Part shown: positions 1-64,000 of the stretch, in pieces
Layout: the number at the start of each line of letters is the position of its first letter
Position numbering within the stretch: position 1 is the stretch's first letter
NCBI GenBank assembly: GCA_029961105.1
Contig: JASBVO010000001.1
Location: forward strand, 1 to 64,000
Reading direction: 5' to 3'
Source: Micrococcus sp.
GTDB taxonomy: Bacteria; Actinomycetota; Actinomycetes; Actinomycetales; Micrococcaceae
Length of the DNA: 64,000 bases
Position numbers and translations under genes: made by a program
Notes under the pieces: model-generated
Seen by the model: the letters and a program-made list of their open reading frames with translations, nothing else
Told to the model about the DNA's origin: nothing
The model's database searches: none

Positions 1-52
1 GGGGTCAAATTTCAACCGTCGCTAAGGGGTCAGATTTCGACCGTCGTTGACA
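1..52. mobile_element. Terminal end of an IS21-family element (partial)
   Basis: Two imperfect copies of a 21-base unit (GGGGTCA-ATTTC-ACCGTCG) lie at 1-21 and 26-46, a period of 25 bases, and the block closes with TTGACA at 47-52. Read from the other strand this gives TGTCA followed by repeated transposase-binding units, which is the usual terminus of IS21-family (istA/istB) elements. The body of the element lies outside the window to the left. No transposase gene is visible here. The neighbouring open frame runs into this end, so the insertion probably cut a gene. Confidence 0.65.
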
Positions 53-333
53 CCGTTCAGATGCCGTCGCGCGCACGGTTGTCAAACGCATCTTGGGGTT
101 TCGTGATGTTTGACCTATTTCCGCCTGCCCTGCGGCGGTTCTTCGGCATGGGCGTCCTCCTTGCCGTGGTTTTGGGCGTGTATTCGTCGGCAACTTGGCC
201 CGGTCTGCCACCGGAAGATCACCATGGCTCCAGCGCAGCTGGACAACTCGACTCCTCCCCGATCGAAGCACCGGAGCTCGCTCCGACGGCTGATTTCTCT
301 ATCGGCCACGTCAGGATCGAAAGTCATGACTAG
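53..333 (+). pseudogene. Possible 3' remnant of a gene cut by the IS21-type end
   Basis: An open frame runs from inside the insertion-sequence end to a TAG at 331-333. Its only recognisable trait is one hydrophobic stretch (FFGMGVLLAVVLGVYSS) followed by a polar, Pro/Ser-rich tail ending in ESHD. No family was recognised. Its stop overlaps the start of the next gene (ATGACTAG), the same coupling seen between the next three genes, so it was probably the last part of the upstream gene of the same polysaccharide operon. It could also be a short complete protein starting at ATG 61 or 106, or not coding at all. Confidence 0.4.
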
Positions 334-2644
334 TGCCACATTCAGCCTCACCGGTTCACTGCGAGCCCGTCTGCAAGATCCCCTCCGTCGCGGAGCGGAC
401 GCCTTAATCATCGGCACCGCAATCACTTCGGCCCTCGGTTTGATCTTCTGGGTCATTGCCGCGCGGTGGCTGCCAACGACGGCCGTGGGCATCGGCGCCG
501 CTCTTATGTCAACCGTGACCTTGCTAGCCAACTTCTCGACGTTGGGGATGGGCAACGGTTTGCTGCGCTTCCTTCCTGCTGCGGGGGCAGCCACGGGGCG
601 GCTCATCCTGACCTGCTATGCATCATGCGCCGGGGCCGCGATGCTTGCCGCCGGGATATTCCTGATGGGACAGCCGCTGTGGGCAGAGAAGCTCGGTTTC
701 CTGCGCGAGAGCCCCCTGAGCATGGTCGTATTTGCCCTCGGAACCGCAGCCTGGGTGATTTTCGTTCTGCAGGACCAGGCTCTGGTCGGGTTGCGCCACC
801 CCGGCTGGGTTCCGCTGACAAACGTGGCAAGTTCTCTGCTCAAGATCCTGGCCTTACCATTACTGGCCAGTGCCGCTGCGTGGGCGATTTTCGCTGCAAC
901 CATTATCCCGGCTGTACTTGCCGTCATCGTCGTCGGCGCGTTGGTACTGCATTTCGCCCGGAACGTCGCCGCAGCCGATCCGCGTTCAGCCACGGAAGCG
1001 AAAATCTCGATGTCGGCCCTGGTACGGTTCGCTGGACCAGACCACGTGGCGAACCTGATGTGGCTGGCAACGACTGACGTCCTGACACTCATCGTGCTGC
1101 AGGTGGCCGGTGCCGAGGCCAGCGCCCACTGGTACATGGCGAGCACCATCGGATACACGCTTTACCTGATCACCAGCAACGTTGGCAGCGCCTTGATCGC
1201 CGAATCAGCTCACGATCCGAAACATTCCGTGGCCCATGCTCGACGTGCTCTGTTGCACTGCACCCAGCTGGTGGTGCCTGCGGCAGTCATCGGCGTTATG
1301 ACGGCCCCCTTCGCGCTGCGCCTGATCGGTACCGATTACGCGGAAAACGCTACGGCGACGCTGCAGTTGATCCTGATATCGGCCATCCCCCAACTGATTG
1401 TAGGAATCAGCGTGAGCACGGCGCGCGTACGCGGGGACATGAAGACAGTCCTTGGGGTATATGCATTCACCGCGCTCACCACATGGGGGGGAAGCTGGAT
1501 TGGCCTTAAACTGTGGGGCCTCACAGGTATCGGTATCACCATCCTGTTCAGTCAGACCCTTGTGGCCGCATATTTGCTCCTGTCAGAGCGCACCGGATTA
1601 TGGGAAAGACCACACGGGTGGCGCGGCATGCTAAATACAGTGACACGAATTCCCTTAGCGCGACGAACACGGCGTAACGAAAAGCAGGCGCAGCTCTTGC
1701 TGGAGCCGGCTCTCGCGGCGTGCGGGTTGCCTGCCGACCGGACGTCCGCGTTGTTGACCTCGGAATCCGACACGCTGGTCGTCGCTGTGAAGGGAGACGA
1801 CCAGCCCCTGATCCTGAAAATCGCCACGTCGAGGCTCGCCTCCCAGGGCCTAAAACAACACGCTGATACCGTGCGGCGACTTCTCGTGGGACTTGAGCCC
1901 GACGCCGGGGCCCTGCTTCCACGTATAACTCGCCGGGCCCAGCTGCACGGGAATGAGGTCGTCCTCGAGTCGGCCCTGCCCGGCGCGACGGACACGGCCA
2001 CGCCCTGTTCTGATGCTGTGAGTGCGGCCGCGCTTGCTGCCATCGGCCGGGTCCACGAGGCGACGGGCGTGTCGCGCATCGTGGATGAGGGTCTGTTGGA
2101 CCTGTGGATCGATAAGCCGGTGGAAGCAATACGCCGCTCGTACCGGCGCCCCGGAACCGCGCGCAACCTAGAGCGTTTTGCGCGGGAACTCCGAAGGGGA
2201 CTAGGTGGGCGTCGGATGCAAACGGCGTTGGTACACGGCGACTATTGGGGGGGCAACGTGCTCACAACAATCACGCCTGAGGGCCCGAGGATCAGCGGCA
2301 TCATTGATTGGGAAAACGCTATACCCTCGGGGATTCCGGATACTGATCTCGTGCATTGGTGGCTTACGAACCAACCCGGAGAACTCGGTGCCATCGTTCT
2401 GGAGGCCCTGGCTTGTCCCGAGGCTGTTCGTTCGGGATTATCCAGCCTCGGCGCGACGCTGGCCAACGCAGACGTGGAGACCGAACACATCATACTGCTG
2501 ACGTGGCTGTGGCACGTTTCGGCAGGTTTGAGCCGGGCATCGACCAATAAGGTGGGCCTCATATGGGTCGCACGGAACGTTTCCCCCGTGGTCCATCTGT
2601 TCGACGGAAAAAAGTCCAAGTCGCCGAAGGGAACGCCGCAATGA
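326..2644 (+). CDS. Polysaccharide flippase fused to an APH-type phosphotransferase
   Basis: The product has 772 residues. Residues about 20-430 form a hydrophobic multi-pass membrane domain of the Wzx/MATE-like flippase type, which moves lipid-linked oligosaccharides across the membrane. Residues about 450-770 are a soluble aminoglycoside-phosphotransferase-like kinase fold. The kinase motifs are visible: a lysine in LILKIA, HGDYWGGN with H637, D639 and N644, and IIDWE with D661. The start chosen is ATG 326, overlapping the upstream stop; an in-frame start at 110 would add 72 residues that lack family character. The stop overlaps the next ATG by 4 bases, so the genes are co-translated. The fusion suggests that the kinase domain phosphorylates a sugar, lipid carrier or membrane partner linked to export. 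The substrate cannot be read from the sequence, and antibiotic resistance is unlikely. Confidence 0.8.
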   Translation: MTSATFSLTGSLRARLQDPLRRGADALIIGTAITSALGLIFWVIAARWLPTTAVGIGAALMSTVTLLANFSTLGMGNGLLRFLPAAGAATGRLILTCYASCAGAAMLAAGIFLMGQPLWAEKLGFLRESPLSMVVFALGTAAWVIFVLQDQALVGLRHPGWVPLTNVASSLLKILALPLLASAAAWAIFAATIIPAVLAVIVVGALVLHFARNVAAADPRSATEAKISMSALVRFAGPDHVANLMWLATTDVLTLIVLQVAGAEASAHWYMASTIGYTLYLITSNVGSALIAESAHDPKHSVAHARRALLHCTQLVVPAAVIGVMTAPFALRLIGTDYAENATATLQLILISAIPQLIVGISVSTARVRGDMKTVLGVYAFTALTTWGGSWIGLKLWGLTGIGITILFSQTLVAAYLLLSERTGLWERPHGWRGMLNTVTRIPLARRTRRNEKQAQLLLEPALAACGLPADRTSALLTSESDTLVVAVKGDDQPLILKIATSRLASQGLKQHADTVRRLLVGLEPDAGALLPRITRRAQLHGNEVVLESALPGATDTATPCSDAVSAAALAAIGRVHEATGVSRIVDEGLLDLWIDKPVEAIRRSYRRPGTARNLERFARELRRGLGGRRMQTALVHGDYWGGNVLTTITPEGPRISGIIDWENAIPSGIPDTDLVHWWLTNQPGELGAIVLEALACPEAVRSGLSSLGATLANADVETEHIILLTWLWHVSAGLSRASTNKVGLIWVARNVSPVVHLFDGKKSKSPKGTPQ

Positions 2645-4428
2645 AGGCGCCAGTCGAACAAAGTACGACCGTGCAGACGCCCGCATTGGATTCCCCGTTG
2701 CATGTGGTCGCCAAGGCACGTACCTCCGCATCCCTGCCGCGGCCGAGCGGTCGAGCTCTTTCGCGTCGCAACTTGGTGTTCCTCGTAGTCCCCTTTGCGG
2801 CCGTGCTTCTGTGGATCTTGGGATTTCTGGGAGCCGATCCTCGGAATATGGGCCAACTGGGCTTACTGTCCTTGTTTAACGTGGCCATCGTTAGCGGCCT
2901 CGTGCTCCTCATCGGCGGTTTCCTTTACAGTCTTTACCGGACCCGTCCGGGATGGGTTCTTGGCACCTACCTCGTCACCTACATTGCTCTGATTCATGGC
3001 ACGCCGCCGCTGCTATACGGCACTCTTCGCTATGCCTGGGCATACAAGCACGTTGGCATCGTTGATTACATTCTTCGCACCGGCTCTGTGGATACCAGCA
3101 TCGACGTCGGGCAGATCTATCACAACTGGCCGGGCTTCTTCGCGGGCAGTGCCCTGCTGACTTCATTGGCCGGACAACCAGACGCTCTCCAGATCGCTGG
3201 CTGGGCGCCCTTGGCATTCAACCTTATGAACCTGCTGGTCCTGCGCTACGTTTTCCGCGGTATGACCCGTAACCGGTCCCTGGTCTGGCTCGCGTTGTTG
3301 TTCTTCTTCCTGATCAACTGGGTAGGACAGGATTACTTCTCCCCGCAGGCGCTGGCCTTCGTACTGTACCTGGGACTGATCGGGCTACTGATCCGGCAGT
3401 CAACCCATAGCACTTACCTCGTACCCTTTACCGTAATAGTCGCGACGCTCGCTGTCAGTCACCAAATCACGCCCTTGATGATGCTCTTCGCCGTCAGCGC
3501 CTTGGTCGCAACTCGCCGCGCCCGGGGCTGGTATCTCCCGCTTGTCGCGTTTGCCATCGTGGCGGCATGGGCTTTGACAGGTGCACGCGACTACACGCTG
3601 ACGAACCTGCAGGAGCTGGTCACGGAATTCGGAGACCCAGTGGGCAACGCCGATCAAACCCTCGACAAAGCGGCGGCATTCAGCGGCGCAGAGTGGCAGG
3701 TGGTATGGGGCGGGCGTTTCACCGTGATCGGGGCCTCAGCCGTCGCGCTCCTGGGACTTGGACGTCGGAGTCGCTCGCGAGATCTGCGGGTGATCGCAAC
3801 AGTGCTCATGATCCTGCCGACCCTGCTGGTCCTAACGACCGGCTTTGGTGGAGAGGTCCTCTTCCGCGCCTTTCTATTCGCGGCGCCGTTCATCGCCTTC
3901 CTCGCGGCTGACGCCTGCCTACCCCGAAGTTCTCCTGGCTTTCCCCTAGTCAGTCTGTTCACTGCTGCCGTCACTGCTGTCCTGGTCGTACCGGGATTTC
4001 TCCTTGGTTACTACGGTAAGGAACGACAGAACTACTTCACGCCTGCAGAGGTACAAACGGCAGCTTGGCTGGGTGCCCACGCACAACCGGGATCATTGCT
4101 CGTAGAGGGCAGCACCAATTATCCGACGCGCTTTCTCGATTACGAAAAGTTCACTTATGTTCCCATGAACCGCGAACCAGGAGATACAACCATGGAACTG
4201 CTGGCAGACCCTGCCGGGAAATTGGCGGAGTGGCTCAACAACCCGCAATATACCGATGCCTATGTACTCCTCAGCCGGGGACAGTTCCCAGCGGTGGACA
4301 CCTTGTCGATGCCGGAGGGAAGCCTTGAGCAGATCGAGTTCGCGCTGCGCCAAAGCAAAAGTTTCCGCATCGCCTTTGAAACACCCGACGCCGTTGTGTT
4401 CACTCTGTCAGAACCAGGGCCGAAATGA
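2641..4428 (+). CDS. Large polytopic membrane protein, putative GT-C-like transferase or polysaccharide polymerase
   Basis: The product has 595 residues with about a dozen hydrophobic segments between residues 40 and 450, then a soluble C-terminal domain of about 120 residues ending in a normal stop. The first external loop carries GQIYHNWPGFF, and another loop carries GQDYFSPQALAF. These features resemble membrane glycosyltransferases of the GT-C type and O-antigen-polymerase-like proteins, but no catalytic residue can be named with certainty. ATG 2641 is preferred over an earlier frame start at 2563 because it gives the ATGA overlap with the flippase gene. The next gene again begins at an ATGA overlap. 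The position between a flippase and another membrane protein supports a role in assembling a surface glycan. Confidence 0.6.
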   Translation: MKAPVEQSTTVQTPALDSPLHVVAKARTSASLPRPSGRALSRRNLVFLVVPFAAVLLWILGFLGADPRNMGQLGLLSLFNVAIVSGLVLLIGGFLYSLYRTRPGWVLGTYLVTYIALIHGTPPLLYGTLRYAWAYKHVGIVDYILRTGSVDTSIDVGQIYHNWPGFFAGSALLTSLAGQPDALQIAGWAPLAFNLMNLLVLRYVFRGMTRNRSLVWLALLFFFLINWVGQDYFSPQALAFVLYLGLIGLLIRQSTHSTYLVPFTVIVATLAVSHQITPLMMLFAVSALVATRRARGWYLPLVAFAIVAAWALTGARDYTLTNLQELVTEFGDPVGNADQTLDKAAAFSGAEWQVVWGGRFTVIGASAVALLGLGRRSRSRDLRVIATVLMILPTLLVLTTGFGGEVLFRAFLFAAPFIAFLAADACLPRSSPGFPLVSLFTAAVTAVLVVPGFLLGYYGKERQNYFTPAEVQTAAWLGAHAQPGSLLVEGSTNYPTRFLDYEKFTYVPMNREPGDTTMELLADPAGKLAEWLNNPQYTDAYVLLSRGQFPAVDTLSMPEGSLEQIEFALRQSKSFRIAFETPDAVVFTLSEPGPK

Positions 4429-4814
4429 TGCGGAGACGAAACGCTTGGACCTCGGCAGCCGCGGTCGCGGTTTTCGCCTTGCTTTTCATTCTTGCTGTTG
4501 CCGTGACTGAAATACGGCTGACTTTCATGACTGCCTTCTGCCTACTGGTGCCAGGCTACGGGTGGGCTCGTCGAATGCAACTCAAGGATCGCGGTGACAC
4601 ACTGGCGTTGACTGTCGTTCTCAGTTTGGGCGCTTCAGTCCTGGTGGGGACCGCGCTAGCTGTTAGCGGTTGGTGGTCGCCTCTCGCAGGACTGGCTATC
4701 CTCGTTCTCATCACGATAGGAGGGTTCATGCCCTTACCCGGCGTTGCGCCCTTTCGAAAGGGTTTTAGATCCCGTTTCGCTCAGCGTCCCGGCCAGCAGA
4801 AGTACCTCCAATGA
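4425..4814 (+). CDS. Small membrane protein, DUF1616-like
   Basis: The product has 129 residues with an Arg-rich start (MMRRRNAW) and three hydrophobic segments at about residues 10-30, 33-45 and 60-100. The motif FCLLVPGYGWARR after the second segment is like the N-terminal part of DUF1616 membrane proteins found in archaeal and actinobacterial polysaccharide loci. Those proteins are usually longer (about 300 residues), so this may be a shortened version ending in a basic tail. It starts at an ATGA overlap with the upstream gene and is followed directly by a hairpin, so it is the last gene of the operon. Function unknown. Confidence 0.55.
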   Translation: MMRRRNAWTSAAAVAVFALLFILAVAVTEIRLTFMTAFCLLVPGYGWARRMQLKDRGDTLALTVVLSLGASVLVGTALAVSGWWSPLAGLAILVLITIGGFMPLPGVAPFRKGFRSRFAQRPGQQKYLQ

Positions 4815-4815
4815 A

Positions 4816-4842
4816 GAGCTCCACTGGTTTCCAATGGAGCTC
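4816..4842 (+). terminator. Hairpin after the flippase operon
   Basis: A perfect 8-base stem (GAGCTCCA / TGGAGCTC) with an 11-base loop begins one base after the stop of the small membrane protein gene. No T-run follows, so it would be a weak or factor-assisted terminator. The following 270 bases to the insertion-sequence remnant contain no gene that can be supported. Confidence 0.45.
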
Positions 4843-5109
4843 CCGCACCGTCAGAATAGCGTCATAGCCAACGATGAGGCTCGCTCTCTGACAGGTGCAG
4901 TTGGGTCTCGCGTGCCGGGAATACATAGAGCGTGGCGCTTTTTCACGTTCATTATGCCTCGATCCACCGACCCGTTTAGAAAGCACGCAGTGCTTATTAA
5001 AAATTTGGAGTGAGCTGTCTGTGGGTGCTGTCAGAGGGCTGACCTCGCTGCCGGTAGCTGTTCCACGTTGGTTCCCGGTGAACCCGTGGTGCGGCTGGCG
5101 GTCGGTTGT

Positions 5110-6000
5110 TCAGACTAGTTCTGGTGGGTCGTTCACCTTGGTGAAAAGGTCCTTCCAGGATGTTTGCGAGGGCCAGGATTTGGGGAGGTGCAATCGAATT
5201 CTTCGGGCGCTGGAGATGATGCGGGCCGGGGCGTTGATGAGTTTCGCGGGGATTGTTGCCTGGCTTCGTGAACCTCCCTGCGGCGATCAGTCCATCGGTG
5301 TGCGTGACGTTGTAGACCCTCACGGCCAGCAACAGCCAGGCGGAGTTTGCCCCGAAGCGCCTGGAGGGCCGGTGCGCCAGGGCGCTGTTCCTCAGGTCGG
5401 CGTTGACCTGCTCGATGATCGCGTGCTTGCGGTGGACCTTGTCCGCGGCCACGGTGTGGAGGTTCCCGCTTTGACGGTGGTGAAGAATGCGTGGAACCGG
5501 TACGCGTCGAAGAGGGTGCCCTGCCCGTCGGTGGCGTTCAAGTTCAGTTCGGAGATCCGGTGCCCCACCAGCCGGGCGGTGACCTGCTTGCTCTTCTTGG
5601 GGGAGGAGAACGCGGTGAAGGACGTTTCGGCGACCTCGGCGGCGGGGGGCTACATGCCGGCGACCTCGTCGAAGGCGGCGTCGGTGCAATCGATGCTCTT
5701 TCGCGCGTCGGCGGGGATGGAGGCGATGTGTGTGTGATCGACTATTCGTGGGCCGGTTCACGGCCGGATTCATGCGCACGGTCACCAAGACACCGGTCCA
5801 GAGCCGGCCAAAGCGGTCGAGACTGCGGCGGGTCCGGAGCAGGCCGAATCGAAGCGGCAGAGCGCCGGCGGACCGCCGAGTACGCAGCCCAGTGAGGCTT
5901 GGGCACCGATGACCAGGTGTCCGGCTCCCAGGGCCGAATTCGCCATCGGACCAACGCTGGAATTACTGAACTGGTGTTCCCATAGTGCCCATGCCACGGT
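5110..6000 (-). pseudogene. Degenerate IS1380-family transposase (N-terminus missing, frameshifted)
   Basis: Reading leftward, pieces in alternating frames line up with an actinobacterial IS1380 transposase. They are a middle part around 5997-5790 (GAGHLV...CRFDSACSG), then SVTVRMNPAV-like residues, IDCTDAAFDEVAG and ETSFTAFSSPKKSKQVTARLV near 5600-5700. After a frameshift comes HAIIEQVNADLRNSALAHRP with NSAWLLLAV near 5300-5420. After another frameshift comes ATIPAKLINAPARI ending KVNDPPELV at the TGA at 5112-5110. At least two or three frameshifts and the missing N-terminus show that it is dead. No clear terminal repeats were found. Confidence 0.8.
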
Positions 6001-6089
6001 GTAGGAAGTCTGTTTGTCGGGGCCCGCCCAAGCCTATGTGGCGTTGGCAGGACATGGCGGGACGCGTTCGCCGGAGCTAGCATCGGAAC

Positions 6090-6980
6090 ATGAGACCGAG
6101 GAGGGTATTCCGCTGGGGGACCGTCGCCGGACTCCTCATCTTTGGCTTGTTGTTGGCAGGAAGTTCCTTCCCTCCCATCGGCACGTCGCCAGGAAACGTC
6201 CAGGTACGGTCAGCGGGTGACCCAGAAGTTGAGAGCCAACCTGGTGCGAACTCGAAGCAAGAAATCCTGCTGGACGATGGCTTCGATGGGACTACGCTCG
6301 AAGCCTCTACTTGGAATACATGTCATTGGTGGCAGGACCGCGGTTGCACGATCGCCACCAACAATGAGCTCGAATGGTACCTTCCTCAGCAGGTAAAGGT
6401 TTTCGATGGGACTCTACACATGGCTGCCGAGCGCAGCGAGATCTCGGCCTCCAACGGCAGCGATTATCCCTTCGCCTCCGGCATGGTGACAACTGGACCA
6501 CCAGCCCATGACATGCCGTCCAAACTTGAATTCACTTACGGGAAAGTCGAGGTCAGGTTTCAGATCCCTTCGGGCCGCGGCCTTTGGCCAGCAATCTGGC
6601 TCCTTCCTGCAAGCGAAGACTCGCGGCCGGAGATAGACATGTTAGAAGTAACCGGTGACGCTACGGGCCGCCTGATGATGCATTTGCATCCAAAAAGCAG
6701 GTCAGAGCCATCCATTGGGAAGGATTACGTCCTCCCGGAAGGGGGCTCCCTGGCTGGCAGTTGGCACACCATCTCCCTGGACTGGTCTCCCAACAAATTG
6801 ACCTACCTACTCGACGGAAAGCAAGTATGGCAAGTAGTTGGTGAGCAGGTGCCGGACGAGCCGATGTACTTGGTAATGAACCTGGCCGTCGGGGGAGACT
6901 ATCCGGGGAGTCCGGATGAGAGCACCACGTTCCCTGCGGTTTTCAAGATTGATCGTGTCCGGATTCTAAGCAATAGCTGA
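6090..6980 (+). CDS. Secreted glycoside hydrolase family 16 protein
   Basis: The product has 296 residues. An N-terminal signal peptide or signal anchor (basic start, hydrophobic residues about 10-26) is followed by a GH16 beta-sandwich. The catalytic ExDxxE motif is intact as E181-I-D183-M-L-E186 (nucleophile E181, acid/base E186). Other family marks are GRGLWPAIWLLP before it and MYLVMNLAVGG, GSPD and FKIDRVRI at the end. GH16 enzymes cut or rearrange beta-1,3- and beta-1,4-glucans, carrageenans, agars and similar polymers; the exact substrate is not readable. It stands alone between two insertion-sequence remnants and galE, and is probably a glycan-processing enzyme of the same surface-polysaccharide region. 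The start is ATG 6090 with a weak upstream CGGA. Confidence 0.85.
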   Translation: MRPRRVFRWGTVAGLLIFGLLLAGSSFPPIGTSPGNVQVRSAGDPEVESQPGANSKQEILLDDGFDGTTLEASTWNTCHWWQDRGCTIATNNELEWYLPQQVKVFDGTLHMAAERSEISASNGSDYPFASGMVTTGPPAHDMPSKLEFTYGKVEVRFQIPSGRGLWPAIWLLPASEDSRPEIDMLEVTGDATGRLMMHLHPKSRSEPSIGKDYVLPEGGSLAGSWHTISLDWSPNKLTYLLDGKQVWQVVGEQVPDEPMYLVMNLAVGGDYPGSPDESTTFPAVFKIDRVRILSNS

Positions 6981-7374
6981 CTATAGAATGAGGAGTAACA
7001 CCTGTTTGTTATCTACCATTCTAAGGTGATCTTTTTAAAAACTAGCAAGACAACTGCACGAGCGATCGCGAACACTACAAGCCAAAGCTCATATGGTCCT
7101 TAGGGTGACTAAGCCTTGCCTTGCCTCTCTGACAGAAAACTCCTACTCGATTAGGACTGCTCGGAGGGGAAAAGGAATATGGTGTCGCGTTAGGCTTAAG
7201 AAAGTGGACGCTCCGTCATCTCTAGTCAAGCGTGAACAGGAGCGATAGCAAGAATACCTGTCGTCCTCACGGCATCGATGCTGCATGACCGTAGCGTCGG
7301 CCCGCTCTGCGCTCTTGCGGCTTGGTTTGCCGCCTCGGTCCACTTTTCTATTTGACTCGGAAATTCTGGCACCC
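6981..7374. other. AT-rich gap between convergent GH16 and galE
   Basis: No gene is supported here. The first part is unusually A/T-rich for this genome. It contains an inverted repeat TAGAATG (6984-6990) / CATTCTA (7017-7023) followed by CTTTTTAAAAA near 7030-7040, which could serve as a terminator for GH16. The rest looks like decayed sequence. Confidence 0.4.
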
Positions 7375-8385
7375 TCACTCGTACCCCTCAGGATTCTGAG
7401 ACTGCCAGTGCCAGAGGTCGGCAACCATGTCATCCAGCTCATACTTCGCCGACCATCCAATATCGCGGGCAATCCGACTGACGTTTGCGAACGATACGGC
7501 GACGTCTCCCGCTCGTCGTGGAACGATCTTTGTTGGCACAGATTTGCCGGTAACCTCCTGGAATCGGGATACCATTTCGAGCACGGAGACACCCGAACCT
7601 CTTCCAACATTCCATGTCTCGAAGCCGGAGTTTTCTGCCTTGTACTCCATCACCTTGACGTGGGCGTCAGCCAGATCCATAACGTGGATGTAATCCCGGA
7701 TTCCGGTCCCATCGGCTGTTGAGTAGTCATCTCCATAGACACTGAGTTCAGGATAGGTGCCAGCGGCAACCCGCGCGACGTACGGCATCAGGTTCGCCGG
7801 CGTCCCTCGGGGATCTTCGCCGATTACTCCCGAAGGATGGGCGCCCACGGGATTGAAGTATCGAAGTACGCCCACGGACAATGCGGGATTAGCCGCATTC
7901 AGATCTCTAAGTACGGATTCGGCGTACAGCTTGCTACGACCATAAGGGTTGGTGGGTTCTGTAGCAGCTCCCTCGTCAACCGGCATTGACGCGGACTCTC
8001 CGTAAACTGTCGCAGAGGAGCTGAATAGGACGACGGCCACATTCCCCTGAAGTGCAGCTCGCGCAACGTTCAAGGTGCCGCCCAGGTTGGTCTCGTAGTA
8101 TTTGTCCGGAAAGCGGACCGATTCGGCAACTGACTTCAAACCGGCAAAGTGAATTACCGCTTCGGGAGATGTTTCAGCAATTACCGCGTCTATACGCGTC
8201 TTCGATCTTACGTCCCCTTCAAGCACATCAATGTGTGTGTCCGTTAATTGAGATACGCGCTTAATCGATTCAATGCTGGAATTGCTGACGTTGTCCACCA
8301 CGACGACTTCATGTCCCTCTTCGACCAAACGCAGACATGTATGAGATCCGATATATCCGGTTCCACCGGTGACGAGTACCTTCAC
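7375..8385 (-). CDS. galE: UDP-glucose 4-epimerase
   Basis: This enzyme interconverts UDP-glucose and UDP-galactose (Leloir pathway) and feeds galactose into surface glycans. The product has 336 residues, normal for GalE. The NAD-binding GGTGYIGSH motif is at the very N-terminus. It is followed by HFAGLKSVAES, SSSATVYG with the catalytic serine region, the catalytic YGRSK tyrosine/lysine pair, and RYFNPVGAHPSG. The start chosen is GTG 8385, giving MKVLVTGG as in the family; longer in-frame starts up to 8472 add residues without homology character. It is transcribed toward GH16 and is the only clear nucleotide-sugar gene in the region. The 265 bases upstream hold no gene. The gene is probably horizontally acquired with the cluster. 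Confidence 0.93.
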   Translation of the reverse strand: MKVLVTGGTGYIGSHTCLRLVEEGHEVVVVDNVSNSSIESIKRVSQLTDTHIDVLEGDVRSKTRIDAVIAETSPEAVIHFAGLKSVAESVRFPDKYYETNLGGTLNVARAALQGNVAVVLFSSSATVYGESASMPVDEGAATEPTNPYGRSKLYAESVLRDLNAANPALSVGVLRYFNPVGAHPSGVIGEDPRGTPANLMPYVARVAAGTYPELSVYGDDYSTADGTGIRDYIHVMDLADAHVKVMEYKAENSGFETWNVGRGSGVSVLEMVSRFQEVTGKSVPTKIVPRRAGDVAVSFANVSRIARDIGWSAKYELDDMVADLWHWQSQNPEGYE

Positions 8386-8650
8386 ACCGACCACGATATC
8401 CGGAGCGGGACTTAGCTTCATCCCCTCGGACCGTTTCACTGGTTCTCCATGCGGTTCGCGGACAATGCGCACAGCTTCGCCCGTGCTGACGAACGTTTAC
8501 GGCCGACACCGAACCTCCTCAGCAAAGTGATGCGCAGTTTGACCCGAGTCGTGCCACGTTGGCCTGATTTCCCCTTCCAAGGGCCCGGGCTGGTTGACCT
8601 TCCGGGGTTCGGAGAATCCGACGCTAATTGGGTGCTTGTCGCCTGCTGCG

Positions 8651-9942
8651 ATGAGCCTCTTCGTGCGGGGGGGTGAAGATTGCTTCGGGTGCGACGGCCG
8701 TGCAGATCGCCCAAAAGGAGCGCCGAGGTCGCCGCCCTGGTCGCGGTGGCCAAGGACCGGATCGCCGAGATGCAGCTCGTTGAGGGCCGGCAGCAGTTCG
8801 AATTCCCGCTGGCTTCGGGGCGGCCGCCCCAGGTTGGGCCGGTCGTCACCGGGACCTCATCCCAACTGCTGTGGGACTTGTTAGGGGTGGAGCCGACCCT
8901 GAAGGCCGACTTCCTCCGCGTGCTGGAGGAGATCAGGGTTCCGGCCCGTCCCTGCGAACGATCTGGCGGAGCCTGGCCAGGTGCATCGACCAAGTTGGCG
9001 GGATGGTCTGTCCAAGGTGGCCTACTCCTTCACGACGGACCAGCACGGTGGTGCCGGCTTCGGGATGGTCCTGTACGTCGTCACGACGCTCTACTTGGAG
9101 GTCAATGACGAGGACGACCCGCACAAGGTTGAGATGAGCAAGGAACGCCTGGGCGATCCGCAGATCGTGGTCGGCCTACTGGTGGACTCCGGAGGCATTC
9201 CGTTGGAGATCCACTGCTCCGGGAAACAAGGCCCAAACCTCCACCCTGCTCCCGGTGGTGCGCTCCTTCCAGGACCGCCACCAGATCAAAACCTGATCGT
9301 GGTCGGCGATGCCAGGATGGTCTGAAGCGGCGAACCTCAACGCCTTGGAGGAGGCCAGGTTCTTCTTCATCGTCGGCTCGAGGAGCACCAAGGCTCCCTA
9401 CGACCTGGCCGCGCCCCTCCAGTGCCACGACAACCACTTCACCGACGGCCAGACTTTGGAATTTCCCCGCACCATGGGCGCCGGGGCCCAGGCCCCGTGA
9501 TCGGCGGGTGATCTACCACGACTCGTTTCAGCGGGAGAAGCGGGACAACTTCACGCTGGACAAGCAGATGGAGAAGGCCGAGAAGGTCGCCAACGGCAGC
9601 CGAGCGCTCAAACGCAACCGGTTCATCAAACTCTCCGGCAAAAAACCCGGCGTGGAGTGGGGCCTGGTAGTGCGCGCCCGGCAAGTCCAGGGGCTGAAAG
9701 GCTATGTCTCCAACATCGGCCCTAAGGTCCTGGATGACCCCGCCGTGGTGGCCGCCTACCACGACCTGTGGCAGGTCGAGAGGTCGTTCCGGATGGCCAA
9801 GAGTGACATCTGGGCCCGGCCGATGTTCCACCACCAGCGTGGCTCCATCGAGGCCCACCTGACCGTGGTGGTCTGCACCCCAACCATCGATGCCGACACC
9901 CAGAACATCCTCGACCGGATCAGCAACTCAACGGGACGCTGA
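8651..9942 (+). pseudogene. Degenerate IS1634-like transposase
   Basis: Pieces in changing frames match an IS1634/IS4-superfamily transposase in order. The start, ATGAGCCTCTTCGTGCG, is broken at a run of seven G. VKIASGATAVQIAQKE follows near 8672. Then come AELQ-like AEVAALVAVAKDRIAEMQLVEG, a fragment with VLYVVTTLYLEV and MSKERLGDPQIVVGLLVD (about 9070-9190), and ANLNALEEARFFFIVGSRS near 9330. The last open stretch from 9508 carries YHDLWQVERSFRMAKSD and HHQRGSIEAHLTVVV, the conserved C-terminal glutamate region. Several frameshifts and internal losses show that it is inactive. Terminal repeats and target duplications were not identified. Confidence 0.8.
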
Positions 9943-10165
9943 AGTGGCACGACTCAGGTCGGAGATCGAAGTTCACGGTTTTCGGCCGGGCCGAGTCGTC
10001 ATGGCGGGGGAATCCCGTGGCAGTCGAGTACGGAACACGCACGCCAATACAAGTCGACAGTTCTACGGTCGTTTTCATGTCATCGGTCCCCCCCGGGCGA
10101 GTTTCCGCCTCCTGCATGAAACTCTCTTCAGTCGCACACGTATCACGCCTTGGATTAGGCCCAAC

Positions 10166-12760
10166 ATGATGCGGTCATCCATCCTGCCCTCGCGCGCTCG
10201 CCGCTCCCTCCGGACCCCTGCACAGCGACCACGACGCGGGTTCCGTGGCCTCGTCGCACATCTCCTCATCGCCTGCCTCGCCCTGATCACTTTGAGTGCC
10301 TCCGCGTCCATGGCGTACGTCCCGGTTCTGGCGGCGTCCAGTGTGGGATCCAATCTCGTCAACAATCCTTCGCTGGAGACCGGTACGTCCTTCCCGGACT
10401 GCTTCCAGGCCTCCGGGTGGGGCACCGAGGGAGAATGGAGCTTCTCGCCCGGACACACGGGTGAACGGGCCTTGACCGTCACGGTAACGGGATACTCCTC
10501 AGGTGACAGAAAGGCCCTACAGAACGAGACCACGGATTGCGCCCCTCGGGTGACGGAGGGGCAGGTCTACAACCTCGGCGTCTGGTACCAGTCCACGGCA
10601 CCTGTCTCCATCACCACGTTCCGGCACACGGCCAGCGGCTGGACGTATTGGGGAGACCTGGGACAGGTCTCCGCCTCCTCGGGCTGGGAGCAAGCGTCCG
10701 TAGCGACCCCGCCTATTCCAGCAGGCACCGATCAGATCGCCTTCGGCCTCTCCATCGCTAGCAATGGAATCCTGACCACCGACGATTACTCCCTCTACGC
10801 CACCACGACCCCTCCCGCCCCGGCGGACGGAGAACTCGTGACGAACGGGACCCTCGCCGAAGGAAGCCCGGTGCCCACTTGCTTTTCGATGACCGGTTGG
10901 GGAGATCGCACCGCATCACAAGGCCTCTCGTCCGATGTCCCAACGACCGCCGCGGAAGAATCGCGCTCGTGGTCCGTGACGCTCAGCAACTACGTCAGCG
11001 GTGACGCGAAGCTGCTGCCCTCCGAGAGCCCGGCCTGTGCCCCCGCGGTGAAGGCCGGGAGCGAGTATGACATCGCCATCGACTACAAGTCGACGTCTGA
11101 CGGTAACTCGATCACCGCTTTCACCCACACGGCGGCAGGGTGGGCGTACTGGACCGACCTGGCCCAGCCCCCTGCATCCGACACCTGGTCCAAGGCCACG
11201 GCGACGACCCCACCCATCCCCGCTGGCGTCGACGCCATCTCCTTCGGCATGTCCATCCACGCGAATGGAACGCTGAAGACAACCAACTATTCCTTGAAGG
11301 AAGTCACCACGGACCCCCCGCCCCCGGGGACTCCGGAGGAGATCGGGGCCTGGGAGGTGTTTGACGCGCCCATGCCGCTGCGGTCCATCCACGCGACTCT
11401 CCTCAGCGACGGCCGGGTGCTGCTGATCGCCGGTTCCGGCAACGATGAGGCAGCTTTCAATGCCGGCGAGTTTACGGCCTCGGTCTGGGACCCCACCACG
11501 GGGGCGTTCACGGACATCCCCGTGCCCTATGACATGTTCTGCGTCGGCCACGTGACGCTTCCCGACGGAAAGGTCCTCCTCGGCGGCGGGACCATGGAGT
11601 ATCCCGCCGCCGATTCAGGGCCCACCACCTTCAAGGGATCTCCGAAGAGCTATTACTTCGATCCCGAGGACGACGGCTTCCATCCGGTCAACGACATGGC
11701 GGGAGCACACTGGTACCCCACCTTGACGAAGCTCGGAAACGGCGATGTGTGGGCAGCTGGAGGCCTGGACGAGAAGGCCGAGGGCACCGTCCTCACCGAG
11801 ATGTTCAAGTGGGCCACCAAGACGTGGCTTCCGGCCGCCAACGTGCCCCAGACCTGGAGCTTCTGGGGAACCTACCCCCACATGTACCTGATGGACGACG
11901 GCAGGATGTTCTACTCCGGCGGTCACACCTTCGGGAATGGCCTCCCGGGCACCGGGGCATCCTTGTACGACTGGAAGACTGCCCAGATGTGGGACGTGCC
12001 CGGATTACGGGAGAAAGACCTGCGAGACCAGGCCGGGTCGGTCCTCCTGGGCCCCGCCCAGGACCAGAGAGTCATGATCGTGGGCGGTGGCAACACCGAG
12101 ACGAACGTGCCCGCCATCAACCTGGTGGACATCATCGACTTGTCGGAACCGAACCCCGGTTATGTCCCGGGGCCTGACCTTCCGGGTCCGGGGAAGACCT
12201 ACGTCAACCTTTTGAACCTTCCGGACCGGACCGTGCTGGCCGCAAACGGGTCGCGCCATAATCGCTCGGACAACGTCATGACGGCTGCCGTGTACCAGCC
12301 GGACACCGATAGCTGGCGCAGCATCGCCTCGGACCCGGTCGGCAGGAACTACCATTCCTCGGCCATCCTCCTGCCGGACGGACGGGTCGCGATCTTCGGG
12401 TCGAATCCACTGGACAACTCGTTCGATCTGCGGATCTCCGTCTACTCGCCGAAGTACCTGTTCAACGGGACAAGGCCCACTATCACCTCCGCCCCGACGT
12501 CGGCCACGCGAGGACAGCAGGTCACCCTGCAGGTTACAGGCACCATCAAGGCGGCCCAACTGATGTCCCCGATGTCATCCACCCACCAGACGGACACGAA
12601 TGCCCGCCTCGTGGACCTGCCGATGACCTCCAATGACGACGGGACCGTCAGCGCCAGCATTCCGGCCAATCCAAATCTGTTGCCGCCTGGCCCTTACATG
12701 CTGACCGTCCTCGATGCCAACGACGTCCCGAGTATTGCGAAATGGGTGTGGATATCATGA
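10166..12760 (+). CDS. Secreted galactose-oxidase-like (GlxA-like) copper radical oxidase with two N-terminal glycan-binding-like repeats
   Basis: The product has 864 residues: a signal sequence (residues about 25-55), two tandem repeats of about 150 residues each, a kelch-type propeller (about 385-770) and a C-terminal DUF1929-type Ig-like domain. Residues expected to hold the copper and the Cys-Tyr cofactor are present: C459 (DMFC), Y496/Y497 (KSYYFDP), Y729-H730 (RNYHSS) and H807 (SSTHQTD). In Streptomyces, GlxA oxidises a glycan made by the neighbouring CslA and is needed for its deposition. Here a processive GT2 lies two genes downstream, so the same partnership is inferred. The start is ATG 10166 (or 10169). 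The frame is open further upstream to 9890, inside the dead transposase, without useful content. The stop overlaps the next ATG by 4 bases. Confidence 0.85.
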   Translation: MMRSSILPSRARRSLRTPAQRPRRGFRGLVAHLLIACLALITLSASASMAYVPVLAASSVGSNLVNNPSLETGTSFPDCFQASGWGTEGEWSFSPGHTGERALTVTVTGYSSGDRKALQNETTDCAPRVTEGQVYNLGVWYQSTAPVSITTFRHTASGWTYWGDLGQVSASSGWEQASVATPPIPAGTDQIAFGLSIASNGILTTDDYSLYATTTPPAPADGELVTNGTLAEGSPVPTCFSMTGWGDRTASQGLSSDVPTTAAEESRSWSVTLSNYVSGDAKLLPSESPACAPAVKAGSEYDIAIDYKSTSDGNSITAFTHTAAGWAYWTDLAQPPASDTWSKATATTPPIPAGVDAISFGMSIHANGTLKTTNYSLKEVTTDPPPPGTPEEIGAWEVFDAPMPLRSIHATLLSDGRVLLIAGSGNDEAAFNAGEFTASVWDPTTGAFTDIPVPYDMFCVGHVTLPDGKVLLGGGTMEYPAADSGPTTFKGSPKSYYFDPEDDGFHPVNDMAGAHWYPTLTKLGNGDVWAAGGLDEKAEGTVLTEMFKWATKTWLPAANVPQTWSFWGTYPHMYLMDDGRMFYSGGHTFGNGLPGTGASLYDWKTAQMWDVPGLREKDLRDQAGSVLLGPAQDQRVMIVGGGNTETNVPAINLVDIIDLSEPNPGYVPGPDLPGPGKTYVNLLNLPDRTVLAANGSRHNRSDNVMTAAVYQPDTDSWRSIASDPVGRNYHSSAILLPDGRVAIFGSNPLDNSFDLRISVYSPKYLFNGTRPTITSAPTSATRGQQVTLQVTGTIKAAQLMSPMSSTHQTDTNARLVDLPMTSNDDGTVSASIPANPNLLPPGPYMLTVLDANDVPSIAKWVWIS

Positions 12761-13470
12761 CCAGGTTCCGAGGCAGTATGCAGGCCAAGGCGGTGCGGAA
12801 CGTCGTCGTCACCCTAGGGCTCATCGTCCTCCTTGCACTGTCGTACCACTCCGCGAACGGTTCTCCGACGAGTGCGCCGCTGAACCACGCCGGGCACGCC
12901 GAGCATCAGGCAGCGCCCCAACCCGGGCGCCAGACATCGAACCAGGTGGAGAACGCCGGCCCGTCCCAGTCCGGGAAACCGGGGGACGCCGGGCGGCCGA
13001 AGTCGGGACCACCCCAGCAGGGCCCCCCCGCGAGCAGGGGCCCGGCCAAGCCGCCGCCGGCGAAAAGGAACCATCCGGGGAACCGGCCGCAGACCTCCCT
13101 CGGACAGGCTGCTGGCCGGGAACATCCCATCAAGTCCGACAGCCCGGTCCGGCCTGGCCCTCCGCCCAAGCTGAGAGGTAAGGTCCCCCCCTCGCAAGCA
13201 CTGGAGAAGGGCGCCACTGGCTTTGGTGGATGCCTTCGTGAATACGGAGAGAACGGCCAGTGCGTTCCCGTGGTCCCGCCCAGCATGGCGAGCCACGTCC
13301 AGGACATGAAGAAGGCCGGCCTGGATGCCAGCGCCATGAAGCACCACTGGACTTGTACCGAGTTGCGCACGTACTTCCGGAACGGTGTCGCGGTGCGCCA
13401 ACCGGACGTCGATCCCCAGGAATTGGACACAAATGGAGACGGAACGGCCTGCGGCACAGGCGACGGCTAG
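12757..13470 (+). CDS. Membrane-anchored, Pro-rich excalibur-domain protein
   Basis: The product has 237 residues. There is one membrane segment (about residues 15-32, VVVTLGLIVLLALSY), then about 120 residues rich in Pro, Gly, Ser and Gln that probably span the wall. The C-terminal domain of about 85 residues has four cysteines (GGCLREY, GQCVP, HWTCTELR, TACG) and the excalibur calcium-binding-like loop DTNGDGTACG. Excalibur domains are extracellular and related to EF-hand loops. The start ATG 12757 overlaps the TGA of the oxidase gene, so the two proteins are likely made together. It may tether or organise the oxidase or the glycan at the surface. That role is inference; a nuclease function is unlikely because no nuclease domain is present. 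Confidence 0.75.
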   Translation: MTRFRGSMQAKAVRNVVVTLGLIVLLALSYHSANGSPTSAPLNHAGHAEHQAAPQPGRQTSNQVENAGPSQSGKPGDAGRPKSGPPQQGPPASRGPAKPPPAKRNHPGNRPQTSLGQAAGREHPIKSDSPVRPGPPPKLRGKVPPSQALEKGATGFGGCLREYGENGQCVPVVPPSMASHVQDMKKAGLDASAMKHHWTCTELRTYFRNGVAVRQPDVDPQELDTNGDGTACGTGDG

Positions 13471-13589
13471 AGCCTGTCACGCCCCATGACGTGTGGGCCG
13501 CTGGAGCAGGGACAGCTCCAGCGGCCCAGGTCAGATCACTCAAGAACCCGTGCACGCCGGTGCACCCTTCCCTGATATGGAACCGGACA

Positions 13590-14873
13590 ATGATGCTCAC
13601 CACAATCCTTGCCGTCGTCATCGGCATCCTGCTCATCGGAATATCCGTCTCGCTGCTGATCATTGCCGTATCGACCCTGTACGTCACGACGCACGCCTGG
13701 TGGGACCCGCGTACCCAGGCATCAACCTCCTACGAGGAGTTGATGCCCGAGATGGCTCACTCCTTCTCGCTGATCATGCCCTGCCGACACGAAAGCGAAC
13801 TGGTCATGCGCACCACGCTGGACCATCTCTGCAGCCAGGATCATCCCAACGTCGAAGTCATCATCTCCGTGGGACACGATGATCCTAAGACGGTGGCCAT
13901 CGCTCGCAAGCTCGCCGCCGAACGTCCGGAAATGGTCCGGGTCAGCGTTGACGAGGGCGCCGTGAAGAACAAGCCCCGTCAGCTGAACACCGCCCTGGCC
14001 CTGTGCCGAAACGACGTGGTCGGCGTCTTCGACGCCGAGTCGATCGCCGCCCCGAGCCTTCTCCGTCACGTCGACAGCTGTTTCCAGGCGAAGGAGGCGG
14101 ATGTGGTCCAAGGAGCGGTGCAGTTGATCAACTACCGGGACACGTGGTACTCGCTGAGGAACTGCCTGGAGTATTTCATGTGGTTCCGATCACGACTCCA
14201 CGCTTACGCCAAGCGAGGCTTCATTCCCCTCGGGGGCAACACCGTCTTCATCCGGCGCGAGGTCCTGAGTTCCGTCGACGGATGGGACAGCGACTGCCTG
14301 GCCGAGGACTGCGATCTCGGTGTCCGTCTCTCGGTCCGGCACCGGAAGATCGTGATCGCGTACTCTCCCCACCTAGTGACCAAGGAAGAGACGCCGGACT
14401 CGATCCCTGCCTTGATCAAGCAACGAACCCGATGGTCGCTCGGTTTCATGCAGGTCTTCGCGAAGCGTGACTGGGCCACGCTGCCCACGTTGCGGCAGCG
14501 GGCCATCGCCTGGTGGACGCTGATGCAACAGCACTTCATGGCCTTCACCGGTCTGTGCATACCGATCTGCATCATCACCGCGATATTCGGCAAGTTCCCG
14601 CTCGGCGTCACCATGCTGACGTTCATCCCGCTGATCCCCACCGTTGCCGCTCTGGCCTTTGACATGTGCATGCTCCGGGAATTCGGCCGCGACCACGGCT
14701 TCAAAATCCGGACCTACGACTACGTCCGGCTGGTTCTGGCGACCCCGTTCTATCAGATCCTGCTCGCCTACTCGGCCCTCCGGGCGCTGATCAAGTTCAG
14801 GCAGAGTGACTTCAGGTGGGAGAAGACCAGGCATGCTGGCTCACACCTCGGCTACCTGGGGGCACGGGCATGA
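13590..14873 (+). CDS. Processive family 2 glycosyltransferase (cellulose/hyaluronan synthase-like)
   Basis: The product has 427 residues. An N-terminal membrane segment (about 5-30) is followed by a GT-A catalytic domain and three or four membrane segments from residue about 310. The processive GT2 signature is complete: a first Asp region near VGHDD, FDAES as the DxD-type site, AEDCDLG as the acceptor-side acid, and KQRTRW as QxxRW. Such enzymes polymerise beta-linked chains and pass them through the membrane. It follows the GlxA-like oxidase and the excalibur protein, and its stop overlaps the next start by 4 bases, so it is part of one operon. The start ATG 13590 (or 13593) is chosen because upstream residues in the frame are not membrane-like. 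The product could be a cellulose-like or amino-sugar glycan. Confidence 0.85.
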   Translation: MMLTTILAVVIGILLIGISVSLLIIAVSTLYVTTHAWWDPRTQASTSYEELMPEMAHSFSLIMPCRHESELVMRTTLDHLCSQDHPNVEVIISVGHDDPKTVAIARKLAAERPEMVRVSVDEGAVKNKPRQLNTALALCRNDVVGVFDAESIAAPSLLRHVDSCFQAKEADVVQGAVQLINYRDTWYSLRNCLEYFMWFRSRLHAYAKRGFIPLGGNTVFIRREVLSSVDGWDSDCLAEDCDLGVRLSVRHRKIVIAYSPHLVTKEETPDSIPALIKQRTRWSLGFMQVFAKRDWATLPTLRQRAIAWWTLMQQHFMAFTGLCIPICIITAIFGKFPLGVTMLTFIPLIPTVAALAFDMCMLREFGRDHGFKIRTYDYVRLVLATPFYQILLAYSALRALIKFRQSDFRWEKTRHAGSHLGYLGARA

Positions 14874-16528
14874 AGACATCACTGGCACCTCCGCGCGTCC
14901 TGCCGGCACGGCCATCCGTGCCCGGGCCTCTTAACCGTTTCCTTGCATTCGCCAAGGCGGCCTACGCCGGGCTCACTCCGGACCAGAAGGCAGGGGCCCT
15001 GGTCGCCCTGACGGCCGCGATCCTCTCGGTCTGGAACGTCGTCCAGGCGACCGGATACCAAGACGACGAGGGCACCTACACCGCCCAGGCGCTGTCGTCA
15101 CTCCGAGGAGACCTCGCTCCCTACACGTACTGGTATGACCACCCACCGCTGGGCTGGCTCCAACTGGCCGGACTGTCCTGGATACCCCTGGTCCTGGGTC
15201 AGGGGGGTGAATCAGCGGTCGGACAGATGAGGTATGTCACGGCAGTGTTCTTCGTCTGCAGCGCCGTACTCGTGTTCCTCGTCGCGCGCCGCCTCCAGCT
15301 GCGGACGCCCATCGCAGTCATGGCGGGACTGCTGTTCAGCCTTTCGCCGCTGTCGCTCGTCCTCGGCCGGCAGGTCTTCATCGATAACGTGGGCGTTCCG
15401 TGGCTGCTGCTCAGCTTCTACCTGGCGCTGTGTCCACAGGTCAAACTTTGGAATCACATCGGCGCCGGGTTGTGTTTCGCCGTGGCGATCATGTCCAAGG
15501 AAACGCTGGCGATCTTCGGTCCGACGTTGCTCTTGGCTCTCGTGCACCGCCCCTTCTGGCAGACCCGCCTGTTTTCCGTCGTCGGGTTCCTCTCCGCCGG
15601 CGGCCTGGCCTTGGCCTTCTACCCGCTGATGGCTGCCCTGCGTGGCGAATTGATCACCGGCCAGGGCCACGTCTCCCTCCAGGACGCCCTGAGCTTTCAA
15701 TTCATCTCACGCGAAGGATCTGGAAGCTTCTTCGATCCGGCCTCGGACCGGGCTGAACTCGTGCAGGGTTGGTTGTACTACGACAGCCCACTGATCCTCG
15801 CCGGGCTCGGAGCCTCGTTGCTGTGCCTGCTGCGCCACGACACCCGGTGGATCCCGGCGGGTCTCCTGCTTTTCTCCGTCCCGGTGGTGCTGGGGAACGG
15901 CTACCTGCCCGCCATGTATATCATCGCGTCCGTGCCATTTTTGGCCCTGGCCGTTGCCGTCGCCACCGACCTGGCGTGGCGCACGGTAACTCGGCGGGTG
16001 TCGTCCCTCCCGGGCTTCGGAGAACAAGCTGCGCCATCGAAAAACACGCTTCTCTTCCGGCGCCTGGTCCGTGCCGGGACGGCAGCCGTCTTGGTGATCG
16101 CCCTCGGGGCGCTGTTGCTACCCCATTGGCTACCTATCAACCGCTCGGTGCTGACGGCCCATGAGAACGCTGACTGGGACAGGACCCTGCAATGGACCAA
16201 GGACCACCTGCCCCACGAAGACACCGCGCTGGTCCCCTATTCCATGTGGAGTGACCTCAACGCCGACGGTCGGCACGACCCCTGGAAGGTCATCGCCCTG
16301 GAGAAGATGGACCGCGACTCGGATTTCGAGGTCCACCACGACGGTTGGCGGGACATCGACTGGATCATCGAGGGTCCTTCCACGGGCCGGAACATCGACG
16401 GGCTGGGACTTACTAACGCCAGCATTGCGCTGGAGAACTCCAGAGTGGTCGCCACCTTCGGTGCCTGGAAGGTCCGTGAGGTCCTCAACGACGGCGCGCG
16501 GTCTACCTCTACCGCGCCAGGGGCATAA
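14870..16528 (+). CDS. GT39/PMT-like membrane glycosyltransferase
   Basis: The product has 552 residues with about ten or more membrane segments between residues 35 and 430 and a soluble C-terminal domain. The first extracytoplasmic loop carries DDEGTYTAQA, then YDHPPLGWLQ, the acidic and HPP features of GT-C enzymes of the dolichyl-phosphate-mannose transferase (GT39/PMT) group. These use polyprenyl-phosphate sugars on the outer face of the membrane. The start ATG 14870 overlaps the stop of the GT2 gene. The last base of its TAA stop is the first base of the IS5-type element, so the current C-terminus was set by that insertion. Before it, the frame would have run on for about 55 codons. The donor sugar is unknown. 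Confidence 0.8.
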   Translation: MKTSLAPPRVLPARPSVPGPLNRFLAFAKAAYAGLTPDQKAGALVALTAAILSVWNVVQATGYQDDEGTYTAQALSSLRGDLAPYTYWYDHPPLGWLQLAGLSWIPLVLGQGGESAVGQMRYVTAVFFVCSAVLVFLVARRLQLRTPIAVMAGLLFSLSPLSLVLGRQVFIDNVGVPWLLLSFYLALCPQVKLWNHIGAGLCFAVAIMSKETLAIFGPTLLLALVHRPFWQTRLFSVVGFLSAGGLALAFYPLMAALRGELITGQGHVSLQDALSFQFISREGSGSFFDPASDRAELVQGWLYYDSPLILAGLGASLLCLLRHDTRWIPAGLLLFSVPVVLGNGYLPAMYIIASVPFLALAVAVATDLAWRTVTRRVSSLPGFGEQAAPSKNTLLFRRLVRAGTAAVLVIALGALLLPHWLPINRSVLTAHENADWDRTLQWTKDHLPHEDTALVPYSMWSDLNADGRHDPWKVIALEKMDRDSDFEVHHDGWRDIDWIIEGPSTGRNIDGLGLTNASIALENSRVVATFGAWKVREVLNDGARSTSTAPGA

Positions 16529-17489
16529 GAGATTCCGCCGATAGGTCAGGGGCGTCGGGTGGGGCGGGCGTTCCAGCGGTGGGTAGTCCAGGCCTAGCGG
16601 ATGAGGCGGCGGACGATGATGATCGCGTTGGCCAGGGCGATGAAGGCCTCGATCACCCGGATCCGGCGCTCGGTGCAGATGGCCAGTCTGCGGAAGCCGC
16701 GGTTGTGCCAGGAGTTGGTGCGCTCGACCACCCAGCGGGCGGTGTTCTGCACCGGGGCCAGGACCCCCTTGGTGGCGATGTGCCCCTGACAACCGAGTTC
16801 GGCCAGCAGCGCCCGGGTGGTCTTGGAGTCATAGCCGGCGTCCAGGTGCACGCAGATGGTCTCGGGCAACTTGAACCCGAATCGGGACAGCGTTTCCCGG
16901 GTCGGGCGCAGCAGCGGGGAGTCGTGCCGGTTGGCGCCGGCGATCACGCAACCGACCGGGATTCCCGTTCGGTCCACCAGCACCGAACGCTTGGTGCCCT
17001 GCTTGCCGCGGTCCACCGGGGACCGCCCGGCCCCCTCCCTGCCGCAGGGGGCCTTGACCAGGCATCCGACCACGCACAGGTCCTGCAGCTCAAGCCCGAC
17101 GATCCGGTCATAGGCTGTCCAGACAGAGCTGCTCCAGGGCGGTGAAGATCCCGGCGGCGATCCATTCGTCCCGGCGCCGCCGGATCGTGGTGGCCGGATA
17201 CGCGCTGTCGGCGATCTTCTCGTACGCCGCCCCGAGGACTAGGACCTGGATGAGTCTGTCGAAGACGACCCGGTCCTCGACCCGGGGTCGGTGACAGTCC
17301 CAGGGGTGGTGATCGAGCACCGGAGGGATCAGCGCGGCGAACTGGTCCCAGACCGGTTCGATGATGGAAGATGGCACGGCAAGCACAAGCACTCCTGAGG
17401 AAGACCGTAGGGCGTAGACACCCCGTGGTCTATCAGGGCTTGTGCCTGCCTCACGCCACCGCCACGCCGCACCTATCGGCGGAACCTCT
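16528..17489 (-). mobile_element. IS5-family insertion sequence, complete with terminal repeats
   Basis: The ends carry near-perfect inverted repeats (AGAGRTTCCGCCGATAGGT; 16528-16546 and 17471-17489, one mismatch). A 2-base TA duplication flanks them (16526-16527 and 17490-17491), as expected for IS5-family elements. It is 962 bases long with the transposase on the minus strand in two overlapping frames. It cuts the antisense GT2 remnant and supplies the last base of the GT39 stop codon. Confidence 0.85.
16594..17392 (-). CDS. IS5-family transposase in two frames (frameshift type)
   Basis: The first frame (17392 to 17108, about 90 residues) gives the DNA-binding half: IIEPVWDQFAALIPP, then AYPATTIRRRRDEWIAAG. 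The second frame (to 16594) gives the DDE half: VKAPCGREGAGRSPVDRGKQG, HLDAGYDS with the second Asp, and WVVERTNSW with the Glu. Expression of the full protein needs a ribosomal frameshift near 17100-17120, common in this family. From memory of related proteins, the first catalytic Asp sits in a VDGC motif. Here the codon reads GTC and the motif is VVGC, so this copy may be inactive. The start is a GTG near 17392 or 17386 behind AGGAG. Confidence 0.8.
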
Positions 17490-17650
17490 TACTTGATTTT
17501 GTTGCCCACAGTCTCCACCCCCTGTGCCCCGGCGGCGCGCGCAAGGGCCACGGTGTCATCGATGCAGTTGTCGGCCATGACGATGACTAGCGCAGGCTTA
17601 ATCGTCCGGGCGCACTCGTCGCGGACAGTCTTGACAATGCCGACCCCCTA
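17490..17650 (-). pseudogene. Internal fragment of a family 2 glycosyltransferase gene
   Basis: On the minus strand this stretch codes for VGIVKTVRDE, then ALVIVMADNCIDDT, ALARAAGA and ETVGNK, the nucleotide-binding core of a GT2 enzyme just after its N-terminal PAHN motif. Its upstream part is found beyond the IS110-type element at 19154-19285, and its downstream side is cut by the IS5-type element at 17489. No continuation was found on the other side of IS5, so the rest of the gene has been lost. Confidence 0.8.
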
Positions 17651-17774
17651 GACGGTATGTAGTGACCGCTCCGGCGTGGAGGGGTTGCGGGCCGGGGCCT
17701 CGCTCACAGAGATTCGTGGGTTACCGGACACGAAGCCCCGTGCCCGGCCTTGCCGACAGTTGTGGGAGGCCCCG

Positions 17775-18866
17775 GTGTTTACCGAGCGTACGAGTGTCGG
17801 GCTCGATGTGCACGCACGATCCGTCGCGGCAGCGGCGATCGACGGCGTCACGGGAGAGCTCTTCCAGACGAGACTGACTCCGTCTCATGAGCACATCCTC
17901 TCCTGGGTCCGGGATCTGCCCGGTCCGGTGGCGGTGGCCTACGAGGCCGGCCCGACCGGCTTCGGCCTTTACCGTGCGCTGGTGGGGGCCGGGATCCGGT
18001 GCGAGGTCGTCGCCCCGTCCAAGCTGCAACGCCCGGCCGGGGACCGGGTCAAGACCGATGCCAAGGACGCGGTGCACCTGGCTCGGCTGCTGCGCCTGGA
18101 TGAGGTCGTCTCCGTCTCGGTGCCCTCCGTGGACCAGGAAGCGGCCCGGGATCTGGTCCGGGCCCGGGAGGACTGCCGGGGGGATCTGATGCGCGCCCGG
18201 CACCGGCTGTCCAAGCTGCTGCTGCGCCAGGGCATCGTCTTTTCCGGCGGGCAGGCATGGACCGGTGCCCACCACACCTGGCTGGTCCACGAGGCCCAGC
18301 CACAACTGCTCCACCGGCCGACACGGCTGGCCTTCGATGCTGACCACGAGGCCGTGCTGGCCACTCTGGCCCGCCGAGACCGGCTCGATAGGTCTATCGA
18401 AGCCATGGCCGCCGACTCGGAGTTCACCGCGGTGGTGCACCGGCTGGGGTGCCTGCGCGGGGTCTCCACCCTGACCGGGTTCGGGCTGGCCGTGGAGATC
18501 GGCGACTGGCACCGGTTCACCGGCAACTCCATCGGCTCCTTCGTCGGGCTGGTGCCCTCCGAGCACTCCTCCGGGGCCTCGCGGTCTCAGGGTCCGATCA
18601 CCAAGGCCGGCAACACCCATGCGCGCCGATTACTGGTTGAGGCCGCCTGGCACCACCGGTCCCGGTACACCATCGGCAAGACCATGCGCGACCGCTGGGA
18701 GGCGGCCCCCGCACCGGCCCGGGCCCGCGGCGATGCTGGCAACCGCCGCCTGCATGAGAGGTGGGTGCGGTTCCTGGCCCGCGACAAACGGGGCACGGTG
18801 GCCAACGTAGCCATCGCCCGCGAGCTGGCCGGCTGGTGCTGGTCACTGGCCGTGATGGAGGACTGA
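17775..18866 (+). CDS. IS110-family transposase (DEDD/serine type)
   Basis: The product has 363 residues. The N-terminal RuvC-like DEDD domain shows GLDVHARS, YEAGPTGF and KTDAKDAVHLA, the acidic residues of the family. A middle helical region follows, then the C-terminal Transposase_20 domain with GLVPSEHSSGASR, which holds the probable catalytic serine, and ITKAGNTHARR. The frame is intact, so the element may be active. The start chosen is GTG 17775 with GGGAGG seven bases upstream; an in-frame GTG at 17676 would add 33 residues without family character. These enzymes act with a structured element-encoded RNA that pairs with target and donor DNA. Confidence 0.9.
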   Translation: MFTERTSVGLDVHARSVAAAAIDGVTGELFQTRLTPSHEHILSWVRDLPGPVAVAYEAGPTGFGLYRALVGAGIRCEVVAPSKLQRPAGDRVKTDAKDAVHLARLLRLDEVVSVSVPSVDQEAARDLVRAREDCRGDLMRARHRLSKLLLRQGIVFSGGQAWTGAHHTWLVHEAQPQLLHRPTRLAFDADHEAVLATLARRDRLDRSIEAMAADSEFTAVVHRLGCLRGVSTLTGFGLAVEIGDWHRFTGNSIGSFVGLVPSEHSSGASRSQGPITKAGNTHARRLLVEAAWHHRSRYTIGKTMRDRWEAAPAPARARGDAGNRRLHERWVRFLARDKRGTVANVAIARELAGWCWSLAVMED

Positions 18867-19156
18867 GCCACAGAGACCGCTTCGCATTCCGCCGTGGCCG
18901 GTGGCAGCGCGTGGAGCGACCCGCGATACAACTATGAGCAGCCGAACCCCGTCCGACGACGCTCGATCCTAGACACGCGGTCCCGCTCCTGCCGAACACC
19001 CCGTCCTGCGGTACCCAACCCGCGCATATCAGTCTGACCGCGCGTCGATCAATGACACGCTCACCGAACCCCCGCGAAGCGAAGCAAGAGGCGCCCGCCC
19101 CCCGATCAGGGACGGGCGCCTCGCCCTGCCTCTTGACAGGAGGCCACTACATATCA
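18867..19156 (+). ncRNA. Candidate bridge/seek RNA region of the IS110-type element
   Basis: This 290-base noncoding right end follows the transposase stop. In IS1111-group elements the guide RNA is encoded in this position. It contains a strong GC-rich hairpin at 19088-19122 just before the right inverted repeat. I cannot fold the RNA or prove pairing with the target; the call is by position and family only. Confidence 0.35.
19088..19122. terminator. GC-rich hairpin in the IS110-type right end
   Basis: A perfect 10-base stem (GAGGCGCCCG / CGGGCGCCTC) with a 15-base loop. It could end transcription from the transposase or be part of the element's guide RNA. Confidence 0.5.
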
Positions 19157-19285
19157 GTTGTGTGCCGGGATGAGCGACAGGATGCGAGGTTCGGGTCGGT
19201 CCAGTCCGGCCAGATCCCGAGCAAGGGCGTCGGGGGAGACGATCGGCGGTGTGGTCTCCTCAATGGACGGCGAGTTCGCTGTCAG
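19154..19285 (-). pseudogene. N-terminal fragment of the GT2 gene split by the IS110-type element
   Basis: In one minus-strand frame the sequence reads SIEETTPPIVSPDALARDL, then PEPRILSLIPAHN, followed at once by a TGA lying in the insertion-sequence end. RILSLIPAHN is the classic beginning of a GT2 catalytic domain, and the expected continuation (VGIVKTVRDE) is found across the element at 17650. The start is unclear: the frame begins after a stop at about 19310, and the first start-like codon is CTG 19285 or an ATT. A frameshift from the ATG at 19419 is another option. The gene lay just downstream of gtrA, a common pairing for polyprenyl-phosphate sugar synthesis and transfer. Confidence 0.75.
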
Positions 19286-19419
19286 TTGCGCACGGGTCCT
19301 CCGTGCAAAACATCAGCACAATGAGGGCAGCCCACGCGAACCACGAGTTCGGTCTGCGGCACGGGGTCGGTCCGCGGCTCAGGATCGGCTGGGGTGGGGG
19401 CGTCGATGGTGTCAGTCAT
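19282..19419 (-). CDS. Small 45-residue open frame coupled to gtrA
   Basis: ATG 19419 overlaps the TGA of the gtrA-like gene (ATGA) and AGGAGG lies ten bases upstream, so initiation here is likely. The frame gives MTDTIDAPTPADPEP, ends GGPVRN and contains GCPHC. It may be a leader peptide, or the true N-terminus of the broken GT2 protein after a frameshift, since a shifted frame from 19350 reads WFAWAALIVLMF, a membrane-like segment. Function unknown. Confidence 0.4.
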   Translation of the reverse strand: MTDTIDAPTPADPEPRTDPVPQTELVVRVGCPHCADVLHGGPVRN

Positions 19420-20111
19420 GATTGCTGTTCCTCCTGAAGAGCTGCCACGGGCACGGGCCGGCTCGCAGCGGGACGGGTACGGTAGATGACGCGAGTCGTG
19501 AAGGCAAAGCGGATCAGGAACGCGATCGTGAGGGTCGCGGCCTGGGCGACGACGCTGGGGACGAGCAACAGGTCCACCAAGAGCACGAGCACCGGCATCC
19601 GGACGAGCGTCTCGATGTTGTTGAAGCTGAAGCTCACAATGAGGCGTTGCCAGAACGGGCGGGCCCCACGCACGTCGCGGAAAACCAGCCGCTCATGCAT
19701 GAGGAAGTTGCTCAGAATGGTCAGTTCCGTGGCCACGATCGCGGCCAACAGGTAGTGCGTTCCGCCGCCGAGGAGAGCCGCCATGATCAAGAGGTTGAGC
19801 ACCGCGCCGAAGGCCCCTACCGCGGCGAACCTGGACATCCGACTGCATGCCAGGACGACAAGCCGACGGAAGAAGTGCTGACCGCGGGCGAGGCCGTCCA
19901 TGCTGCTGGCAGCACGTACCTTTGGGATATCGCTTGAGACGGGTTCGGTCCAGGTATCAGCGTGAGGGACGTCAACAGGAACATCTGCCGTTCCGGATGT
20001 CGGCTGGTCCTCAGGCAGCAACTCCGCCGTGCTGGGCTGGTCAATGCTCTCGGCCGGTACCCCTGCGATGGCAGGTGGTCGGTCTGCTCCTGGAGTGGTA
20101 GTGAAGGTCAA
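19416..20111 (-). CDS. GtrA-like membrane protein
   Basis: The product has 231 residues. The C-terminal 130 residues form the four-segment GtrA domain: SRFAAVGAFGAVLNLLIM, then LLAAIVATELTILSNFL, FRDV with an FSFNNIETL stretch, and a last segment QAATLTIAFLIRF. GtrA-like proteins help move polyprenyl-phosphate sugars across the membrane. The first 95 residues are acidic, Pro/Thr-rich and probably disordered. The start chosen is TTG 20111 behind GAGGAG at a seven-base distance. The frame is open upstream to 20354, but those residues are Arg/Pro-rich with no family match; a shorter start at the internal Met (MDGLARG) is also possible. It is followed by the broken GT2 gene, probably its former partner. 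Confidence 0.8.
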   Translation of the reverse strand: MTFTTTPGADRPPAIAGVPAESIDQPSTAELLPEDQPTSGTADVPVDVPHADTWTEPVSSDIPKVRAASSMDGLARGQHFFRRLVVLACSRMSRFAAVGAFGAVLNLLIMAALLGGGTHYLLAAIVATELTILSNFLMHERLVFRDVRGARPFWQRLIVSFSFNNIETLVRMPVLVLLVDLLLVPSVVAQAATLTIAFLIRFAFTTRVIYRTRPAASRPVPVAALQEEQQS

Positions 20112-20708
20112 GGAGGCTCTCCTCAATGCCGGCGGATCGGCATGCCCCAGTCCCGGGCCACAGGGGGAGTAGCGCCCGGCATCGAGGGAGTGCGACGACT
20201 GCCATTCGCACTCGCGGAGGACAGCCCTGGTACACGTGTGTGCGCATGCTCCCGGAACGCTTTCCAGCGGCCCGAGCGCTGATCGAGGGAGGGGATCAGC
20301 CCTTGATCTGCGCCAACGACTCGAACTGTACGGACGCCCCGTGGGCCTGATCACGAGTAATCGCTACGTGGATTCCCGTCGGGGCCTACTCGGCTGACCG
20401 GCAATTCGCTCGGTGCCGATACGCAGATGGACGTGCATGCCGAGGAGTCTGCACTCAGGGCTCCGGGTGCCGAAGCAGTGTCCCGCCGTGCCGGGTCCGG
20501 CGGCGTGCTGCAGCCCTGGGTGGGGCACTTTGGCCATGTCAGATGAGCGGGCACGGGCAAGCTCCGCGGCGCCAACACCGCTGGATGCGCGGAGCCACCG
20601 GGGCCTGGGCGCGTGGTCGCCGAGAGTGGCGAGGACCGTGCGGGGCAGGGGAATGTCCAGGGAGGCAGTGGCGCAACGGTCAAGGCCCGGAGCCATGCCG
20701 ACAACGCG

Positions 20709-20752
20709 CTCGAGGGCCTGGGCCCGGTCCACACCGAGCCCAGGCCCTCGAG
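20709..20752. terminator. Perfect 15-base inverted repeat
   Basis: CTCGAGGGCCTGGGC (20709-20723) pairs with GCCCAGGCCCTCGAG (20738-20752) around a 14-base loop. No T-run follows. No gene end is close, so its role is unclear; it may be the terminator of a lost gene. Confidence 0.45.
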
Positions 20753-20798
20753 GCCTGACCTATGAAATTCGACTCCGACCTGCGGGGACGCCGTGGGG

Positions 20799-20854
20799 GA
20801 CGGGCGCCTCGCCTCACCTCGTGAGGACAGCCCAGTACACATAGGGTGCCGGGA
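20799..20854. repeat. Partial copy of the IS110-type right junction
   Basis: This stretch begins with the same 15 bases (GACGGGCGCCTCGCC) as 19111-19125, keeps a weaker match through a TACACATAG stretch like the element's terminal TACATA, and ends with GTGCCGGGA as at 19162-19170, which is flanking GT2 sequence. It could be a scar of a related element or a shared target. Confidence 0.35.
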
Positions 20855-20889
20855 CCGAGGGGTTCTGAGTATCCGCCGGTGTAAACGGA

Positions 20890-20926
20890 AACCGTTCCTG
20901 GGCGCCGCCCGGCGCCCGGAACGGTT
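20890..20926. terminator. Strong hairpin downstream of the DUF2505 gene
   Basis: AACCGTTCCTGGGCGCC pairs with GGCGCCCGGAACGGTT around a GCCC loop, with one T-G wobble. The 16-17 base stem lies about 180 bases past the stop of the minus-strand DUF2505 gene and probably ends its transcript. Confidence 0.6.
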
Positions 20927-21102
20927 CAGCCAGGGATCACCCGGGAGGTCACCAAGGGGCTACTCGGGGACGGAGTCCGTCGGCGGGGAAGCGGCAGGAG
21001 TGCTCGCCAGCCAGCCGACCAGCGCCGCCCCCGGAGGATGCGCGGACGGCGATTCGCGAACGATGTCCCGGCGTTCACCCCGGGACGTGGTGTACTGCCC
21101 GG

Positions 21103-21609
21103 TCAGCGGTCCAGCCAGGCCGTGACCTCGCGCGACTGCCGGGCGAGCACCTTGCCGACCCTCGGCTCGGCGGCCTGCGCCAGCTTGCTGCCGACCAGCG
21201 GGATCTTGCACTCCACGTAGCCGTCCACCTGCACGTCGGTGCCGGACTCCGTCGGCACCAGCCGCTGCTCGGCCGTCGCGGTGGCCTTCGCCGCGCCGAC
21301 GGTGATCACCAGCTGGCCGGTCCGCGAGCCGTCCGCCGCCGGGGCGGACCAGTTCTCCTGCTGCTCCAGGCGCAGCTTGTCACCGAGGAACTTGCCGGCG
21401 AACTTCTGCACCGCCTCCGGCAGCCTGTGCACCGGCACGGACCGGATCATGGTGACGGACACGGGCCCGGCCGGCTCGCCCTGGCGCTCGAAGGCGACCA
21501 GTTCCCCGCCGAGCCCCTCGGTCACCTTGCGGTTGAAGTCCTCGCCCGCCAGGGCCGAGAACACGTCGGCCGGGGGGTGGGCAATGGTGGTGGATTCCTT
21601 GAACGCCAT
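21103..21609 (-). CDS. DUF2505 family protein
   Basis: The product has 168 residues starting MAFKESTTI. The pattern (HPPADVFSALAGEDF near the start, alternating beta strands, and a final helix VLARQSREVTAWL) matches DUF2505, an actinobacterial family with a START/SRPBCC-like fold that may bind a lipid or other hydrophobic ligand. No ligand or reaction is known to me. GGAGGACCCC lies just before ATG 21609. The gene is divergent from mfd with about 90 bases between them, so both promoters are likely in that gap. It marks the return to core chromosome. Confidence 0.85.
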   Translation of the reverse strand: MAFKESTTIAHPPADVFSALAGEDFNRKVTEGLGGELVAFERQGEPAGPVSVTMIRSVPVHRLPEAVQKFAGKFLGDKLRLEQQENWSAPAADGSRTGQLVITVGAAKATATAEQRLVPTESGTDVQVDGYVECKIPLVGSKLAQAAEPRVGKVLARQSREVTAWLDR

Positions 21610-21699
21610 CGGGGTCCTCCTGGGGGTTCGACTGTGCCTGGCCTCCGCCGGCAGCGGACGCCACGGACGAGCCTATCGCGAGCAACTATGCTGGGATGA

Positions 21700-24600
21700 A
21701 TGACCACACCCCACCCGCTGGCAGGGCTGTTCCCCGCCCTGCTGCAGGATCCTGCCGTCGCCGCATCCGTCGTCTCCGCTGGTCGGACCGGTGCTGACCG
21801 CACCGAGGACCTGGAGATCAGTCTGCCCGACGGCGCCCGCGCACCCCTGGCGGCCCTGCTCGCCGGGGCGTCGGGCGGGGTGACCACGGGCACGGAGGAG
21901 CAGCCGCAGGGCCTGGCCCGGCCCGGCGTCGTGCTGCTGGTGACCGCCACCTCGCGGGAGTCCGAGGACCTCGCCGCCGACCTGGCCGGCTGGATGGACC
22001 CGGAGACGATAGCGCACTTCCCGTCCTGGGAGACCCTGCCGCATGAACGGCTCTCGCCGCGCTCGGACACCGTCGGCAACCGCCTGGCGGTGCTGCGCCG
22101 GCTCGCCCACCCCGGGGAGGGCGGCGGGCCCCCGCTGGCCGTGGTCACCGCCCCGGTCCGCTCCGTGCTCCAGCCCCTCGTGGCCGGGCTCGGAGACCTC
22201 GCGCCGGTGCGCATCTCCGTGGGCGAGGACCACGACTTCGACTCCGTGGTGCAGTCCCTCGCCGACGCCGCCTACTCGAGGGTGGACATGGTCTCGCGCC
22301 GCGGGGAGTACGCCGTGCGCGGCGGGCTGCTGGACGTCTTCCCGCCCACCGAGGCCCACCCGCTGCGCATCGAGTTCTTCGGGGACACCGTGGAGCAGAT
22401 GCGGTACTTCTCCGTGGCGGACCAGCGGTCCCTGCAGGACGCCACCGGCGACGGCACCGGGCACCCCACCACGCTGTACGCCCCGCCGTGCCGCGAGCTG
22501 CTGCTGACCGACTCCGTCCGTCGCCGGGCCCGGGAGCTCCAGCCGTCCCTGCCCGGGGCCGTGGACATGCTCGAACGCATCGCCGAGGGGATCGCCGTGG
22601 AGGGCATGGAGTCCCTGGCCCCGGTGCTGGCCGACGGCATGGTCCCGTTTCTGGAGCTTCTCCCCGAGGACTCGCTGACCATCCTGGTGGAACCGGAGAA
22701 GGTCCGGCACCGCGCCGACGACCTGCTCAACACCAACGAGGAATTCCTCACCGCCGCCTGGGCGTCCGCCTCCCAGGGCGGGGCCGCCCCGGTGGACATC
22801 GCCACGCTGGGTGGCGGGACCGGCTCCGGTCCCGACGCCGGCCAGGCCGGGGCGGGCGGCTTCGCCACCCTGGCGGAGACCCGGGCCACCGCGCTGCGCC
22901 GCTTCCAGGGCTGGTGGCAGATCACCGCCCTCGGTGCCGACGTCGAGCTGCTGCCGGACGCCTCCGCGCTGCGCACCGCCTTCACCGAGCCCCGCGGCTT
23001 CCACGGGGACGTGGACGCCATGATCCAGCACGTCAGCCAGCGGTGCGCGGAGGGCTGGCAGGCGGTCGTGGCCACCGACGGGCCCGGACCGGCCCGGCGC
23101 CTGGCCGAGCTGCTCGGCGAGGCCGGACTGCCCGCCGTCGTGGTGGAGACCGTGCCCGCCGAACCGCAGCCCGGGCAGGTGACCATCACCACCGCCGTCG
23201 CCGGCTCCGGGTTCGCGATGCCGCAGGCGAAGGTGGCGCTGCTGACCGAGCAGGACCTGTTCGGCCGCAATCGTGCCTCAGGGCCACGCGGTGCCACCAA
23301 GACCCTGGCCCGCAAGCGCCGCAACGCGGTGGACCCGCTGAGCCTGGCCGAGGGCGACTACGTGGTGCACAGTCAGCACGGCATCGCGAGGTTCGTGGAA
23401 CTGCAGCGCCGCAAGGTGGCCGGCGCCGGGACGGCCGGGGGCGCCGGGAGCTCGGCCAACGGGGACTCCTACCGCGAGTACCTCGTGCTGGAGTACGCCC
23501 CGTCCAAGCGCGGGGCGCCGGGGGACCGGCTCTTCGTGCCCACGGACCAGCTGGACCAGGTCACCCGGTACGTCGGCGGAGAGACGCCGAGCCTGTCCAA
23601 GATGGGCGGCTCGGACTGGGCCTCCACCAAGTCCAAGGCGAAGAAGGCCACCAAGCAGATCGCCGGCGAGCTGATCCGCCTGTACTCGGCACGGATGGCC
23701 TCGAAGGGCCATTCGTTCGCCCCGGACACCCCGTGGCAGCGCGAGCTCGAGGAGTCGTTCGCGTTCATCGAGACCCCGGACCAGCTCACGACCATCAACG
23801 AGGTCAAGCAGGACATGGAGGCCTCGGTGCCCATGGACCGGCTGATCTGCGGCGACGTCGGCTTCGGCAAGACCGAGGTGGCCGTCCGGGCCGCCTTCAA
23901 GGCCGTCCAGGACGGCAAGCAGGTGGCCGTGCTGGTCCCCACGACGCTACTGGCCCGGCAACACCATGAAACCTTCACCGAGCGGTTCGCCGGCTTCCCG
24001 GTGAAGGTGAAGGCCCTCTCCCGGTTCCAGAACGCGAAGGAGTCCAAGGAGACCCTCGACGGCATGGCCGAGGGATCCGTGGACGTGGTCATCGGCACCC
24101 ACCGGCTGCTGTCCAAGGAGGTCCGGTTCAAGGACCTGGGGCTGGTGATCGTGGACGAGGAGCAGCGCTTCGGGGTGGAGCACAAGGAGGCGCTGAAGAC
24201 GATGCGCACCAACGTGGACGTGCTGGCGATGTCCGCGACCCCGATCCCGCGCACCCTGGAGATGTCCCTGACCGGGATCCGGGAGACCTCCACCCTGGCC
24301 ACCGCCCCGGAGGAGCGGCACCCCGTGCTGACCTACGTGGGCCCCTACACGGACCAGCAGGTCACGGCGGCGATCCGGCGCGAGCTGATGCGCGAGGGCC
24401 AGGTGTTCGTGGTGCACAACCGGGTCTCCTCCATCGACAAGGTGGCCGGGCGGATCCGCGAGCTGGTCCCCGAGGCCCGGGTCGTGGTGGCCCACGGCAA
24501 GATGGGCGAGGCCCGGCTGGAACAGGTGATGGTGGACTTCTGGGAACGGAAGTTCGACGTGCTGGTGTCCACCACGATCATCGAGACCGGCCTGGACATC

Positions 24601-25422
24601 GCCAACGCCAACACCCTGATCATCGACCGTGCCGACGCCTACGGGCTGTCCCAGCTGCACCAGTTGCGCGGCCGGGTCGGCCGCGGCCGGGACCGCGCCT
24701 ACGCCTACTTCCTGTACGACGCGGAGAAGCCCTTGGGCGAGACCGCCCTGGAGCGGCTCAAGGCCGTGGCCGCCCACAACGAGCTCGGCTCGGGCATGCA
24801 GCTGGCCATGAAGGACCTGGAGATCCGCGGTGCCGGCAACCTGCTGGGCGGCGAGCAGTCCGGTCACATCGCCGGCGTCGGCTTCGACCTGTACCTGCGC
24901 ATGGTGGGCGAGGCCGTGGCCGACTTCAAGGGCGGGGAGGACAGCGCGCCCGCCGAGGTCAAGGTGGAGTTGCCGATCAACGCCCACCTGCCGCACGACT
25001 ACGTGCCGGGGGAACGGCTGCGGCTGGAGGCCTACCGCAACCTGGCCCAGGCCAACGACGACGCCGCCGTGGACGCGGTGGTGGAGGAGCTGCAGGACCG
25101 CTACGGCGAGCTGCCCGCCGCCGCCCAGAACCTGGTGGCGGTGGCCCGGTTCCGCAACGCCGCCCGGGCCGCCGGCGTCACCGAGGTGATGCTGATGGGC
25201 CAGAACGTGAAGTTCGGCCCCTCCGACCTGCCCGAGTCCCGCGTGATGCGCCTGCAGCGCATGTACAAGGGCGCCTCGGTCAAGCCGGCCCTGAACGCGG
25301 TGATGATCCCGCGGCCGAAGACCGCGCCGGTGGGCGGGAAGGACCTCGTGGACCTGCCGCTGCTGGACTGGGCCGCGCAGGTGCTCAAGGCGATCTTCCT
25401 GCCGGACCAGCCGGCCCCCTAG
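21700..25422 (+). CDS. mfd: Transcription-repair coupling factor
   Basis: Mfd removes RNA polymerase stalled at DNA damage and recruits UvrA. The 1240 residues show the normal architecture. The UvrB-like N-terminal region (1-about 380) contains HFPSWETLPHE. The polymerase-interacting CarD-like domain starts at about residue 540 (EGDYVVHSQHGIARF). The helicase carries Walker A GDVGFGKTEVA at about 716, DEEQRFG at about 820 and QLRGRVGRGRDRAYAY near 990. The C-terminal TRCF domain (about 1090-1200) follows. Length and motifs are normal, with short Gly/Ala-rich inserts around residues 375 and 570. The start is ATG 21700. The stop overlaps the stop of the convergent acyltransferase gene by 3 bases. 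Confidence 0.97.
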   Translation: MTTPHPLAGLFPALLQDPAVAASVVSAGRTGADRTEDLEISLPDGARAPLAALLAGASGGVTTGTEEQPQGLARPGVVLLVTATSRESEDLAADLAGWMDPETIAHFPSWETLPHERLSPRSDTVGNRLAVLRRLAHPGEGGGPPLAVVTAPVRSVLQPLVAGLGDLAPVRISVGEDHDFDSVVQSLADAAYSRVDMVSRRGEYAVRGGLLDVFPPTEAHPLRIEFFGDTVEQMRYFSVADQRSLQDATGDGTGHPTTLYAPPCRELLLTDSVRRRARELQPSLPGAVDMLERIAEGIAVEGMESLAPVLADGMVPFLELLPEDSLTILVEPEKVRHRADDLLNTNEEFLTAAWASASQGGAAPVDIATLGGGTGSGPDAGQAGAGGFATLAETRATALRRFQGWWQITALGADVELLPDASALRTAFTEPRGFHGDVDAMIQHVSQRCAEGWQAVVATDGPGPARRLAELLGEAGLPAVVVETVPAEPQPGQVTITTAVAGSGFAMPQAKVALLTEQDLFGRNRASGPRGATKTLARKRRNAVDPLSLAEGDYVVHSQHGIARFVELQRRKVAGAGTAGGAGSSANGDSYREYLVLEYAPSKRGAPGDRLFVPTDQLDQVTRYVGGETPSLSKMGGSDWASTKSKAKKATKQIAGELIRLYSARMASKGHSFAPDTPWQRELEESFAFIETPDQLTTINEVKQDMEASVPMDRLICGDVGFGKTEVAVRAAFKAVQDGKQVAVLVPTTLLARQHHETFTERFAGFPVKVKALSRFQNAKESKETLDGMAEGSVDVVIGTHRLLSKEVRFKDLGLVIVDEEQRFGVEHKEALKTMRTNVDVLAMSATPIPRTLEMSLTGIRETSTLATAPEERHPVLTYVGPYTDQQVTAAIRRELMREGQVFVVHNRVSSIDKVAGRIRELVPEARVVVAHGKMGEARLEQVMVDFWERKFDVLVSTTIIETGLDIANANTLIIDRADAYGLSQLHQLRGRVGRGRDRAYAYFLYDAEKPLGETALERLKAVAAHNELGSGMQLAMKDLEIRGAGNLLGGEQSGHIAGVGFDLYLRMVGEAVADFKGGEDSAPAEVKVELPINAHLPHDYVPGERLRLEAYRNLAQANDDAAVDAVVEELQDRYGELPAAAQNLVAVARFRNAARAAGVTEVMLMGQNVKFGPSDLPESRVMRLQRMYKGASVKPALNAVMIPRPKTAPVGGKDLVDLPLLDWAAQVLKAIFLPDQPAP

Positions 25423-26411
25423 TGGCGCCGGCCCGCTCGCTGGTCGTGGCGGGCCCGCCAGTGGGTCCACCAGTCCGGGGACGGGACGCCGGACAGCCAG
25501 GGGGACAGCGGGGTGGCGTTGATGAGCAGGCCCACGGACCAGCTGACGAGCAGGCACAGGACGAACTTGGCGCCGTCGTCCAGGACGCCGTGGTCCACCA
25601 GGGTCTGCAGCAGCCACCCATGGAACAGCACGACGACGGTCCCGGTGCGCACCAGGGCGTTGACCGCCGGAGCCGCGTCCCGGACGAACCGCTCCACCAC
25701 CGTGCCGAAGACGAGCACGAGCCCGGCGGCCATGGCGGCACCGACCACGGGACTCACCAGGAACTGCCCGAAGCCGGCGAACTTGATGTTCAGCGGTTCC
25801 ACGCCGAGCCGCACGGCCAGCAGGCCCAGCAGGAAGACGCCGGTGCCGGTCAGGGCCCGGTACCGGGTGATCCTCGGCTGCAGGCGGAACCGGAACAGCT
25901 CGCCGGCCAGGACGAAGAACAGGCACGGCAGGGCCAGCCCCATCCCGAGGGGCGTCCGGCCCAGCAGCGAGCCCGGGAGCATGGACAGCAGCAGGCCCCC
26001 CACCGAGACGGCCCAAGCCACCCACGGCGGGAAGCGCTCCAGCCAGCGGCGCAGCAGGGTCACGAAGAACAGCACGGAGATGAACCAGAAGGCCCACCAC
26101 GGTGGGGTCTGGTGCGAGCCGCCGTACCAGCCACTGGCCATCAGCGGCCAGAACTCCGCCGGTGCATCACGCGTCCAGAGCCAGGCCGCCACGCTCATGA
26201 TGACGGCCCAGGCCAGGTAGGGGACCGCCAGGGTCTTCCAGCGGGTGCGGACCTCATGGCCGAAGGGCCGGCCCAGGGTCCAGAAGTAGCCGGTGAGGAA
26301 GAAGAACAGCGGCATCCGCCAGATCTCCAGGTATTCTCCGCCGGGCAGCCGCGGCCCGTAGGAGTGGCCGAGGACGACGGCGGCGATGGAGACGATACGC
26401 AGAACGTCCAC
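25419..26411 (-). CDS. Acyltransferase 3 family membrane protein
   Basis: The product has 330 residues with about ten membrane segments. The N-terminus DVLRIVSIAAVVLGHSYG carries the catalytic His region of the acyltransferase-3 family, followed by WRMPLFFFLTGYFW. Such proteins acetylate or acylate surface sugars, peptidoglycan or membrane lipids. The start is GTG 26411. The frame is open upstream (RRPRRNTGVD), and that stretch also resembles family members, but no ATG, GTG or TTG was found there. The start codon lies in the left arm of a perfect hairpin. It is downstream of the small membrane protein gene, 95 bases away, so the two may be co-transcribed. Confidence 0.85.
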   Translation of the reverse strand: MDVLRIVSIAAVVLGHSYGPRLPGGEYLEIWRMPLFFFLTGYFWTLGRPFGHEVRTRWKTLAVPYLAWAVIMSVAAWLWTRDAPAEFWPLMASGWYGGSHQTPPWWAFWFISVLFFVTLLRRWLERFPPWVAWAVSVGGLLLSMLPGSLLGRTPLGMGLALPCLFFVLAGELFRFRLQPRITRYRALTGTGVFLLGLLAVRLGVEPLNIKFAGFGQFLVSPVVGAAMAAGLVLVFGTVVERFVRDAAPAVNALVRTGTVVVLFHGWLLQTLVDHGVLDDGAKFVLCLLVSWSVGLLINATPLSPWLSGVPSPDWWTHWRARHDQRAGRRH

Positions 26412-26432
26412 GCCGGTGTTCCGGCGTGGACG
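26405..26432 (-). promoter_or_regulatory. Perfect hairpin covering the acyltransferase start codon
   Basis: CGTCCACGCCGG (26405-26416) pairs with CCGGCGTGGACG (26421-26432) around a 4-base loop. The GTG start at 26411-26409 is inside the stem, so in RNA it would be buried. It may limit translation unless opened, or it may mean that the true start is elsewhere. Confidence 0.55.
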
Positions 26433-26506
26433 TCTGGTGGTCGGCGATGCCGAGGTGCCTGCGCGGGGGATGGGGCCCTCCGGTCCCGGGGCCCGGGACG
26501 CTCGGC

Positions 26507-26776
26507 TCAGTGCCCGCGGCGGGCGACCGGGTTCTCGGCGTGGATGGCCTCGTGGTCCACGGTGTCACCACGGCCGAGGATTCCCTGGGGGATGATGAAG
26601 GTCAGCACGGCCAGGACCATGGCGATGACGCCGGGGACCCACACGGTCTCGAACTCCCACCAGCCCATGGCGTACAGGCAGCCGAGGAACAGGACGAAGC
26701 AGACGGCCCAGACCAGGATGTTCCCCCAGAAGTTGCCCTGGCCGGAGTAGCTCTTGGGCTTGCCGTTGACGATCAC
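26507..26776 (-). CDS. Small two-segment membrane protein, function unknown
   Basis: The product has 89 residues: a polar start MIVNGKPKSYSGQGN, a membrane segment (about 20-40, VWAVCFVLFLGCLYAMGWW), a second one (about 47-67, VPGVIAMVLAVLTFIIPQG) and a polar tail ending ARRGH. The start is GTG 26776 with GGAGA seven bases upstream. It is conserved in style among actinobacterial small membrane proteins, but I do not recognise a named family. It lies between deoC and the acyltransferase gene on the same strand, with 54 bases to deoC. Confidence 0.65.
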   Translation of the reverse strand: MIVNGKPKSYSGQGNFWGNILVWAVCFVLFLGCLYAMGWWEFETVWVPGVIAMVLAVLTFIIPQGILGRGDTVDHEAIHAENPVARRGH

Positions 26777-26830
26777 GATGTCTCCTCAGTACTGGTGCGA
26801 GCGGTTGCCGACGCGGGACGGACCCGTCCG

Positions 26831-27481
26831 TCAGCTCGTCTTCAGGATAGCAAGGGCGGAGCTGGCACCGATCCGTGTGGCGCCGGCGTCGATCATGGCC
26901 AGGGCGTCCTGCCGGGTGCGGACGCCGCCGGATGCCTTGACCCCCACGTCCGGTCCCACCACGCGGCGCATCAGGGCGACGTCCTCGACGGTCGCGCCTC
27001 CGGTGGAGAAGCCGGTCGAGGTCTTGACGAAGTCCGCTCCGGCCTCGACGGCGGCCCGGCAGGCCAGTTCCTTGGCGGCGTCGTCCAGCAGGCAGGTCTC
27101 GATGATGACCTTCAGGATGGCCCCGTCCTCGTGCACCGCTGCGGCCACGGCGCCGATGTCCGCCACCAGCGCCTCGCGGTCCCCGGCCAGGGCGGCGGAG
27201 ATGTCGATGACCATGTCCACCTCGTCGGCGCCGTCGGCCACGGCCCCGGCCGCCTCGGCCACCTTGACGGCGGTGGTGGTGGCGCCCAGCGGGAACCCGG
27301 CCACGGCGCAGGTCAGCACCCCGCTGCCGGCCAGGGCCTGATGCACGGTGGACACCCAGACGGGGTTGACGCAGACGCTCTTCACCTTCGCCTCGGTGGC
27401 CTCGGCACAGAGGTCCAGGATGTCCTGGCGGGAGGCCTGCGGCTTGAGCAGGGTGTGGTCGATGTACTGGGCGAGGTCCAT
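26831..27481 (-). CDS. deoC: Deoxyribose-phosphate aldolase
   Basis: The enzyme splits 2-deoxyribose 5-phosphate into acetaldehyde and glyceraldehyde 3-phosphate, the last step of deoxynucleoside use. The product has 216 residues, normal for the family. DHTLLKP is near the N-terminus, FVKTSTGF holds the Schiff-base lysine, and VKASGGVR supplies the second lysine. It is the third gene of a minus-strand unit with a purine nucleoside phosphorylase and a phosphosugar mutase; the spacing to the mutase is 10 bases, so they form an operon for nucleoside salvage. Confidence 0.96.
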
Positions 27482-27491
27482 GGGTTCCAGC

Positions 27492-29291
27492 CTACTGTCC
27501 CAGGGCCTCGGCCACGGACCGCTCCAGCTGTTCGAGGGCGGCGGCTGCCTCCCCGCGGACCGCGGGCAATTGCGCGGCGGAGTCGACGGGGCGGACGACC
27601 TCCAGGTAGCACTTGAGCTTCGGCTCGGTCCCGGAGGGGCGGACGATCACGCGGGAGTCGTCCGCGGTGGTGTACATCAGGGCGTCGGTGGCCGGGAGGT
27701 CCCGGTAGCCGGCGGACAGGTCCACCGCCGTGGTGACGTCATGACCGGCGAGGCTGGTGGGCGGGGTGACGCGCAGCCGGGTCATCATCGCCTCCAGCAG
27801 GGCGATGTCCGCCACCCGGATGGAGAGCTGGCCGGTCACCGTCACGCCGAACTGCAGGGCGATCGCGTCCAGGACGTCCAGCAGGGTCCGGCCCTCGGCG
27901 GCGAGGGAGGCGGCCATATCCGCGGCCACCAGGGCTGCCGTCATCCCGTCCTTGTCCCTGACCAGGTCCGGGGCCACGCAGTACCCCAGGGCCTCCTCGT
28001 AGCCGTAGCCCAGCCCGGGCACCCGGGCGATCCACTTGAACCCGGTCAGCGTGGTCTCGTGGGTCACGTTCAGCTCCGTGGCCAGCCGGGACAGCAGCCG
28101 CGAGGAGACCACCGAGTTGGCCACCACGGCCCCGGTCGGGCGCAGCCGGTCGACCAGGTGGTGGCCGAGCAGCACGCCGACCTCGTCACCGGTGAGCATC
28201 CGCCACTGCGGTCCGCCGGCGCCCTCCCGGCCCGGGTGCTCCCGCACCGGGACCGCCAGGGCGAGCCGGTCGGCGTCGGGGTCGTTGGCGATCACCAGGT
28301 CCGCGCCGCGCTCCCTCGCCGCCGCGAGCGCCAGGTCCATGGCGCCGGGCTCCTCCGGGTTGGGGAAGGCGACCGTGGGGAACGCGGGGTCCGGATCGGC
28401 CTGCTCGGGCACCACGTACGGGCGGGCGAAGCCCGCATCCTCGAACAGGTCGGGCAGCACCGCCCCGCCCACCCCGTGCAGTGGGGTGTACACGACGTCC
28501 AGGCGACGGGCCGCCGCAGTGACGGAGTGCTCCGGAGCGGCCAGGACCGTGCGGGCGGCGAGCCGGTAGGCGCCCACGATGCGCTCGTCCAGGACGGTCC
28601 AGCCCTCGGTGGCCAGCGGGATGGACTCGAGGGGGGCGCCGTGGTCGATGAACCCGGCGATCTGTGCGTCGGATGGCGTGGTGATCTGCGCCCCCCGCCC
28701 GGCCTCGTCCGTCATCCGCCCGCCCAGGTAGACCTTGTAGCCGTTGTCCGCCGGCGGGTTGTGGCTGGCGGTCACCATGACGCCGGCGTCGGCGTCCAGG
28801 TGCCGGACGGCGAAGGCGAGCACCGGGGTGGGCAGGGGACGGGGCATCAGCAGCGTCTGCAGGCCGGCGGCCGCGAACACCGCCGCGGAGTCCAGGGCGA
28901 AGCGCTCGGAGCCGCGGCGGGCGTCGTAGCCGATCACGACGCGCGGTGGGCCGGACCCGTCCGCGCCGGCGCCCCGCCCCACCGGGTCGCCGTCCGCTCC
29001 CTCGCCCAGCCGGGACAACAGGTAGCGCGCCAGTCCGGCCGCGGTGCGCCGCACGACGGATCGGTTCATCCGGGCCGGACCCGGGCCCTCCTCGGCGCGC
29101 AGTCCTGCGGTGCCGAAGGCCAGCGGCCCGGCGAACCTGCTCGCCAGGGCGGCGGCCGCCGCGAGGTCCCCGGCCCGCGCCGCGGCGATCTCGGCTTCGA
29201 GGACCGCGCGGTCACCGCCGTCGGGGTCCTGGCGGGCCCAGTCCTCCGCGGCAGCGAGCAGGGCGGGGTCCAGTCCCGGGGTGTCAGTCAT
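27492..29291 (-). CDS. Phosphosugar mutase (phosphomannomutase/phosphoglucomutase/phosphopentomutase type)
   Basis: The product has 599 residues of the alpha-D-phosphohexomutase family. [18 protein letters not shown] near residue 60 begins domain 1. TASHNPP carries the phosphoserine, DPDADRL binds the metal, [20 protein letters not shown] is the sugar-binding part, and [10 protein letters not shown] binds phosphate in the last domain. The start ATG 29291 sits 19 bases after the phosphorylase gene. Between a nucleoside phosphorylase and deoC it probably converts ribose or deoxyribose 1-phosphate to the 5-phosphate, although such enzymes in actinobacteria are often annotated as phosphomannomutase. 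Substrate choice cannot be decided from sequence. Confidence 0.88.
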
Positions 29292-29310
29292 GGCGGGGCC
29301 TCTCAGGTGC

Positions 29311-30177
29311 TCAGATGCGTTCGATGATTCCCGCCAGCAGGGCGGAGATGCGGGGGCCGGCGTCGCGGCCGGCCTGGACCACCTCGTCGTGGCTGAGCGG
29401 CTCGCCGCTGAAGCCCGCCGCGGCGTTGGTGACCAGGGAGATGCCGAAGACCTCCAGGCCGGCGTGCCGGGCGGCGATCGCGTCCAGCGCGGTGGACATC
29501 CCGACCAGGTCGCCGCCGATCGCCTTGGCGTAGCGCACCTCGGCGGGCGTCTCGTACTGCGGCCCGGCGAACTGCACGTAGACGCCCTCGGGCAGGCCCG
29601 GGTCCACCGCACGGGCGATGTCCCGGATCCGCGGGGAGTACAGCTCGGTCAGGTCCACGAAGTTCGCGCCGGCCAGCGGAGTGGCCCCGGTGAGGTTGAT
29701 GTGGTCGGAGATGAGCACCGGGGTGCCGGGTCCCCACTCGGGGACCAGGGAGCCGCAGCCGTTGGTCAGCACCACCGTCCGGGCGCCGGCCGCGGCCGCC
29801 GTGCGCACCGTGTGTGCGACGGCGCCGGCGTCGCGGTGCTCGTAGTAGTGCGTCCGCGAGCCGAACACCAGGGCACGGCTGCCGTCCTTGAGCCGCACGG
29901 AGCGCACCGTGGGGTTGTGGCCCGGGACGCTGGGGGCCGCGAAACCGGGCAGGTCCGCGGTGGGGACAGTGTGGGTGGTCTCGCCGATCAGCTCGGCGGC
30001 CCCGCCCCAGCCGGATCCGAGCACGACGGCGATCCGGTGGCTCTCCGGACCCGTCACCTCGGCCTCGGTGGCGTGGACCAGGGCGGCCGCGGCGCGGCGG
30101 GCCTCGGCGAAGCCGGGGTGGTCCCCGGCCAGGGGCGAGCGGTCGGTGGGAAGGAGGTTCGTGGAAGGGTCCGTCAC
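29311..30177 (-). CDS. Purine-nucleoside phosphorylase
   Basis: The enzyme cleaves purine (deoxy)nucleosides with phosphate to the free base and (deoxy)ribose 1-phosphate. The product has 288 residues, the trimeric PNP (PunA) type: VVLGSGWGG near residue 50 for phosphate, PGHNPTV, THYYE, TNGCGSL, YVQFAGPQYETPAE, and LVTNAAAGFS with the purine-binding Asn. The start is GTG 30177. It is the first gene of the pnp, mutase, deoC unit, divergent from the quinone dehydrogenase gene with 93 bases between, which must hold both promoters. Confidence 0.94.
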   Translation of the reverse strand: MTDPSTNLLPTDRSPLAGDHPGFAEARRAAAALVHATEAEVTGPESHRIAVVLGSGWGGAAELIGETTHTVPTADLPGFAAPSVPGHNPTVRSVRLKDGSRALVFGSRTHYYEHRDAGAVAHTVRTAAAAGARTVVLTNGCGSLVPEWGPGTPVLISDHINLTGATPLAGANFVDLTELYSPRIRDIARAVDPGLPEGVYVQFAGPQYETPAEVRYAKAIGGDLVGMSTALDAIAARHAGLEVFGISLVTNAAAGFSGEPLSHDEVVQAGRDAGPRISALLAGIIERI

Positions 30178-30270
30178 GTCGCATATCCTACGTGCCGGTC
30201 ACCGGGGCCAGCCCGGTCAGGGCGCGGTGGCCGCCCCCGTGGTTTCCACAATCACCGGCCGTTGGACACA

Positions 30271-31677
30271 ATGGGGACCGTGACCAGCACCCAGATCATC
30301 CCGAACCCGACCCTGACGATCATCGGCGGCGGCCCGGGCGGCTACGAGGCCGCCATGGTGGCGGCCAAGCTCGGGGCGCGGGTGACCGTCGTCGAGCGCA
30401 AGGGCATGGGCGGCTCGGCGGTGCTGACCGACGTGGTGCCCTCCAAGACCCTGATCGCGACGGCGGACTCGATGCGACGCGCGGGCCGCGCCGCCGGGCT
30501 GGGGGTGACCCTCGGGGACTCGGCGCCGAAGGCGGACATGAAGGTGGTGGACCAGCGCCTGCTCGCCCTGGCCCTGCAGCAGTCCCGGGACATCCACCGG
30601 GCGCTGGAACGCCTGGGCGTGCGGGTGATCATCGGCGAGGGGCGCCTGACGGGCCCGACGACCGTCGAGGCCATCACGCCCGGGGGCACCGAGACCATCG
30701 AGTCGGACGCGATCCTCGTCTCCACCGGCGCGGACCCCCGCGAACTGCCCACGGCCCGGCCGGACGGCGAGCGGATCTTCAACTGGACCCAGGTCTACAG
30801 CCTCACCGAGGTGCCCGAGCACATGATCGTGGTCGGGTCCGGGGTCACCGGCGCGGAGTTCGCCTCCGCCTACAACCTCCTCGGGGCCAGGGTCTCCCTG
30901 GTCTCGTCCCGGGACCGCGTGCTTCCGGGAGAGGACCAGGACGCCGCGGCCGTGCTGGAGGACGCATTCATCGAGGACGGGATCACCGTGATCTCCAAGA
31001 CCCGCGCGGAGTCCGTCGAGCGCACGGCCGACGGCGTGCTGGTGCACCTGACCGGGGGCCGGGTCCTGGAGGGCAGCCACTGCCTGCTGGCCGTCGGCGG
31101 GGTGCCCAACACCGCCGGGATCGGGCTGGAGGAGGCTGGGGTCCGGCTCACGGAGTCCGGGCACATCGCGGTGGACGGGGTCTCGCGCACCTCGGTGCCG
31201 ACCGTCTACGCCGCCGGTGACTGCACCGGCGTGTTCGCGCTGGCCTCCGTGGCGGCCATGCAGGGCCGGGTGGCGGTGGCCCACCTCATGGGGGACGCCG
31301 TCAAGCCGTTCCAGCCGCACCTGGTGTCCTCGAACATCTTCACCTCGCCGGAGATCGCCACCGTGGGTGTCACGGAGGCCCAGATCGCCTCCGGCAAGTA
31401 CCAGGCGGACACCATCAAGCTCGACCTGGCCACCAACCCCCGGGCCAAGATGCAGAACGTCACCCACGGCTTCGTGAAGATCTTCGCCCGCAAGGGCTCC
31501 GGCACCGTGATCGGCGGCGTGGTGGTGGCCCCGCGCGCCTCCGAGCTGATCTACTCCCTGGCCCTGGCGGTGACCCACAAGCTGCACGTGGACGACCTGG
31601 CCAACACCTACACCGTCTACCCCTCGGTGTCCGGCTCCATCTCCGAGGCCGCCCGCCGGCTGCACGTCCACCTGTAG
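30271..31677 (+). CDS. lpdA: NAD(P)H-quinone dehydrogenase, LpdA-like flavoprotein
   Basis: The product has 468 residues of the two-dinucleotide-binding flavoprotein family. FAD site IIGGGPGGYEAA starts at residue 16. NAD(P) site VVGSGVTGAEFASAY and the second FAD motif VPTVYAAGDCTG follow, then the dimerisation domain. Where lipoamide dehydrogenases have the redox CxxxxC pair, this protein reads GMGGSAVLTDVVPSK, with no cysteines. That matches Mycobacterium tuberculosis LpdA (Rv3303c), a quinone reductase, and not a dihydrolipoamide dehydrogenase. The start is ATG 30271; the frame is open far upstream only because it lies opposite the pnp operon. It follows that operon divergently, as in other Micrococcaceae. 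Confidence 0.93.
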   Translation: MGTVTSTQIIPNPTLTIIGGGPGGYEAAMVAAKLGARVTVVERKGMGGSAVLTDVVPSKTLIATADSMRRAGRAAGLGVTLGDSAPKADMKVVDQRLLALALQQSRDIHRALERLGVRVIIGEGRLTGPTTVEAITPGGTETIESDAILVSTGADPRELPTARPDGERIFNWTQVYSLTEVPEHMIVVGSGVTGAEFASAYNLLGARVSLVSSRDRVLPGEDQDAAAVLEDAFIEDGITVISKTRAESVERTADGVLVHLTGGRVLEGSHCLLAVGGVPNTAGIGLEEAGVRLTESGHIAVDGVSRTSVPTVYAAGDCTGVFALASVAAMQGRVAVAHLMGDAVKPFQPHLVSSNIFTSPEIATVGVTEAQIASGKYQADTIKLDLATNPRAKMQNVTHGFVKIFARKGSGTVIGGVVVAPRASELIYSLALAVTHKLHVDDLANTYTVYPSVSGSISEAARRLHVHL

Positions 31678-31800
31678 CCGGCGGGACGGCGCGGGGAGAG
31701 CCCAGCGGGGCGCCCCAGACGGCAGGCAACTCTGGATCCGGGGACGGGACAGCCACTAGAGTCCGGGCCATCCGGCCCAGTCCGCCACGAGGAATCCGTG

Positions 31801-33375
31801 ATGACCGCCTTTCCCGCACCGCCGTCGTCCGAATCCATGCCGGACGCCTCCCCGTCCCCCCGCACAAGACCCGGTCACTGGGTCCTGCTCGTGCTCGGCG
31901 TGCTGCTGAGCGTGCTGGGCCTGGGCCTGGCCATCGGCGGCGCCGTCCTGCTCCGCGCCGACGCCGCCCAGCAGGACGGCCGCTACCTGCTGGGGCAGGC
32001 CGAGAGGTACCGCAGCACCGGCTACGCCCTGGTCAGCCCGTCGGTGGTCATCGACGCCGGGGAGCCCGGCGCCCCCGGAACGGCGGACCTGTCCGACCTC
32101 GCCAGCGTGCAGCTGCGGGCGACGCCCGTGGTCCCCGGGGACGAGCTCTTCCTCGGGATCGCCGACACCGCCGACGTCCGCGCCTACCTGGCGGACGTGC
32201 CGCACTCGCCCCTGCGTGACGCGGACTGGGGCGCGCCGTGGGCCGGGCTCCGCGGGGCGCCGGGGACCTACCCCGGGGACCGCGGCAGGGAGTCCGGCCG
32301 GGCGGGCGACGAGCTGCCGGCAGTGCCCGGTGCGCGGCGGCCCGGCACCCCGGCAGACCAGGACTTCTGGGCGGCCTCCGACACCGGCACCGGCACCCAG
32401 GAGATCACCGTCGACCTGCAGCCGGGGCGGTGGACGCTGGTGGTGATGAACGCCGACGCCGACCGCCCGGTCTGGGTGGACCTGCAGGCCGGCGCGCGCT
32501 CGGAGCTGATCGGCCCGGTCGGCACCGGACTGCTGTGGGGCGGGCTGATCGCACTCGTCATCGGCATCCCGCTCCTGCTGCTCGGCAGCGCGGGACTGGG
32601 CCGGGACATCGATGCAGTCGCGCGCTCTGGCCGAGACCGCAGCGGGCGGGGCCGCCTCGGGCGGGGGCCCGGCGCCGCACCGGCGTCCGTCCCCGGGCCA
32701 GGGCGCGAACTGCTGGACGTGTCACCGGTCCGGTTCCTCGGCTATCAGGACCCGCCGTTGTCCCGCTGGCTGTGGCTGGTCAAGTGGCTGCTGGCGATTC
32801 CCCATTACCTCGTGCTCGCCCTGTTGTGGTTCGCGTTGCTGGTGACCACGGTCGCGGCCGGCATTGCCATCCTGTTCACGGGACGGTATCCGAGGGCCTG
32901 GTTCGCCTTCAGCGTGGGCGTGCTGCGCTGGTCATGGCGGGTCGGCTTCTACGGGTACTCGGCGCTGGGTACGGACCGGTACCCTCCCTTCACCCTGGCC
33001 CGGGCCGCCTATCCGGCAGAGCTGGACGTGGTCTACCCGGAGCGGCTCTCCCGCGGCCTGGTGCTGGTGAAGTGGTGGCTGCTTGCGATCCCGCACCTGC
33101 TCATCCTCGGGATCTTCACGAGTGGCTCGGGCGTCGGCTGGGGGTACTACGCCGCCGGCTCAGGGACCGGCTGGGGCTTCTCGCTGCTGGGACTTCTCAT
33201 CCTCATCGCCGCCATCGGGCTGCTGTTCACCGGCCGGTACCGGACCGGGCTCTTCGACCTCGTCGTCGGACTGAACCGCTGGACCTACCGGGTGTCGGCC
33301 TACGTCCTGCTGCTGCGGGACGAGTATCCGCCGTTCCGCCTGGACCAGGGCCCGGAGGAGCCGGCTGCCCGGTGA
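31801..33375 (+). CDS. DUF4389 membrane protein
   Basis: The product has 524 residues: one membrane segment near residue 30, an extracytoplasmic region (about 60-235) with strand-rich sequence, a second membrane segment at about 240-260, then two similar C-terminal membrane repeats. The repeats share the DUF4389 pattern: LVKWLLAIPHYLVL with FTGRYPRAWF, and LVKWWLLAIPHLLIL with FTGRYRTGLFD and NRWTYRVSAYVLLLRDEYPPF. The family is common in actinobacteria and of unknown role. ATG 31801 fits GAGGA seven bases upstream better than GTG 31798. The stop is immediately followed by the stop of the convergent dehydrogenase gene, with no bases between them. Confidence 0.88.
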   Translation: MTAFPAPPSSESMPDASPSPRTRPGHWVLLVLGVLLSVLGLGLAIGGAVLLRADAAQQDGRYLLGQAERYRSTGYALVSPSVVIDAGEPGAPGTADLSDLASVQLRATPVVPGDELFLGIADTADVRAYLADVPHSPLRDADWGAPWAGLRGAPGTYPGDRGRESGRAGDELPAVPGARRPGTPADQDFWAASDTGTGTQEITVDLQPGRWTLVVMNADADRPVWVDLQAGARSELIGPVGTGLLWGGLIALVIGIPLLLLGSAGLGRDIDAVARSGRDRSGRGRLGRGPGAAPASVPGPGRELLDVSPVRFLGYQDPPLSRWLWLVKWLLAIPHYLVLALLWFALLVTTVAAGIAILFTGRYPRAWFAFSVGVLRWSWRVGFYGYSALGTDRYPPFTLARAAYPAELDVVYPERLSRGLVLVKWWLLAIPHLLILGIFTSGSGVGWGYYAAGSGTGWGFSLLGLLILIAAIGLLFTGRYRTGLFDLVVGLNRWTYRVSAYVLLLRDEYPPFRLDQGPEEPAAR

Positions 33376-34431
33376 TCACGCGGTGATGAGGACCTTCAGT
33401 GCCTTGGTCGCCGCCGGCCGGGAGAAGGTGTCGTAGGCGTCCATGAAGTCCTCGAAGGCGAACTCGTGGGTGGCGAACCGTTCAGCGGGCAGCCGTCCGC
33501 TGGCCACCAGCCGGAGCAGCATGGGCGTGGTGTTCGTGTTGACCAGGCCGGTGGTGATGGTGATGTTCTGGATCCACAGGTCCTCCAGGTGCAACTCGAC
33601 CGGCGTGCCATGCACGCCCACGTTGGCCACGTGGCCGCCGGGCCGGACCAGGCCCACGGCCATCTGGAAGGTCTCGGGCACCCCCACGGCCTCCACGGCC
33701 ACGTCCACCCCTTGACCGTCTGTCAGCTCCAGCACGGTGTCGCGCCACTGCGGTGAGGACGCCAGGACCACCTCCGTGGCCCCGAAGGACCGGGCCAGCT
33801 CCAGGCGGGCCTGCTCCAGGTCCAGGGCGAGGACCTGCGCGGCACCATGGAGGGAGGAGGTCAGGATGACGGCCAGGCCGATCGGGCCGGCGCCCACCAC
33901 CGCCACGGTGTCCCCTGGCTGGACGTGGCCGTAGCGCACGCCGATCTCGAATCCGGTGGGTAGGATGTCCGAGAGCATGGTCCCCTGCGTGTTGGAGACA
34001 CTCTCCGGCAGCCGGTGCAACGAGGTGTCCGCATAGGGGATGCGCACGTATTCGGCCTGGGTGCCGTCGATCAGGTGACCCAGGAGCCAGCCGATCCCGG
34101 GCCGGCCCTCCTGGCCCAGGCAGTGGGAGTTCAGCCCGGCGGTGCAGTAGGCGCACCGCCCGCAGGCGGAGATACAGGACACCAGCACCCGGTCCCCGGT
34201 GGCCACGCCGGTCACCGCCGGTCCGGTCGCCACGACCCGGCCGACCCCCTCATGGCCCAGGACCCGGCCGGGCTGGACCGCGGGGACGTCGCCCTTGAGG
34301 ATGTGCAGGTCGGTGCCGCAGATCGTCGTGGTCTCCATCTGCACGATCGCGTCCGTGGGGTGCTGGATGGACGGATCCGGGACCTCGGTCCAGGACTTCT
34401 GTCCCGGTCCGCCGTAGACCATGGCCTTCAT
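33376..34431 (-). CDS. Zinc-dependent alcohol dehydrogenase (MDR family)
   Basis: The product has 351 residues. Catalytic zinc ligands appear as ICGTDLH (Cys) and GHEGVG (His-Glu). The structural zinc loop is complete (CGRCAYCTAGLNSHC). The NAD(P) site is VVGAGPIGLAV at about residue 180. It is similar to isopropanol/secondary alcohol dehydrogenases and to glutathione-independent formaldehyde dehydrogenase-like members; the substrate is not certain. The start ATGAAGGCCATGG has AGGAGGAC upstream. The hsp20 gene lies 42 bases upstream on the same strand, so the two are probably expressed together, which hints at a stress role. Confidence 0.9.
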   Translation of the reverse strand: MKAMVYGGPGQKSWTEVPDPSIQHPTDAIVQMETTTICGTDLHILKGDVPAVQPGRVLGHEGVGRVVATGPAVTGVATGDRVLVSCISACGRCAYCTAGLNSHCLGQEGRPGIGWLLGHLIDGTQAEYVRIPYADTSLHRLPESVSNTQGTMLSDILPTGFEIGVRYGHVQPGDTVAVVGAGPIGLAVILTSSLHGAAQVLALDLEQARLELARSFGATEVVLASSPQWRDTVLELTDGQGVDVAVEAVGVPETFQMAVGLVRPGGHVANVGVHGTPVELHLEDLWIQNITITTGLVNTNTTPMLLRLVASGRLPAERFATHEFAFEDFMDAYDTFSRPAATKALKVLITA

Positions 34432-34473
34432 GGGTGTCCTCCTGGGGTACGCGCTCGGTGGGACCGATCCGGC

Positions 34474-34914
34474 CTAGGCCCGGTTGATCTGGATCCTGCG
34501 CTTGCCGGAATCTGCGTCGGCCGGCTGGGGGACCGGCACGGTGATCTCCAGGACCCCGTCCTTGTAGGAGGCGCTGATGTCCTCTGCCGTGGCGTTCGCC
34601 GGCAGCGGCAGGCTCCGGTAGAAGGACCCGTAGCGGAACTCCGACCGGAAGCCCTCCTTGTCCTCGTGACGTTCCTCCTGGCGGCGTTCGGCCGTGATGG
34701 TCAGCACACCGTCCGCCACGCTGATGTCGATGTCCTGGTCCGGGTCCACCCCGGGCAGTTCCGCCCGGATGCACAACTCGTTCTCGCGGGACTCCTCCTC
34801 GACCCGGATCATGCCCTTGTCCATCTCGCCTTCGAACAGGCGCCGGAATGGCTCGGCCATCTCGAAGGGCATGCGGCGGTCGAAGAAGGGTCCTCGTCTC
34901 AGCAGTTCGCTCAT
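34474..34914 (-). CDS. Hsp20/alpha-crystallin small heat-shock protein
   Basis: The product has 146 residues. The alpha-crystallin domain covers about residues 38-130: ELCIRAELPGVDPDQDIDISV, VLTITAERR, the EFRYGSFYRSLPLP strand and YKDGVLEITVPVP. Near the C-terminus RRIQINRA supplies the I-x-I motif used in oligomer assembly. It holds unfolding proteins in a soluble state without ATP. The start ATG 34914 has no HAIR or CIRCE-type palindrome that I could see in the following 200 bases. It is paired with the alcohol dehydrogenase gene. Confidence 0.94.
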   Translation of the reverse strand: MSELLRRGPFFDRRMPFEMAEPFRRLFEGEMDKGMIRVEEESRENELCIRAELPGVDPDQDIDISVADGVLTITAERRQEERHEDKEGFRSEFRYGSFYRSLPLPANATAEDISASYKDGVLEITVPVPQPADADSGKRRIQINRA

Positions 34915-35073
34915 GATGTCCGTCCTTCAGCGGTTGCGGGCGGGCAGGCGCTCTCCGGAGGGTCCCGGAGGGCCCGTGGTCCCGGGTACGGGCGCCATGC
35001 TAGGCACGCCCCCGGACCGGTGTGAACATCCGATGGGCGGACCACCGGCCCCGGGCGCGGGGGACCGCCGGAC

Positions 35074-35118
35074 GACGCCGGCCCGGCACCTTCGCGCAGA
35101 AGGTGCCGGGCCGGCGTC
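35074..35118. terminator. Strong terminator hairpin after the MHS transporter gene
   Basis: A perfect 20-base stem (left arm 35074-35093, right arm 35099-35118, containing GGCCCGGCACCTTC and its complement) with a 5-base GCGCA loop. It lies 18 bases past the stop of the minus-strand transporter gene and upstream of the hsp20 promoter region, so it insulates the two. Confidence 0.8.
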
Positions 35119-35136
35119 GGGACAGGGATCAGCCGA

Positions 35137-36594
35137 TCACGGCTCGGAGACGATCTCCTCGGAGATGGCCCGCGACTGGATGCTCTCCGAGTCGAGGGAC
35201 TTGGTCCTCGTCTCGGGGGACAGGGCCAGGGCGACCAGCGTCAGCACCGAGGCGAAGGCGAGGTAGTAGCCCACGTGCGCCACCGAGTAGTTCTGCACCA
35301 GCCAGGCCGCCACGAACGGGGTGAGCGCGGCGCCGAGGATGGAGGACACGTTGTAGGCGATGCCGGAGCCGGTGTACCGGGTGTTCGTCGGGAACAGCTC
35401 GGGCAGGATCGCGGACATCGGGCCGAAGGTCAGGCCCATCAGCGCCATGCCCACGATGAGGAACATCATCATCTGCGTGCTGTTCAGGTCGGTGCCCTGG
35501 CCGATCGAGTCGGCGCTGAGCCACCAGCCGAAGGTCAGCCCGAAGGCGAGGAGCAGCACGGTGATGACGATGAGGGTGGGCTTGCGGCCGAAGCGGTCCG
35601 CGAGCAAGCCGGCCACGGGCACGAAGGCGGCGAAGAAGAGGATGCCGATCAGCTGCAGCACCAGGAAGTCCGAGTAGGGCACCCCCAGGCCGCCCGTCTT
35701 CTCCGGGTTGCCGATCGCGTAGGACAGGATCCACGTGGTCATCAGGTAGAACAGCACATAGGTGGCCAGCATGATGAAGGTGCCCAGGATGAGCTCCCAC
35801 CAGTTCTTCCGGAAGACCTCGCCGAGGGGCGCCTTGACGCGCTCGTCGTTCTCCACGGCCCGCTTGAACACCGGGGTCTCCTGCAGGCGGACGCGGACGT
35901 ACAGGCCGATGGCGACCATCACGATGGACAGCAGGAACGGCAGGCGCCACACCCACGTCAGGAACGGCCCGTCCATGTCCGGGTTCGTGGAATCGTGGTT
36001 GAAGGCCAGGGTGAGGATGAGGAACAGGCCGTTGGCCAGCAGGAAGCCGATCGGGGCGCCGAGCTGGGGCCACATCGCCGCCCAGGCGCGCTTGCCCTTC
36101 TTCGCGGTCTCGGTGGCCAGCAGGGCGGCCCCGGACCATTCGCCGCCCAGGCCGAGGCCCTGGCAGAAGCGCATGATGGTCAGCAGGGTCGGTGCCCACA
36201 GGCCGATCTGGTAGTAGGTGGGCAGCAGGCCGATGAGGAACGTGGCGATGCCCATGGTCAGCAGGGAGCCGATCAGCGTGGCCTTGCGCCCGATCCGGTC
36301 ACCGAAGTGGCCGAACAGGACGGAGCCGACGGGGCGGGCGATGAAGGCCGCGCCGAAGGTGGCCATGGAGGCCAGCAGGGCGGCGCCGTCGTCGCCGGAG
36401 GGGAAGAAGATCAGCGGGAAGACCGAGACGGCCGCGGTGGCGTAGACGTAGAAGTCGTAGAACTCGATCGAGGTCCCCATCAGGGACGCCAGCACCACGC
36501 GGGACCGGGGGACACCCAGCTCCTTGGTGCCGTCGTCCTTGACGTCGACCGGTTCCGGCGAGGCCGGACCGTCGGTGGACAGGTCAGCGGACAT
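35137..36594 (-). CDS. Major facilitator transporter, metabolite:H+ symporter (MHS) family
   Basis: The product has 485 residues and 12 membrane segments. The MHS signature is clear: MGTSIEFYDFYVYATAA in segment 1, GHFGDRIGRKATL in the 2-3 loop, FCQGLGLGGEWSGAALLATE in segment 5, and LADRFGRKPTL in the 8-9 loop. Members import organic acids, osmolytes or aromatic acids with protons (ProP, ShiA, KgtP relatives). The start ATG 36594 follows AAGGAG at an eight-base distance; the frame is open further but without character. No catabolic gene sits beside it to reveal the substrate. It is divergent from the glucosidase-like gene. Confidence 0.9.
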   Translation of the reverse strand: MSADLSTDGPASPEPVDVKDDGTKELGVPRSRVVLASLMGTSIEFYDFYVYATAAVSVFPLIFFPSGDDGAALLASMATFGAAFIARPVGSVLFGHFGDRIGRKATLIGSLLTMGIATFLIGLLPTYYQIGLWAPTLLTIMRFCQGLGLGGEWSGAALLATETAKKGKRAWAAMWPQLGAPIGFLLANGLFLILTLAFNHDSTNPDMDGPFLTWVWRLPFLLSIVMVAIGLYVRVRLQETPVFKRAVENDERVKAPLGEVFRKNWWELILGTFIMLATYVLFYLMTTWILSYAIGNPEKTGGLGVPYSDFLVLQLIGILFFAAFVPVAGLLADRFGRKPTLIVITVLLLAFGLTFGWWLSADSIGQGTDLNSTQMMMFLIVGMALMGLTFGPMSAILPELFPTNTRYTGSGIAYNVSSILGAALTPFVAAWLVQNYSVAHVGYYLAFASVLTLVALALSPETRTKSLDSESIQSRAISEEIVSEP

Positions 36595-36942
36595 GGCAAG
36601 GCTCCTTGGGGAAGGCAATGATGATGGCCGCTGAACGGGCGGGACCGGCGGCCCCGGCACCCGGGGGCGGGCCCGATGCGGCGCCCGGAAGGGCCGGCGC
36701 GGGTTCTGCGGCCCCACAATCTTACGCGGGCCGTCACCATGCGGACATTCAGTCCATATAGTGAGACACGGTGGACGCGTGGGGTGTCGGTGCCCCGGCC
36801 GGCGTTCCCGGCCTGTCGCCGGGCCCCGCCCGGTGCTACTGTGCACTCACTGTCCGACGTCGCGCCGGCCCCCGCAGTGGCCGTGGACTGACGCACTGAC
36901 CGCGGGCGCAAGCCCCTCGGGGAGCGCCCGCACCGGAGGTGC
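36595..36942. other. Divergent promoter region between the MHS transporter and glucosidase genes
   Basis: This stretch of 348 bases has no supported gene. An A/T-rich spot CATATAGTGAGAC (about 36756-36767) contains TATAGT, a possible -10 element for one side. Nothing else is recognisable. Confidence 0.4.
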
Positions 36943-39081
36943 ATGGTGACTCTCGCATGGAACTTCGCCGGTTCGCCGGGAGGCGTCACGGCGGGCACGG
37001 TGACGCTCATCGAGGGATCGTCCTTCTGCCTCTCCTCGGCCTCGGGCGACATCACGCCCGGATCCGTCCAGGGCCTGTTCCTGCGGGACACGCGGGTGCT
37101 CTCCCGCTGGGAGCTGCGCCTCGACGGGGACCCGGTGGAACCCCTCACCGTCCTGGCGGAGGAGACCTACCGGGGCACCTTCATCGGCCGGGCGATGCCG
37201 CGGGCCGGGCTGGCCGACTCCACCCTGGTGGTGGAGCGCCACCGCTTCATCGCTGCGAGCATGCGCGAGGACATCGTCGTGCGCAATCTCGGCCAGGAGA
37301 CCGCGGCGTTCGCGATGACCCTGCACGTGGACGCCGATTTCGGGGACCTCTTCGAGGTCAAGCAGGGCCACGTCGTGAGCCGCGGCGAGCACGTCATCCA
37401 GCACACCGATGAGGAACTGCACCTCACCCGGCGCTGGCAGGGGCACAGCCGGGGGATCGTCATCACCGCCTCGGGCGCGTCCGTGCTGCCCGACGCGCTG
37501 ACCTTCCGCGTCGTGGTCCCCGCCCGGGGGCAGTGGAACACCTCGCTCCATGTCGTGCCCGTCATCGACGATGCACGCCCGGCCCTCACGTTCCCCGAGG
37601 ACCAGCCCCTCACCGGGATGCTGCCGGAGGCACGCCGCGAGGCCTGGCGCAGCGAGACGCCGACGATCTCCATGCCCGACCCGGCGGTGCGGCACATCCT
37701 GCACACGAGCAGCCGTGACCTGGAGTCCCTGCGCATCTTCGATCCCGCCGACCCCGATGCGGTGGCGGTCGCCGCCGGCGCGCCGTGGTTCATGGCGCTC
37801 TTCGGGCGGGACTCCATCCTCACGGCGCTGATGACGGTGTCCATCAACCCCGCCCTGGCGCTGGGCACCGCCGAGGCGCTCGCGAAGTTCCAGGGTGTCC
37901 GGGAGGACCCGGTCACCGAGGAGCAGCCGGGCCGGATCCTGCACGAGATGCGCTTCGGCGTCGACGCCACGGACGCGCTCGGCGGCAACGTCTACTACGG
38001 TACGGCCGATGCGACGCCCCTCTTCGTCATCCTGGTCGGCGAGCTGCTGCGCTGGGGCGCCGACAGGGAGCGGATCCGGGCGCTGCTGCCCCACGTCGAC
38101 CGCGCGCTGGAGTGGGTGGAGCGCTACGGCGACCGGGACGGCGACGGCTTCGTCGAGTACCAACGGATCACCGACCGTGGCCTGGTGAACCAGGGGTGGA
38201 AGGACTCCCACGACGGCGTCACGGATGCGGCGGGCCGCATACCCCGGGGCCCGATCGCGCTGGTCGAGGTCCAGGGCTATGTCTACGGTGCCCTGAGGGC
38301 AAGGGCCCTGCTCGCCGAGGCGCTCGAGGACGACGTCGAGGGCGCCCAGCGGTTCCGCGAGCGTGCCGTCCGGCTCCGGGAGCGGTTCGAGGAGGCCTTC
38401 TGGTTGCCCGAGCGCGGCTGGTATGCCATCGCCCTCGACGGCCAGAAGGACCCCGTCGACTCCCTCGCCTCCAACATGGGGCACGCCCTGTGGTCGGGCA
38501 TCGTCGCCGGCGAGCACGCGGCGCAGGTCGCCGACCACCTATTGTCCCCGGACATGTTCACCGACTGGGGCGTGCGCACCCTCGCCCGGTCGATGGGCGC
38601 GTACAACCCCATGAGCTATCACAACGGCTCGGTGTGGCCGCACGACAACGCCATCATCGCCACGGGGCTGCGCCGCTACGGATTCGTCGACCACGCCACC
38701 CGGATCGCCCACGCCCTCCTGGGGGCCGCCGCCGAGTTCGGCGGCCGGCTGCCGGAGCTGATGTGCGGCTTCGACAGCACGGAGTATGCCCGGGCGGTGC
38801 CCTACCCGGCGGCCTGCTCGCCGCAGGCCTGGGCCTCCGCGGCGCCGGTCGAGCTGACGAGGGTCCTGCTGGGCGCGCAACCCTGCTTCCCGCACCGGCA
38901 CCTGCGCCTGGACCCACACCTGCCCCCCGAACTGCAACCGCTGTCCGTCCACGGACTCCGCCTGGGTACCGCCGTGGTGGACCTCGAGGTCCGCGACGGT
39001 CACGCCACGGTCACCGGGCTGCCTGAAGGGGTCACGGTCAGTGCCGATCCCTGTCCCTGCGGTGACCTGGGCATCGCCTGA
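36943..39081 (+). CDS. Glycogen-debranching-type amylo-alpha-1,6-glucosidase family protein
   Basis: The product has 712 residues. The N-terminal beta domain (about 15-215: GSSFCLSSASGDI, LFLRDTRVLSRWEL) is the glycogen-debranching N-terminal type. Residues about 250-640 form an (alpha/alpha)6 barrel with GAPWFMALFGRDSI, VNQGWKDSHDG and SYHNGSVWPHDNA, where the acids of the active site lie. Such proteins act on alpha-linked glucans or on glucosylated compatible solutes; the true substrate is uncertain. The GT4 gene that follows 61 bases downstream suggests a two-gene unit. The start is ATG 36943; GTG 36946 has a better distance from GGAGG and is an alternative. Confidence 0.85.
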   Translation: MVTLAWNFAGSPGGVTAGTVTLIEGSSFCLSSASGDITPGSVQGLFLRDTRVLSRWELRLDGDPVEPLTVLAEETYRGTFIGRAMPRAGLADSTLVVERHRFIAASMREDIVVRNLGQETAAFAMTLHVDADFGDLFEVKQGHVVSRGEHVIQHTDEELHLTRRWQGHSRGIVITASGASVLPDALTFRVVVPARGQWNTSLHVVPVIDDARPALTFPEDQPLTGMLPEARREAWRSETPTISMPDPAVRHILHTSSRDLESLRIFDPADPDAVAVAAGAPWFMALFGRDSILTALMTVSINPALALGTAEALAKFQGVREDPVTEEQPGRILHEMRFGVDATDALGGNVYYGTADATPLFVILVGELLRWGADRERIRALLPHVDRALEWVERYGDRDGDGFVEYQRITDRGLVNQGWKDSHDGVTDAAGRIPRGPIALVEVQGYVYGALRARALLAEALEDDVEGAQRFRERAVRLRERFEEAFWLPERGWYAIALDGQKDPVDSLASNMGHALWSGIVAGEHAAQVADHLLSPDMFTDWGVRTLARSMGAYNPMSYHNGSVWPHDNAIIATGLRRYGFVDHATRIAHALLGAAAEFGGRLPELMCGFDSTEYARAVPYPAACSPQAWASAAPVELTRVLLGAQPCFPHRHLRLDPHLPPELQPLSVHGLRLGTAVVDLEVRDGHATVTGLPEGVTVSADPCPCGDLGIA

Positions 39082-39142
39082 GGAGAGGTGACGGTCGCGC
39101 CCAGTACCAACGGAGGGGGCCCTGCACACAGTGAGGATTTCA

Positions 39143-40252
39143 ATGGACACGCTGCGTATCGCCATGGTCGCCCCTCCGTTCTTCGAGCTGCCGCCCACCG
39201 GCTACGGAGGCATCGAGACGGTGGTCGCAGACCTGATCGACGCCCTCGTGGACCGCGGGCACCAGGTGACCCTCATCGGGGCGGGGGGCCACGCCACGAA
39301 GGCACGGTTCCGCCGCACCTACGCCGAACCGCAGAGTGACCGGCTGGGCCAGGCGATGCCCGAGGCCTTCCACGCCGCGGCGGTGGCGGAGATCCTGGAG
39401 GACCTCGATGTTGACCTGGTCCACGACCACACCCTGCTCGGCCCCCTCCAGGCCCGGTCGCGGGCCGTCCCCACGGTGGTGACGGTGCACGGGCCGGTGA
39501 TCGGGGAACCGGCCGCCTATTACCGGATGGTGGGCTGCGCCGCGCACCTCGTGGGCATCTCGCATGCCCAGCGTGCCTTCGCGCCGGAGCTGAACTGGGC
39601 GGGCACCGTCCACAATGCCCTCGACGCCGGCCGCTGCGCGTTCCGGACCGTGAAGGAGGACTGGGTGCTCTTCCTCGGACGGTGCACGCCGGACAAGGGC
39701 ATGCACCTGGCCATCGACATCGCCCGGACGGCGGGCCGGCCGATCCGGCTCGCGGCCAAGTGCAGGGAGCCGGAGGAACGGTCGTACTTCGAGGCGGAGA
39801 TCCGTCCGCGACTGGGGCCGGGCGTGGAATGGCTCGGCGAACTCACGGCACCCGCCAAGTGGGAGGTGCTCGCGGCGGCCCGGTGCCTGCTGCTCCCCCT
39901 GCAGTGGGAGGAGCCCTTCGGGATGGTCATGATCGAGGCCCTGGCCTCGGGCACGCCCGTGGTGACGATGCCCCGCGGCGCGGTGCCGGAGATCGTCATC
40001 GACGGGGAGACGGGGTTCGTCCGCAACCGGCTGGAGGACCTGCCCTCGGCGATCGAGGCCGTCGGCGCGCTGGACCCCCACTGCTGCCGGCAGGACGTGC
40101 TGGACCGGTTCTCCCCGCAGGCCATGGCCGCCGGGTACGAGACGGTCTACCGGCGGGTGCTCTCGCCCGGGGGCCGTGCCTCCGAGGCGAGGGCGGCCGC
40201 CGGGCTGATCGGCGGACCGGCCCCGCGGGCGGCGGGCGTCAGTCGCCGATGA
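39143..40252 (+). CDS. Family 4 glycosyltransferase (GT-B fold)
   Basis: The product has 369 residues. The N-terminal Rossmann domain begins [20 protein letters not shown], the glycine-rich acceptor loop of GT4 enzymes. HDHTLLGPL and TVHGPVIGE follow. The C-terminal nucleotide-sugar domain shows [11 protein letters not shown], then [19 protein letters not shown] with the two conserved glutamates, and GETGFV. The start ATG 39143 is five bases after GAGGA; GTG 39131 is an alternative. It follows the debranching-type gene in the same direction. Its 3' end overlaps the convergent accA by 14 bases. The acceptor is unknown; a glucan or glucosylglycerol-type product fits the neighbour. Confidence 0.9.
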
Positions 40253-42062
40253 CGGCGATGGCCGCGCCCGCCGTCACCGTGGCGCCCGGCTCGGCCGCCA
40301 GCTCGGTGATCGTGCCGGGCTTGTGCGCGGTGAGCGGCTGCTCCATCTTCATCGCCTCCAGTACCACGATGAGGTCACCTTCGGCCACGGTGTCCCCGAC
40401 GCCGGCGGCGACCTTGACGATGGTGCCCTGCATCGGGGAGGTGAGCGTGTTGCCGTTGGCGCCGGTGGCCGCCGCGCCGCGGCTCCCGCGGGACTTCCGG
40501 CGGCGGCCGCCCGCCCTGGTGTTGTGCGCCACGGTGGAGATGGCCCCCAGGATGGCCGGCAGCGTCACCTCCACGCGCTTGCCGTTGACCTCGACGGTCA
40601 CCACGCGGCGGTCCTCCGGCTGAGGCTGCTCCGCCACGCCGGCGGGCGCCGTGAACGGCTCGATGGTGTTCTCGAACTCCGTCTCGATCCACCGGGTGTG
40701 CACCGAGAAGGCCGACCCGTCCCGGGGGGCGAACGCCGGGTCGGCGACCACCGCGCGGTGGAACGGCAGGACGGTGGGCATGCCGGCGACCTGCATCTCC
40801 GCCAGCGCCCGCCGCGAGCGCTGCAGGGCCTGCTCGCGGGTGGCGCCGGTGACGATGAGCTTGGCGATCATCGAGTCGAAGCTCCCGGTGATGCTCTCGC
40901 CCTCCTCCACGCCGGTGTCCACGCGCACGCCCGGGCCGGAGGGCAGCCGGAACCGGGTCAGGGTGCCGGGGGCCGGCATGAAGCCCCGGCCGGCGTCCTC
41001 GCCGTTGATGCGGAACTCGAGGGAATGGCCGCGGACCTCCGGGTCCGGGTAGCCGATCTCCTCGCCGCGCGCCAGCCGGAACTGCTCGCGGACCAGGTCC
41101 AGCCCCGTGACCTCCTCGGAGACCGGATGCTCCACCTGCAGCCGGGTGTTGACCTCGAGGAAGGAGATGGTGCCGTCCGCGCCGACGAGGAACTCACAGG
41201 TCCCGGCCCCCACGTAGCCGGCGGCACGCAGGATGTCCTTCGAGGCGGCGTACAGTGTCCGCTCCTGCTCGGCGGTCAGGAACGGGGCGGGAGCCTCCTC
41301 CACGAGCTTCTGGTTGCGGCGCTGCAGGGAGCAGTCACGGGTGGAGACCACCACCACGTTCCCCGCGCGGTCCGCCAGGCACTGGGTCTCCACGTGCCGC
41401 GGAGCGTCCAGGAAGCGCTCCACGAAGCACTCGCCCCGGCCGAAGGCCGCCGTGGCCTCGCGTACCGCGGACTCGAACAGCTGCGGGATGTCCTCGCGGC
41501 TGCGGGCCACCTTGATGCCGCGGCCGCCGCCGCCGTGGGCGGCCTTGATGGCCAGGGGGAGGCCGTGGGCGTCGGCGAAGGCCAGGACCTCGTCGGCGCC
41601 GGTGACGGGGTCGGCGGTGCCCGGGACCAGCGGGGCGCCGACCTCCTGGGCCAGGTGCCGGGCCGAAACCTTGTCGCCGAGCTGCTCGATGGCGGCCGGC
41701 GGCGGGCCGATCCAGACCAGTCCGGCGGCCTCGACCGCGCGGGCGAAGTCGGCGTTCTCGGACAGGAAGCCGTAGCCGGGGTGCACGGCGTCGGCGCCGG
41801 AGGCCTTCGCCGCGGCTAGGATCCGGTCCTGCACCAGGTAGGAGTCGGCCGCGGTGCTCCCGCCCAGGGCGATGGCGTCGTCGGCCATCCGCACGTGCAG
41901 CGCCTCCCGGTCCGGCTCGGCGTAGACCGCCACGGCGGTGAGTCCCTCATCGTGGGCGGCCCGGATCACCCGGACGGCGATCTCCCCGCGGTTGGCCACC
42001 AGCACCCGTGAGAAGCGGCGCGAGGCAGCGTTGGCGGTGGCGTTCGGCGTCGACTGGGGCAT
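40239..42062 (-). CDS. accA: Acyl-CoA carboxylase alpha subunit (biotin carboxylase plus biotin carrier)
   Basis: The product has 607 residues. Residues about 15-460 are the biotin carboxylase: [27 protein letters not shown], the ATP-grasp glycine loop [12 protein letters not shown], and [13 protein letters not shown]. Residues about 530-607 are the biotin carrier, with EAMKMEQ carrying the biotinylated lysine at about residue 574. It carboxylates biotin for the beta subunit encoded by accD, giving malonyl- or methylmalonyl-CoA for lipid synthesis. The start is ATG 42062, with GGAGT upstream. Two 17-base palindromes lie 93 and 146 bases before the start. It is downstream of maf but separated by 141 bases, so it probably has its own promoter. 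Confidence 0.95.
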
Positions 42063-42154
42063 CGGGTGGGGACTCCTTCACAAGCGTTTGGCGTCGGAGC
42101 CTGCCGTCCTGGCGGACATCAAGCGCAGGCTCATCTGCCCGAGCCTAGACCTGA

Positions 42155-42171
42155 CCGTCGGATTCCTACAG
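42155..42171 (-). promoter_or_regulatory. Candidate operator before accA (site 1)
   Basis: CCGTCGGATTCCTACAG fits the pattern YYGT-NN-GA-N-TC-NN-ACRR, a 17-base palindrome shared with the accD upstream region. It is 93 bases before the accA start and about seven bases before a TAGGCT that could be a -10 element, so it would cover the -35. Confidence 0.6.
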
Positions 42172-42203
42172 AATTCAGCGCGGGTTCCCCGCGTTCGGCG
42201 GCA

Positions 42204-42923
42204 TCACTTGTAGGAATCCCACAAATCCGTGACGGACCAGCCCAGCTGGCGCAGCAGGGAACGCAGCGTGGAGACGGACAGCCCGATCACCGCGTTCGGG
42301 TCCCCGTGCACCGCCGAGACGAAGGCGGCGCCCCGGCCGTCGATGGTGAACGCCCCGGCACACTGCAGCGGTTCCCCGGACCCGACGTACGCCGCGATCT
42401 CGGCCTCCGTCACGTCCGCGAAGGTGACCGAGGCAGTCGCCAGCGCGGTCGCGGACGGTGCGTTGCCGCCGTCGGGCCCCGGGGTGGTGCCGGAGCGCCC
42501 GGCACCGGTCCCGCCGGTCCCGCCGGTCCCCGCCGTCCCGTGGTGGCTGGCGTCGATGAGCGAGTGCCCGGTGTGCAACTGGCCGGTGCGCCCGGACTGG
42601 AGCCGCCAGCGCTCCCGGGCGACCGCCGGTTCATAGGGCTTGCCATAGGCGGCGCCGTCCAGCTCGAACACCGAGTCGCAGCCGAGCACGAGGGCCCCGG
42701 CGGCCTCCGGCCGGGCGGCCACGTCCTCTGCCTTGGCGTGGGCCAGCAGCAGCGCCAGCTCGGCCGGCCCGGCGAGCGGATGGGCCTCGGTGACCGCGTC
42801 CTCGTCGACCTCGGAGACCACGACGGTGAACCCGATCCCGGCGGCCTCGAGGATCCGGGCCCGGGCCGGGGAGGCCGAGGCCAGTACGAGCCGGGGTGCG
42901 GACGGGGTGGGCGGAACGCTCAT
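42204..42923 (-). CDS. maf: Maf-family nucleotide pyrophosphatase
   Basis: Maf proteins hydrolyse non-standard or modified nucleoside triphosphates such as dTTP, UTP or m7GTP. The product has 239 residues against about 200 in most homologues. Family marks are LVLASASPARARIL near the start, SEVDEDAV, GCDSVFELDG, and GAFTIDGRGAAFV with GDPNAVIGLS near the end. The extra length is a Gly/Thr-rich insert at about residues 127-155 encoded by near-tandem repeats of a GGTCCCGCC unit. The start ATG 42923 overlaps the stop of the DUF885 gene (ATGA), so the two are coupled. The final codons contain a palindrome thought to be an acc operator. Confidence 0.92.
   Translation of the reverse strand: MSVPPTPSAPRLVLASASPARARILEAAGIGFTVVVSEVDEDAVTEAHPLAGPAELALLLAHAKAEDVAARPEAAGALVLGCDSVFELDGAAYGKPYEPAVARERWRLQSGRTGQLHTGHSLIDASHHGTAGTGGTGGTGAGRSGTTPGPDGGNAPSATALATASVTFADVTEAEIAAYVGSGEPLQCAGAFTIDGRGAAFVSAVHGDPNAVIGLSVSTLRSLLRQLGWSVTDLWDSYK
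42208..42224 (-). promoter_or_regulatory. Candidate operator before accA (site 2), inside the maf 3' end
   Basis: TTGTAGGAATCCCACAA is a full match to TTGT-NN-GA-N-TC-NN-ACAA. It codes for the last residues of Maf (DLWDSYK) and differs from the accD site by one base. A short CGCGGG/CCCGCG hairpin lies between it and site 1. Confidence 0.6.
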
Positions 42924-44635
42924 GCGAGGGCCTCGCGCAGCGTGTCCAGGCCCATGGACCCCAGGCGCAGGGCGCGGGTGTGGAAGTCCTTCAGGTCGAA
43001 GCCCCCGCCGTTACGGCCGGCACGGGCGGCGTGCTCCGTGCGGATCTGCTCCCAGATACGCTGGCCGATCTTGTACGCCGGGGCCTGGCCGGGCCAGCCC
43101 AGGTAGCGGATGAACTCGAACCGCACCTGCCCGGGGGTGTCGTTGATGTGCTCCTGCAGGAAGGCGTAGCCGGCCTCCGGGGTCCAGGTGCCGCCGCCGT
43201 ACTCGGCCGGGGCCTCGAAGCCGCAGTGCACGCCGATGTCGAAGACCACGCGCGCTGCGCGCATCCGCTGGGCGTCCAGCATCCCGAGGTGGTCTCCCGG
43301 GTCCTGCAGGAACCCGAACTCCTCCATCAGCTGCTCCGCGTACAGGGCCCAGCCCTCGCCGTGGCCGGAGGTCCACAGCGCGTTGCGCCGCCAGTCGTTG
43401 AGCTCCTCCCGGTTCAGCATGGCGGTGGCGACCTGCAGGTGATGCCCGGGCACGCCCTCGTGGTAGACCGTGGTCTTCTGCTCCCACGTGGTGAAGGAGT
43501 CCTCCCCGGCCGGCACGGACCACCACATCCGGCCCGGCCGGGAGAAGTCCTCGGAGGGGCCGGTGTAGTACACGCCGCCCTCCTGGGTGGGGGCGATCAT
43601 GCACTCGATCCGGTCCATCGGCGCGGGGACGTCGAAGTAGGCGGTCATGGCCTCCAGCGCGGTGTCCGAGGTCGCCTGCATCCAGTCCCTCAGCGCGTCG
43701 GTGCCCTCCAGGCGTCGGGCGGGGTCGGCGTTGAGGACCTGCCGGGCCTCCTCGATGCTCGCGCCGGGGCGGATGGCGTGGGCGTCGGCCTGCTGGGCCG
43801 CCACGATCCGGGCCAGCTCCTCCAGGCCCCACTGGTAGGTCTCCTCCAGGTCGACGCGGGCTCCGAGGAAGTCGCGGGACGCCAGGGCGTAGTAGTCCTT
43901 CCCGACGGCGTCGCGCTCCGGGGCGGCCTCGCGCAGCTCCTCCTTCAGGAAGGCGGCCAGGGACCGGTAGGCCTCGCCGGCGCGCAGGGCCCGGGCCTGG
44001 AGCTCGGCCATCAGGGACGATGGCACGACGCCGGCCGCACCGGCCCGCTCGATCAGGCCCGGGAAGAACCCGCCCGGGGCCGCGTGCGCCTCGGCCTGCT
44101 CGATGACGATGTCCACCTGGCGGCGGGCCGGGACCTGGCCGGCCTCCCGGGAGTGCAGCAGCGAGGCGCGATAGCCGTCCAGGGCGGCCGGCAGGTTGGC
44201 CAGGCGCCCCGCGATGTGCTCCCACTGCTCGGCGGTGTCCGTGGGCATCAGGTCGAAGATCTCGCGGATCCCCTGGGCGGGTGAGGCGAGGTTGTTCAAC
44301 TCGGTGCGCTGCGTGGCGGTGATCTCCCGCTGCAGCCCGATCCGCTCGCGCATCGCCGCGGCGGTGACCCGGTCGACGTCGTCCACCGGCTCCAGGGCGT
44401 CGAGGTCGGACAGGACCCTGCGGTCCAGCTCGTCCTGGGCCGCGGTGCCGGCGGGGGAGTAGTCGGCGTACTCGGTCTCGTGACCGGGGTGACCCAGGGC
44501 CGTGGCCTCCTCCGGGTTCAACGCGAGGGTGTCCGCGAAGTAGCGGTTGGCGAGATCGTCGATGGCGCTGGGCCGGCGGTGCCGGCCGGGGGCACCGCCG
44601 GAATCGGTGGGGTGGTTCTGCTGCGCTGCATTCAC
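42920..44635 (-). CDS. DUF885 family putative metallopeptidase
   Basis: The product has 571 residues without a signal peptide. The DUF885 signature YHEGVPGHHLQVATAM (an HExxxHH-like zinc site) is at about residue 395, followed by GHGEGWALYAEQL, which supplies the second glutamate, and RYLGWPGQAPAYKIGQ. Members resemble thermolysin-fold or M3-like peptidases; substrates are unknown. The start is GTG 44635 (MNAAQQNHP). The frame is open 71 codons upstream, but that part is Arg/Ala/Pro-rich and not family-like. It is coupled to maf by a 4-base overlap. Confidence 0.9.
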   Translation of the reverse strand: MNAAQQNHPTDSGGAPGRHRRPSAIDDLANRYFADTLALNPEEATALGHPGHETEYADYSPAGTAAQDELDRRVLSDLDALEPVDDVDRVTAAAMRERIGLQREITATQRTELNNLASPAQGIREIFDLMPTDTAEQWEHIAGRLANLPAALDGYRASLLHSREAGQVPARRQVDIVIEQAEAHAAPGGFFPGLIERAGAAGVVPSSLMAELQARALRAGEAYRSLAAFLKEELREAAPERDAVGKDYYALASRDFLGARVDLEETYQWGLEELARIVAAQQADAHAIRPGASIEEARQVLNADPARRLEGTDALRDWMQATSDTALEAMTAYFDVPAPMDRIECMIAPTQEGGVYYTGPSEDFSRPGRMWWSVPAGEDSFTTWEQKTTVYHEGVPGHHLQVATAMLNREELNDWRRNALWTSGHGEGWALYAEQLMEEFGFLQDPGDHLGMLDAQRMRAARVVFDIGVHCGFEAPAEYGGGTWTPEAGYAFLQEHINDTPGQVRFEFIRYLGWPGQAPAYKIGQRIWEQIRTEHAARAGRNGGGFDLKDFHTRALRLGSMGLDTLREALA

Positions 44636-44781
44636 CCGTCCGAGCGTAGTCGAACACGTGGCGCAGGCCACGGCGGAGTGTCCGGCTGCCCGGGGGAGGG
44701 ACGGTCCGGTCCGCGCGCGGCAGCCCGGGGACGCGACCGCCTCCGGGCTACCGGCTACCGGCCAGGCGCGGGCGGCGAGGG

Positions 44782-45207
44782 TCAGTCCTCGTCCTGGAGG
44801 GGAACGACGCCCGCCTCGACGGCCTGTTCGCAGGTCTCGGTGTTGCACGCGGACACGGTGACGCGCACCACCGCATCGCCGTCGGTGAAGGGGACATAGT
44901 CACCGGCTGCCAACAACACCACGTCGACGGATTCCTCTCCGTCGCCACAGTCCACGGAGTCCGAGTAGCCCGCGCCGGTCGCCAGCCGGTGACCCTCGAC
45001 CACCTGGGCCGCTTCGATCCAGACGCTGCCGGTCCAGTCGGAGTCGCAGTCGAAGCTGACCGAGACGGAGATGCCGGCGCCGTCAGCCAGCAGGGTGCCT
45101 TCGTCCGGCAAGGTGACGGTGGCGGCCTGCGCGGCCGTGGCCCCGGCGAAGGCGGTGAGCACGGTGGCGAGTCCGGCCACCGTGCAGGTGCGTGACAGAG
45201 TTTTCAT
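44782..45207 (-). CDS. Small secreted protein, DUF6299-like
   Basis: The product has 141 residues. There is a clear signal peptide (MKTLSRTCTVAGLATVLTAF, cut near AAQAA) followed by about 110 residues with alternating strands and four cysteines (DCDSDW, VDCGDG, SACNTETC) that could make two disulfides. The overall look, an Ig-like beta sandwich secreted by actinobacteria, is similar to DUF6299, but I am not sure of that family. The start ATG 45207 has GAGGA six bases upstream. A longer frame to 45318 is less likely. It stands alone between DUF885 and accE. Confidence 0.7.
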   Translation of the reverse strand: MKTLSRTCTVAGLATVLTAFAGATAAQAATVTLPDEGTLLADGAGISVSVSFDCDSDWTGSVWIEAAQVVEGHRLATGAGYSDSVDCGDGEESVDVVLLAAGDYVPFTDGDAVVRVTVSACNTETCEQAVEAGVVPLQDED

Positions 45208-45405
45208 GATGCATCCTCGGGAGGGAGTGGCTGGGAACCGGTGTCTCATGAGGCGTGCGGCATCGAGGACAAGCACGCCTTTCTGTGGGCCGCGGCTTGT
45301 CGCGCTGGGGGTGGCCACATCATAGGTGTGCTCTCTCGTGAGCAGACAGGGTTGGCCGACCGTGGGCCGCGATCATTCACCGGGGCACCCGGGCCTTGAC
45401 ACGGA

Positions 45406-45663
45406 TCAGCTGGTCCCGGCGGCGTGCTTCCAGGAATCGGAGCCGGGGCGGGCCCAGAGGCCCAGGCGACGGCGGCGGTCCAGCGTGCGGTCGTGGCCGG
45501 CCGGGCCGGCGGCCTGACGCCGGTGCTGCTCGGCCTGGGCGGCCACCGCCTGCAGGACGGCGGTCAGCGCCGCGGTCTCCTCGGCGTCGAGGGTGCCGCG
45601 GATGACGACGGCGGGCTCCGCCCCGGGACCCGGGTCCGCCCCGGGGATCGTCACGGTGCTCAT
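45406..45663 (-). CDS. accE: Acyl-CoA carboxylase epsilon subunit
   Basis: The product has 85 residues. AccE proteins are short actinobacterial partners that stabilise the alpha-beta complex. The expected layout is present: an N-terminal VVIRGTLDAEETAALTAVLQ helix, a linker, and a C-terminal tail with Arg-rich RRRRLGLWARPGSDSWKHAAG, where the Trp pair and the final glycine pattern are typical. The start ATG 45663 lies 40 bases after accD on the same strand, so it is in one operon with the beta subunit. Confidence 0.85.
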   Translation of the reverse strand: MSTVTIPGADPGPGAEPAVVIRGTLDAEETAALTAVLQAVAAQAEQHRRQAAGPAGHDRTLDRRRRLGLWARPGSDSWKHAAGTS

Positions 45664-45703
45664 CTGAAGGGCCTCCTCACGGTGCTGGTCTTCCTCACGG
45701 TGC

Positions 45704-47359
45704 TCACAGCGGGATGTTCCCGTGCTTCTTGGCGGGCCGGGCCTCGCGCTTGTGGAACGTGGCGCGCAGCCCGCGCACGAGCTGCACGCGGGTCTCGGCC
45801 GGGGTGATGACCGCGTCCACGTAACCGCGCTCGGCCGCCTGGTAGGGGTTGAGCAGCTCGGCCTCATAGCCCTCGACGAGCTCGGCGCGCCGGGCCTCCA
45901 CGTCCCCGCCGGCCTCCTCGACGGCCTTCAGCTCGCGCCGGTAGAGGATGTTCACGGCGCCCTGCGCGCCCATCACGCCGATCTGGGCGGTGGGCCAGGC
46001 CAGGTTGATGTCCGCCCCGAGCTTCTTGGAGCCCATGACGATGTACGCCCCGCCGTAGGCCTTGCGGGTGATGACCGTCAGCTTCGGGACCGTGGCCTCG
46101 GCGTAGGCGTAGATCAGCTTGGCGCCGCGGCGGATGATGCCGGAGAACTCCTGGTCGGTGCCGGGCAGGAAGCCCGGGACGTCCACGAGGGTGATGATCG
46201 GGATGTTGAAGGCGTCGCAGAACCGCACGAACCGGGCGGCCTTCTCCGAGGCGTTGATGTCCAGGGTGCCCGCGAACTGCATCGGCTGGTTCGCCACGAT
46301 GCCCACTGTCCGGCCCTCGACCCGGCCCAGGCCCGTGATCACGTTGGGGGCGTAGAGCTCCTGGACCTGGAGGAGGTGGCCCTCATCCAGCAGGTGCTCG
46401 ATCACGGTGAGCATGTCATAGGGCTGGTTCGCCGAATCCGGCACGAGGGTGTCCAGCTCGAGGTCCTCGACGGTGACCTCCGGTTCCTCCTCGAACGCCT
46501 CCACGGGCCCCTCGGCCAGGTTGTTGGCCGGCAGGAACTCCAGCAACTCCCGGACGTACTCCAGCGCGTCCTCTTCGGTGGGGGCGAGGTAGGCCGCCGT
46601 GCCGGTGGCCGTGTTGTGCTGCCGGGCGCCACCGAGGGTCTCCATGTCCACGTCCTCGCCGGTGACGGTCTTGATGACGTCCGGACCGGTGATGAACATG
46701 TGCGAGGTCTTGTCGACCATGACGATGAAGTCGGTCAGCGCCGGCGAGTAGGCGGCGCCGCCGGCCGAGGGCCCCATGATCACGGAGATCTGGGGGATGA
46801 CCCCGGAGGACATCACGTTGTTGCGGAAGATGTCCGCGAACATGGCCAGTGACGCGACTCCCTCCTGGATGCGCGCGCCGCCGCCGTCGTTGATGCCGAT
46901 CACGGGGCAGCCGTTGCGGGCGGCGAACTCCTGGACCTTGACGATCTTCTCGCCGTTGACCTGGCTCAGGGAACCGCCGTAGACGGTGAAGTCCTGGGAG
47001 TACACGGCCACCAGCCGGCCGTCCACGGTGCCGTAGCCGGAGACCAGCCCGTCCCCGACGGGCCTCTTCCGCTCCATCCCGAACGCCGTGGTCCGGTGCA
47101 CCGCCAGGGCGTCGAACTCCACGAAGGATCCCGGGTCCAGCAACAGCTCCACGCGCTCGCGGGCGGTGTGCTTGCCGCGGTCGTGCTGCCTGTCGACGGC
47201 GGCCTGGCCGGCGGGCAGCGCGGCCTCGGCCCGGCGTCGGGCCAGGTCCTGGAGCTTGCCCGCCGTGGTCGTCAGGTCCGGTGTGGCCTCGCCCGGGCGC
47301 GCCCCGGTGCTGGCCTCGGCAGGAAGGGTCACAGGTCCTCCGTCGTTTGGATCATTCAT
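45704..47359 (-). CDS. accD: Acyl-CoA carboxylase beta subunit (carboxyltransferase)
   Basis: The product has 551 residues with two crotonase-like carboxyltransferase halves. The N half has [42 protein letters not shown] and [16 protein letters not shown]. The C half has [39 protein letters not shown] and [15 protein letters not shown]. It moves the carboxyl group from biotin to acetyl- or propionyl-CoA; the residue after the GFLPG stretch fits a propionyl/acetyl-CoA type, but specificity is not certain. The start is ATG 47359. A 17-base palindrome lies 87 bases upstream, almost the same distance as in front of accA, which suggests joint control of the two subunits. Confidence 0.96.
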
Positions 47360-47445
47360 ACAAGTGCAGTCCAGTATCCGAGGCCGGCAGGCCGCGGACA
47401 GCCGCTGTCACCGCCCCAGTCTAGGGAGGCACGGCGCAGGGCCCG

Positions 47446-47462
47446 TTGTAGGAATCGCACAA
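47446..47462 (-). promoter_or_regulatory. Candidate operator before accD
   Basis: TTGTAGGAATCGCACAA is a perfect TTGT-NN-GA-N-TC-NN-ACAA palindrome. It is 87 bases before the accD start and about 22 bases upstream of TAGACT, a possible -10. The same palindrome occurs twice before accA. Confidence 0.65.
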
Positions 47463-47539
47463 TGTCGGATCCGATGCGCGCCGTGGGACCCCCGCCGCGC
47501 AGGAGCGTCAGGGCCGGGACGGACGCCCGGGGCGAGGGG

Positions 47540-48346
47540 TCACCGGCCCCAGCCGCGGACGGCCCAGGCGCGCGCCATCAGGGTGATCCTGCCGTGCGTG
47601 CCCCCGGGGAAGGCCTGCTGGAGCCTCCGGGCCAGCTCGTCCCGGTGGTCGTCGTCCAGGGACGCGACGTACGCCGGGGCCGGGCCGGTCCCGGCGAGCA
47701 TGGGCTGCCAGTAGTCCTCGAAGCCGGCGAAGACGGTGCGCAGCCACAACGGTTCGCAACGGACCCGGTGCAGCCCCGCATCACGGAACAACCTCTCCAG
47801 GGCAGCGGGCCTGCACATCGTGAACCGCCGGGACTCACTGAGTTCGCGGGCACGGGGATCCACTGCGGCGGCCGTGCGCCAGAACCGGTCCAGCATCTGC
47901 GTCTGTTCCCCGTAGTCCCAGACGCAGGCCGAGACCTGGGCGTCCGGGCCCGACATGAGCGTGGCCATCTGCCGCAGCGCCTCCTGCGGGTCGGGCATGA
48001 AGTTCAGGGCCAGCAGCGAGGTGACGCGGTCATAGCCGCCCTCACGTGGCGGCAGATCGGGGGCCTCGGCGACGACGAAGCGCGCCCGTGGGTCCGCGAC
48101 GTGCGCCCGGGCGTACTCCACGAAGGCCTCGGACGGGTCGCAGCCCAGCACCGAGGCCGGATCCGTCCCGGCGCAGATGGCAGCGCTGAGCGCACCGGTG
48201 CCGCAGCCGACGTCCAGCCAGTGTCCTCCCGGCGGGGCCTGGAGCCACTGGAGGAACCGCGGCGCCAGCCGGTGGCTCCACCGTCCCATGTAGTTTTCGT
48301 ACGCCGCCGGCGCGGCCCACTGATCGAGCATCATGTCCGACCCCAT
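47540..48346 (-). CDS. Class I SAM-dependent methyltransferase
   Basis: The product has 268 residues. The SAM site is WLDVGCGTGALSAAI at about residue 43, with the acidic end of strand 2 in VLGCDPSEAFVEYA, then FVVAEAPDLP and YDRVTSLLALNFMPDP as motif post I-III. This is the UbiE/COQ5-like Methyltransf_11 type. The substrate is not readable. The start is ATG 48346 (or 48334/48331). It is divergent from birA with about 180 bases between them. It does not look linked to the carboxylase genes. Confidence 0.88.
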   Translation of the reverse strand: MGSDMMLDQWAAPAAYENYMGRWSHRLAPRFLQWLQAPPGGHWLDVGCGTGALSAAICAGTDPASVLGCDPSEAFVEYARAHVADPRARFVVAEAPDLPPREGGYDRVTSLLALNFMPDPQEALRQMATLMSGPDAQVSACVWDYGEQTQMLDRFWRTAAAVDPRARELSESRRFTMCRPAALERLFRDAGLHRVRCEPLWLRTVFAGFEDYWQPMLAGTGPAPAYVASLDDDHRDELARRLQQAFPGGTHGRITLMARAWAVRGWGR

Positions 48347-48524
48347 TCACCAGTCATCGAACCGAAGGACACGAGGGTACCGCCGTGCCACCGTGTCGCC
48401 ACAGGGTCCGCAGCCGCACTGTTCGCACGGGGTGCCCTGCCCGCCGCCGGATCCGTGCCGGGGGCGGCCGGAACCCCCATCGAGGTTCGTCACCGGCACG
48501 GCGGGACGGGGTATACCTGAGGTC

Positions 48525-49439
48525 ATGGACCGTGACACGCCCCCCCAGCCCGCCCGCATCCCCTCCGTGCCGGAGGTCACCTGGCTCGAGCACACCGGTT
48601 CCACGCAGCGCGTCGTGCTGGAGTCCGCCGCAGCGGCGCCCCTGGACTGGCCGCACCTGCGCGCCGTGGCCACCCTGGACCAGCGCACCGGGCGGGGACG
48701 GCAGGGGCGGGACTGGACCACGCCCGCCGGCACCGCCCTGTCCGTGTCCGTGGTGCTGCGTCCGCGGGTGCCGTTCCGGCACTGGAGCTGGGCCACCCTG
48801 ATCGCGGCCACGGTGACCGCCGCGGAGCTCGACCGGCGGGGGATCCCGGCCACGGTGAAGTGGCCCAACGACATCCTGGCCCCGGACGGGCGCAAGCTCT
48901 GCGGCATCCTCGCCGGCGTGCTGCCGGACCAGTCCGGGATCGTCCTGGGGCTGGGGCTCAACCTGGACTTCGGGCCGGAGGGGGCCCCGGTCCCCACCGC
49001 GACGTCGATGGCGGAGTGGCTGCCCGCCGACGCCACGGGCGGGGACACCGGCGGACAGGCCCACGGGGCACCGGCCTCCGGGACGGCCGCCCTCGCCGCC
49101 GACGTCCTCGGCGCCGTCCTGCGCTCCCTCGGCCAGGCCCTGGCGGCCTTCGAGGACGCCGTCGCCCGGTCCGGGTCGGACGCCACCGCCGACGTCGACG
49201 GGACGCACCCGGCCGTGAGCGCCGTCGTCGAGCGCCTGGGCACCCTGGGCACGCAGGTCCGCGCCGAACTGCCGGGCGGGACCACCCTGGCCGGCACCGC
49301 CCGGGGGCTCGGGCCGGGAGGAACCCTGCTGATCGAGCCTGCCGACCGTGGGAAGATGGAGGCAGTGGTCGCCGGTGCCTCGCGGCGGGGTGACCTGCTG
49401 GAGGTCTCCGCCGCCGATGTCGTGCACCTGCGCCGCTGA
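48525..49439 (+). CDS. birA: Biotin-[acetyl-CoA-carboxylase] ligase
   Basis: The enzyme attaches biotin to the carrier domain of AccA. The product has 304 residues, of which the catalytic domain begins near the N-terminus: HTGSTQRVVLE, then TGRGRQGRDW as the biotinyl-AMP loop, VKWPNDILAPDGRKLCGIL with the catalytic lysine, and GLGLNLDF. A small C-terminal SH3-like domain (about 250-304) follows. There is no N-terminal winged helix, so it is a class I ligase and cannot repress biotin genes directly. A 30-residue Gly/Ala/Thr-rich insert lies near residues 165-195. The start is ATG 48525. Confidence 0.94.
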   Translation: MDRDTPPQPARIPSVPEVTWLEHTGSTQRVVLESAAAAPLDWPHLRAVATLDQRTGRGRQGRDWTTPAGTALSVSVVLRPRVPFRHWSWATLIAATVTAAELDRRGIPATVKWPNDILAPDGRKLCGILAGVLPDQSGIVLGLGLNLDFGPEGAPVPTATSMAEWLPADATGGDTGGQAHGAPASGTAALAADVLGAVLRSLGQALAAFEDAVARSGSDATADVDGTHPAVSAVVERLGTLGTQVRAELPGGTTLAGTARGLGPGGTLLIEPADRGKMEAVVAGASRRGDLLEVSAADVVHLRR

Positions 49440-49490
49440 CCAGGAGACCGTCACACCGGGGACCGTCACACAGGGAAGGACGCTACGGAC

Positions 49491-50096
49491 GTGGGATTGC
49501 GGCTGTCACCAGCGGAACAGGTGCGCGTGCGCACCCGGGCCCATCCGCGCGCCCTGACCCTGCCCGTCCTGCGGTTGATGTTCATCGCCCTGGCCACCGG
49601 GTACGTGCAGGGCGTCCTGGCCCGCGGCGACCTCCACGAGGCCCTGGTCCAGGTCCGTCCGTGGTTGGCCGGCGCCGTCTGGGTGCTCGCCGCCCTGGCC
49701 CTGCTGCTCGGTTGCCTGCGGCCGGCGTGGCGGTGGCTGACGCGGACCACCGTCCTCACCAGCCTGCGGATCATCCAGCGCGCCGGTCCGGGCCGGTCCC
49801 GGGAGCGCGCCCTGCACCTGCTGGCGATCTACGACGTGAGGCTGCGCCAACGCCGGGGCCAGCGGATGGCCGGTGCGGGAGACCTGATCATCGAGCACGG
49901 GGCCGGCTCCCAGTGGGTGCTGGCTGGGATGCCGGAGGCGGTGCGGTTCCGCGAACTGATCCTGCGCGAGGTGGCCGCCCTGCGCCGGCAGGTGGCGGAG
50001 CAGGGCGCTCCGCCGTATTCGGTGTACTCCGTGTCCCCGGCGGCTCCGGCCCCGGCCTCGCCCGGCTCCGCGGCGGGGGGTGGCTTCCGTGGCTGA
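49491..50096 (+). CDS. Membrane protein with bacterial PH-like domain
   Basis: The product has 201 residues. Two membrane segments (about residues 24-43 and 55-76) are followed by a PH-like (bPH, YdbS/DUF304 type) domain: TVLTSLRIIQRAG, LAIYDVRLRQRRGQR, GDLIIEHG and WVLAGMPEAVRFREL. The tail after residue 170 is Ala/Pro/Ser-rich. The role is unknown; related proteins sit in the membrane with small-molecule or protein partners. The start is GTG 49491, with GGAAGG upstream. It is about 50 bases after birA and overlaps the cyclase gene, so it is part of the same transcript. Confidence 0.8.
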   Translation: MGLRLSPAEQVRVRTRAHPRALTLPVLRLMFIALATGYVQGVLARGDLHEALVQVRPWLAGAVWVLAALALLLGCLRPAWRWLTRTTVLTSLRIIQRAGPGRSRERALHLLAIYDVRLRQRRGQRMAGAGDLIIEHGAGSQWVLAGMPEAVRFRELILREVAALRRQVAEQGAPPYSVYSVSPAAPAPASPGSAAGGGFRG

Positions 50097-51366
50097 GGAC
50101 CTGCCCGGTGCGGGCGGTGCGGGCGCGGCCGCCGGGAGCAGCGACGAGCCGTTCCCCATCACCTCCCCCCTGCCCGTGGTGCCGGTGAGCGGCGAGCCGA
50201 CGTCACCGCGGCCGCCCCGGGAGCGCGAACCGGACGGGGCGCCGGACCCGCAGGCGGAGCCGGCGCTTCCCGAGGCGCCACCGGACACCACCGCCACCTC
50301 GTCGCTGGCCGTCCAGCAGGACCGCACCTCCTGGACCCAGGCGATCTCCACCCTCGAGACGGACCTGCTCGGCGGTCCGCGCACGCTGACCCGCCGCGAG
50401 ATGGCCGGTGAGCTCGGCGTCTCACTGATCTCCGCCCGCAAGCTCTGGCGCGCCCTGGGATTCCCGAACGTCCGGGACGGGGACCGGGCCTTCACCCCAC
50501 AGGACACCGCCGCGATCGGCACCATGATCGACCTGGTGCGCCGTGGCGTGCTCAACGAGGAGACCGCCATCTCGCTGACCCGGTCCATCGGCCAGATGAC
50601 CGACCGCATGGTCGTCTGGCAGATCGAGGCCCTGGTGGAGAACAAGATCAGCGAGGAGGGGATGACGGATCCGGAGGCCCGCCGTGCCGTGGTGGGCATG
50701 CTGCCGGAGATCATCGAGCCGCTCGAGCAGGTGATGGAGTACTCCTACCGGCGCCAGCTCAACGCAGCGCTGCAGCGCCTGACCGTCCGGGCGGAGGCCG
50801 GTCTGGCCGCCAGCGCCGCCGGCCGGGACGGGTCCGAGGACGACGCCCCGCTGCCGCTGGCCCGGGCCGTGGGCTTCGCGGACATGGTCTCCTACACCTC
50901 GCTCTCCCGGCGGATGAACGAGCGCACCCTGGCCCAGATGGTGCAGCGCTTCGAGAACAAGTGCGCCGAGATCATCTCCATCGGCGGCGGCCGCCTGGTC
51001 AAGACCGTCGGTGACGAGGTGCTGTTCAACGCCGAGACCCCGGAGGCCGGCGCGCAGATCTCGCTGGCGCTGGCCAAGGCGATGAGCGAGGACCCGGTGC
51101 TGCCCTCGGCCCGGGTGTCCCTCGTGTGGGGACGGGTGCTCTCCCGCCTCGGGGACATCTACGGCCCCACCGTGAACCTGGCCTCCCGGCTGACCGCGCT
51201 CGCCGACCCGGGCACCGTCCTGGTCGACGCGATGACCGCCCTGGCCCTGGAGGAGGACGAACGCTTCGTCCTGATCCCGCAACCGCCGCAGATGGTGCGC
51301 GGTTTCGGCGAGATCCGTCCGTCCATCCTGATGTCCGGCACCGGCGAGGGGCTCATCGTCGACTGA
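50089..51366 (+). CDS. Class III adenylate cyclase with Rv1264-like regulatory domain
   Basis: The product has 425 residues. After a disordered Pro-rich start (1-75) a helical regulatory domain (about 80-240) contains TRREMAGELGVS and GVLNEETAISLTRSIGQM, similar to the autoinhibitory pH-sensing part of Mycobacterium tuberculosis Rv1264. The cyclase domain (about 255-420) keeps the metal aspartates (GFADMVSYT and KTVGDEVLF), the lysine before GDE, and the YGPTVNLASRL stretch with transition-state Asn and Arg. It should therefore make cAMP as a dimer. The start GTG 50089 is preceded by GGGGGTGG at five bases and overlaps the bPH gene stop; GTG 50080 is an alternative. A hairpin follows the gene. 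Confidence 0.92.
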   Translation: MAEDLPGAGGAGAAAGSSDEPFPITSPLPVVPVSGEPTSPRPPREREPDGAPDPQAEPALPEAPPDTTATSSLAVQQDRTSWTQAISTLETDLLGGPRTLTRREMAGELGVSLISARKLWRALGFPNVRDGDRAFTPQDTAAIGTMIDLVRRGVLNEETAISLTRSIGQMTDRMVVWQIEALVENKISEEGMTDPEARRAVVGMLPEIIEPLEQVMEYSYRRQLNAALQRLTVRAEAGLAASAAGRDGSEDDAPLPLARAVGFADMVSYTSLSRRMNERTLAQMVQRFENKCAEIISIGGGRLVKTVGDEVLFNAETPEAGAQISLALAKAMSEDPVLPSARVSLVWGRVLSRLGDIYGPTVNLASRLTALADPGTVLVDAMTALALEEDERFVLIPQPPQMVRGFGEIRPSILMSGTGEGLIVD

Positions 51367-51374
51367 ACGGCCGC

Positions 51375-51400
51375 CCACATGGGGAGAACTCCCCATGTGG
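51375..51400 (+). terminator. Terminator hairpin after the cyclase gene
   Basis: CCACATGGGGAG and CTCCCCATGTGG form a perfect 12-base stem with a 2-base loop, nine bases after the cyclase stop. It separates the birA/cyclase unit from the giant protein gene. Confidence 0.75.
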
Positions 51401-51502
51401 TGTCGGCCTGCGCGCGCGGGGGACGGGATAGACTCGCCGGGGCGGCCAGCGTGACTGCGCAGGTCAGGGGCCGCCGGTAGTTGTCATCATCGGGGGATCA
51501 TC

Positions 51503-54500
51503 GTGAAGACAGGTTCGGGCGCCGGACGCCAGGGGGCACTGAAGGCCACGGCATTCGTCGGCGTATCCGCCGTCGCCGTCACGGGGGCCATCCTCTACCC
51601 GGGCTTCCAGACCGCGGACGTGGACCTCAACGACGGTGGCGTGTGGGTGGTCAACCGCGAGGAGAGCAAGGTCGCCCACCTCAATTACCAGTCGCAGACC
51701 CTCGACGGCGGTGTCACCACCACCATGACCGAGTACGACCTGGCGCAGCACGCCGAGCAGGTCTACCTGCGCGATCGCGAGATGGGCGCCCTGGTCACCG
51801 TGGACCCGGCCGCCTTCGAGCTGACCGATGAGAACATGCTGCCGGCCAACGCGGACTTCTCCTACGGCGAGGCCGTCGTGGCCGTGGCCGACGCCGACCG
51901 CGGGCGCGTGTACGCCGCGGGCACCGATGGACTCGGGGCGATGTCAGGGGCGGGAGCCGAGCCGCTCTACGAGGCCGAGGGGCGGGTGGCCTCGGCCGTG
52001 GGCCGGGACGACACGGTCTGGGTCGCGGACCTGGACGCCAACCTCATCAAGGGCTTCCGCCCGCTGACCGAGTCCGAGCGCCGGGAGGCGGCCGGGACCG
52101 AGCGGGTCGGCTCCGGCGCGGAGGGCGCCGGGGAGGGGGACGACGGCGGGGCGTCCGGTGACGAGGCCGCCTCGCCCGCGCAAGCGGCGGGCTTCCGCGA
52201 GATCGTCTCCACCGAGGTCGACGGTCTGGAGGGCTTCACCGACCCGCAGGTGTCCGCCGTCGGGGACACCGGCGTCGTCTTCGACGCGGCCTCCGGCACC
52301 CTCGTGACCTCCGAGGGCCGGAGCTCCACCGTCGTCGACCCGGCCGACGGGAAGCTCCAGGCGCCCGGACCGGAGGCGCCCGGCGCCGTCGTCGCGCTGG
52401 CCAACAAGACCGCCACCGTCCCGCTGGACGGCGGTGAGGCGACGTACTCCACCGTGGAGGCCACCGGTGCCCCCGTCCAGCCGGTCCGCGTCGGCACCTG
52501 CACCCACGCCGCCTGGCAGGGCTCGGGCCTGTACCAGCGGGACTGCGACGACGACGGCCAGGACGTCACCGAGCGCGTCCCCGAGATCCCCGCCGGGGCC
52601 CAGCTGGTCTTCCGCGTCAACCGGGACGTGGTGGTGCTCAACGACGTCTCGCAGGGCAACACCTGGCTGGTCCAGGACGCCATGAAGATCGTCAACAACT
52701 GGGCGGACCTGGAACCGCCCAAGGGCGAGGGCGAGCAGCAGGAGGAGGAATCGGACGAGATCACCGACTCCATCGAGCTGCCGGACCGCCAGGAGGAGAA
52801 CCAGAAGCCGGTGGCCCGGGACGACTCCTTCGGGGTCCGGGCCGGCCGGACGACCGCGCTGCCCGTGCTGTTCAACGACGTGGACCCGGACGGGGACCTG
52901 CTGACCGCCGCCCTGAAGGGCGACCAGCCCGGGGTCGGGACGCTGCAGCCCATCCATGACAGCACCGGCTTCCAGCTCGTCGTCCCGGACGATGCCACCG
53001 GCACCGCCTCCTTCGCCTACGAGGCCGACGACGGCCGCGGCGGCACGGACACCGCCCGGGCCACCGTCCGGGTGGTCCCGGAGGGCCAGAACAGCGCCCC
53101 GGAACAGGAACGCGTCACGACCCTGCGCGTGCAGGCCGGCACCGAGGTGTCCCAGAACATCCTCACCGACTGGCAGGACCCCGACGGGGACGACCTGCAG
53201 CTGATGGGGGCGGTCTCCGAGGACGGGGACGTGGTCCGGGTGCGTCCGGACGGGGTGCTGACCTTCGAGGACGTCGGCAAGTCCACGGGCACCAAGGAAT
53301 TGGAGATCACCGTCTCCGACCGCCGTGAGTCCGCCACGGGCCGCGTTGTCATCGAGGTGCTGCCCGAGGGGGCCGCCCCGCCGATCACCGCCACGGACCA
53401 CGTCACCGTGAACCTGGGGGAGGAGACCACCTTCTCGCCCCTGGCGAACGACTTCGATCCCACCGGTTCCGAGCTGCGCCTGGCCCACGTGGACCCGGTC
53501 CCCGGTGCCGAGGTCGAGATGAACCCGGACACCGGCACGGTGTCGTTCCGCTCCGGGCAGGAGCGGACCTTCTACCTGAAGTACGTCGCCACCAACGGCC
53601 CCGCCTCAGCCCCGGGACTCATCCGGGTGGACGTCAGGGACCCGGAGAAGAACCCCGGCGCGCCGATCGCCGTGCGGGACGTGGCCCTGGTCCCGGCCGG
53701 CGGCAACGTCCTGGTCAACGTCCTGGGCAATGACACCGACCCCGAGGGCGGGGTCCTGGTGGTGCAGCGGGTGGACGTGCCGGAAGGCGCGCCGATCGGG
53801 GTGTCCATCGAGCGCAACGCCGTGCTGCGCGTGACCGACCAGAGCGGCCTGGCCGAGCCGTTGACCTTCTCCTACACCGTGACCAACGGGACCGCAGCCT
53901 CCACCGGTGAGGTCACGGTGATCCCGATCCCGGCGCCGGAGTCGATGGAACCGCCGCGGCCCAACCCGGACACCGCCGTCGTACGGGCCGGTGACGTGGT
54001 CACCGTGCCCGTCCTGGAGAACGACGTGCACCCCAACGGGGCCGAGCTGACGCTCGAGCCGGAACTCGCCGAGGGAGTGGACGAGTCCGACGGACTGATC
54101 TCGGTGGCGGACAACTTGGTCCGCTTCCGCGCCGGACAGGAGCCGGGTACGGTCTCCGCGGTGTACACCGTCTCCGGACCGGACGGCCAGGAGGCCTCCG
54201 CCCGCGTCACGTTCCACGTCACCGCGGTGGACCTGGAGAACAACAGCCCGCCCACGCCCGAGCGCGTGGAGGGGCGCGTCTTCGCCGGGAACACGGTGGC
54301 CGTCCCGATCCCGCTCAGCGGGATCGATCCGGACGGAGACTCGGTCTCCCTCGTGCAGCTGGAGACCCCGCCGTCCCTGGGCACCGCGAAGGTGACCGCG
54401 AACTCGATCGAGTACACCGCAGCCGAGGGCACCGCCGGCACGGACACCTTCACCTACGTGGTGGAGGACCGGCTCGGTGCCCGCGCCACGGGCACGATCA

Positions 54501-57500
54501 TGATCGGCATCGCCCCGGTGGCCAAGGAGAACGCCCCGCCGGTGGCGGTCAACGACTCGATCCGGGTCCAGCCCGCCCGGCCGGTGGCCGTGGACGTGCT
54601 GGCCAACGACACCGACGCCGACGGCGATGAATTGCGCTTCCTCGAGACGCTCGAGGCCACCGAGGGCTCGGACGCCGCCCTGGTGGACGGGCGCATCCTG
54701 CTGACCTCCCCGGCGGAGGCGGGCTTCGTCACCGTGCGCTACGGCATCACCGACGGCCGCGGCGGCACGGACACCGGCACGCTCACCGTGGAGGCGGACC
54801 CGCAGGCCCCGCTGCGGGCGCCGATCGCGCGGGACGACCGCGTGTCCTTCCAGGAGACCGTGGGCAAGGACGAGGTCACCGTCGACATCCTGGGCAACGA
54901 CGAGGACCCGGACGGCACGCTGGAGGACCTGGCGGTGGACCTGCCGGACAACCCCGACGGCGTGACGCTGGGCGAGGATGACCAGCTGGTGGTCCCGGTG
55001 GAGTCGAACCCGCAGATCATCACGTACCGTCTCACCGACGCCGACGACCTGTCCTCCTATGCCTTCGTGATCGTGCCGGGCACCGGCGAGGCCCGGCCCG
55101 CGCTGCGTTCCGATGCCCCGCTGGAGGTCACGGCCGGGGAGGACCTCGTCCTCGACGTCGGCGACCTCGTGGTCGTTCGCGACGGACGCACCCCGCGGAT
55201 CACCGAGGAGGCGAAGGTGACCTCCTCGCCGCAGTCGGAGACCGACCTGGTGCGCTCCGCCACCGAGATGGTCTTCCGCGCACCCACCGACTACGCCGGT
55301 CCCGCGTCGGTCAGCTTCGAGGTCACGGACGGATCGGGCCCGGACGACCCGGACGGGCTGAAGTCCGTGCTGAGCCAGCCCATCCGGGTGATCCCGCCGC
55401 CCGGTGAGGAGTTCAACACCCCGCCGAGCCTGCAGTCCAACTCCCTCGAGGTCGCCGCCGGAGGCGACCCCGCCCGGCTGGACCTGGCCCAGGCCGCCTC
55501 CGACCCGGACCCCCAGGATGCCGGCAACCTGCAGTTCGCCCTCGGCGAGGTGGCCGTCGAGGGGGTGGACGTGAGCCTCGACGGGTCGGTGCTCTCCGCG
55601 CGGGCGGACACCCGCACGGAGAAGGGCACCCAGGGATCCGTGCAGGTCACCGTGACGGACGGCAGGTCGGACCCGGTGCCGGCACGCGTGTCCATCTCCG
55701 TCAATGCCTCCGACCGCGAACTCGCCGTGGCCAATCCGGACGTTGTCCCCGACGCACACCAGGGCCGCGCCGAGACGGTGCCGGTGCTGGCCAACGACGT
55801 CAACCCCTTCGAGGGGGAGGGGCCGCTGACCGTCCGTGCGGCGTCCGCACCGGCCCACCAGGGCCGGGCCCACGTCTCCGGCGAGAACGTGGTCGTGACG
55901 CCGAATGAGGACTTCGTCGGCCAGATGCGGGTGCAGTACACGGTCGGGGACCTGACCGAGGATCCGGCCCGCGAGGTCCAGGGCACGATCACCCTCAACG
56001 TCAAGGGCGCCCCCGAGGCACCGGGGGTTCCCCGCGTGGAGTCCGTGGGCGACGGCGAGGTCGTGCTGACGTGGGACGCCCCGGCGAACAACGGCTCGCC
56101 GATCACCGGGTACACCGTGTCCGCCTCCGGGGTGAGCCAGCAGTGCCCGGCCACCACGTGCACGATCACGGGACTCACGAACAACCAGGAGTACACGTTC
56201 ACCGTGACGGCGACGAACGATGTCGGGGAGTCCGAGCCGTCCGTGCCCTCCGGGCCGGCGCGTCCGGACGTCGAACCGGAGCAGCCGGCTCCGCCCACGG
56301 GCACCGACGGGGACGGCACGGTGGACCTGTCCTGGACGGCACCGGTGAACCGCGGCTCGCCGATCACCTCCTACACGGTGGAGATCTCCCCGGCCCCGCC
56401 GAACGGTGTCAGCCAGCGGTCCGTGTCCGGCACCTCCATGACGTGGGACGGACTGACGAACGGCACCGCGTACCAGTTCCGGATCCAGGCCGTGAACGAC
56501 GCCGACCGCCCCTCCGACTTCTCCGGCTGGTCGTCGTCCATCACCCCGGCCGGCAAGCCGCTCCAGCCGCAGGCCCCGGTGGCCTCGCGGGCCGAGTCGG
56601 CGGTCAACGGTGGCGTGGCGAACGTCCGCTGGACGGCGCCGGACGGCAATGGCGCGACCGTCACGACGTACGACCTGCACGTCTACGAGGGCGGGGCCCT
56701 GGACCGGAGGATCCCCGGCATCACGGGGACATCGCAGCAGGTGACCGGTCTGGACACCACCTCGTCGTACTCCTTCGCCATCGTGGCGCACAACCGGGTG
56801 GGCGCCTCGGAGCCCTCGGGGCGCTCGACGGCGGTCACGCCGTACGGACGCCCCAAGGCTCCGTCCACGCCCGTCATCTCGGCCACCGGACAGAACAACC
56901 GCATCCTGGTGGAGTTCACGCCCGGATCGGCGAACGGTTCACCGATCACCGGGTACCAGTACCAGGTCAGCGGGGGCGGCTGGCAGGGCCTGCCCGGTCC
57001 CGGCAGCACGATCGACGTCGGAGCCAACGGCAAGAACGTCACCGTGACGGTGCGCGCCCTGAACGCGGCCGGTGCGGGCGATCCGTCGGCGGCCTCGAAC
57101 CAGACGAGTGCCTATGGGCCGGTCAAGGACGCGGCGAACGTCAAGGCGACCGGGGGCGACCAGAAGGTCTCGTTCACCTGGAACCCGAACGTCCGGGACT
57201 ACGAGAACGGCCGGGGCCTCACCATGACGGTGACGGTGGACGGCCAGCGGGTGGATGCCGCCCGCGGCTCGTTTACCAAGGAGGTGGGGCACAGCACCAA
57301 GTCCACGGTCATCGTCCGGGTGGACAGCACGTCGGACTCGTCGGCCCAGCAGTCCAAGCAGTGGACCGCGTCGGCCACCTCCAACGAGGCGCCGCCGCCG
57401 CCGGACCCCAGCCTGACGCTCTCGCGCGGATCCTCCGCCTACTACGCGGGCAACTGCACCATCAGGTGCTACCACATGGGCCTCAATGCCACGAACATGG

Positions 57501-57709
57501 AGCCCGGCACGCACACGGTGTACTGCTACTACCGGGGCGGCCCCGGCAGCGGTGGCGGGAACCACTTGTGGTCGGACAACGTCAGCATCACCGTCCGCTC
57601 CGACGGAAGCTTCTCGGGCGAGGCGAAGTGCGCCATCGGCGACGGGTATGCGGACCGGGCCTGGGTCGTCGTGAACGGGGTCAAGTCCAACGAGGTCAGA
57701 CCCTGGTAG
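51503..57709 (+). CDS. Giant membrane-anchored cadherin-like/Ig and fibronectin III repeat protein
   Basis: The product has 2068 residues. An N-terminal membrane segment (about 14-32) is followed by a propeller-like or strand-rich region to about residue 400 (GGVWVVNREESK, then QLVFRVNRDVVVLNDV, NTWLVQDAMKIVNNW). From about 433 to 1500 there are about eleven repeats of about 95 residues with the pattern PVA-DD-V-AG-VLxND-DPDGD (for example LFNDVDPDGD, LANDTDADGD, LGNDEDPDGT), acidic calcium-type loops of cadherin-like/Ig folds. From about 1500 to 1950 come four or five FnIII domains (GSPITGYTVSASG, GLTNNQEYTFTVTA). The last about 100 residues have four cysteines (NCTIRCYH, VYCYY, EAKCAI). No sortase or cell-wall-binding motif was seen. 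The start is GTG 51503 behind GGGGGA. It heads the MoxR/DUF58/transglutaminase cluster; it could be a fibre or scaffold that these proteins assemble. Confidence 0.88.
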   Translation: MKTGSGAGRQGALKATAFVGVSAVAVTGAILYPGFQTADVDLNDGGVWVVNREESKVAHLNYQSQTLDGGVTTTMTEYDLAQHAEQVYLRDREMGALVTVDPAAFELTDENMLPANADFSYGEAVVAVADADRGRVYAAGTDGLGAMSGAGAEPLYEAEGRVASAVGRDDTVWVADLDANLIKGFRPLTESERREAAGTERVGSGAEGAGEGDDGGASGDEAASPAQAAGFREIVSTEVDGLEGFTDPQVSAVGDTGVVFDAASGTLVTSEGRSSTVVDPADGKLQAPGPEAPGAVVALANKTATVPLDGGEATYSTVEATGAPVQPVRVGTCTHAAWQGSGLYQRDCDDDGQDVTERVPEIPAGAQLVFRVNRDVVVLNDVSQGNTWLVQDAMKIVNNWADLEPPKGEGEQQEEESDEITDSIELPDRQEENQKPVARDDSFGVRAGRTTALPVLFNDVDPDGDLLTAALKGDQPGVGTLQPIHDSTGFQLVVPDDATGTASFAYEADDGRGGTDTARATVRVVPEGQNSAPEQERVTTLRVQAGTEVSQNILTDWQDPDGDDLQLMGAVSEDGDVVRVRPDGVLTFEDVGKSTGTKELEITVSDRRESATGRVVIEVLPEGAAPPITATDHVTVNLGEETTFSPLANDFDPTGSELRLAHVDPVPGAEVEMNPDTGTVSFRSGQERTFYLKYVATNGPASAPGLIRVDVRDPEKNPGAPIAVRDVALVPAGGNVLVNVLGNDTDPEGGVLVVQRVDVPEGAPIGVSIERNAVLRVTDQSGLAEPLTFSYTVTNGTAASTGEVTVIPIPAPESMEPPRPNPDTAVVRAGDVVTVPVLENDVHPNGAELTLEPELAEGVDESDGLISVADNLVRFRAGQEPGTVSAVYTVSGPDGQEASARVTFHVTAVDLENNSPPTPERVEGRVFAGNTVAVPIPLSGIDPDGDSVSLVQLETPPSLGTAKVTANSIEYTAAEGTAGTDTFTYVVEDRLGARATGTIMIGIAPVAKENAPPVAVNDSIRVQPARPVAVDVLANDTDADGDELRFLETLEATEGSDAALVDGRILLTSPAEAGFVTVRYGITDGRGGTDTGTLTVEADPQAPLRAPIARDDRVSFQETVGKDEVTVDILGNDEDPDGTLEDLAVDLPDNPDGVTLGEDDQLVVPVESNPQIITYRLTDADDLSSYAFVIVPGTGEARPALRSDAPLEVTAGEDLVLDVGDLVVVRDGRTPRITEEAKVTSSPQSETDLVRSATEMVFRAPTDYAGPASVSFEVTDGSGPDDPDGLKSVLSQPIRVIPPPGEEFNTPPSLQSNSLEVAAGGDPARLDLAQAASDPDPQDAGNLQFALGEVAVEGVDVSLDGSVLSARADTRTEKGTQGSVQVTVTDGRSDPVPARVSISVNASDRELAVANPDVVPDAHQGRAETVPVLANDVNPFEGEGPLTVRAASAPAHQGRAHVSGENVVVTPNEDFVGQMRVQYTVGDLTEDPAREVQGTITLNVKGAPEAPGVPRVESVGDGEVVLTWDAPANNGSPITGYTVSASGVSQQCPATTCTITGLTNNQEYTFTVTATNDVGESEPSVPSGPARPDVEPEQPAPPTGTDGDGTVDLSWTAPVNRGSPITSYTVEISPAPPNGVSQRSVSGTSMTWDGLTNGTAYQFRIQAVNDADRPSDFSGWSSSITPAGKPLQPQAPVASRAESAVNGGVANVRWTAPDGNGATVTTYDLHVYEGGALDRRIPGITGTSQQVTGLDTTSSYSFAIVAHNRVGASEPSGRSTAVTPYGRPKAPSTPVISATGQNNRILVEFTPGSANGSPITGYQYQVSGGGWQGLPGPGSTIDVGANGKNVTVTVRALNAAGAGDPSAASNQTSAYGPVKDAANVKATGGDQKVSFTWNPNVRDYENGRGLTMTVTVDGQRVDAARGSFTKEVGHSTKSTVIVRVDSTSDSSAQQSKQWTASATSNEAPPPPDPSLTLSRGSSAYYAGNCTIRCYHMGLNATNMEPGTHTVYCYYRGGPGSGGGNHLWSDNVSITVRSDGSFSGEAKCAIGDGYADRAWVVVNGVKSNEVRPW

Positions 57710-57824
57710 CCACGGCCCGCGCCCGGGACGGCGGCACCAGCCGGGCCGCAACCATCACCACCACCAGCACCGCTGCGCGCAGGACCACTGTGAGCAGCAC
57801 CACCAGTGAAGGGGACAACGCACC

Positions 57825-58883
57825 ATGACCATGACCACCGAACAGGCGGAGTGGTTCGCCGGGACGTTCGAGAAGATCTCGGACAACATCGGCCAGGCCA
57901 TCCTGGGCAAGGAGGACGTCATCTCCCTGGTCCTCACCGCCATGCTGACGGACGGCCACGTGTTGCTGGAGGACGCCCCCGGCACCGGCAAGACCATGCT
58001 CGCCCGGTCACTGGCGGCCACGGTGAAGGGCACCCACTCCCGCATCCAGTTCACCCCGGACCTGCTGCCCTCGGACGTCACCGGCGTGACCATCTACGAC
58101 CAGAAGTCCCAGGAGTTCGAGTTCCACCGCGGTCCGATCTTCGCCAACATCGTGCTGGCCGATGAGATCAACCGTGCCTCGCCCAAGACCCAGTCCGCAC
58201 TGCTGGAGGTCATGGAGGAGGCGAGGGTGACGGTGGACGGCGTCACCTACCCGAACGAGCGCCCCTTCATGGTGATCGCCACCCAGAACCCGATCGAGCA
58301 GGCCGGCACCTACAAGCTGCCGGAGGCCCAGCTGGACCGCTTCCTGATCAAGACCTCCATCGGCTACCCGGACCGCAGCTCCACCGTCGAGCTGCTCTCC
58401 GGCGCCGCCACGAAGGACCGCTCCGGTGCCCTGAGCCCGATCATCACCACCCAGGCCATCCGGGACATGACCGAGCTGGCCACCACCGTCCACGTAGACG
58501 GTGCCGTGCTGAACTACATCGCCGAGCTCACCGAGGAGACCCGGCACGCCGACGAGACCCGGCTGGGCGTCTCGGTCCGCGGCGCCATGGCCATGGTGCG
58601 CGCCGCCAAGGTCCGCGCCGCCTCGCAGGGACGCAACTACGTGCTGCCGGACGACGTCAAGGACCTGGCCCCGCACGTGTGGACCCACCGGCTGGTGCTG
58701 GACCCCGAGGCGGAGTTCGCCGGGGCCACCGCCGCGGCCGTGCTGACCCGCGTCCTGGCCCAGGTGGGCGCTCCGCAGCACCGCGCCGGGGCACCGGTCC
58801 CCGCGGGGGCCGCGGCGGCCGCCGGTGCCGGCGGGTCCGGGAACGACGGGGTGCGGGGCGGCTCGACCGCCGCCGGGGCCTGA
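57825..58883 (+). CDS. MoxR-family AAA+ ATPase
   Basis: The product has 352 residues. Walker A is EDAPGTGKTMLAR at about residue 50. Walker B is IVLADEINRASPKTQSALLEVMEE at about 112-135. Sensor 1 is ATQNPIEQAGTY, and the AAA lid follows (VRGAMAMVRAAK, then VLPDDVKDLAPHVWTHRL). The last 40 residues are Ala/Gly-rich. MoxR ATPases act as chaperones that help insert metals or assemble partners, usually with a VWA or DUF58 protein, here encoded next. The start is ATG 57825 (or 57831), 115 bases after the giant protein gene. Confidence 0.93.
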   Translation: MTMTTEQAEWFAGTFEKISDNIGQAILGKEDVISLVLTAMLTDGHVLLEDAPGTGKTMLARSLAATVKGTHSRIQFTPDLLPSDVTGVTIYDQKSQEFEFHRGPIFANIVLADEINRASPKTQSALLEVMEEARVTVDGVTYPNERPFMVIATQNPIEQAGTYKLPEAQLDRFLIKTSIGYPDRSSTVELLSGAATKDRSGALSPIITTQAIRDMTELATTVHVDGAVLNYIAELTEETRHADETRLGVSVRGAMAMVRAAKVRAASQGRNYVLPDDVKDLAPHVWTHRLVLDPEAEFAGATAAAVLTRVLAQVGAPQHRAGAPVPAGAAAAAGAGGSGNDGVRGGSTAAGA

Positions 58884-58884
58884 G

Positions 58885-60198
58885 GTGCCGACGTCGCAGA
58901 TGGCCGCGGAACGAGAGCCCCGTCAACGACGCACCCGGGTGGCCGGAGCCCTGGGGGTCCGGGCTCGGCGGCTGGCGGAGTCCGCCGCGATCGCCACCGG
59001 GCCGGCGCGGGAGTCCGCCGCCGGCTGGTGGAAGCGGTACGCCCGCCCGGTCGCCGAGGTGGTCTCCCCGCTGGGGTGGATCGTGCTGGCCGTGACGGCG
59101 ACCGCCTGGATCGTCGGCCTGGCGCTGGGCTGGGCCGAGGCGCTCGTCGCCGGCCTGGTCGGCGTCCTGCTGCTGCTGCTGGCCATCGGGTTCATCCTCG
59201 GCCGGTCCTCCTACGCGGTGGTCCTCGACCTCGCCCGCTCGCGGGTCGCCGTCGGGGACCGGGCGGTCGGCGCGATCGAGGTGACCAACACCGCGGACCG
59301 GGCCCTGCTGCCGGTGGCCATGGAGCTGCCCGTGGGGCGGGCCACCGCCGTGTTCCAGCTGCCCCGGATGCGTCCGGGCGCCGTGCACGAGGACCTGTTC
59401 ACCATCCCCACGCACCGCCGCGCCGTGATCGTCGTGGGTCCGGTGCGCTCGGTGCGCCAGGACCCGCTGGGGCTGCTGCGCCGCCAGCTGAAATGGACGG
59501 AGCCGCAGGACCTGTTCGTGCACCCGCGCACCGTGGCGCTGCAGGGATCCTCGGCCGGGTTCATCCGCGACCTGGAGGGGTTGCCGACGAAGGACCTGTC
59601 CAGCGCCGACGTCTCCTTCCACGCGTTGCGGGACTACGTGCCCGGCGATGACCGCCGGCACATCCACTGGAAGACGGTGGCGCGCACGAACAAGCTCATG
59701 GTCCGCCAGTTCGAGGAGACGCGGCGCGCCCACCTGGCCATCGCCCTGTCCACGAACACCTCCGAGTACGCCACCGAGAACGACTTCGAGCTGGCCGTCT
59801 CCGTGGCAGCCTCGATCGGCCTGGAGGCCTTCAAGGAGCAGCGCAATCTCTCCATCCGCACCCACGCCGGACCGGTCCACACGGAGACCGGCCGCAACAT
59901 GCTCGATGACCTGACACGGATCGAGGGCAGGCCGCTGCGCGGCACCAGCCTGGACGTGGCCCGCGAGACCGCGGACAGCGTGCCCAACGCCTCGGTGTTC
60001 TTCCTCATCACCGGCAACCAGCCCAGCCCGGGGGACCTGCGCCGGGCGACCAACGTGGTGCCGCCCGGGGTCCGCGCCTTCGCCATCCGCTGCGCCCACG
60101 GCCTGGAGACCGGGCGGGCCAGTATCGGTGACCTCACGGTGCTCTCCATCGGAGACCTCCAGGACCTGGGCCTGGCCCTGCGGAAGGCGGCGGCATGA
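58885..60198 (+). CDS. DUF58 membrane protein
   Basis: The product has 437 residues. A basic N-terminal stretch precedes two membrane segments (about 65-85 and 88-110). Then comes a strand-rich domain and the DUF58 signature: GLPTKDLSSADVSFHALRDYVPGDDRRHIHWKT split over residues about 232-262, followed by a VWA-like part (LAIALSTNTSEYA, then VFFLITGN). DUF58 proteins are regular partners of MoxR ATPases. The start chosen is GTG 58885, two bases after the moxR stop; ATG 58900 is possible. Its stop overlaps the start of the transglutaminase-like gene by 4 bases, so the three proteins are made together. Confidence 0.9.
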   Translation: MPTSQMAAEREPRQRRTRVAGALGVRARRLAESAAIATGPARESAAGWWKRYARPVAEVVSPLGWIVLAVTATAWIVGLALGWAEALVAGLVGVLLLLLAIGFILGRSSYAVVLDLARSRVAVGDRAVGAIEVTNTADRALLPVAMELPVGRATAVFQLPRMRPGAVHEDLFTIPTHRRAVIVVGPVRSVRQDPLGLLRRQLKWTEPQDLFVHPRTVALQGSSAGFIRDLEGLPTKDLSSADVSFHALRDYVPGDDRRHIHWKTVARTNKLMVRQFEETRRAHLAIALSTNTSEYATENDFELAVSVAASIGLEAFKEQRNLSIRTHAGPVHTETGRNMLDDLTRIEGRPLRGTSLDVARETADSVPNASVFFLITGNQPSPGDLRRATNVVPPGVRAFAIRCAHGLETGRASIGDLTVLSIGDLQDLGLALRKAAA

Positions 60199-62702
60199 CG
60201 GCGCGGGCACGCACGGAGCGGCGGGGGACGGGCCTGCGCCACCCCTGGGGCCAGGTGGGCGTGGACGCCGCCGTGCTGGTGGTGCTGCTGGGCCTGGGCA
60301 TGCTCGGTTTCCATGACACCTTCGCCGGGGACCCCCGGTACCTGCTGGCCGGCCTCGGCGGGATCGTCCTGGGGCTGGCCGTGGCCCTGGCCAGTGCCTA
60401 CCGGCGGTGGGGCGTGTGGCTGACTTCCGGCGTGGTGGTCCTGGCCTACCTGGTCTTCGGCTTCGCCCTGGCCACCCCGGCGGAGTCGGCCGGCGGGTTC
60501 CTGCCCAGTGCGGACGCCCTGCTGGTGCTGATCACCGCGCCGGTGACCACGTGGAAGGACATCCTGACCGTGGCGGCCCCGGTAGGCGTCAACGGGGGCA
60601 TGCTGGTGGCTCCCTACCTGTCCGGACTGCTGACCTCGGTGGTGGCCGGCGTGCTGGCCTGGCGGGTGCGGGTCCCGTACTGGACCCTGGTCCCGGTCCT
60701 GGCGATGACCGTCGTCGGCATCCTGTTCGGCACCAAGGACGCCCCCATGGCGCTGATGCGCGGCATGGTGCTGGTGATGGCCGCCGTCGCGTGGCTGGCC
60801 TGGCGCCGGCACCGGATGCGGGTCCACGGCACCCGCGCGCCCGCCGACACGACCACGGTGACCCATCCGGCCACCGCCCGCCGGCTGGTCTGGCGCCGGG
60901 TGGGCATGGGTGCCGCGGTGCTGGCCGTGGCCGGGCTGCTGACCGCGGCGGCCTCGCCGCTGCTGCTGCAGGACCAGGACCGCAAGGTGCTCCGGGACGT
61001 GGTGGACCCGCCGATCGAGCTGTTCGACTATCCGAGCCCGCTGATGAAGTTCCGGCAGTACGTGAAGGACCAGCGCGAGGAGGTCCTGTTCACGGTGGAC
61101 GGCCTCCCGGAGGGACAGCGCGTCCGCCTGTCCGCCCTGGACGCCTATGACGGCATGGTCTACACCGTGAACCCGCAGGCCGGTGGCAACTTCTCGCCGG
61201 TCGGGGACGCCTCCCGCCTCTCGGGTGCCGAGGCCCCGGAGCTGCCGAACCGTCAGAACGGGACGCTGGACATCACCATCGGCGCCTACGACGGCGTCTG
61301 GCTGCCCGGCGGCGGCAAGCTCAACGGTGTGGCCCTGGCCGGGCCGCGGGCCGGTGAGCTGTCCCGGTCCCTGTACTACAACGACGACAACGAGACCGCC
61401 CTGTCCACCATCCCGCTGCAGTCCGGGGACTCCTACACCGCGGAGGTCGTCTACCCGGTGCAGGTGAGCCCGGAGGAACTCGAGGACCAGGACTTCGCCC
61501 AGGTCGTCATGCCGGAACTGACGGGGGTGCCACAGGTGGTGCCCGAGAAGGCGGCCGAACTGACCGGCAGCCAGGACTCCCCGTTCGGCATCGCCAGCGG
61601 GCTGGCCTCCACCCTGCACGAGTCCGGGGCGTTCTCCAACGGCCGCGAGGGCGAGGTGACCTCGCTGTCCGGGCACTACGCCGGGCGCATCACCCAGTTG
61701 CTGGACAACGAGGAGTGGATCGGCGACGACGAGCAGTACGCCGTGGCGATGGCGCTGATGGCCCGTTCCCTGGACATCCCCGCCCGCGTGGTGATGGGGT
61801 TCTACCCCGAGAACTACCCGGAGGGCGGCGGTCCCGTCCAGATCAAGGGCAAGGACGTCCACGCCTGGGTGGAGGTGAACTTCGAGAACACCGGCTGGGT
61901 GGCCATGGACCCCACCCCGGACAAGGACAACATCCCGACCCCGCCGCAGCAGGAGCCCCAGTCCACGCCGAAGCCGCAGGTGCTGCAGCCACCGCCGCCG
62001 CCGCAGGAGCAGGCCGACCTGCCGCCGGACACCGCCCCGGAGCCTCAGGACGCCGAGCAGGAGGAGCGCTCCTGGTGGGACCAGTGGGGACCCGTGGTGA
62101 TGATCATCGTGTACTCGATGGTCCCGGTCATCATCCTGATGATCCCGCTACTGGTCATCGCCCTGCTCAAGGGCCGGCGGCGCAAGCGGCGCCGACGGGC
62201 GGACACCCCGGCCGCGCAGGTCTCCGGCGGCTGGTCGGAGGTCCTGAGCCTGGCCACGGACCTGGGCTCGGAACCGCAGCGAACCGGCACCCGGCGCGAG
62301 CACGCCGCCGCCCTGGGCTCCGCCTTCCCGACGACGGCGGCCGGCACCACCCTGCTGGCCCGGCGCGCCGACCAGGCCATCTTCGGCCCCGGCGAGCCGA
62401 CGGAGGCCCAGGTGGCCGACTACTGGGAACGGGTGGACGAGAACATCGCCGGCATCCGCGGGTCCGTGAGCGGCTGGCGGCGCCTGCGGGCGAAGTTCTC
62501 CCCGCGGTCCCTCCTACTGGAGGCCCGGGCACGGCGTCGTCAACGCCGCCTGGTGCAGCGCCAGCGGCGGCTGGCCCGCCGCGCGGCAGCCGCCGAGCGC
62601 CGGGCGGGGGAGCGCACGGCCGAGCGGCAGTCCCGCACGGCCCGGCGTGGCGGCGGCACCCGAGCAGTCCGTACAGTGGACGACCAAGCGAGCAAGGAAT
62701 AG
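60195..62702 (+). CDS. Transglutaminase-like membrane protein (TgpA type) with catalytic Cys replaced
   Basis: The product has 835 residues. Several membrane segments lie in residues 20-270 (DUF3488-like). An extracytoplasmic region with the transglutaminase-like core runs to about 590, then a Pro/Gln-rich linker, one more membrane segment (about 635-660), and a basic cytoplasmic tail very rich in Arg (760-810). In active enzymes the core reads GDCEQ; here it reads G510-D-D512-E-Q-Y, so the nucleophilic Cys is Asp. The later parts of the triad are kept: KDVHAWVEV (His) and AMDPTPDKDN (Asp). It starts at an ATGA overlap with the DUF58 gene. It probably acts as a binding or structural protein; hydrolase activity is doubtful. 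Confidence 0.88.
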   Translation: MTARARTERRGTGLRHPWGQVGVDAAVLVVLLGLGMLGFHDTFAGDPRYLLAGLGGIVLGLAVALASAYRRWGVWLTSGVVVLAYLVFGFALATPAESAGGFLPSADALLVLITAPVTTWKDILTVAAPVGVNGGMLVAPYLSGLLTSVVAGVLAWRVRVPYWTLVPVLAMTVVGILFGTKDAPMALMRGMVLVMAAVAWLAWRRHRMRVHGTRAPADTTTVTHPATARRLVWRRVGMGAAVLAVAGLLTAAASPLLLQDQDRKVLRDVVDPPIELFDYPSPLMKFRQYVKDQREEVLFTVDGLPEGQRVRLSALDAYDGMVYTVNPQAGGNFSPVGDASRLSGAEAPELPNRQNGTLDITIGAYDGVWLPGGGKLNGVALAGPRAGELSRSLYYNDDNETALSTIPLQSGDSYTAEVVYPVQVSPEELEDQDFAQVVMPELTGVPQVVPEKAAELTGSQDSPFGIASGLASTLHESGAFSNGREGEVTSLSGHYAGRITQLLDNEEWIGDDEQYAVAMALMARSLDIPARVVMGFYPENYPEGGGPVQIKGKDVHAWVEVNFENTGWVAMDPTPDKDNIPTPPQQEPQSTPKPQVLQPPPPPQEQADLPPDTAPEPQDAEQEERSWWDQWGPVVMIIVYSMVPVIILMIPLLVIALLKGRRRKRRRRADTPAAQVSGGWSEVLSLATDLGSEPQRTGTRREHAAALGSAFPTTAAGTTLLARRADQAIFGPGEPTEAQVADYWERVDENIAGIRGSVSGWRRLRAKFSPRSLLLEARARRRQRRLVQRQRRLARRAAAAERRAGERTAERQSRTARRGGGTRAVRTVDDQASKE

Positions 62703-62707
62703 GAACC

Positions 62708-64000
62708 GTGCAGAAAACCCTCAACCTGGTCAACGCACCGGCCGGCAGGCGGCTGGCGGCCTGGCTGATCGACCAGATCGTTCCCGCGGTGGCCGTGGGC
62801 ATCGTCTACGCGGTCACCTTCCCCGCCGTGCTGGCCCGCGCCGGCAGCGCCCAGCAGGACGCGCTGGCCACGTTCTTCCTGGGCATGCTCGTCGCCGGCG
62901 TGCTGTCGCTGGCCTACGCCGTCTGGCTGTGGGGCTGGCAGGCGTCGGCCGGCAAGACGCCGGGTCACCTGCTGCTGGGGCTGCGCATCACCTCCGAGGA
63001 CGGCACCCCCGCCGGCTGGGGACCGATCTTCCTGCGCTCCGTGCTGATCTGGGTCAGCGGCCTGGTCCCCGTGGTCGGGCCTGTCCTGATGCTGCTGTCC
63101 AACATCTGGGACACCAACCACCAGCGCCAGGGCTGGCATGACAAGGTGGCACGCACTCTCGTGCTGGACGTGAACACCGGACGCAACCCGCTGACGACCG
63201 GCGGCCTGTACGGACCGTCCACGTTCGCCCCCGGCGGCCTGCGCCCCGGTGACCCGGGGCACCCCGAGACGGGCGTGACCACCCCGGCGGTCTCCCGCTG
63301 GCCCGCGTTCAACCCGGCCGTGGCGGCCGGACCCATCACCGCGGTCCCCGGGGCCCCGGGGAACCACTCTTCGGACCCGTCCGGCGAGGCGTCCCCGGAC
63401 GCCTCGGCCTCCCTGCCGTCCCCGCCCGCGCCGACGTCGGCCCCGGCCCCCGGCGCCGTGCCCGCCCGCTCCGAACCTGCCCGCCCCGAACCCGTGCACG
63501 CCGCGGCAGTGCGTCCGGCCGCAGCCGAGGCCCGGGAGCCCGCCACCGCGCCGGCGTCCGCCCCTGCCGCCTCCGGGCGCTCCTCGGGCTACCGGGAGGA
63601 CCAGGTGGTGCTCGTGGGCGGTGCCGAGGAGCCCGCCGATCCGGACGAGGAGCTGGGCTCCACCCAGCTGCGCCGGCGGTCCGCCGGTCCCTCGGCGGTG
63701 AAGCTGCGCTTCGACGACGGCCAGAGCCATGAACTCAGCGGCTCGGCGCTGGTGGGACGCAATCCCGCGGCGGCCGCCGGCGAGACGGTGGACCTGCTCA
63801 TCCCGTTCGCGGACATGGGACGGTCCGTGTCCAAGACGCACCTGCACCTGACGGTGGACTCCACGGGCGTCTGGGTGACGGACCGCAACTCCACCAACGG
63901 CTCCGGCATCACCCCGCGCGGCGGCACCCGCCAGCGCCTGGAACCAGGCCAGCCGGTGCTCGCGCCGGTCGGGGCCACCGTCCACTTCGGCGACCGTACC
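62708..64000 (+). CDS. RDD-FHA protein (partial, cut by window end)
   Basis: The frame is open for 431 codons to the last base of the window, so the C-terminus is missing. Residues about 10-150 are an RDD membrane domain with three segments (RRLAAWLIDQIVPAV near the start, GKTPGHLLLGLRI). Residues about 155-320 are a Pro/Ala/Ser-rich linker. From about 335 an FHA domain begins: LVGRNP, RSVSKTHLHL (S-x-x-H) and DRNSTNGSGI, the phosphothreonine-binding loops. FHA domains read Ser/Thr-kinase signals, so the machine is probably under kinase control. The start is GTG 62708, five bases after the upstream stop, with AAGGA at a nine-base distance overlapping the end of that gene. Confidence 0.88.
   Translation, partial: MQKTLNLVNAPAGRRLAAWLIDQIVPAVAVGIVYAVTFPAVLARAGSAQQDALATFFLGMLVAGVLSLAYAVWLWGWQASAGKTPGHLLLGLRITSEDGTPAGWGPIFLRSVLIWVSGLVPVVGPVLMLLSNIWDTNHQRQGWHDKVARTLVLDVNTGRNPLTTGGLYGPSTFAPGGLRPGDPGHPETGVTTPAVSRWPAFNPAVAAGPITAVPGAPGNHSSDPSGEASPDASASLPSPPAPTSAPAPGAVPARSEPARPEPVHAAAVRPAAAEAREPATAPASAPAASGRSSGYREDQVVLVGGAEEPADPDEELGSTQLRRRSAGPSAVKLRFDDGQSHELSGSALVGRNPAAAAGETVDLLIPFADMGRSVSKTHLHLTVDSTGVWVTDRNSTNGSGITPRGGTRQRLEPGQPVLAPVGATVHFGDRT

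Follow-up and report, generated by a model that had tools for sequence, protein, structure and literature searches.

The run of forward-strand genes at the end of the 64,000-nucleotide stretch of Micrococcus sp. DNA analysed here (the window) is, judging by the sequence comparisons below, one old actinobacterial operon and the Micrococcaceae version of the PFNA operon of Bifidobacterium. A system that the literature, in the parts available to us, treats as bifidobacterial and as moulded by host immunity turns out to be widespread in a large bacterial order, and the question moves from cytokine sensing by gut bacteria to what actinobacteria sense with a stalk of 2,000 residues.

The five-gene run described in a sequence-only reading of the window was confirmed, with all frames open on the + strand. 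It starts with a giant surface protein homologous to the FN3 protein of PFNA (51503..57709; GTG start, 2,068 aa), for which the Pfam matches to Big_9 (E 8e-86) and fn3 (E 2e-37) far exceed the Pfam cut-offs. There follow a MoxR AAA+ ATPase (57825..58883; AAA_3, 214 bits), a DUF58 protein (58885..60198; PF01882, 50 bits), a TgpA-like membrane protein with a pseudo-transglutaminase domain (60195..62702; Transglut_core 66 bits, TgpA_N 42 bits) and a protein with an RDD membrane domain and an FHA domain (62708..64000; RDD 81 bits, FHA 27 bits), the last 21 bases of whose gene lie beyond the window, with the stop at 64021. The tight spacing noted earlier stands for the ATGA overlap of the DUF58 and TgpA-like (Tgm) genes and for the 5 bases before the RDD-FHA gene, but the supposed 2-base gap between MoxR and DUF58 is 1 base if the latter starts at the GTG at 58885; 115 bases separate the giant from MoxR. 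PP2C and Ser/Thr kinase genes had been expected downstream and are both there: 3' of the window come PP2C, an FHA protein, the kinase and, ninth in the run, a gene that matches nothing in Pfam, the three junctions after RDD-FHA being 4-base overlaps and the ninth gene following after a gap of 45 bases. A simple scan of 51000-64000 detected nothing resembling a promoter on either strand, nor anything resembling a terminator on the + strand.

Had giants occurred mostly without MoxR and DUF58, the idea of a joint machine would have failed. Among 95 distinct giants (taken from search hits and mostly long open frames, two duplicate partial giants having been dropped first), 75 instead lie directly before MoxR and Tgm, with DUF58 also scored in 74, so that the arrangement is not due to chance and the genes form one unit. 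Three of the 95 sit before DUF58-Tgm without MoxR, and the remaining 17 are extra copies, bar one whose genome has the operon on another contig. The operon MoxRs, in which Walker A (PGTGKT) and the Walker B DE are invariant across 152 rows, likewise belong together: they form one clade with support 99/96 (52 hand-chosen operon rows against 22 others, with no row picked from mycobacteria), and the Bifidobacterium rows fall inside it. All 22 of 39 relatives that have a giant also have an operon-type MoxR, 21 of them at 57% identity or more; the MoxR of genome G027, at 47%, is put in the operon clade by the tree. Giant and MoxR distances are correlated (r 0.70 over 51 pairs, shared ancestry uncorrected), and in duplicated operons the nearest giant and the nearest MoxR agree in four of the six checked, the other two being without matching neighbours.

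One might argue that these neighbouring genes do nothing in common and that operon inertia keeps them adjacent, and the ten orphan giants that have no MoxR-DUF58-Tgm set alongside would fit such a view. We consider it highly improbable, however, given that the genes co-occur even when unlinked (in genome G012, contig 16 carries the set but no giant, and the sole giant detected lies on contig 8), and that none of the 17 relatives without a giant has a MoxR of the operon clade: four have no MoxR match, and in the other 13 the best MoxR reaches 51% identity at most and is placed outside the clade by the tree.

The association of MoxR with a giant protein, whose role in actinobacteria the sequence-only reading took to be unestablished, has already been published as the bifidobacterial PFNA operon (PMC8430577). 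The accessible part of the literature lists its genes as pkb2, fn3, aaa-atp, duf58, tgm, prpC, hypothetical and fha, and states that the operon or its FN3 protein is confined to Bifidobacterium. Our searches contradict this confinement. Of 297 genomes sampled from the order, 178 match the N-terminal profile of the giant, and a scan of named records yielded, among the matches listed, at least 42 Bifidobacterium and at least 37 other loci. After removal of six truncated named loci, the full set was present in 69 of the 73 with 2.5 kb downstream (40/40 in Bifidobacterium, 29/33 in the others), and Bifidobacterium loci with room had the set plus the kinase in 40/40. The operon occurs in Microbacterium, Arthrobacter, Cellulomonas, Actinotalea, Jonesia and others, as well as in other classes of the phylum. 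These non-Bifidobacterium lineages can be regarded as largely environmental.

This spread bears on the published bifidobacterial view, in which the giant acts as a receptor that binds cytokines of the host and communication of gut bacteria with the immune system drove the evolution of the operon. According to the part of the published work at hand, a fragment of B. longum FN3 binds TNF-alpha, and TNF-alpha induces expression of the operon. Yet presence in genera taken as environmental makes a mammalian-immune origin unlikely, with later use in bifidobacteria being possible, and we regard the host-immune account of the operon as very doubtful.

Common descent of the two versions is indicated by the MoxR clade and by homology of the giant N-termini. 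They share the core order fn3, MoxR, duf58, tgm and a Ser/Thr kinase in the gene run, and the B. longum FN3 protein, described in the accessible text as 1,994 aa long, its FN3 domains spanning 1494-1581 and 1586-1671, resembles the window giant, which matches fn3 at 1506-1583 and a related Fn3 model at 1613-1668. Three loci (L101, L102, L104), which we assign to Bifidobacterium because they encode giants identical to those in named records, show the order kinase-giant-MoxR-DUF58-Tgm-PP2C as published for PFNA, followed in L102 and L104 by an FHA-type gene. The kinase lies upstream in Bifidobacterium and in several other families, whereas in the window and other loci of its family it stands at the 3' end; this alters the gene order but not the kind of operon. 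The window version also differs in that RDD is fused to FHA, in the extra gene that follows and in the larger number of acidic triplets that are complete in its giant.

The domain order of the giant is fixed among its relatives. In the window protein (boundaries placed by eye), a hydrophobic segment at about aa 15-37 (51545..51613), probably a signal anchor, is followed by an N-terminal domain (aa 39-430; 51617..52792), eleven Ig/cadherin-like domains with DxDxD motifs (aa 431-1502; 52793..56008), four FnIII domains (aa 1503-1874; 56009..57124; Pfam fn3, the profile of Fn1 being similar to Fn2, Fn3 and Fn4) and a distal tip. We kept frames of at least 1,400 aa in sampled genomes and of more than 1,700 aa in named records, leaving out broken or short ones (4/79 named giants and the shorter frames of the genome listing). 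With six duplicate rows removed, all 164 distinct long-frame giants have eleven Ig domains, each at least 70% filled; this constancy, newly reported here, is at odds with a variable repeat array, which we rejected. As to the N-terminal domain, which in the window protein has no Pfam match, a self-repeat in profile comparison (P 2.7e-5, probability 74%) and nine weak matches in a search of PDB sequences (the best, to a surface-layer protein, at E 0.046) hint that it is possibly a beta-propeller.

How is such a protein held? Once two rows with short N-termini had been dropped, a hydrophobic N-terminal segment was present in 162 of 168 giant rows, with net positive charge ahead of it in 164 of 168. 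No C-terminal TM was found in any of 170 rows, nor LPxTG in the last 60 residues of any, and we discarded an LPxTG-anchored repeat adhesin on the latter count. The membrane anchoring proposed earlier is thus favoured, although 53 of 168 rows have an AxA motif downstream of the segment that might allow signal cleavage. On these features we favour a giant that the N-terminus probably anchors in the membrane, as against a released one.

One scenario, close to that of the sequence-only reading, is a structural fibre, assembled by the ATPase and stiffened by calcium on its DPDGD loops, which would strengthen the envelope without sensing anything. The net charge of the Ig domains (-108) and their constant number would suit it, as would the DxDxD triplets at Ig1, 2, 6, 7 and 8, which are complete in 67-98% of rows outside the named Bifidobacterium set (a group that still contains a few unnamed Bifidobacterium rows). 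However, the Ig1, Ig7 and Ig8 triplets are complete in none of the named Bifidobacterium rows, and those at Ig4 and Ig10 are weak in all groups; of the seven triplets of the window giant, only those at Ig2 and Ig6 are common on both sides, being complete in 85-98% of rows, Bifidobacterium and non-Bifidobacterium alike. A pure fibre would need neither a fast-evolving tip nor a kinase of its own, and we judge this scenario unlikely as a whole, while calcium-dependent stiffening as such may occur.

The tip itself (aa 1875-2068; 57125..57706), made up of a weakly FnIII-like segment and a C-terminal segment, evolves fast, as we newly report here. Across seven genus orthologues the two segments have mean identities of 56% and 43%, compared with 73-91% for the other ectodomain segments. 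Among four window-genus orthologue pairs, including three non-independent ones from a single trio, tip dN is 0.43-0.54 versus 0.00-0.03 for Ig1-6 in three, and tip dS is 0.64-1.55 versus 0.18-0.25 in all four. High dS in every pair is as expected if lineages exchange tips. These rates invite the idea of a recognition receptor, in which a variable tip would tell kin from non-kin or meet phage or competitors and the kinase would convert contact into a response. Against this, besides the dependence of the pairs, one window-genus pair out of the four has similar tips, as does one of the two pairs of orphan giants; no excess is seen in five very close pairs from Bifidobacterium, and relaxed constraint or poor alignment of the tip would give a similar signal. 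We therefore hold recognition as such to be distinctly unlikely.

The TgpA-like protein may matter as a binding partner rather than as an enzyme. Its core matches that of the protein-glutamine gamma-glutamyltransferase of PDB 6g49 and 6g4h (E 4e-7), an enzyme whose name we take to be TgpA, and it also has TgpA_N. The earlier assignment to a membrane protein of transglutaminase fold is upheld by these matches, but the catalytic Cys is absent from the core: alignment with a paralogue from the same genome (L006), where the Cys is present, puts Asp512 (codon at 61728..61730, + strand) in its column. Across 144 distinct rows, among which the Tgm of the window is possibly counted twice (as ORF and as query), neither this Cys nor the full Cys-His-Asp triad occurs once, and the His and Asp columns are not kept either. 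An active transglutaminase or cysteine protease was rejected on these counts. By its alignment, the TgpA-like protein of the operon is a pseudo-transglutaminase; the loss of Cys, newly reported here, argues against the published enzyme hypothesis.

To our knowledge, the targets of MoxR-DUF58 pairs are poorly known, and the giant is a candidate substrate for them. In the DUF58 protein, presumably of vWA-like fold, the metal-site column varies, with Ser in most rows and Asp in 31/154, the column being unanchored on own-genome paralogues. A review likens the mycobacterial moxR1 operon to PFNA for its MoxR and DUF58 and, in the part available, presents mycobacterial MoxR-DUF58 targets as likewise poorly known (PMC12067865). 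The window MoxR also scores 46.8 bits, against a cut-off of 27, with the model of the MoxR-vWA-beta-propeller ternary conflict systems (PF20030, bpMoxR). In those systems, as far as the accessible text goes, the vWA protein carries a fused propeller (PMC7159879), whereas a propeller-like domain here would be the start of the giant; since the DUF58 protein matches DUF58 alone in Pfam at E 0.1, with no fused propeller, membership was rejected. A PADLOC scan of seven proteins gave many kinase-type matches for the kinase, one for PP2C, two weak ones for MoxR and none for the giant, DUF58, Tgm or RDD-FHA, so that an anti-phage defence system is not supported.

The earlier reading had the ATPase drive assembly and FHA do the sensing, both by inference; the operon's own kinase would be the more obvious sensor. 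Its ectodomain contains two Cys in 52 of 57 rows, which we newly report, and shows one weak profile match to the FnIII domains of the giant (P 6e-5, probability 65%). In B. longum, the published account as available to us has Pkb2 phosphorylating MoxR and the operon co-transcribed (PMC8430577).

Taken at face value, these features suggest a membrane-anchored, wall-spanning receptor or adhesin that is handled by MoxR-DUF58 and the pseudo-transglutaminase and coupled to phospho-signalling, a model to which we give an even chance. The N-terminus would hold the giant in the membrane, with its N-terminal domain beside the pseudo-transglutaminase domain; eleven Ig and about four FnIII domains would form a fixed-length stalk crossing the cell wall, with the tip facing another cell, a surface or a ligand. 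MoxR and the DUF58 protein would remodel the membrane complex, with the pseudo-transglutaminase as its binding partner. The kinase, whose placement beside the giant is an inferred step, might report the state of stalk or complex through its small ectodomain and act on MoxR, as published for Bifidobacterium Pkb2, while FHA proteins would dock on the phosphate and PP2C would reset the system. MoxR may not be needed locally, given the giants without an adjacent MoxR and the orphans.

A fixed stalk with a fast-evolving tip makes a concrete receptor model, and it can be pushed further. The operon might encode a general actinobacterial contact receptor: an eleven-Ig ruler spanning the wall, a tip exchanged among lineages like a recognition allele and, at the foot, the pseudo-transglutaminase with a MoxR-DUF58 motor, which would relay engagement of the tip to a dedicated kinase whose small ectodomain is conserved. 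We offer this version as a speculation that is quite unlikely to hold in full; if true, the host-immune-sensor operon would be a late specialisation of a machine for sensing kin or competitors.

The genome of the window also carries a second giant, an orphan, and further MoxR clusters on contigs 30 and 21. These resemble the operon in what lies near MoxR, a TgpA-like gene on contig 30 and a DUF58 gene on contig 21, but their MoxRs lie outside the operon clade and no giant was scored alongside; the contig-30 TgpA, unlike the operon protein, retains Cys and His of the catalytic triad, while the Asp column is occupied by Glu.

The five envelope genes that the sequence-only reading placed at the end of the window are real and as described, on the evidence of sequence and Pfam: a giant Ig/FnIII surface protein (51503-57709, plus strand) is followed by MoxR, DUF58, a TgpA-like protein with a pseudo-transglutaminase domain (Tgm) and an RDD-FHA gene, which starts at 62708 and ends at 64021, past the window's end. 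PP2C and Ser/Thr kinase genes, which that reading proposed to look for downstream, are both present in the same orientation. Behind the RDD-FHA gene, contig 1 of this 3.3-Mb genome (family Micrococcaceae) carries, in order, genes for PP2C, an FHA protein of 666 aa, a Ser/Thr kinase (568 aa, with a TM segment and an ectodomain of 114 aa), and a protein of 267 aa that has no Pfam match and by eye resembles FHA plus a winged helix, for a total of nine genes in the operon. Upstream of the giant, 50080-51366 is by eye adenylate/guanylate cyclase-like with a regulatory N-terminal part.

We regard it as practically certain that this operon is a homologue of PFNA, which passages of four papers (PMC8430577, PMC6803598, PMC10688814, PMC12607495) describe in Bifidobacterium as pkb2, fn3, aaa-atp (MoxR), duf58, tgm, prpC, a hypothetical gene and fha. 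According to these passages, all from the work of one group, the genes are co-transcribed in B. longum and Pkb2 phosphorylates MoxR. That PFNA is confined to Bifidobacterium is ruled out by giant matches across the order and in other classes; a known kind of operon is found where the passages from the PFNA papers had it absent. A profile built from 15 rows of the giant's N-terminal domain finds matches at E 1e-5 in 178 of the 297 genomes sampled from the order and in 54 of the 95 genera. In a phylum-wide sample of 396 genomes, 24 reach E 1e-6, and half of these are strong matches: eight in the same order (own genome included) and four in other classes (G170, G244, G144, G133), where MoxR, DUF58 and Tgm come after frames of 2,121-2,268 aa. 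The remaining 12 match at 5e-14 or weaker, eleven in frames below 1,700 aa and one (G149) in a frame of 2,456 aa. A scan of named genomes, tilted towards Bifidobacterium because a Bifidobacterium row headed the alignment, gave 79 loci from the best 80 of 393 confirmed matches, 42 in Bifidobacterium and 37 in others that include Microbacterium, Arthrobacter, Pseudarthrobacter, Cellulomonas, Actinotalea, Jonesia and Cryobacterium.

Gene order supports the proposal that the giant and the MoxR-DUF58 set form one unit. MoxR and Tgm lie directly 3' in 75 of 95 distinct giants (DUF58 being scored too in 74), three more (L093, L096, L109) have DUF58 and Tgm with no MoxR between, and 17 lack the set directly behind, a group that we read from the tables as seven first members of tandem giant pairs and ten orphans. 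Of the 73 named loci with 2.5 kb or more of downstream sequence, 69 have all three genes. In L223, L225 and L232 the set lies some 6 kb further downstream, a spacing that may be like that behind a second giant, and none of the three genes is found downstream in L229 (Microbacterium yannicii). In L055 (G003), the matches to the giant, to Tgm and to one FHA gene are each split into two or more pieces, possibly through assembly frameshifts. One genome (G012; loci L145, L043) has an operon without an adjacent giant and a lone giant on another contig, a natural separation that could be used to test action in trans. The MoxR tree agrees with a distinct operon lineage: the 52 operon MoxRs entered form one side of a branch (support 99/96) against 22 others, two rows being long branches. 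Among those 22 is, for each of the 13 giant-less relatives with a MoxR, its best one; four further giant-less relatives gave no MoxR match. Absence of the giant in these 17 comes from a single-sequence search, and 11 also lack a match in the profile search.

From its N-terminus the giant runs through a hydrophobic segment, a domain of about 390 aa, a series of eleven Ig and then four FnIII domains, a weakly FnIII-like stretch and a C-terminal segment. Profile self-comparison shows repeats within this N-domain (P 2.7e-5, probability 74%), and its nine PDB matches, all weak (E 0.046 or worse), include seven that we take to be propeller proteins and two that are not. In every one of the 164 distinct long-frame giants, each of the eleven Ig domains is filled to at least 70%, even as identity to the window's giant drops as low as 27%. 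The median ectodomain length is 1,989 (10-90% limits 1,920 and 2,038; full range 1,480-2,221). Domains of the Ig/FnIII type measure about 4 nm each, at which the giant would be a rod of some 60 nm that could perhaps span the actinobacterial wall. In 53 of 168 rows an AxA motif comes after the hydrophobic segment, so that cleavage and release are possible from sequence; full-length FN3 is termed membrane-bound in a passage of PMC12607495. Acidic loops had been taken to suggest calcium-dependent stiffening, and calcium binding by the Ig domains would be plausible. The window's giant has seven acidic triplets, which were compared between named Bifidobacterium and other rows. Both groups have the Ig2 and Ig6 triplets complete, in 85% and 98% of rows; the Ig1, Ig7 and Ig8 triplets are complete in 67-80% of the others but in none of the named Bifidobacterium set, and the Ig4 and Ig10 triplets seldom. 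One giant (L044, minus strand, 3' end near 9850) has a longer C-terminus with, by eye, a dockerin-type-like acidic repeat.

The distal end evolves differently from the stalk. Seven orthologues from the genus share on average 73-91% identity in the N-terminal, Ig and FnIII domains but 56% and 43% in the last two segments (the tip, aa 1875-2068); these two also rank lowest in Bifidobacterium and in a Microbacterium set. In three of four genus pairs tip dN is 0.43-0.54 versus 0.00-0.03 in Ig1-6 (0.06 in the fourth, L029-L031), and in all four dS climbs from 0.18-0.25 to 0.64-1.55, the rise setting in at Fn1-2 or Fn3-4, with MoxR dS at 0.16-0.21; three of these pairs are drawn from one trio. Since fast substitution alone is not expected to raise dS, a fair reading for the window's genus would be that lineages exchange the distal end, but alignment error inflates both dN and dS. 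Five very near Bifidobacterium pairs show no tip excess; among more distant ones the tip has the top dN of the six segments in 9 of 11, mostly without a clear dS step. Orphan giants show the same rise in one of two pairs and little in the other. The own genome's orphan (contig 27, L028:10261-16416, minus strand; 2,051 aa, 46% identical by tblastn) has no MoxR set nearby, and orphans of the genus have best neighbours at 0.70-0.95 identity among themselves in the Ig region versus 0.51-0.52 to the operon giant.

Tgm, called a putative transglutaminase or presumed cysteine protease in passages of the PFNA papers, has Asp, Ser, Glu, Gly or Ala in the catalytic-Cys column and Cys in none of the 144 distinct rows that have a residue in it, nor is there a Cys within three columns. 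The column was fixed by the own-genome TgpA paralogue, which reads GYC there; the PDB match 6g49 starts just after it. The His column holds His in 55 of 146 rows, the Asp column Asp in 73, and no row has the full triad. One literature search for an inactive catalytic cysteine of a transglutaminase with MoxR listed a single paper, a mycobacterial review (PMC12067865), a passage of which likens the mycobacterial moxR operon to PFNA.

For the kinase, passages of the PFNA papers stress a variable sensory region. Among 69 rows, 59 reach at least 400 aa, 57 of these with a TM segment, and 52 of the 57 carry two Cys beyond it, in ectodomains mostly of 103-137 aa; the 52 include three Bifidobacterium rows (L101, L102, L104), rows with no or one Cys include frames broken off at the locus end, and some rows are the same gene twice (own genome and query; L096 and L097). 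A likeness of the ectodomain to FnIII is no more than suggestive. Four features do not appear in the passages cited here: this conserved ectodomain, the absence of the catalytic Cys, a stalk with a constant eleven Ig domains, and the tip-evolution step. For the mechanism, we see about an even chance that a membrane-anchored, wall-spanning giant would be handled by MoxR-DUF58 and the pseudo-transglutaminase and coupled to the kinase. One genome (G261) carries three separate giant operons (L130, L131, L132), and all three include a MoxR, DUF58, Tgm and kinase of their own.
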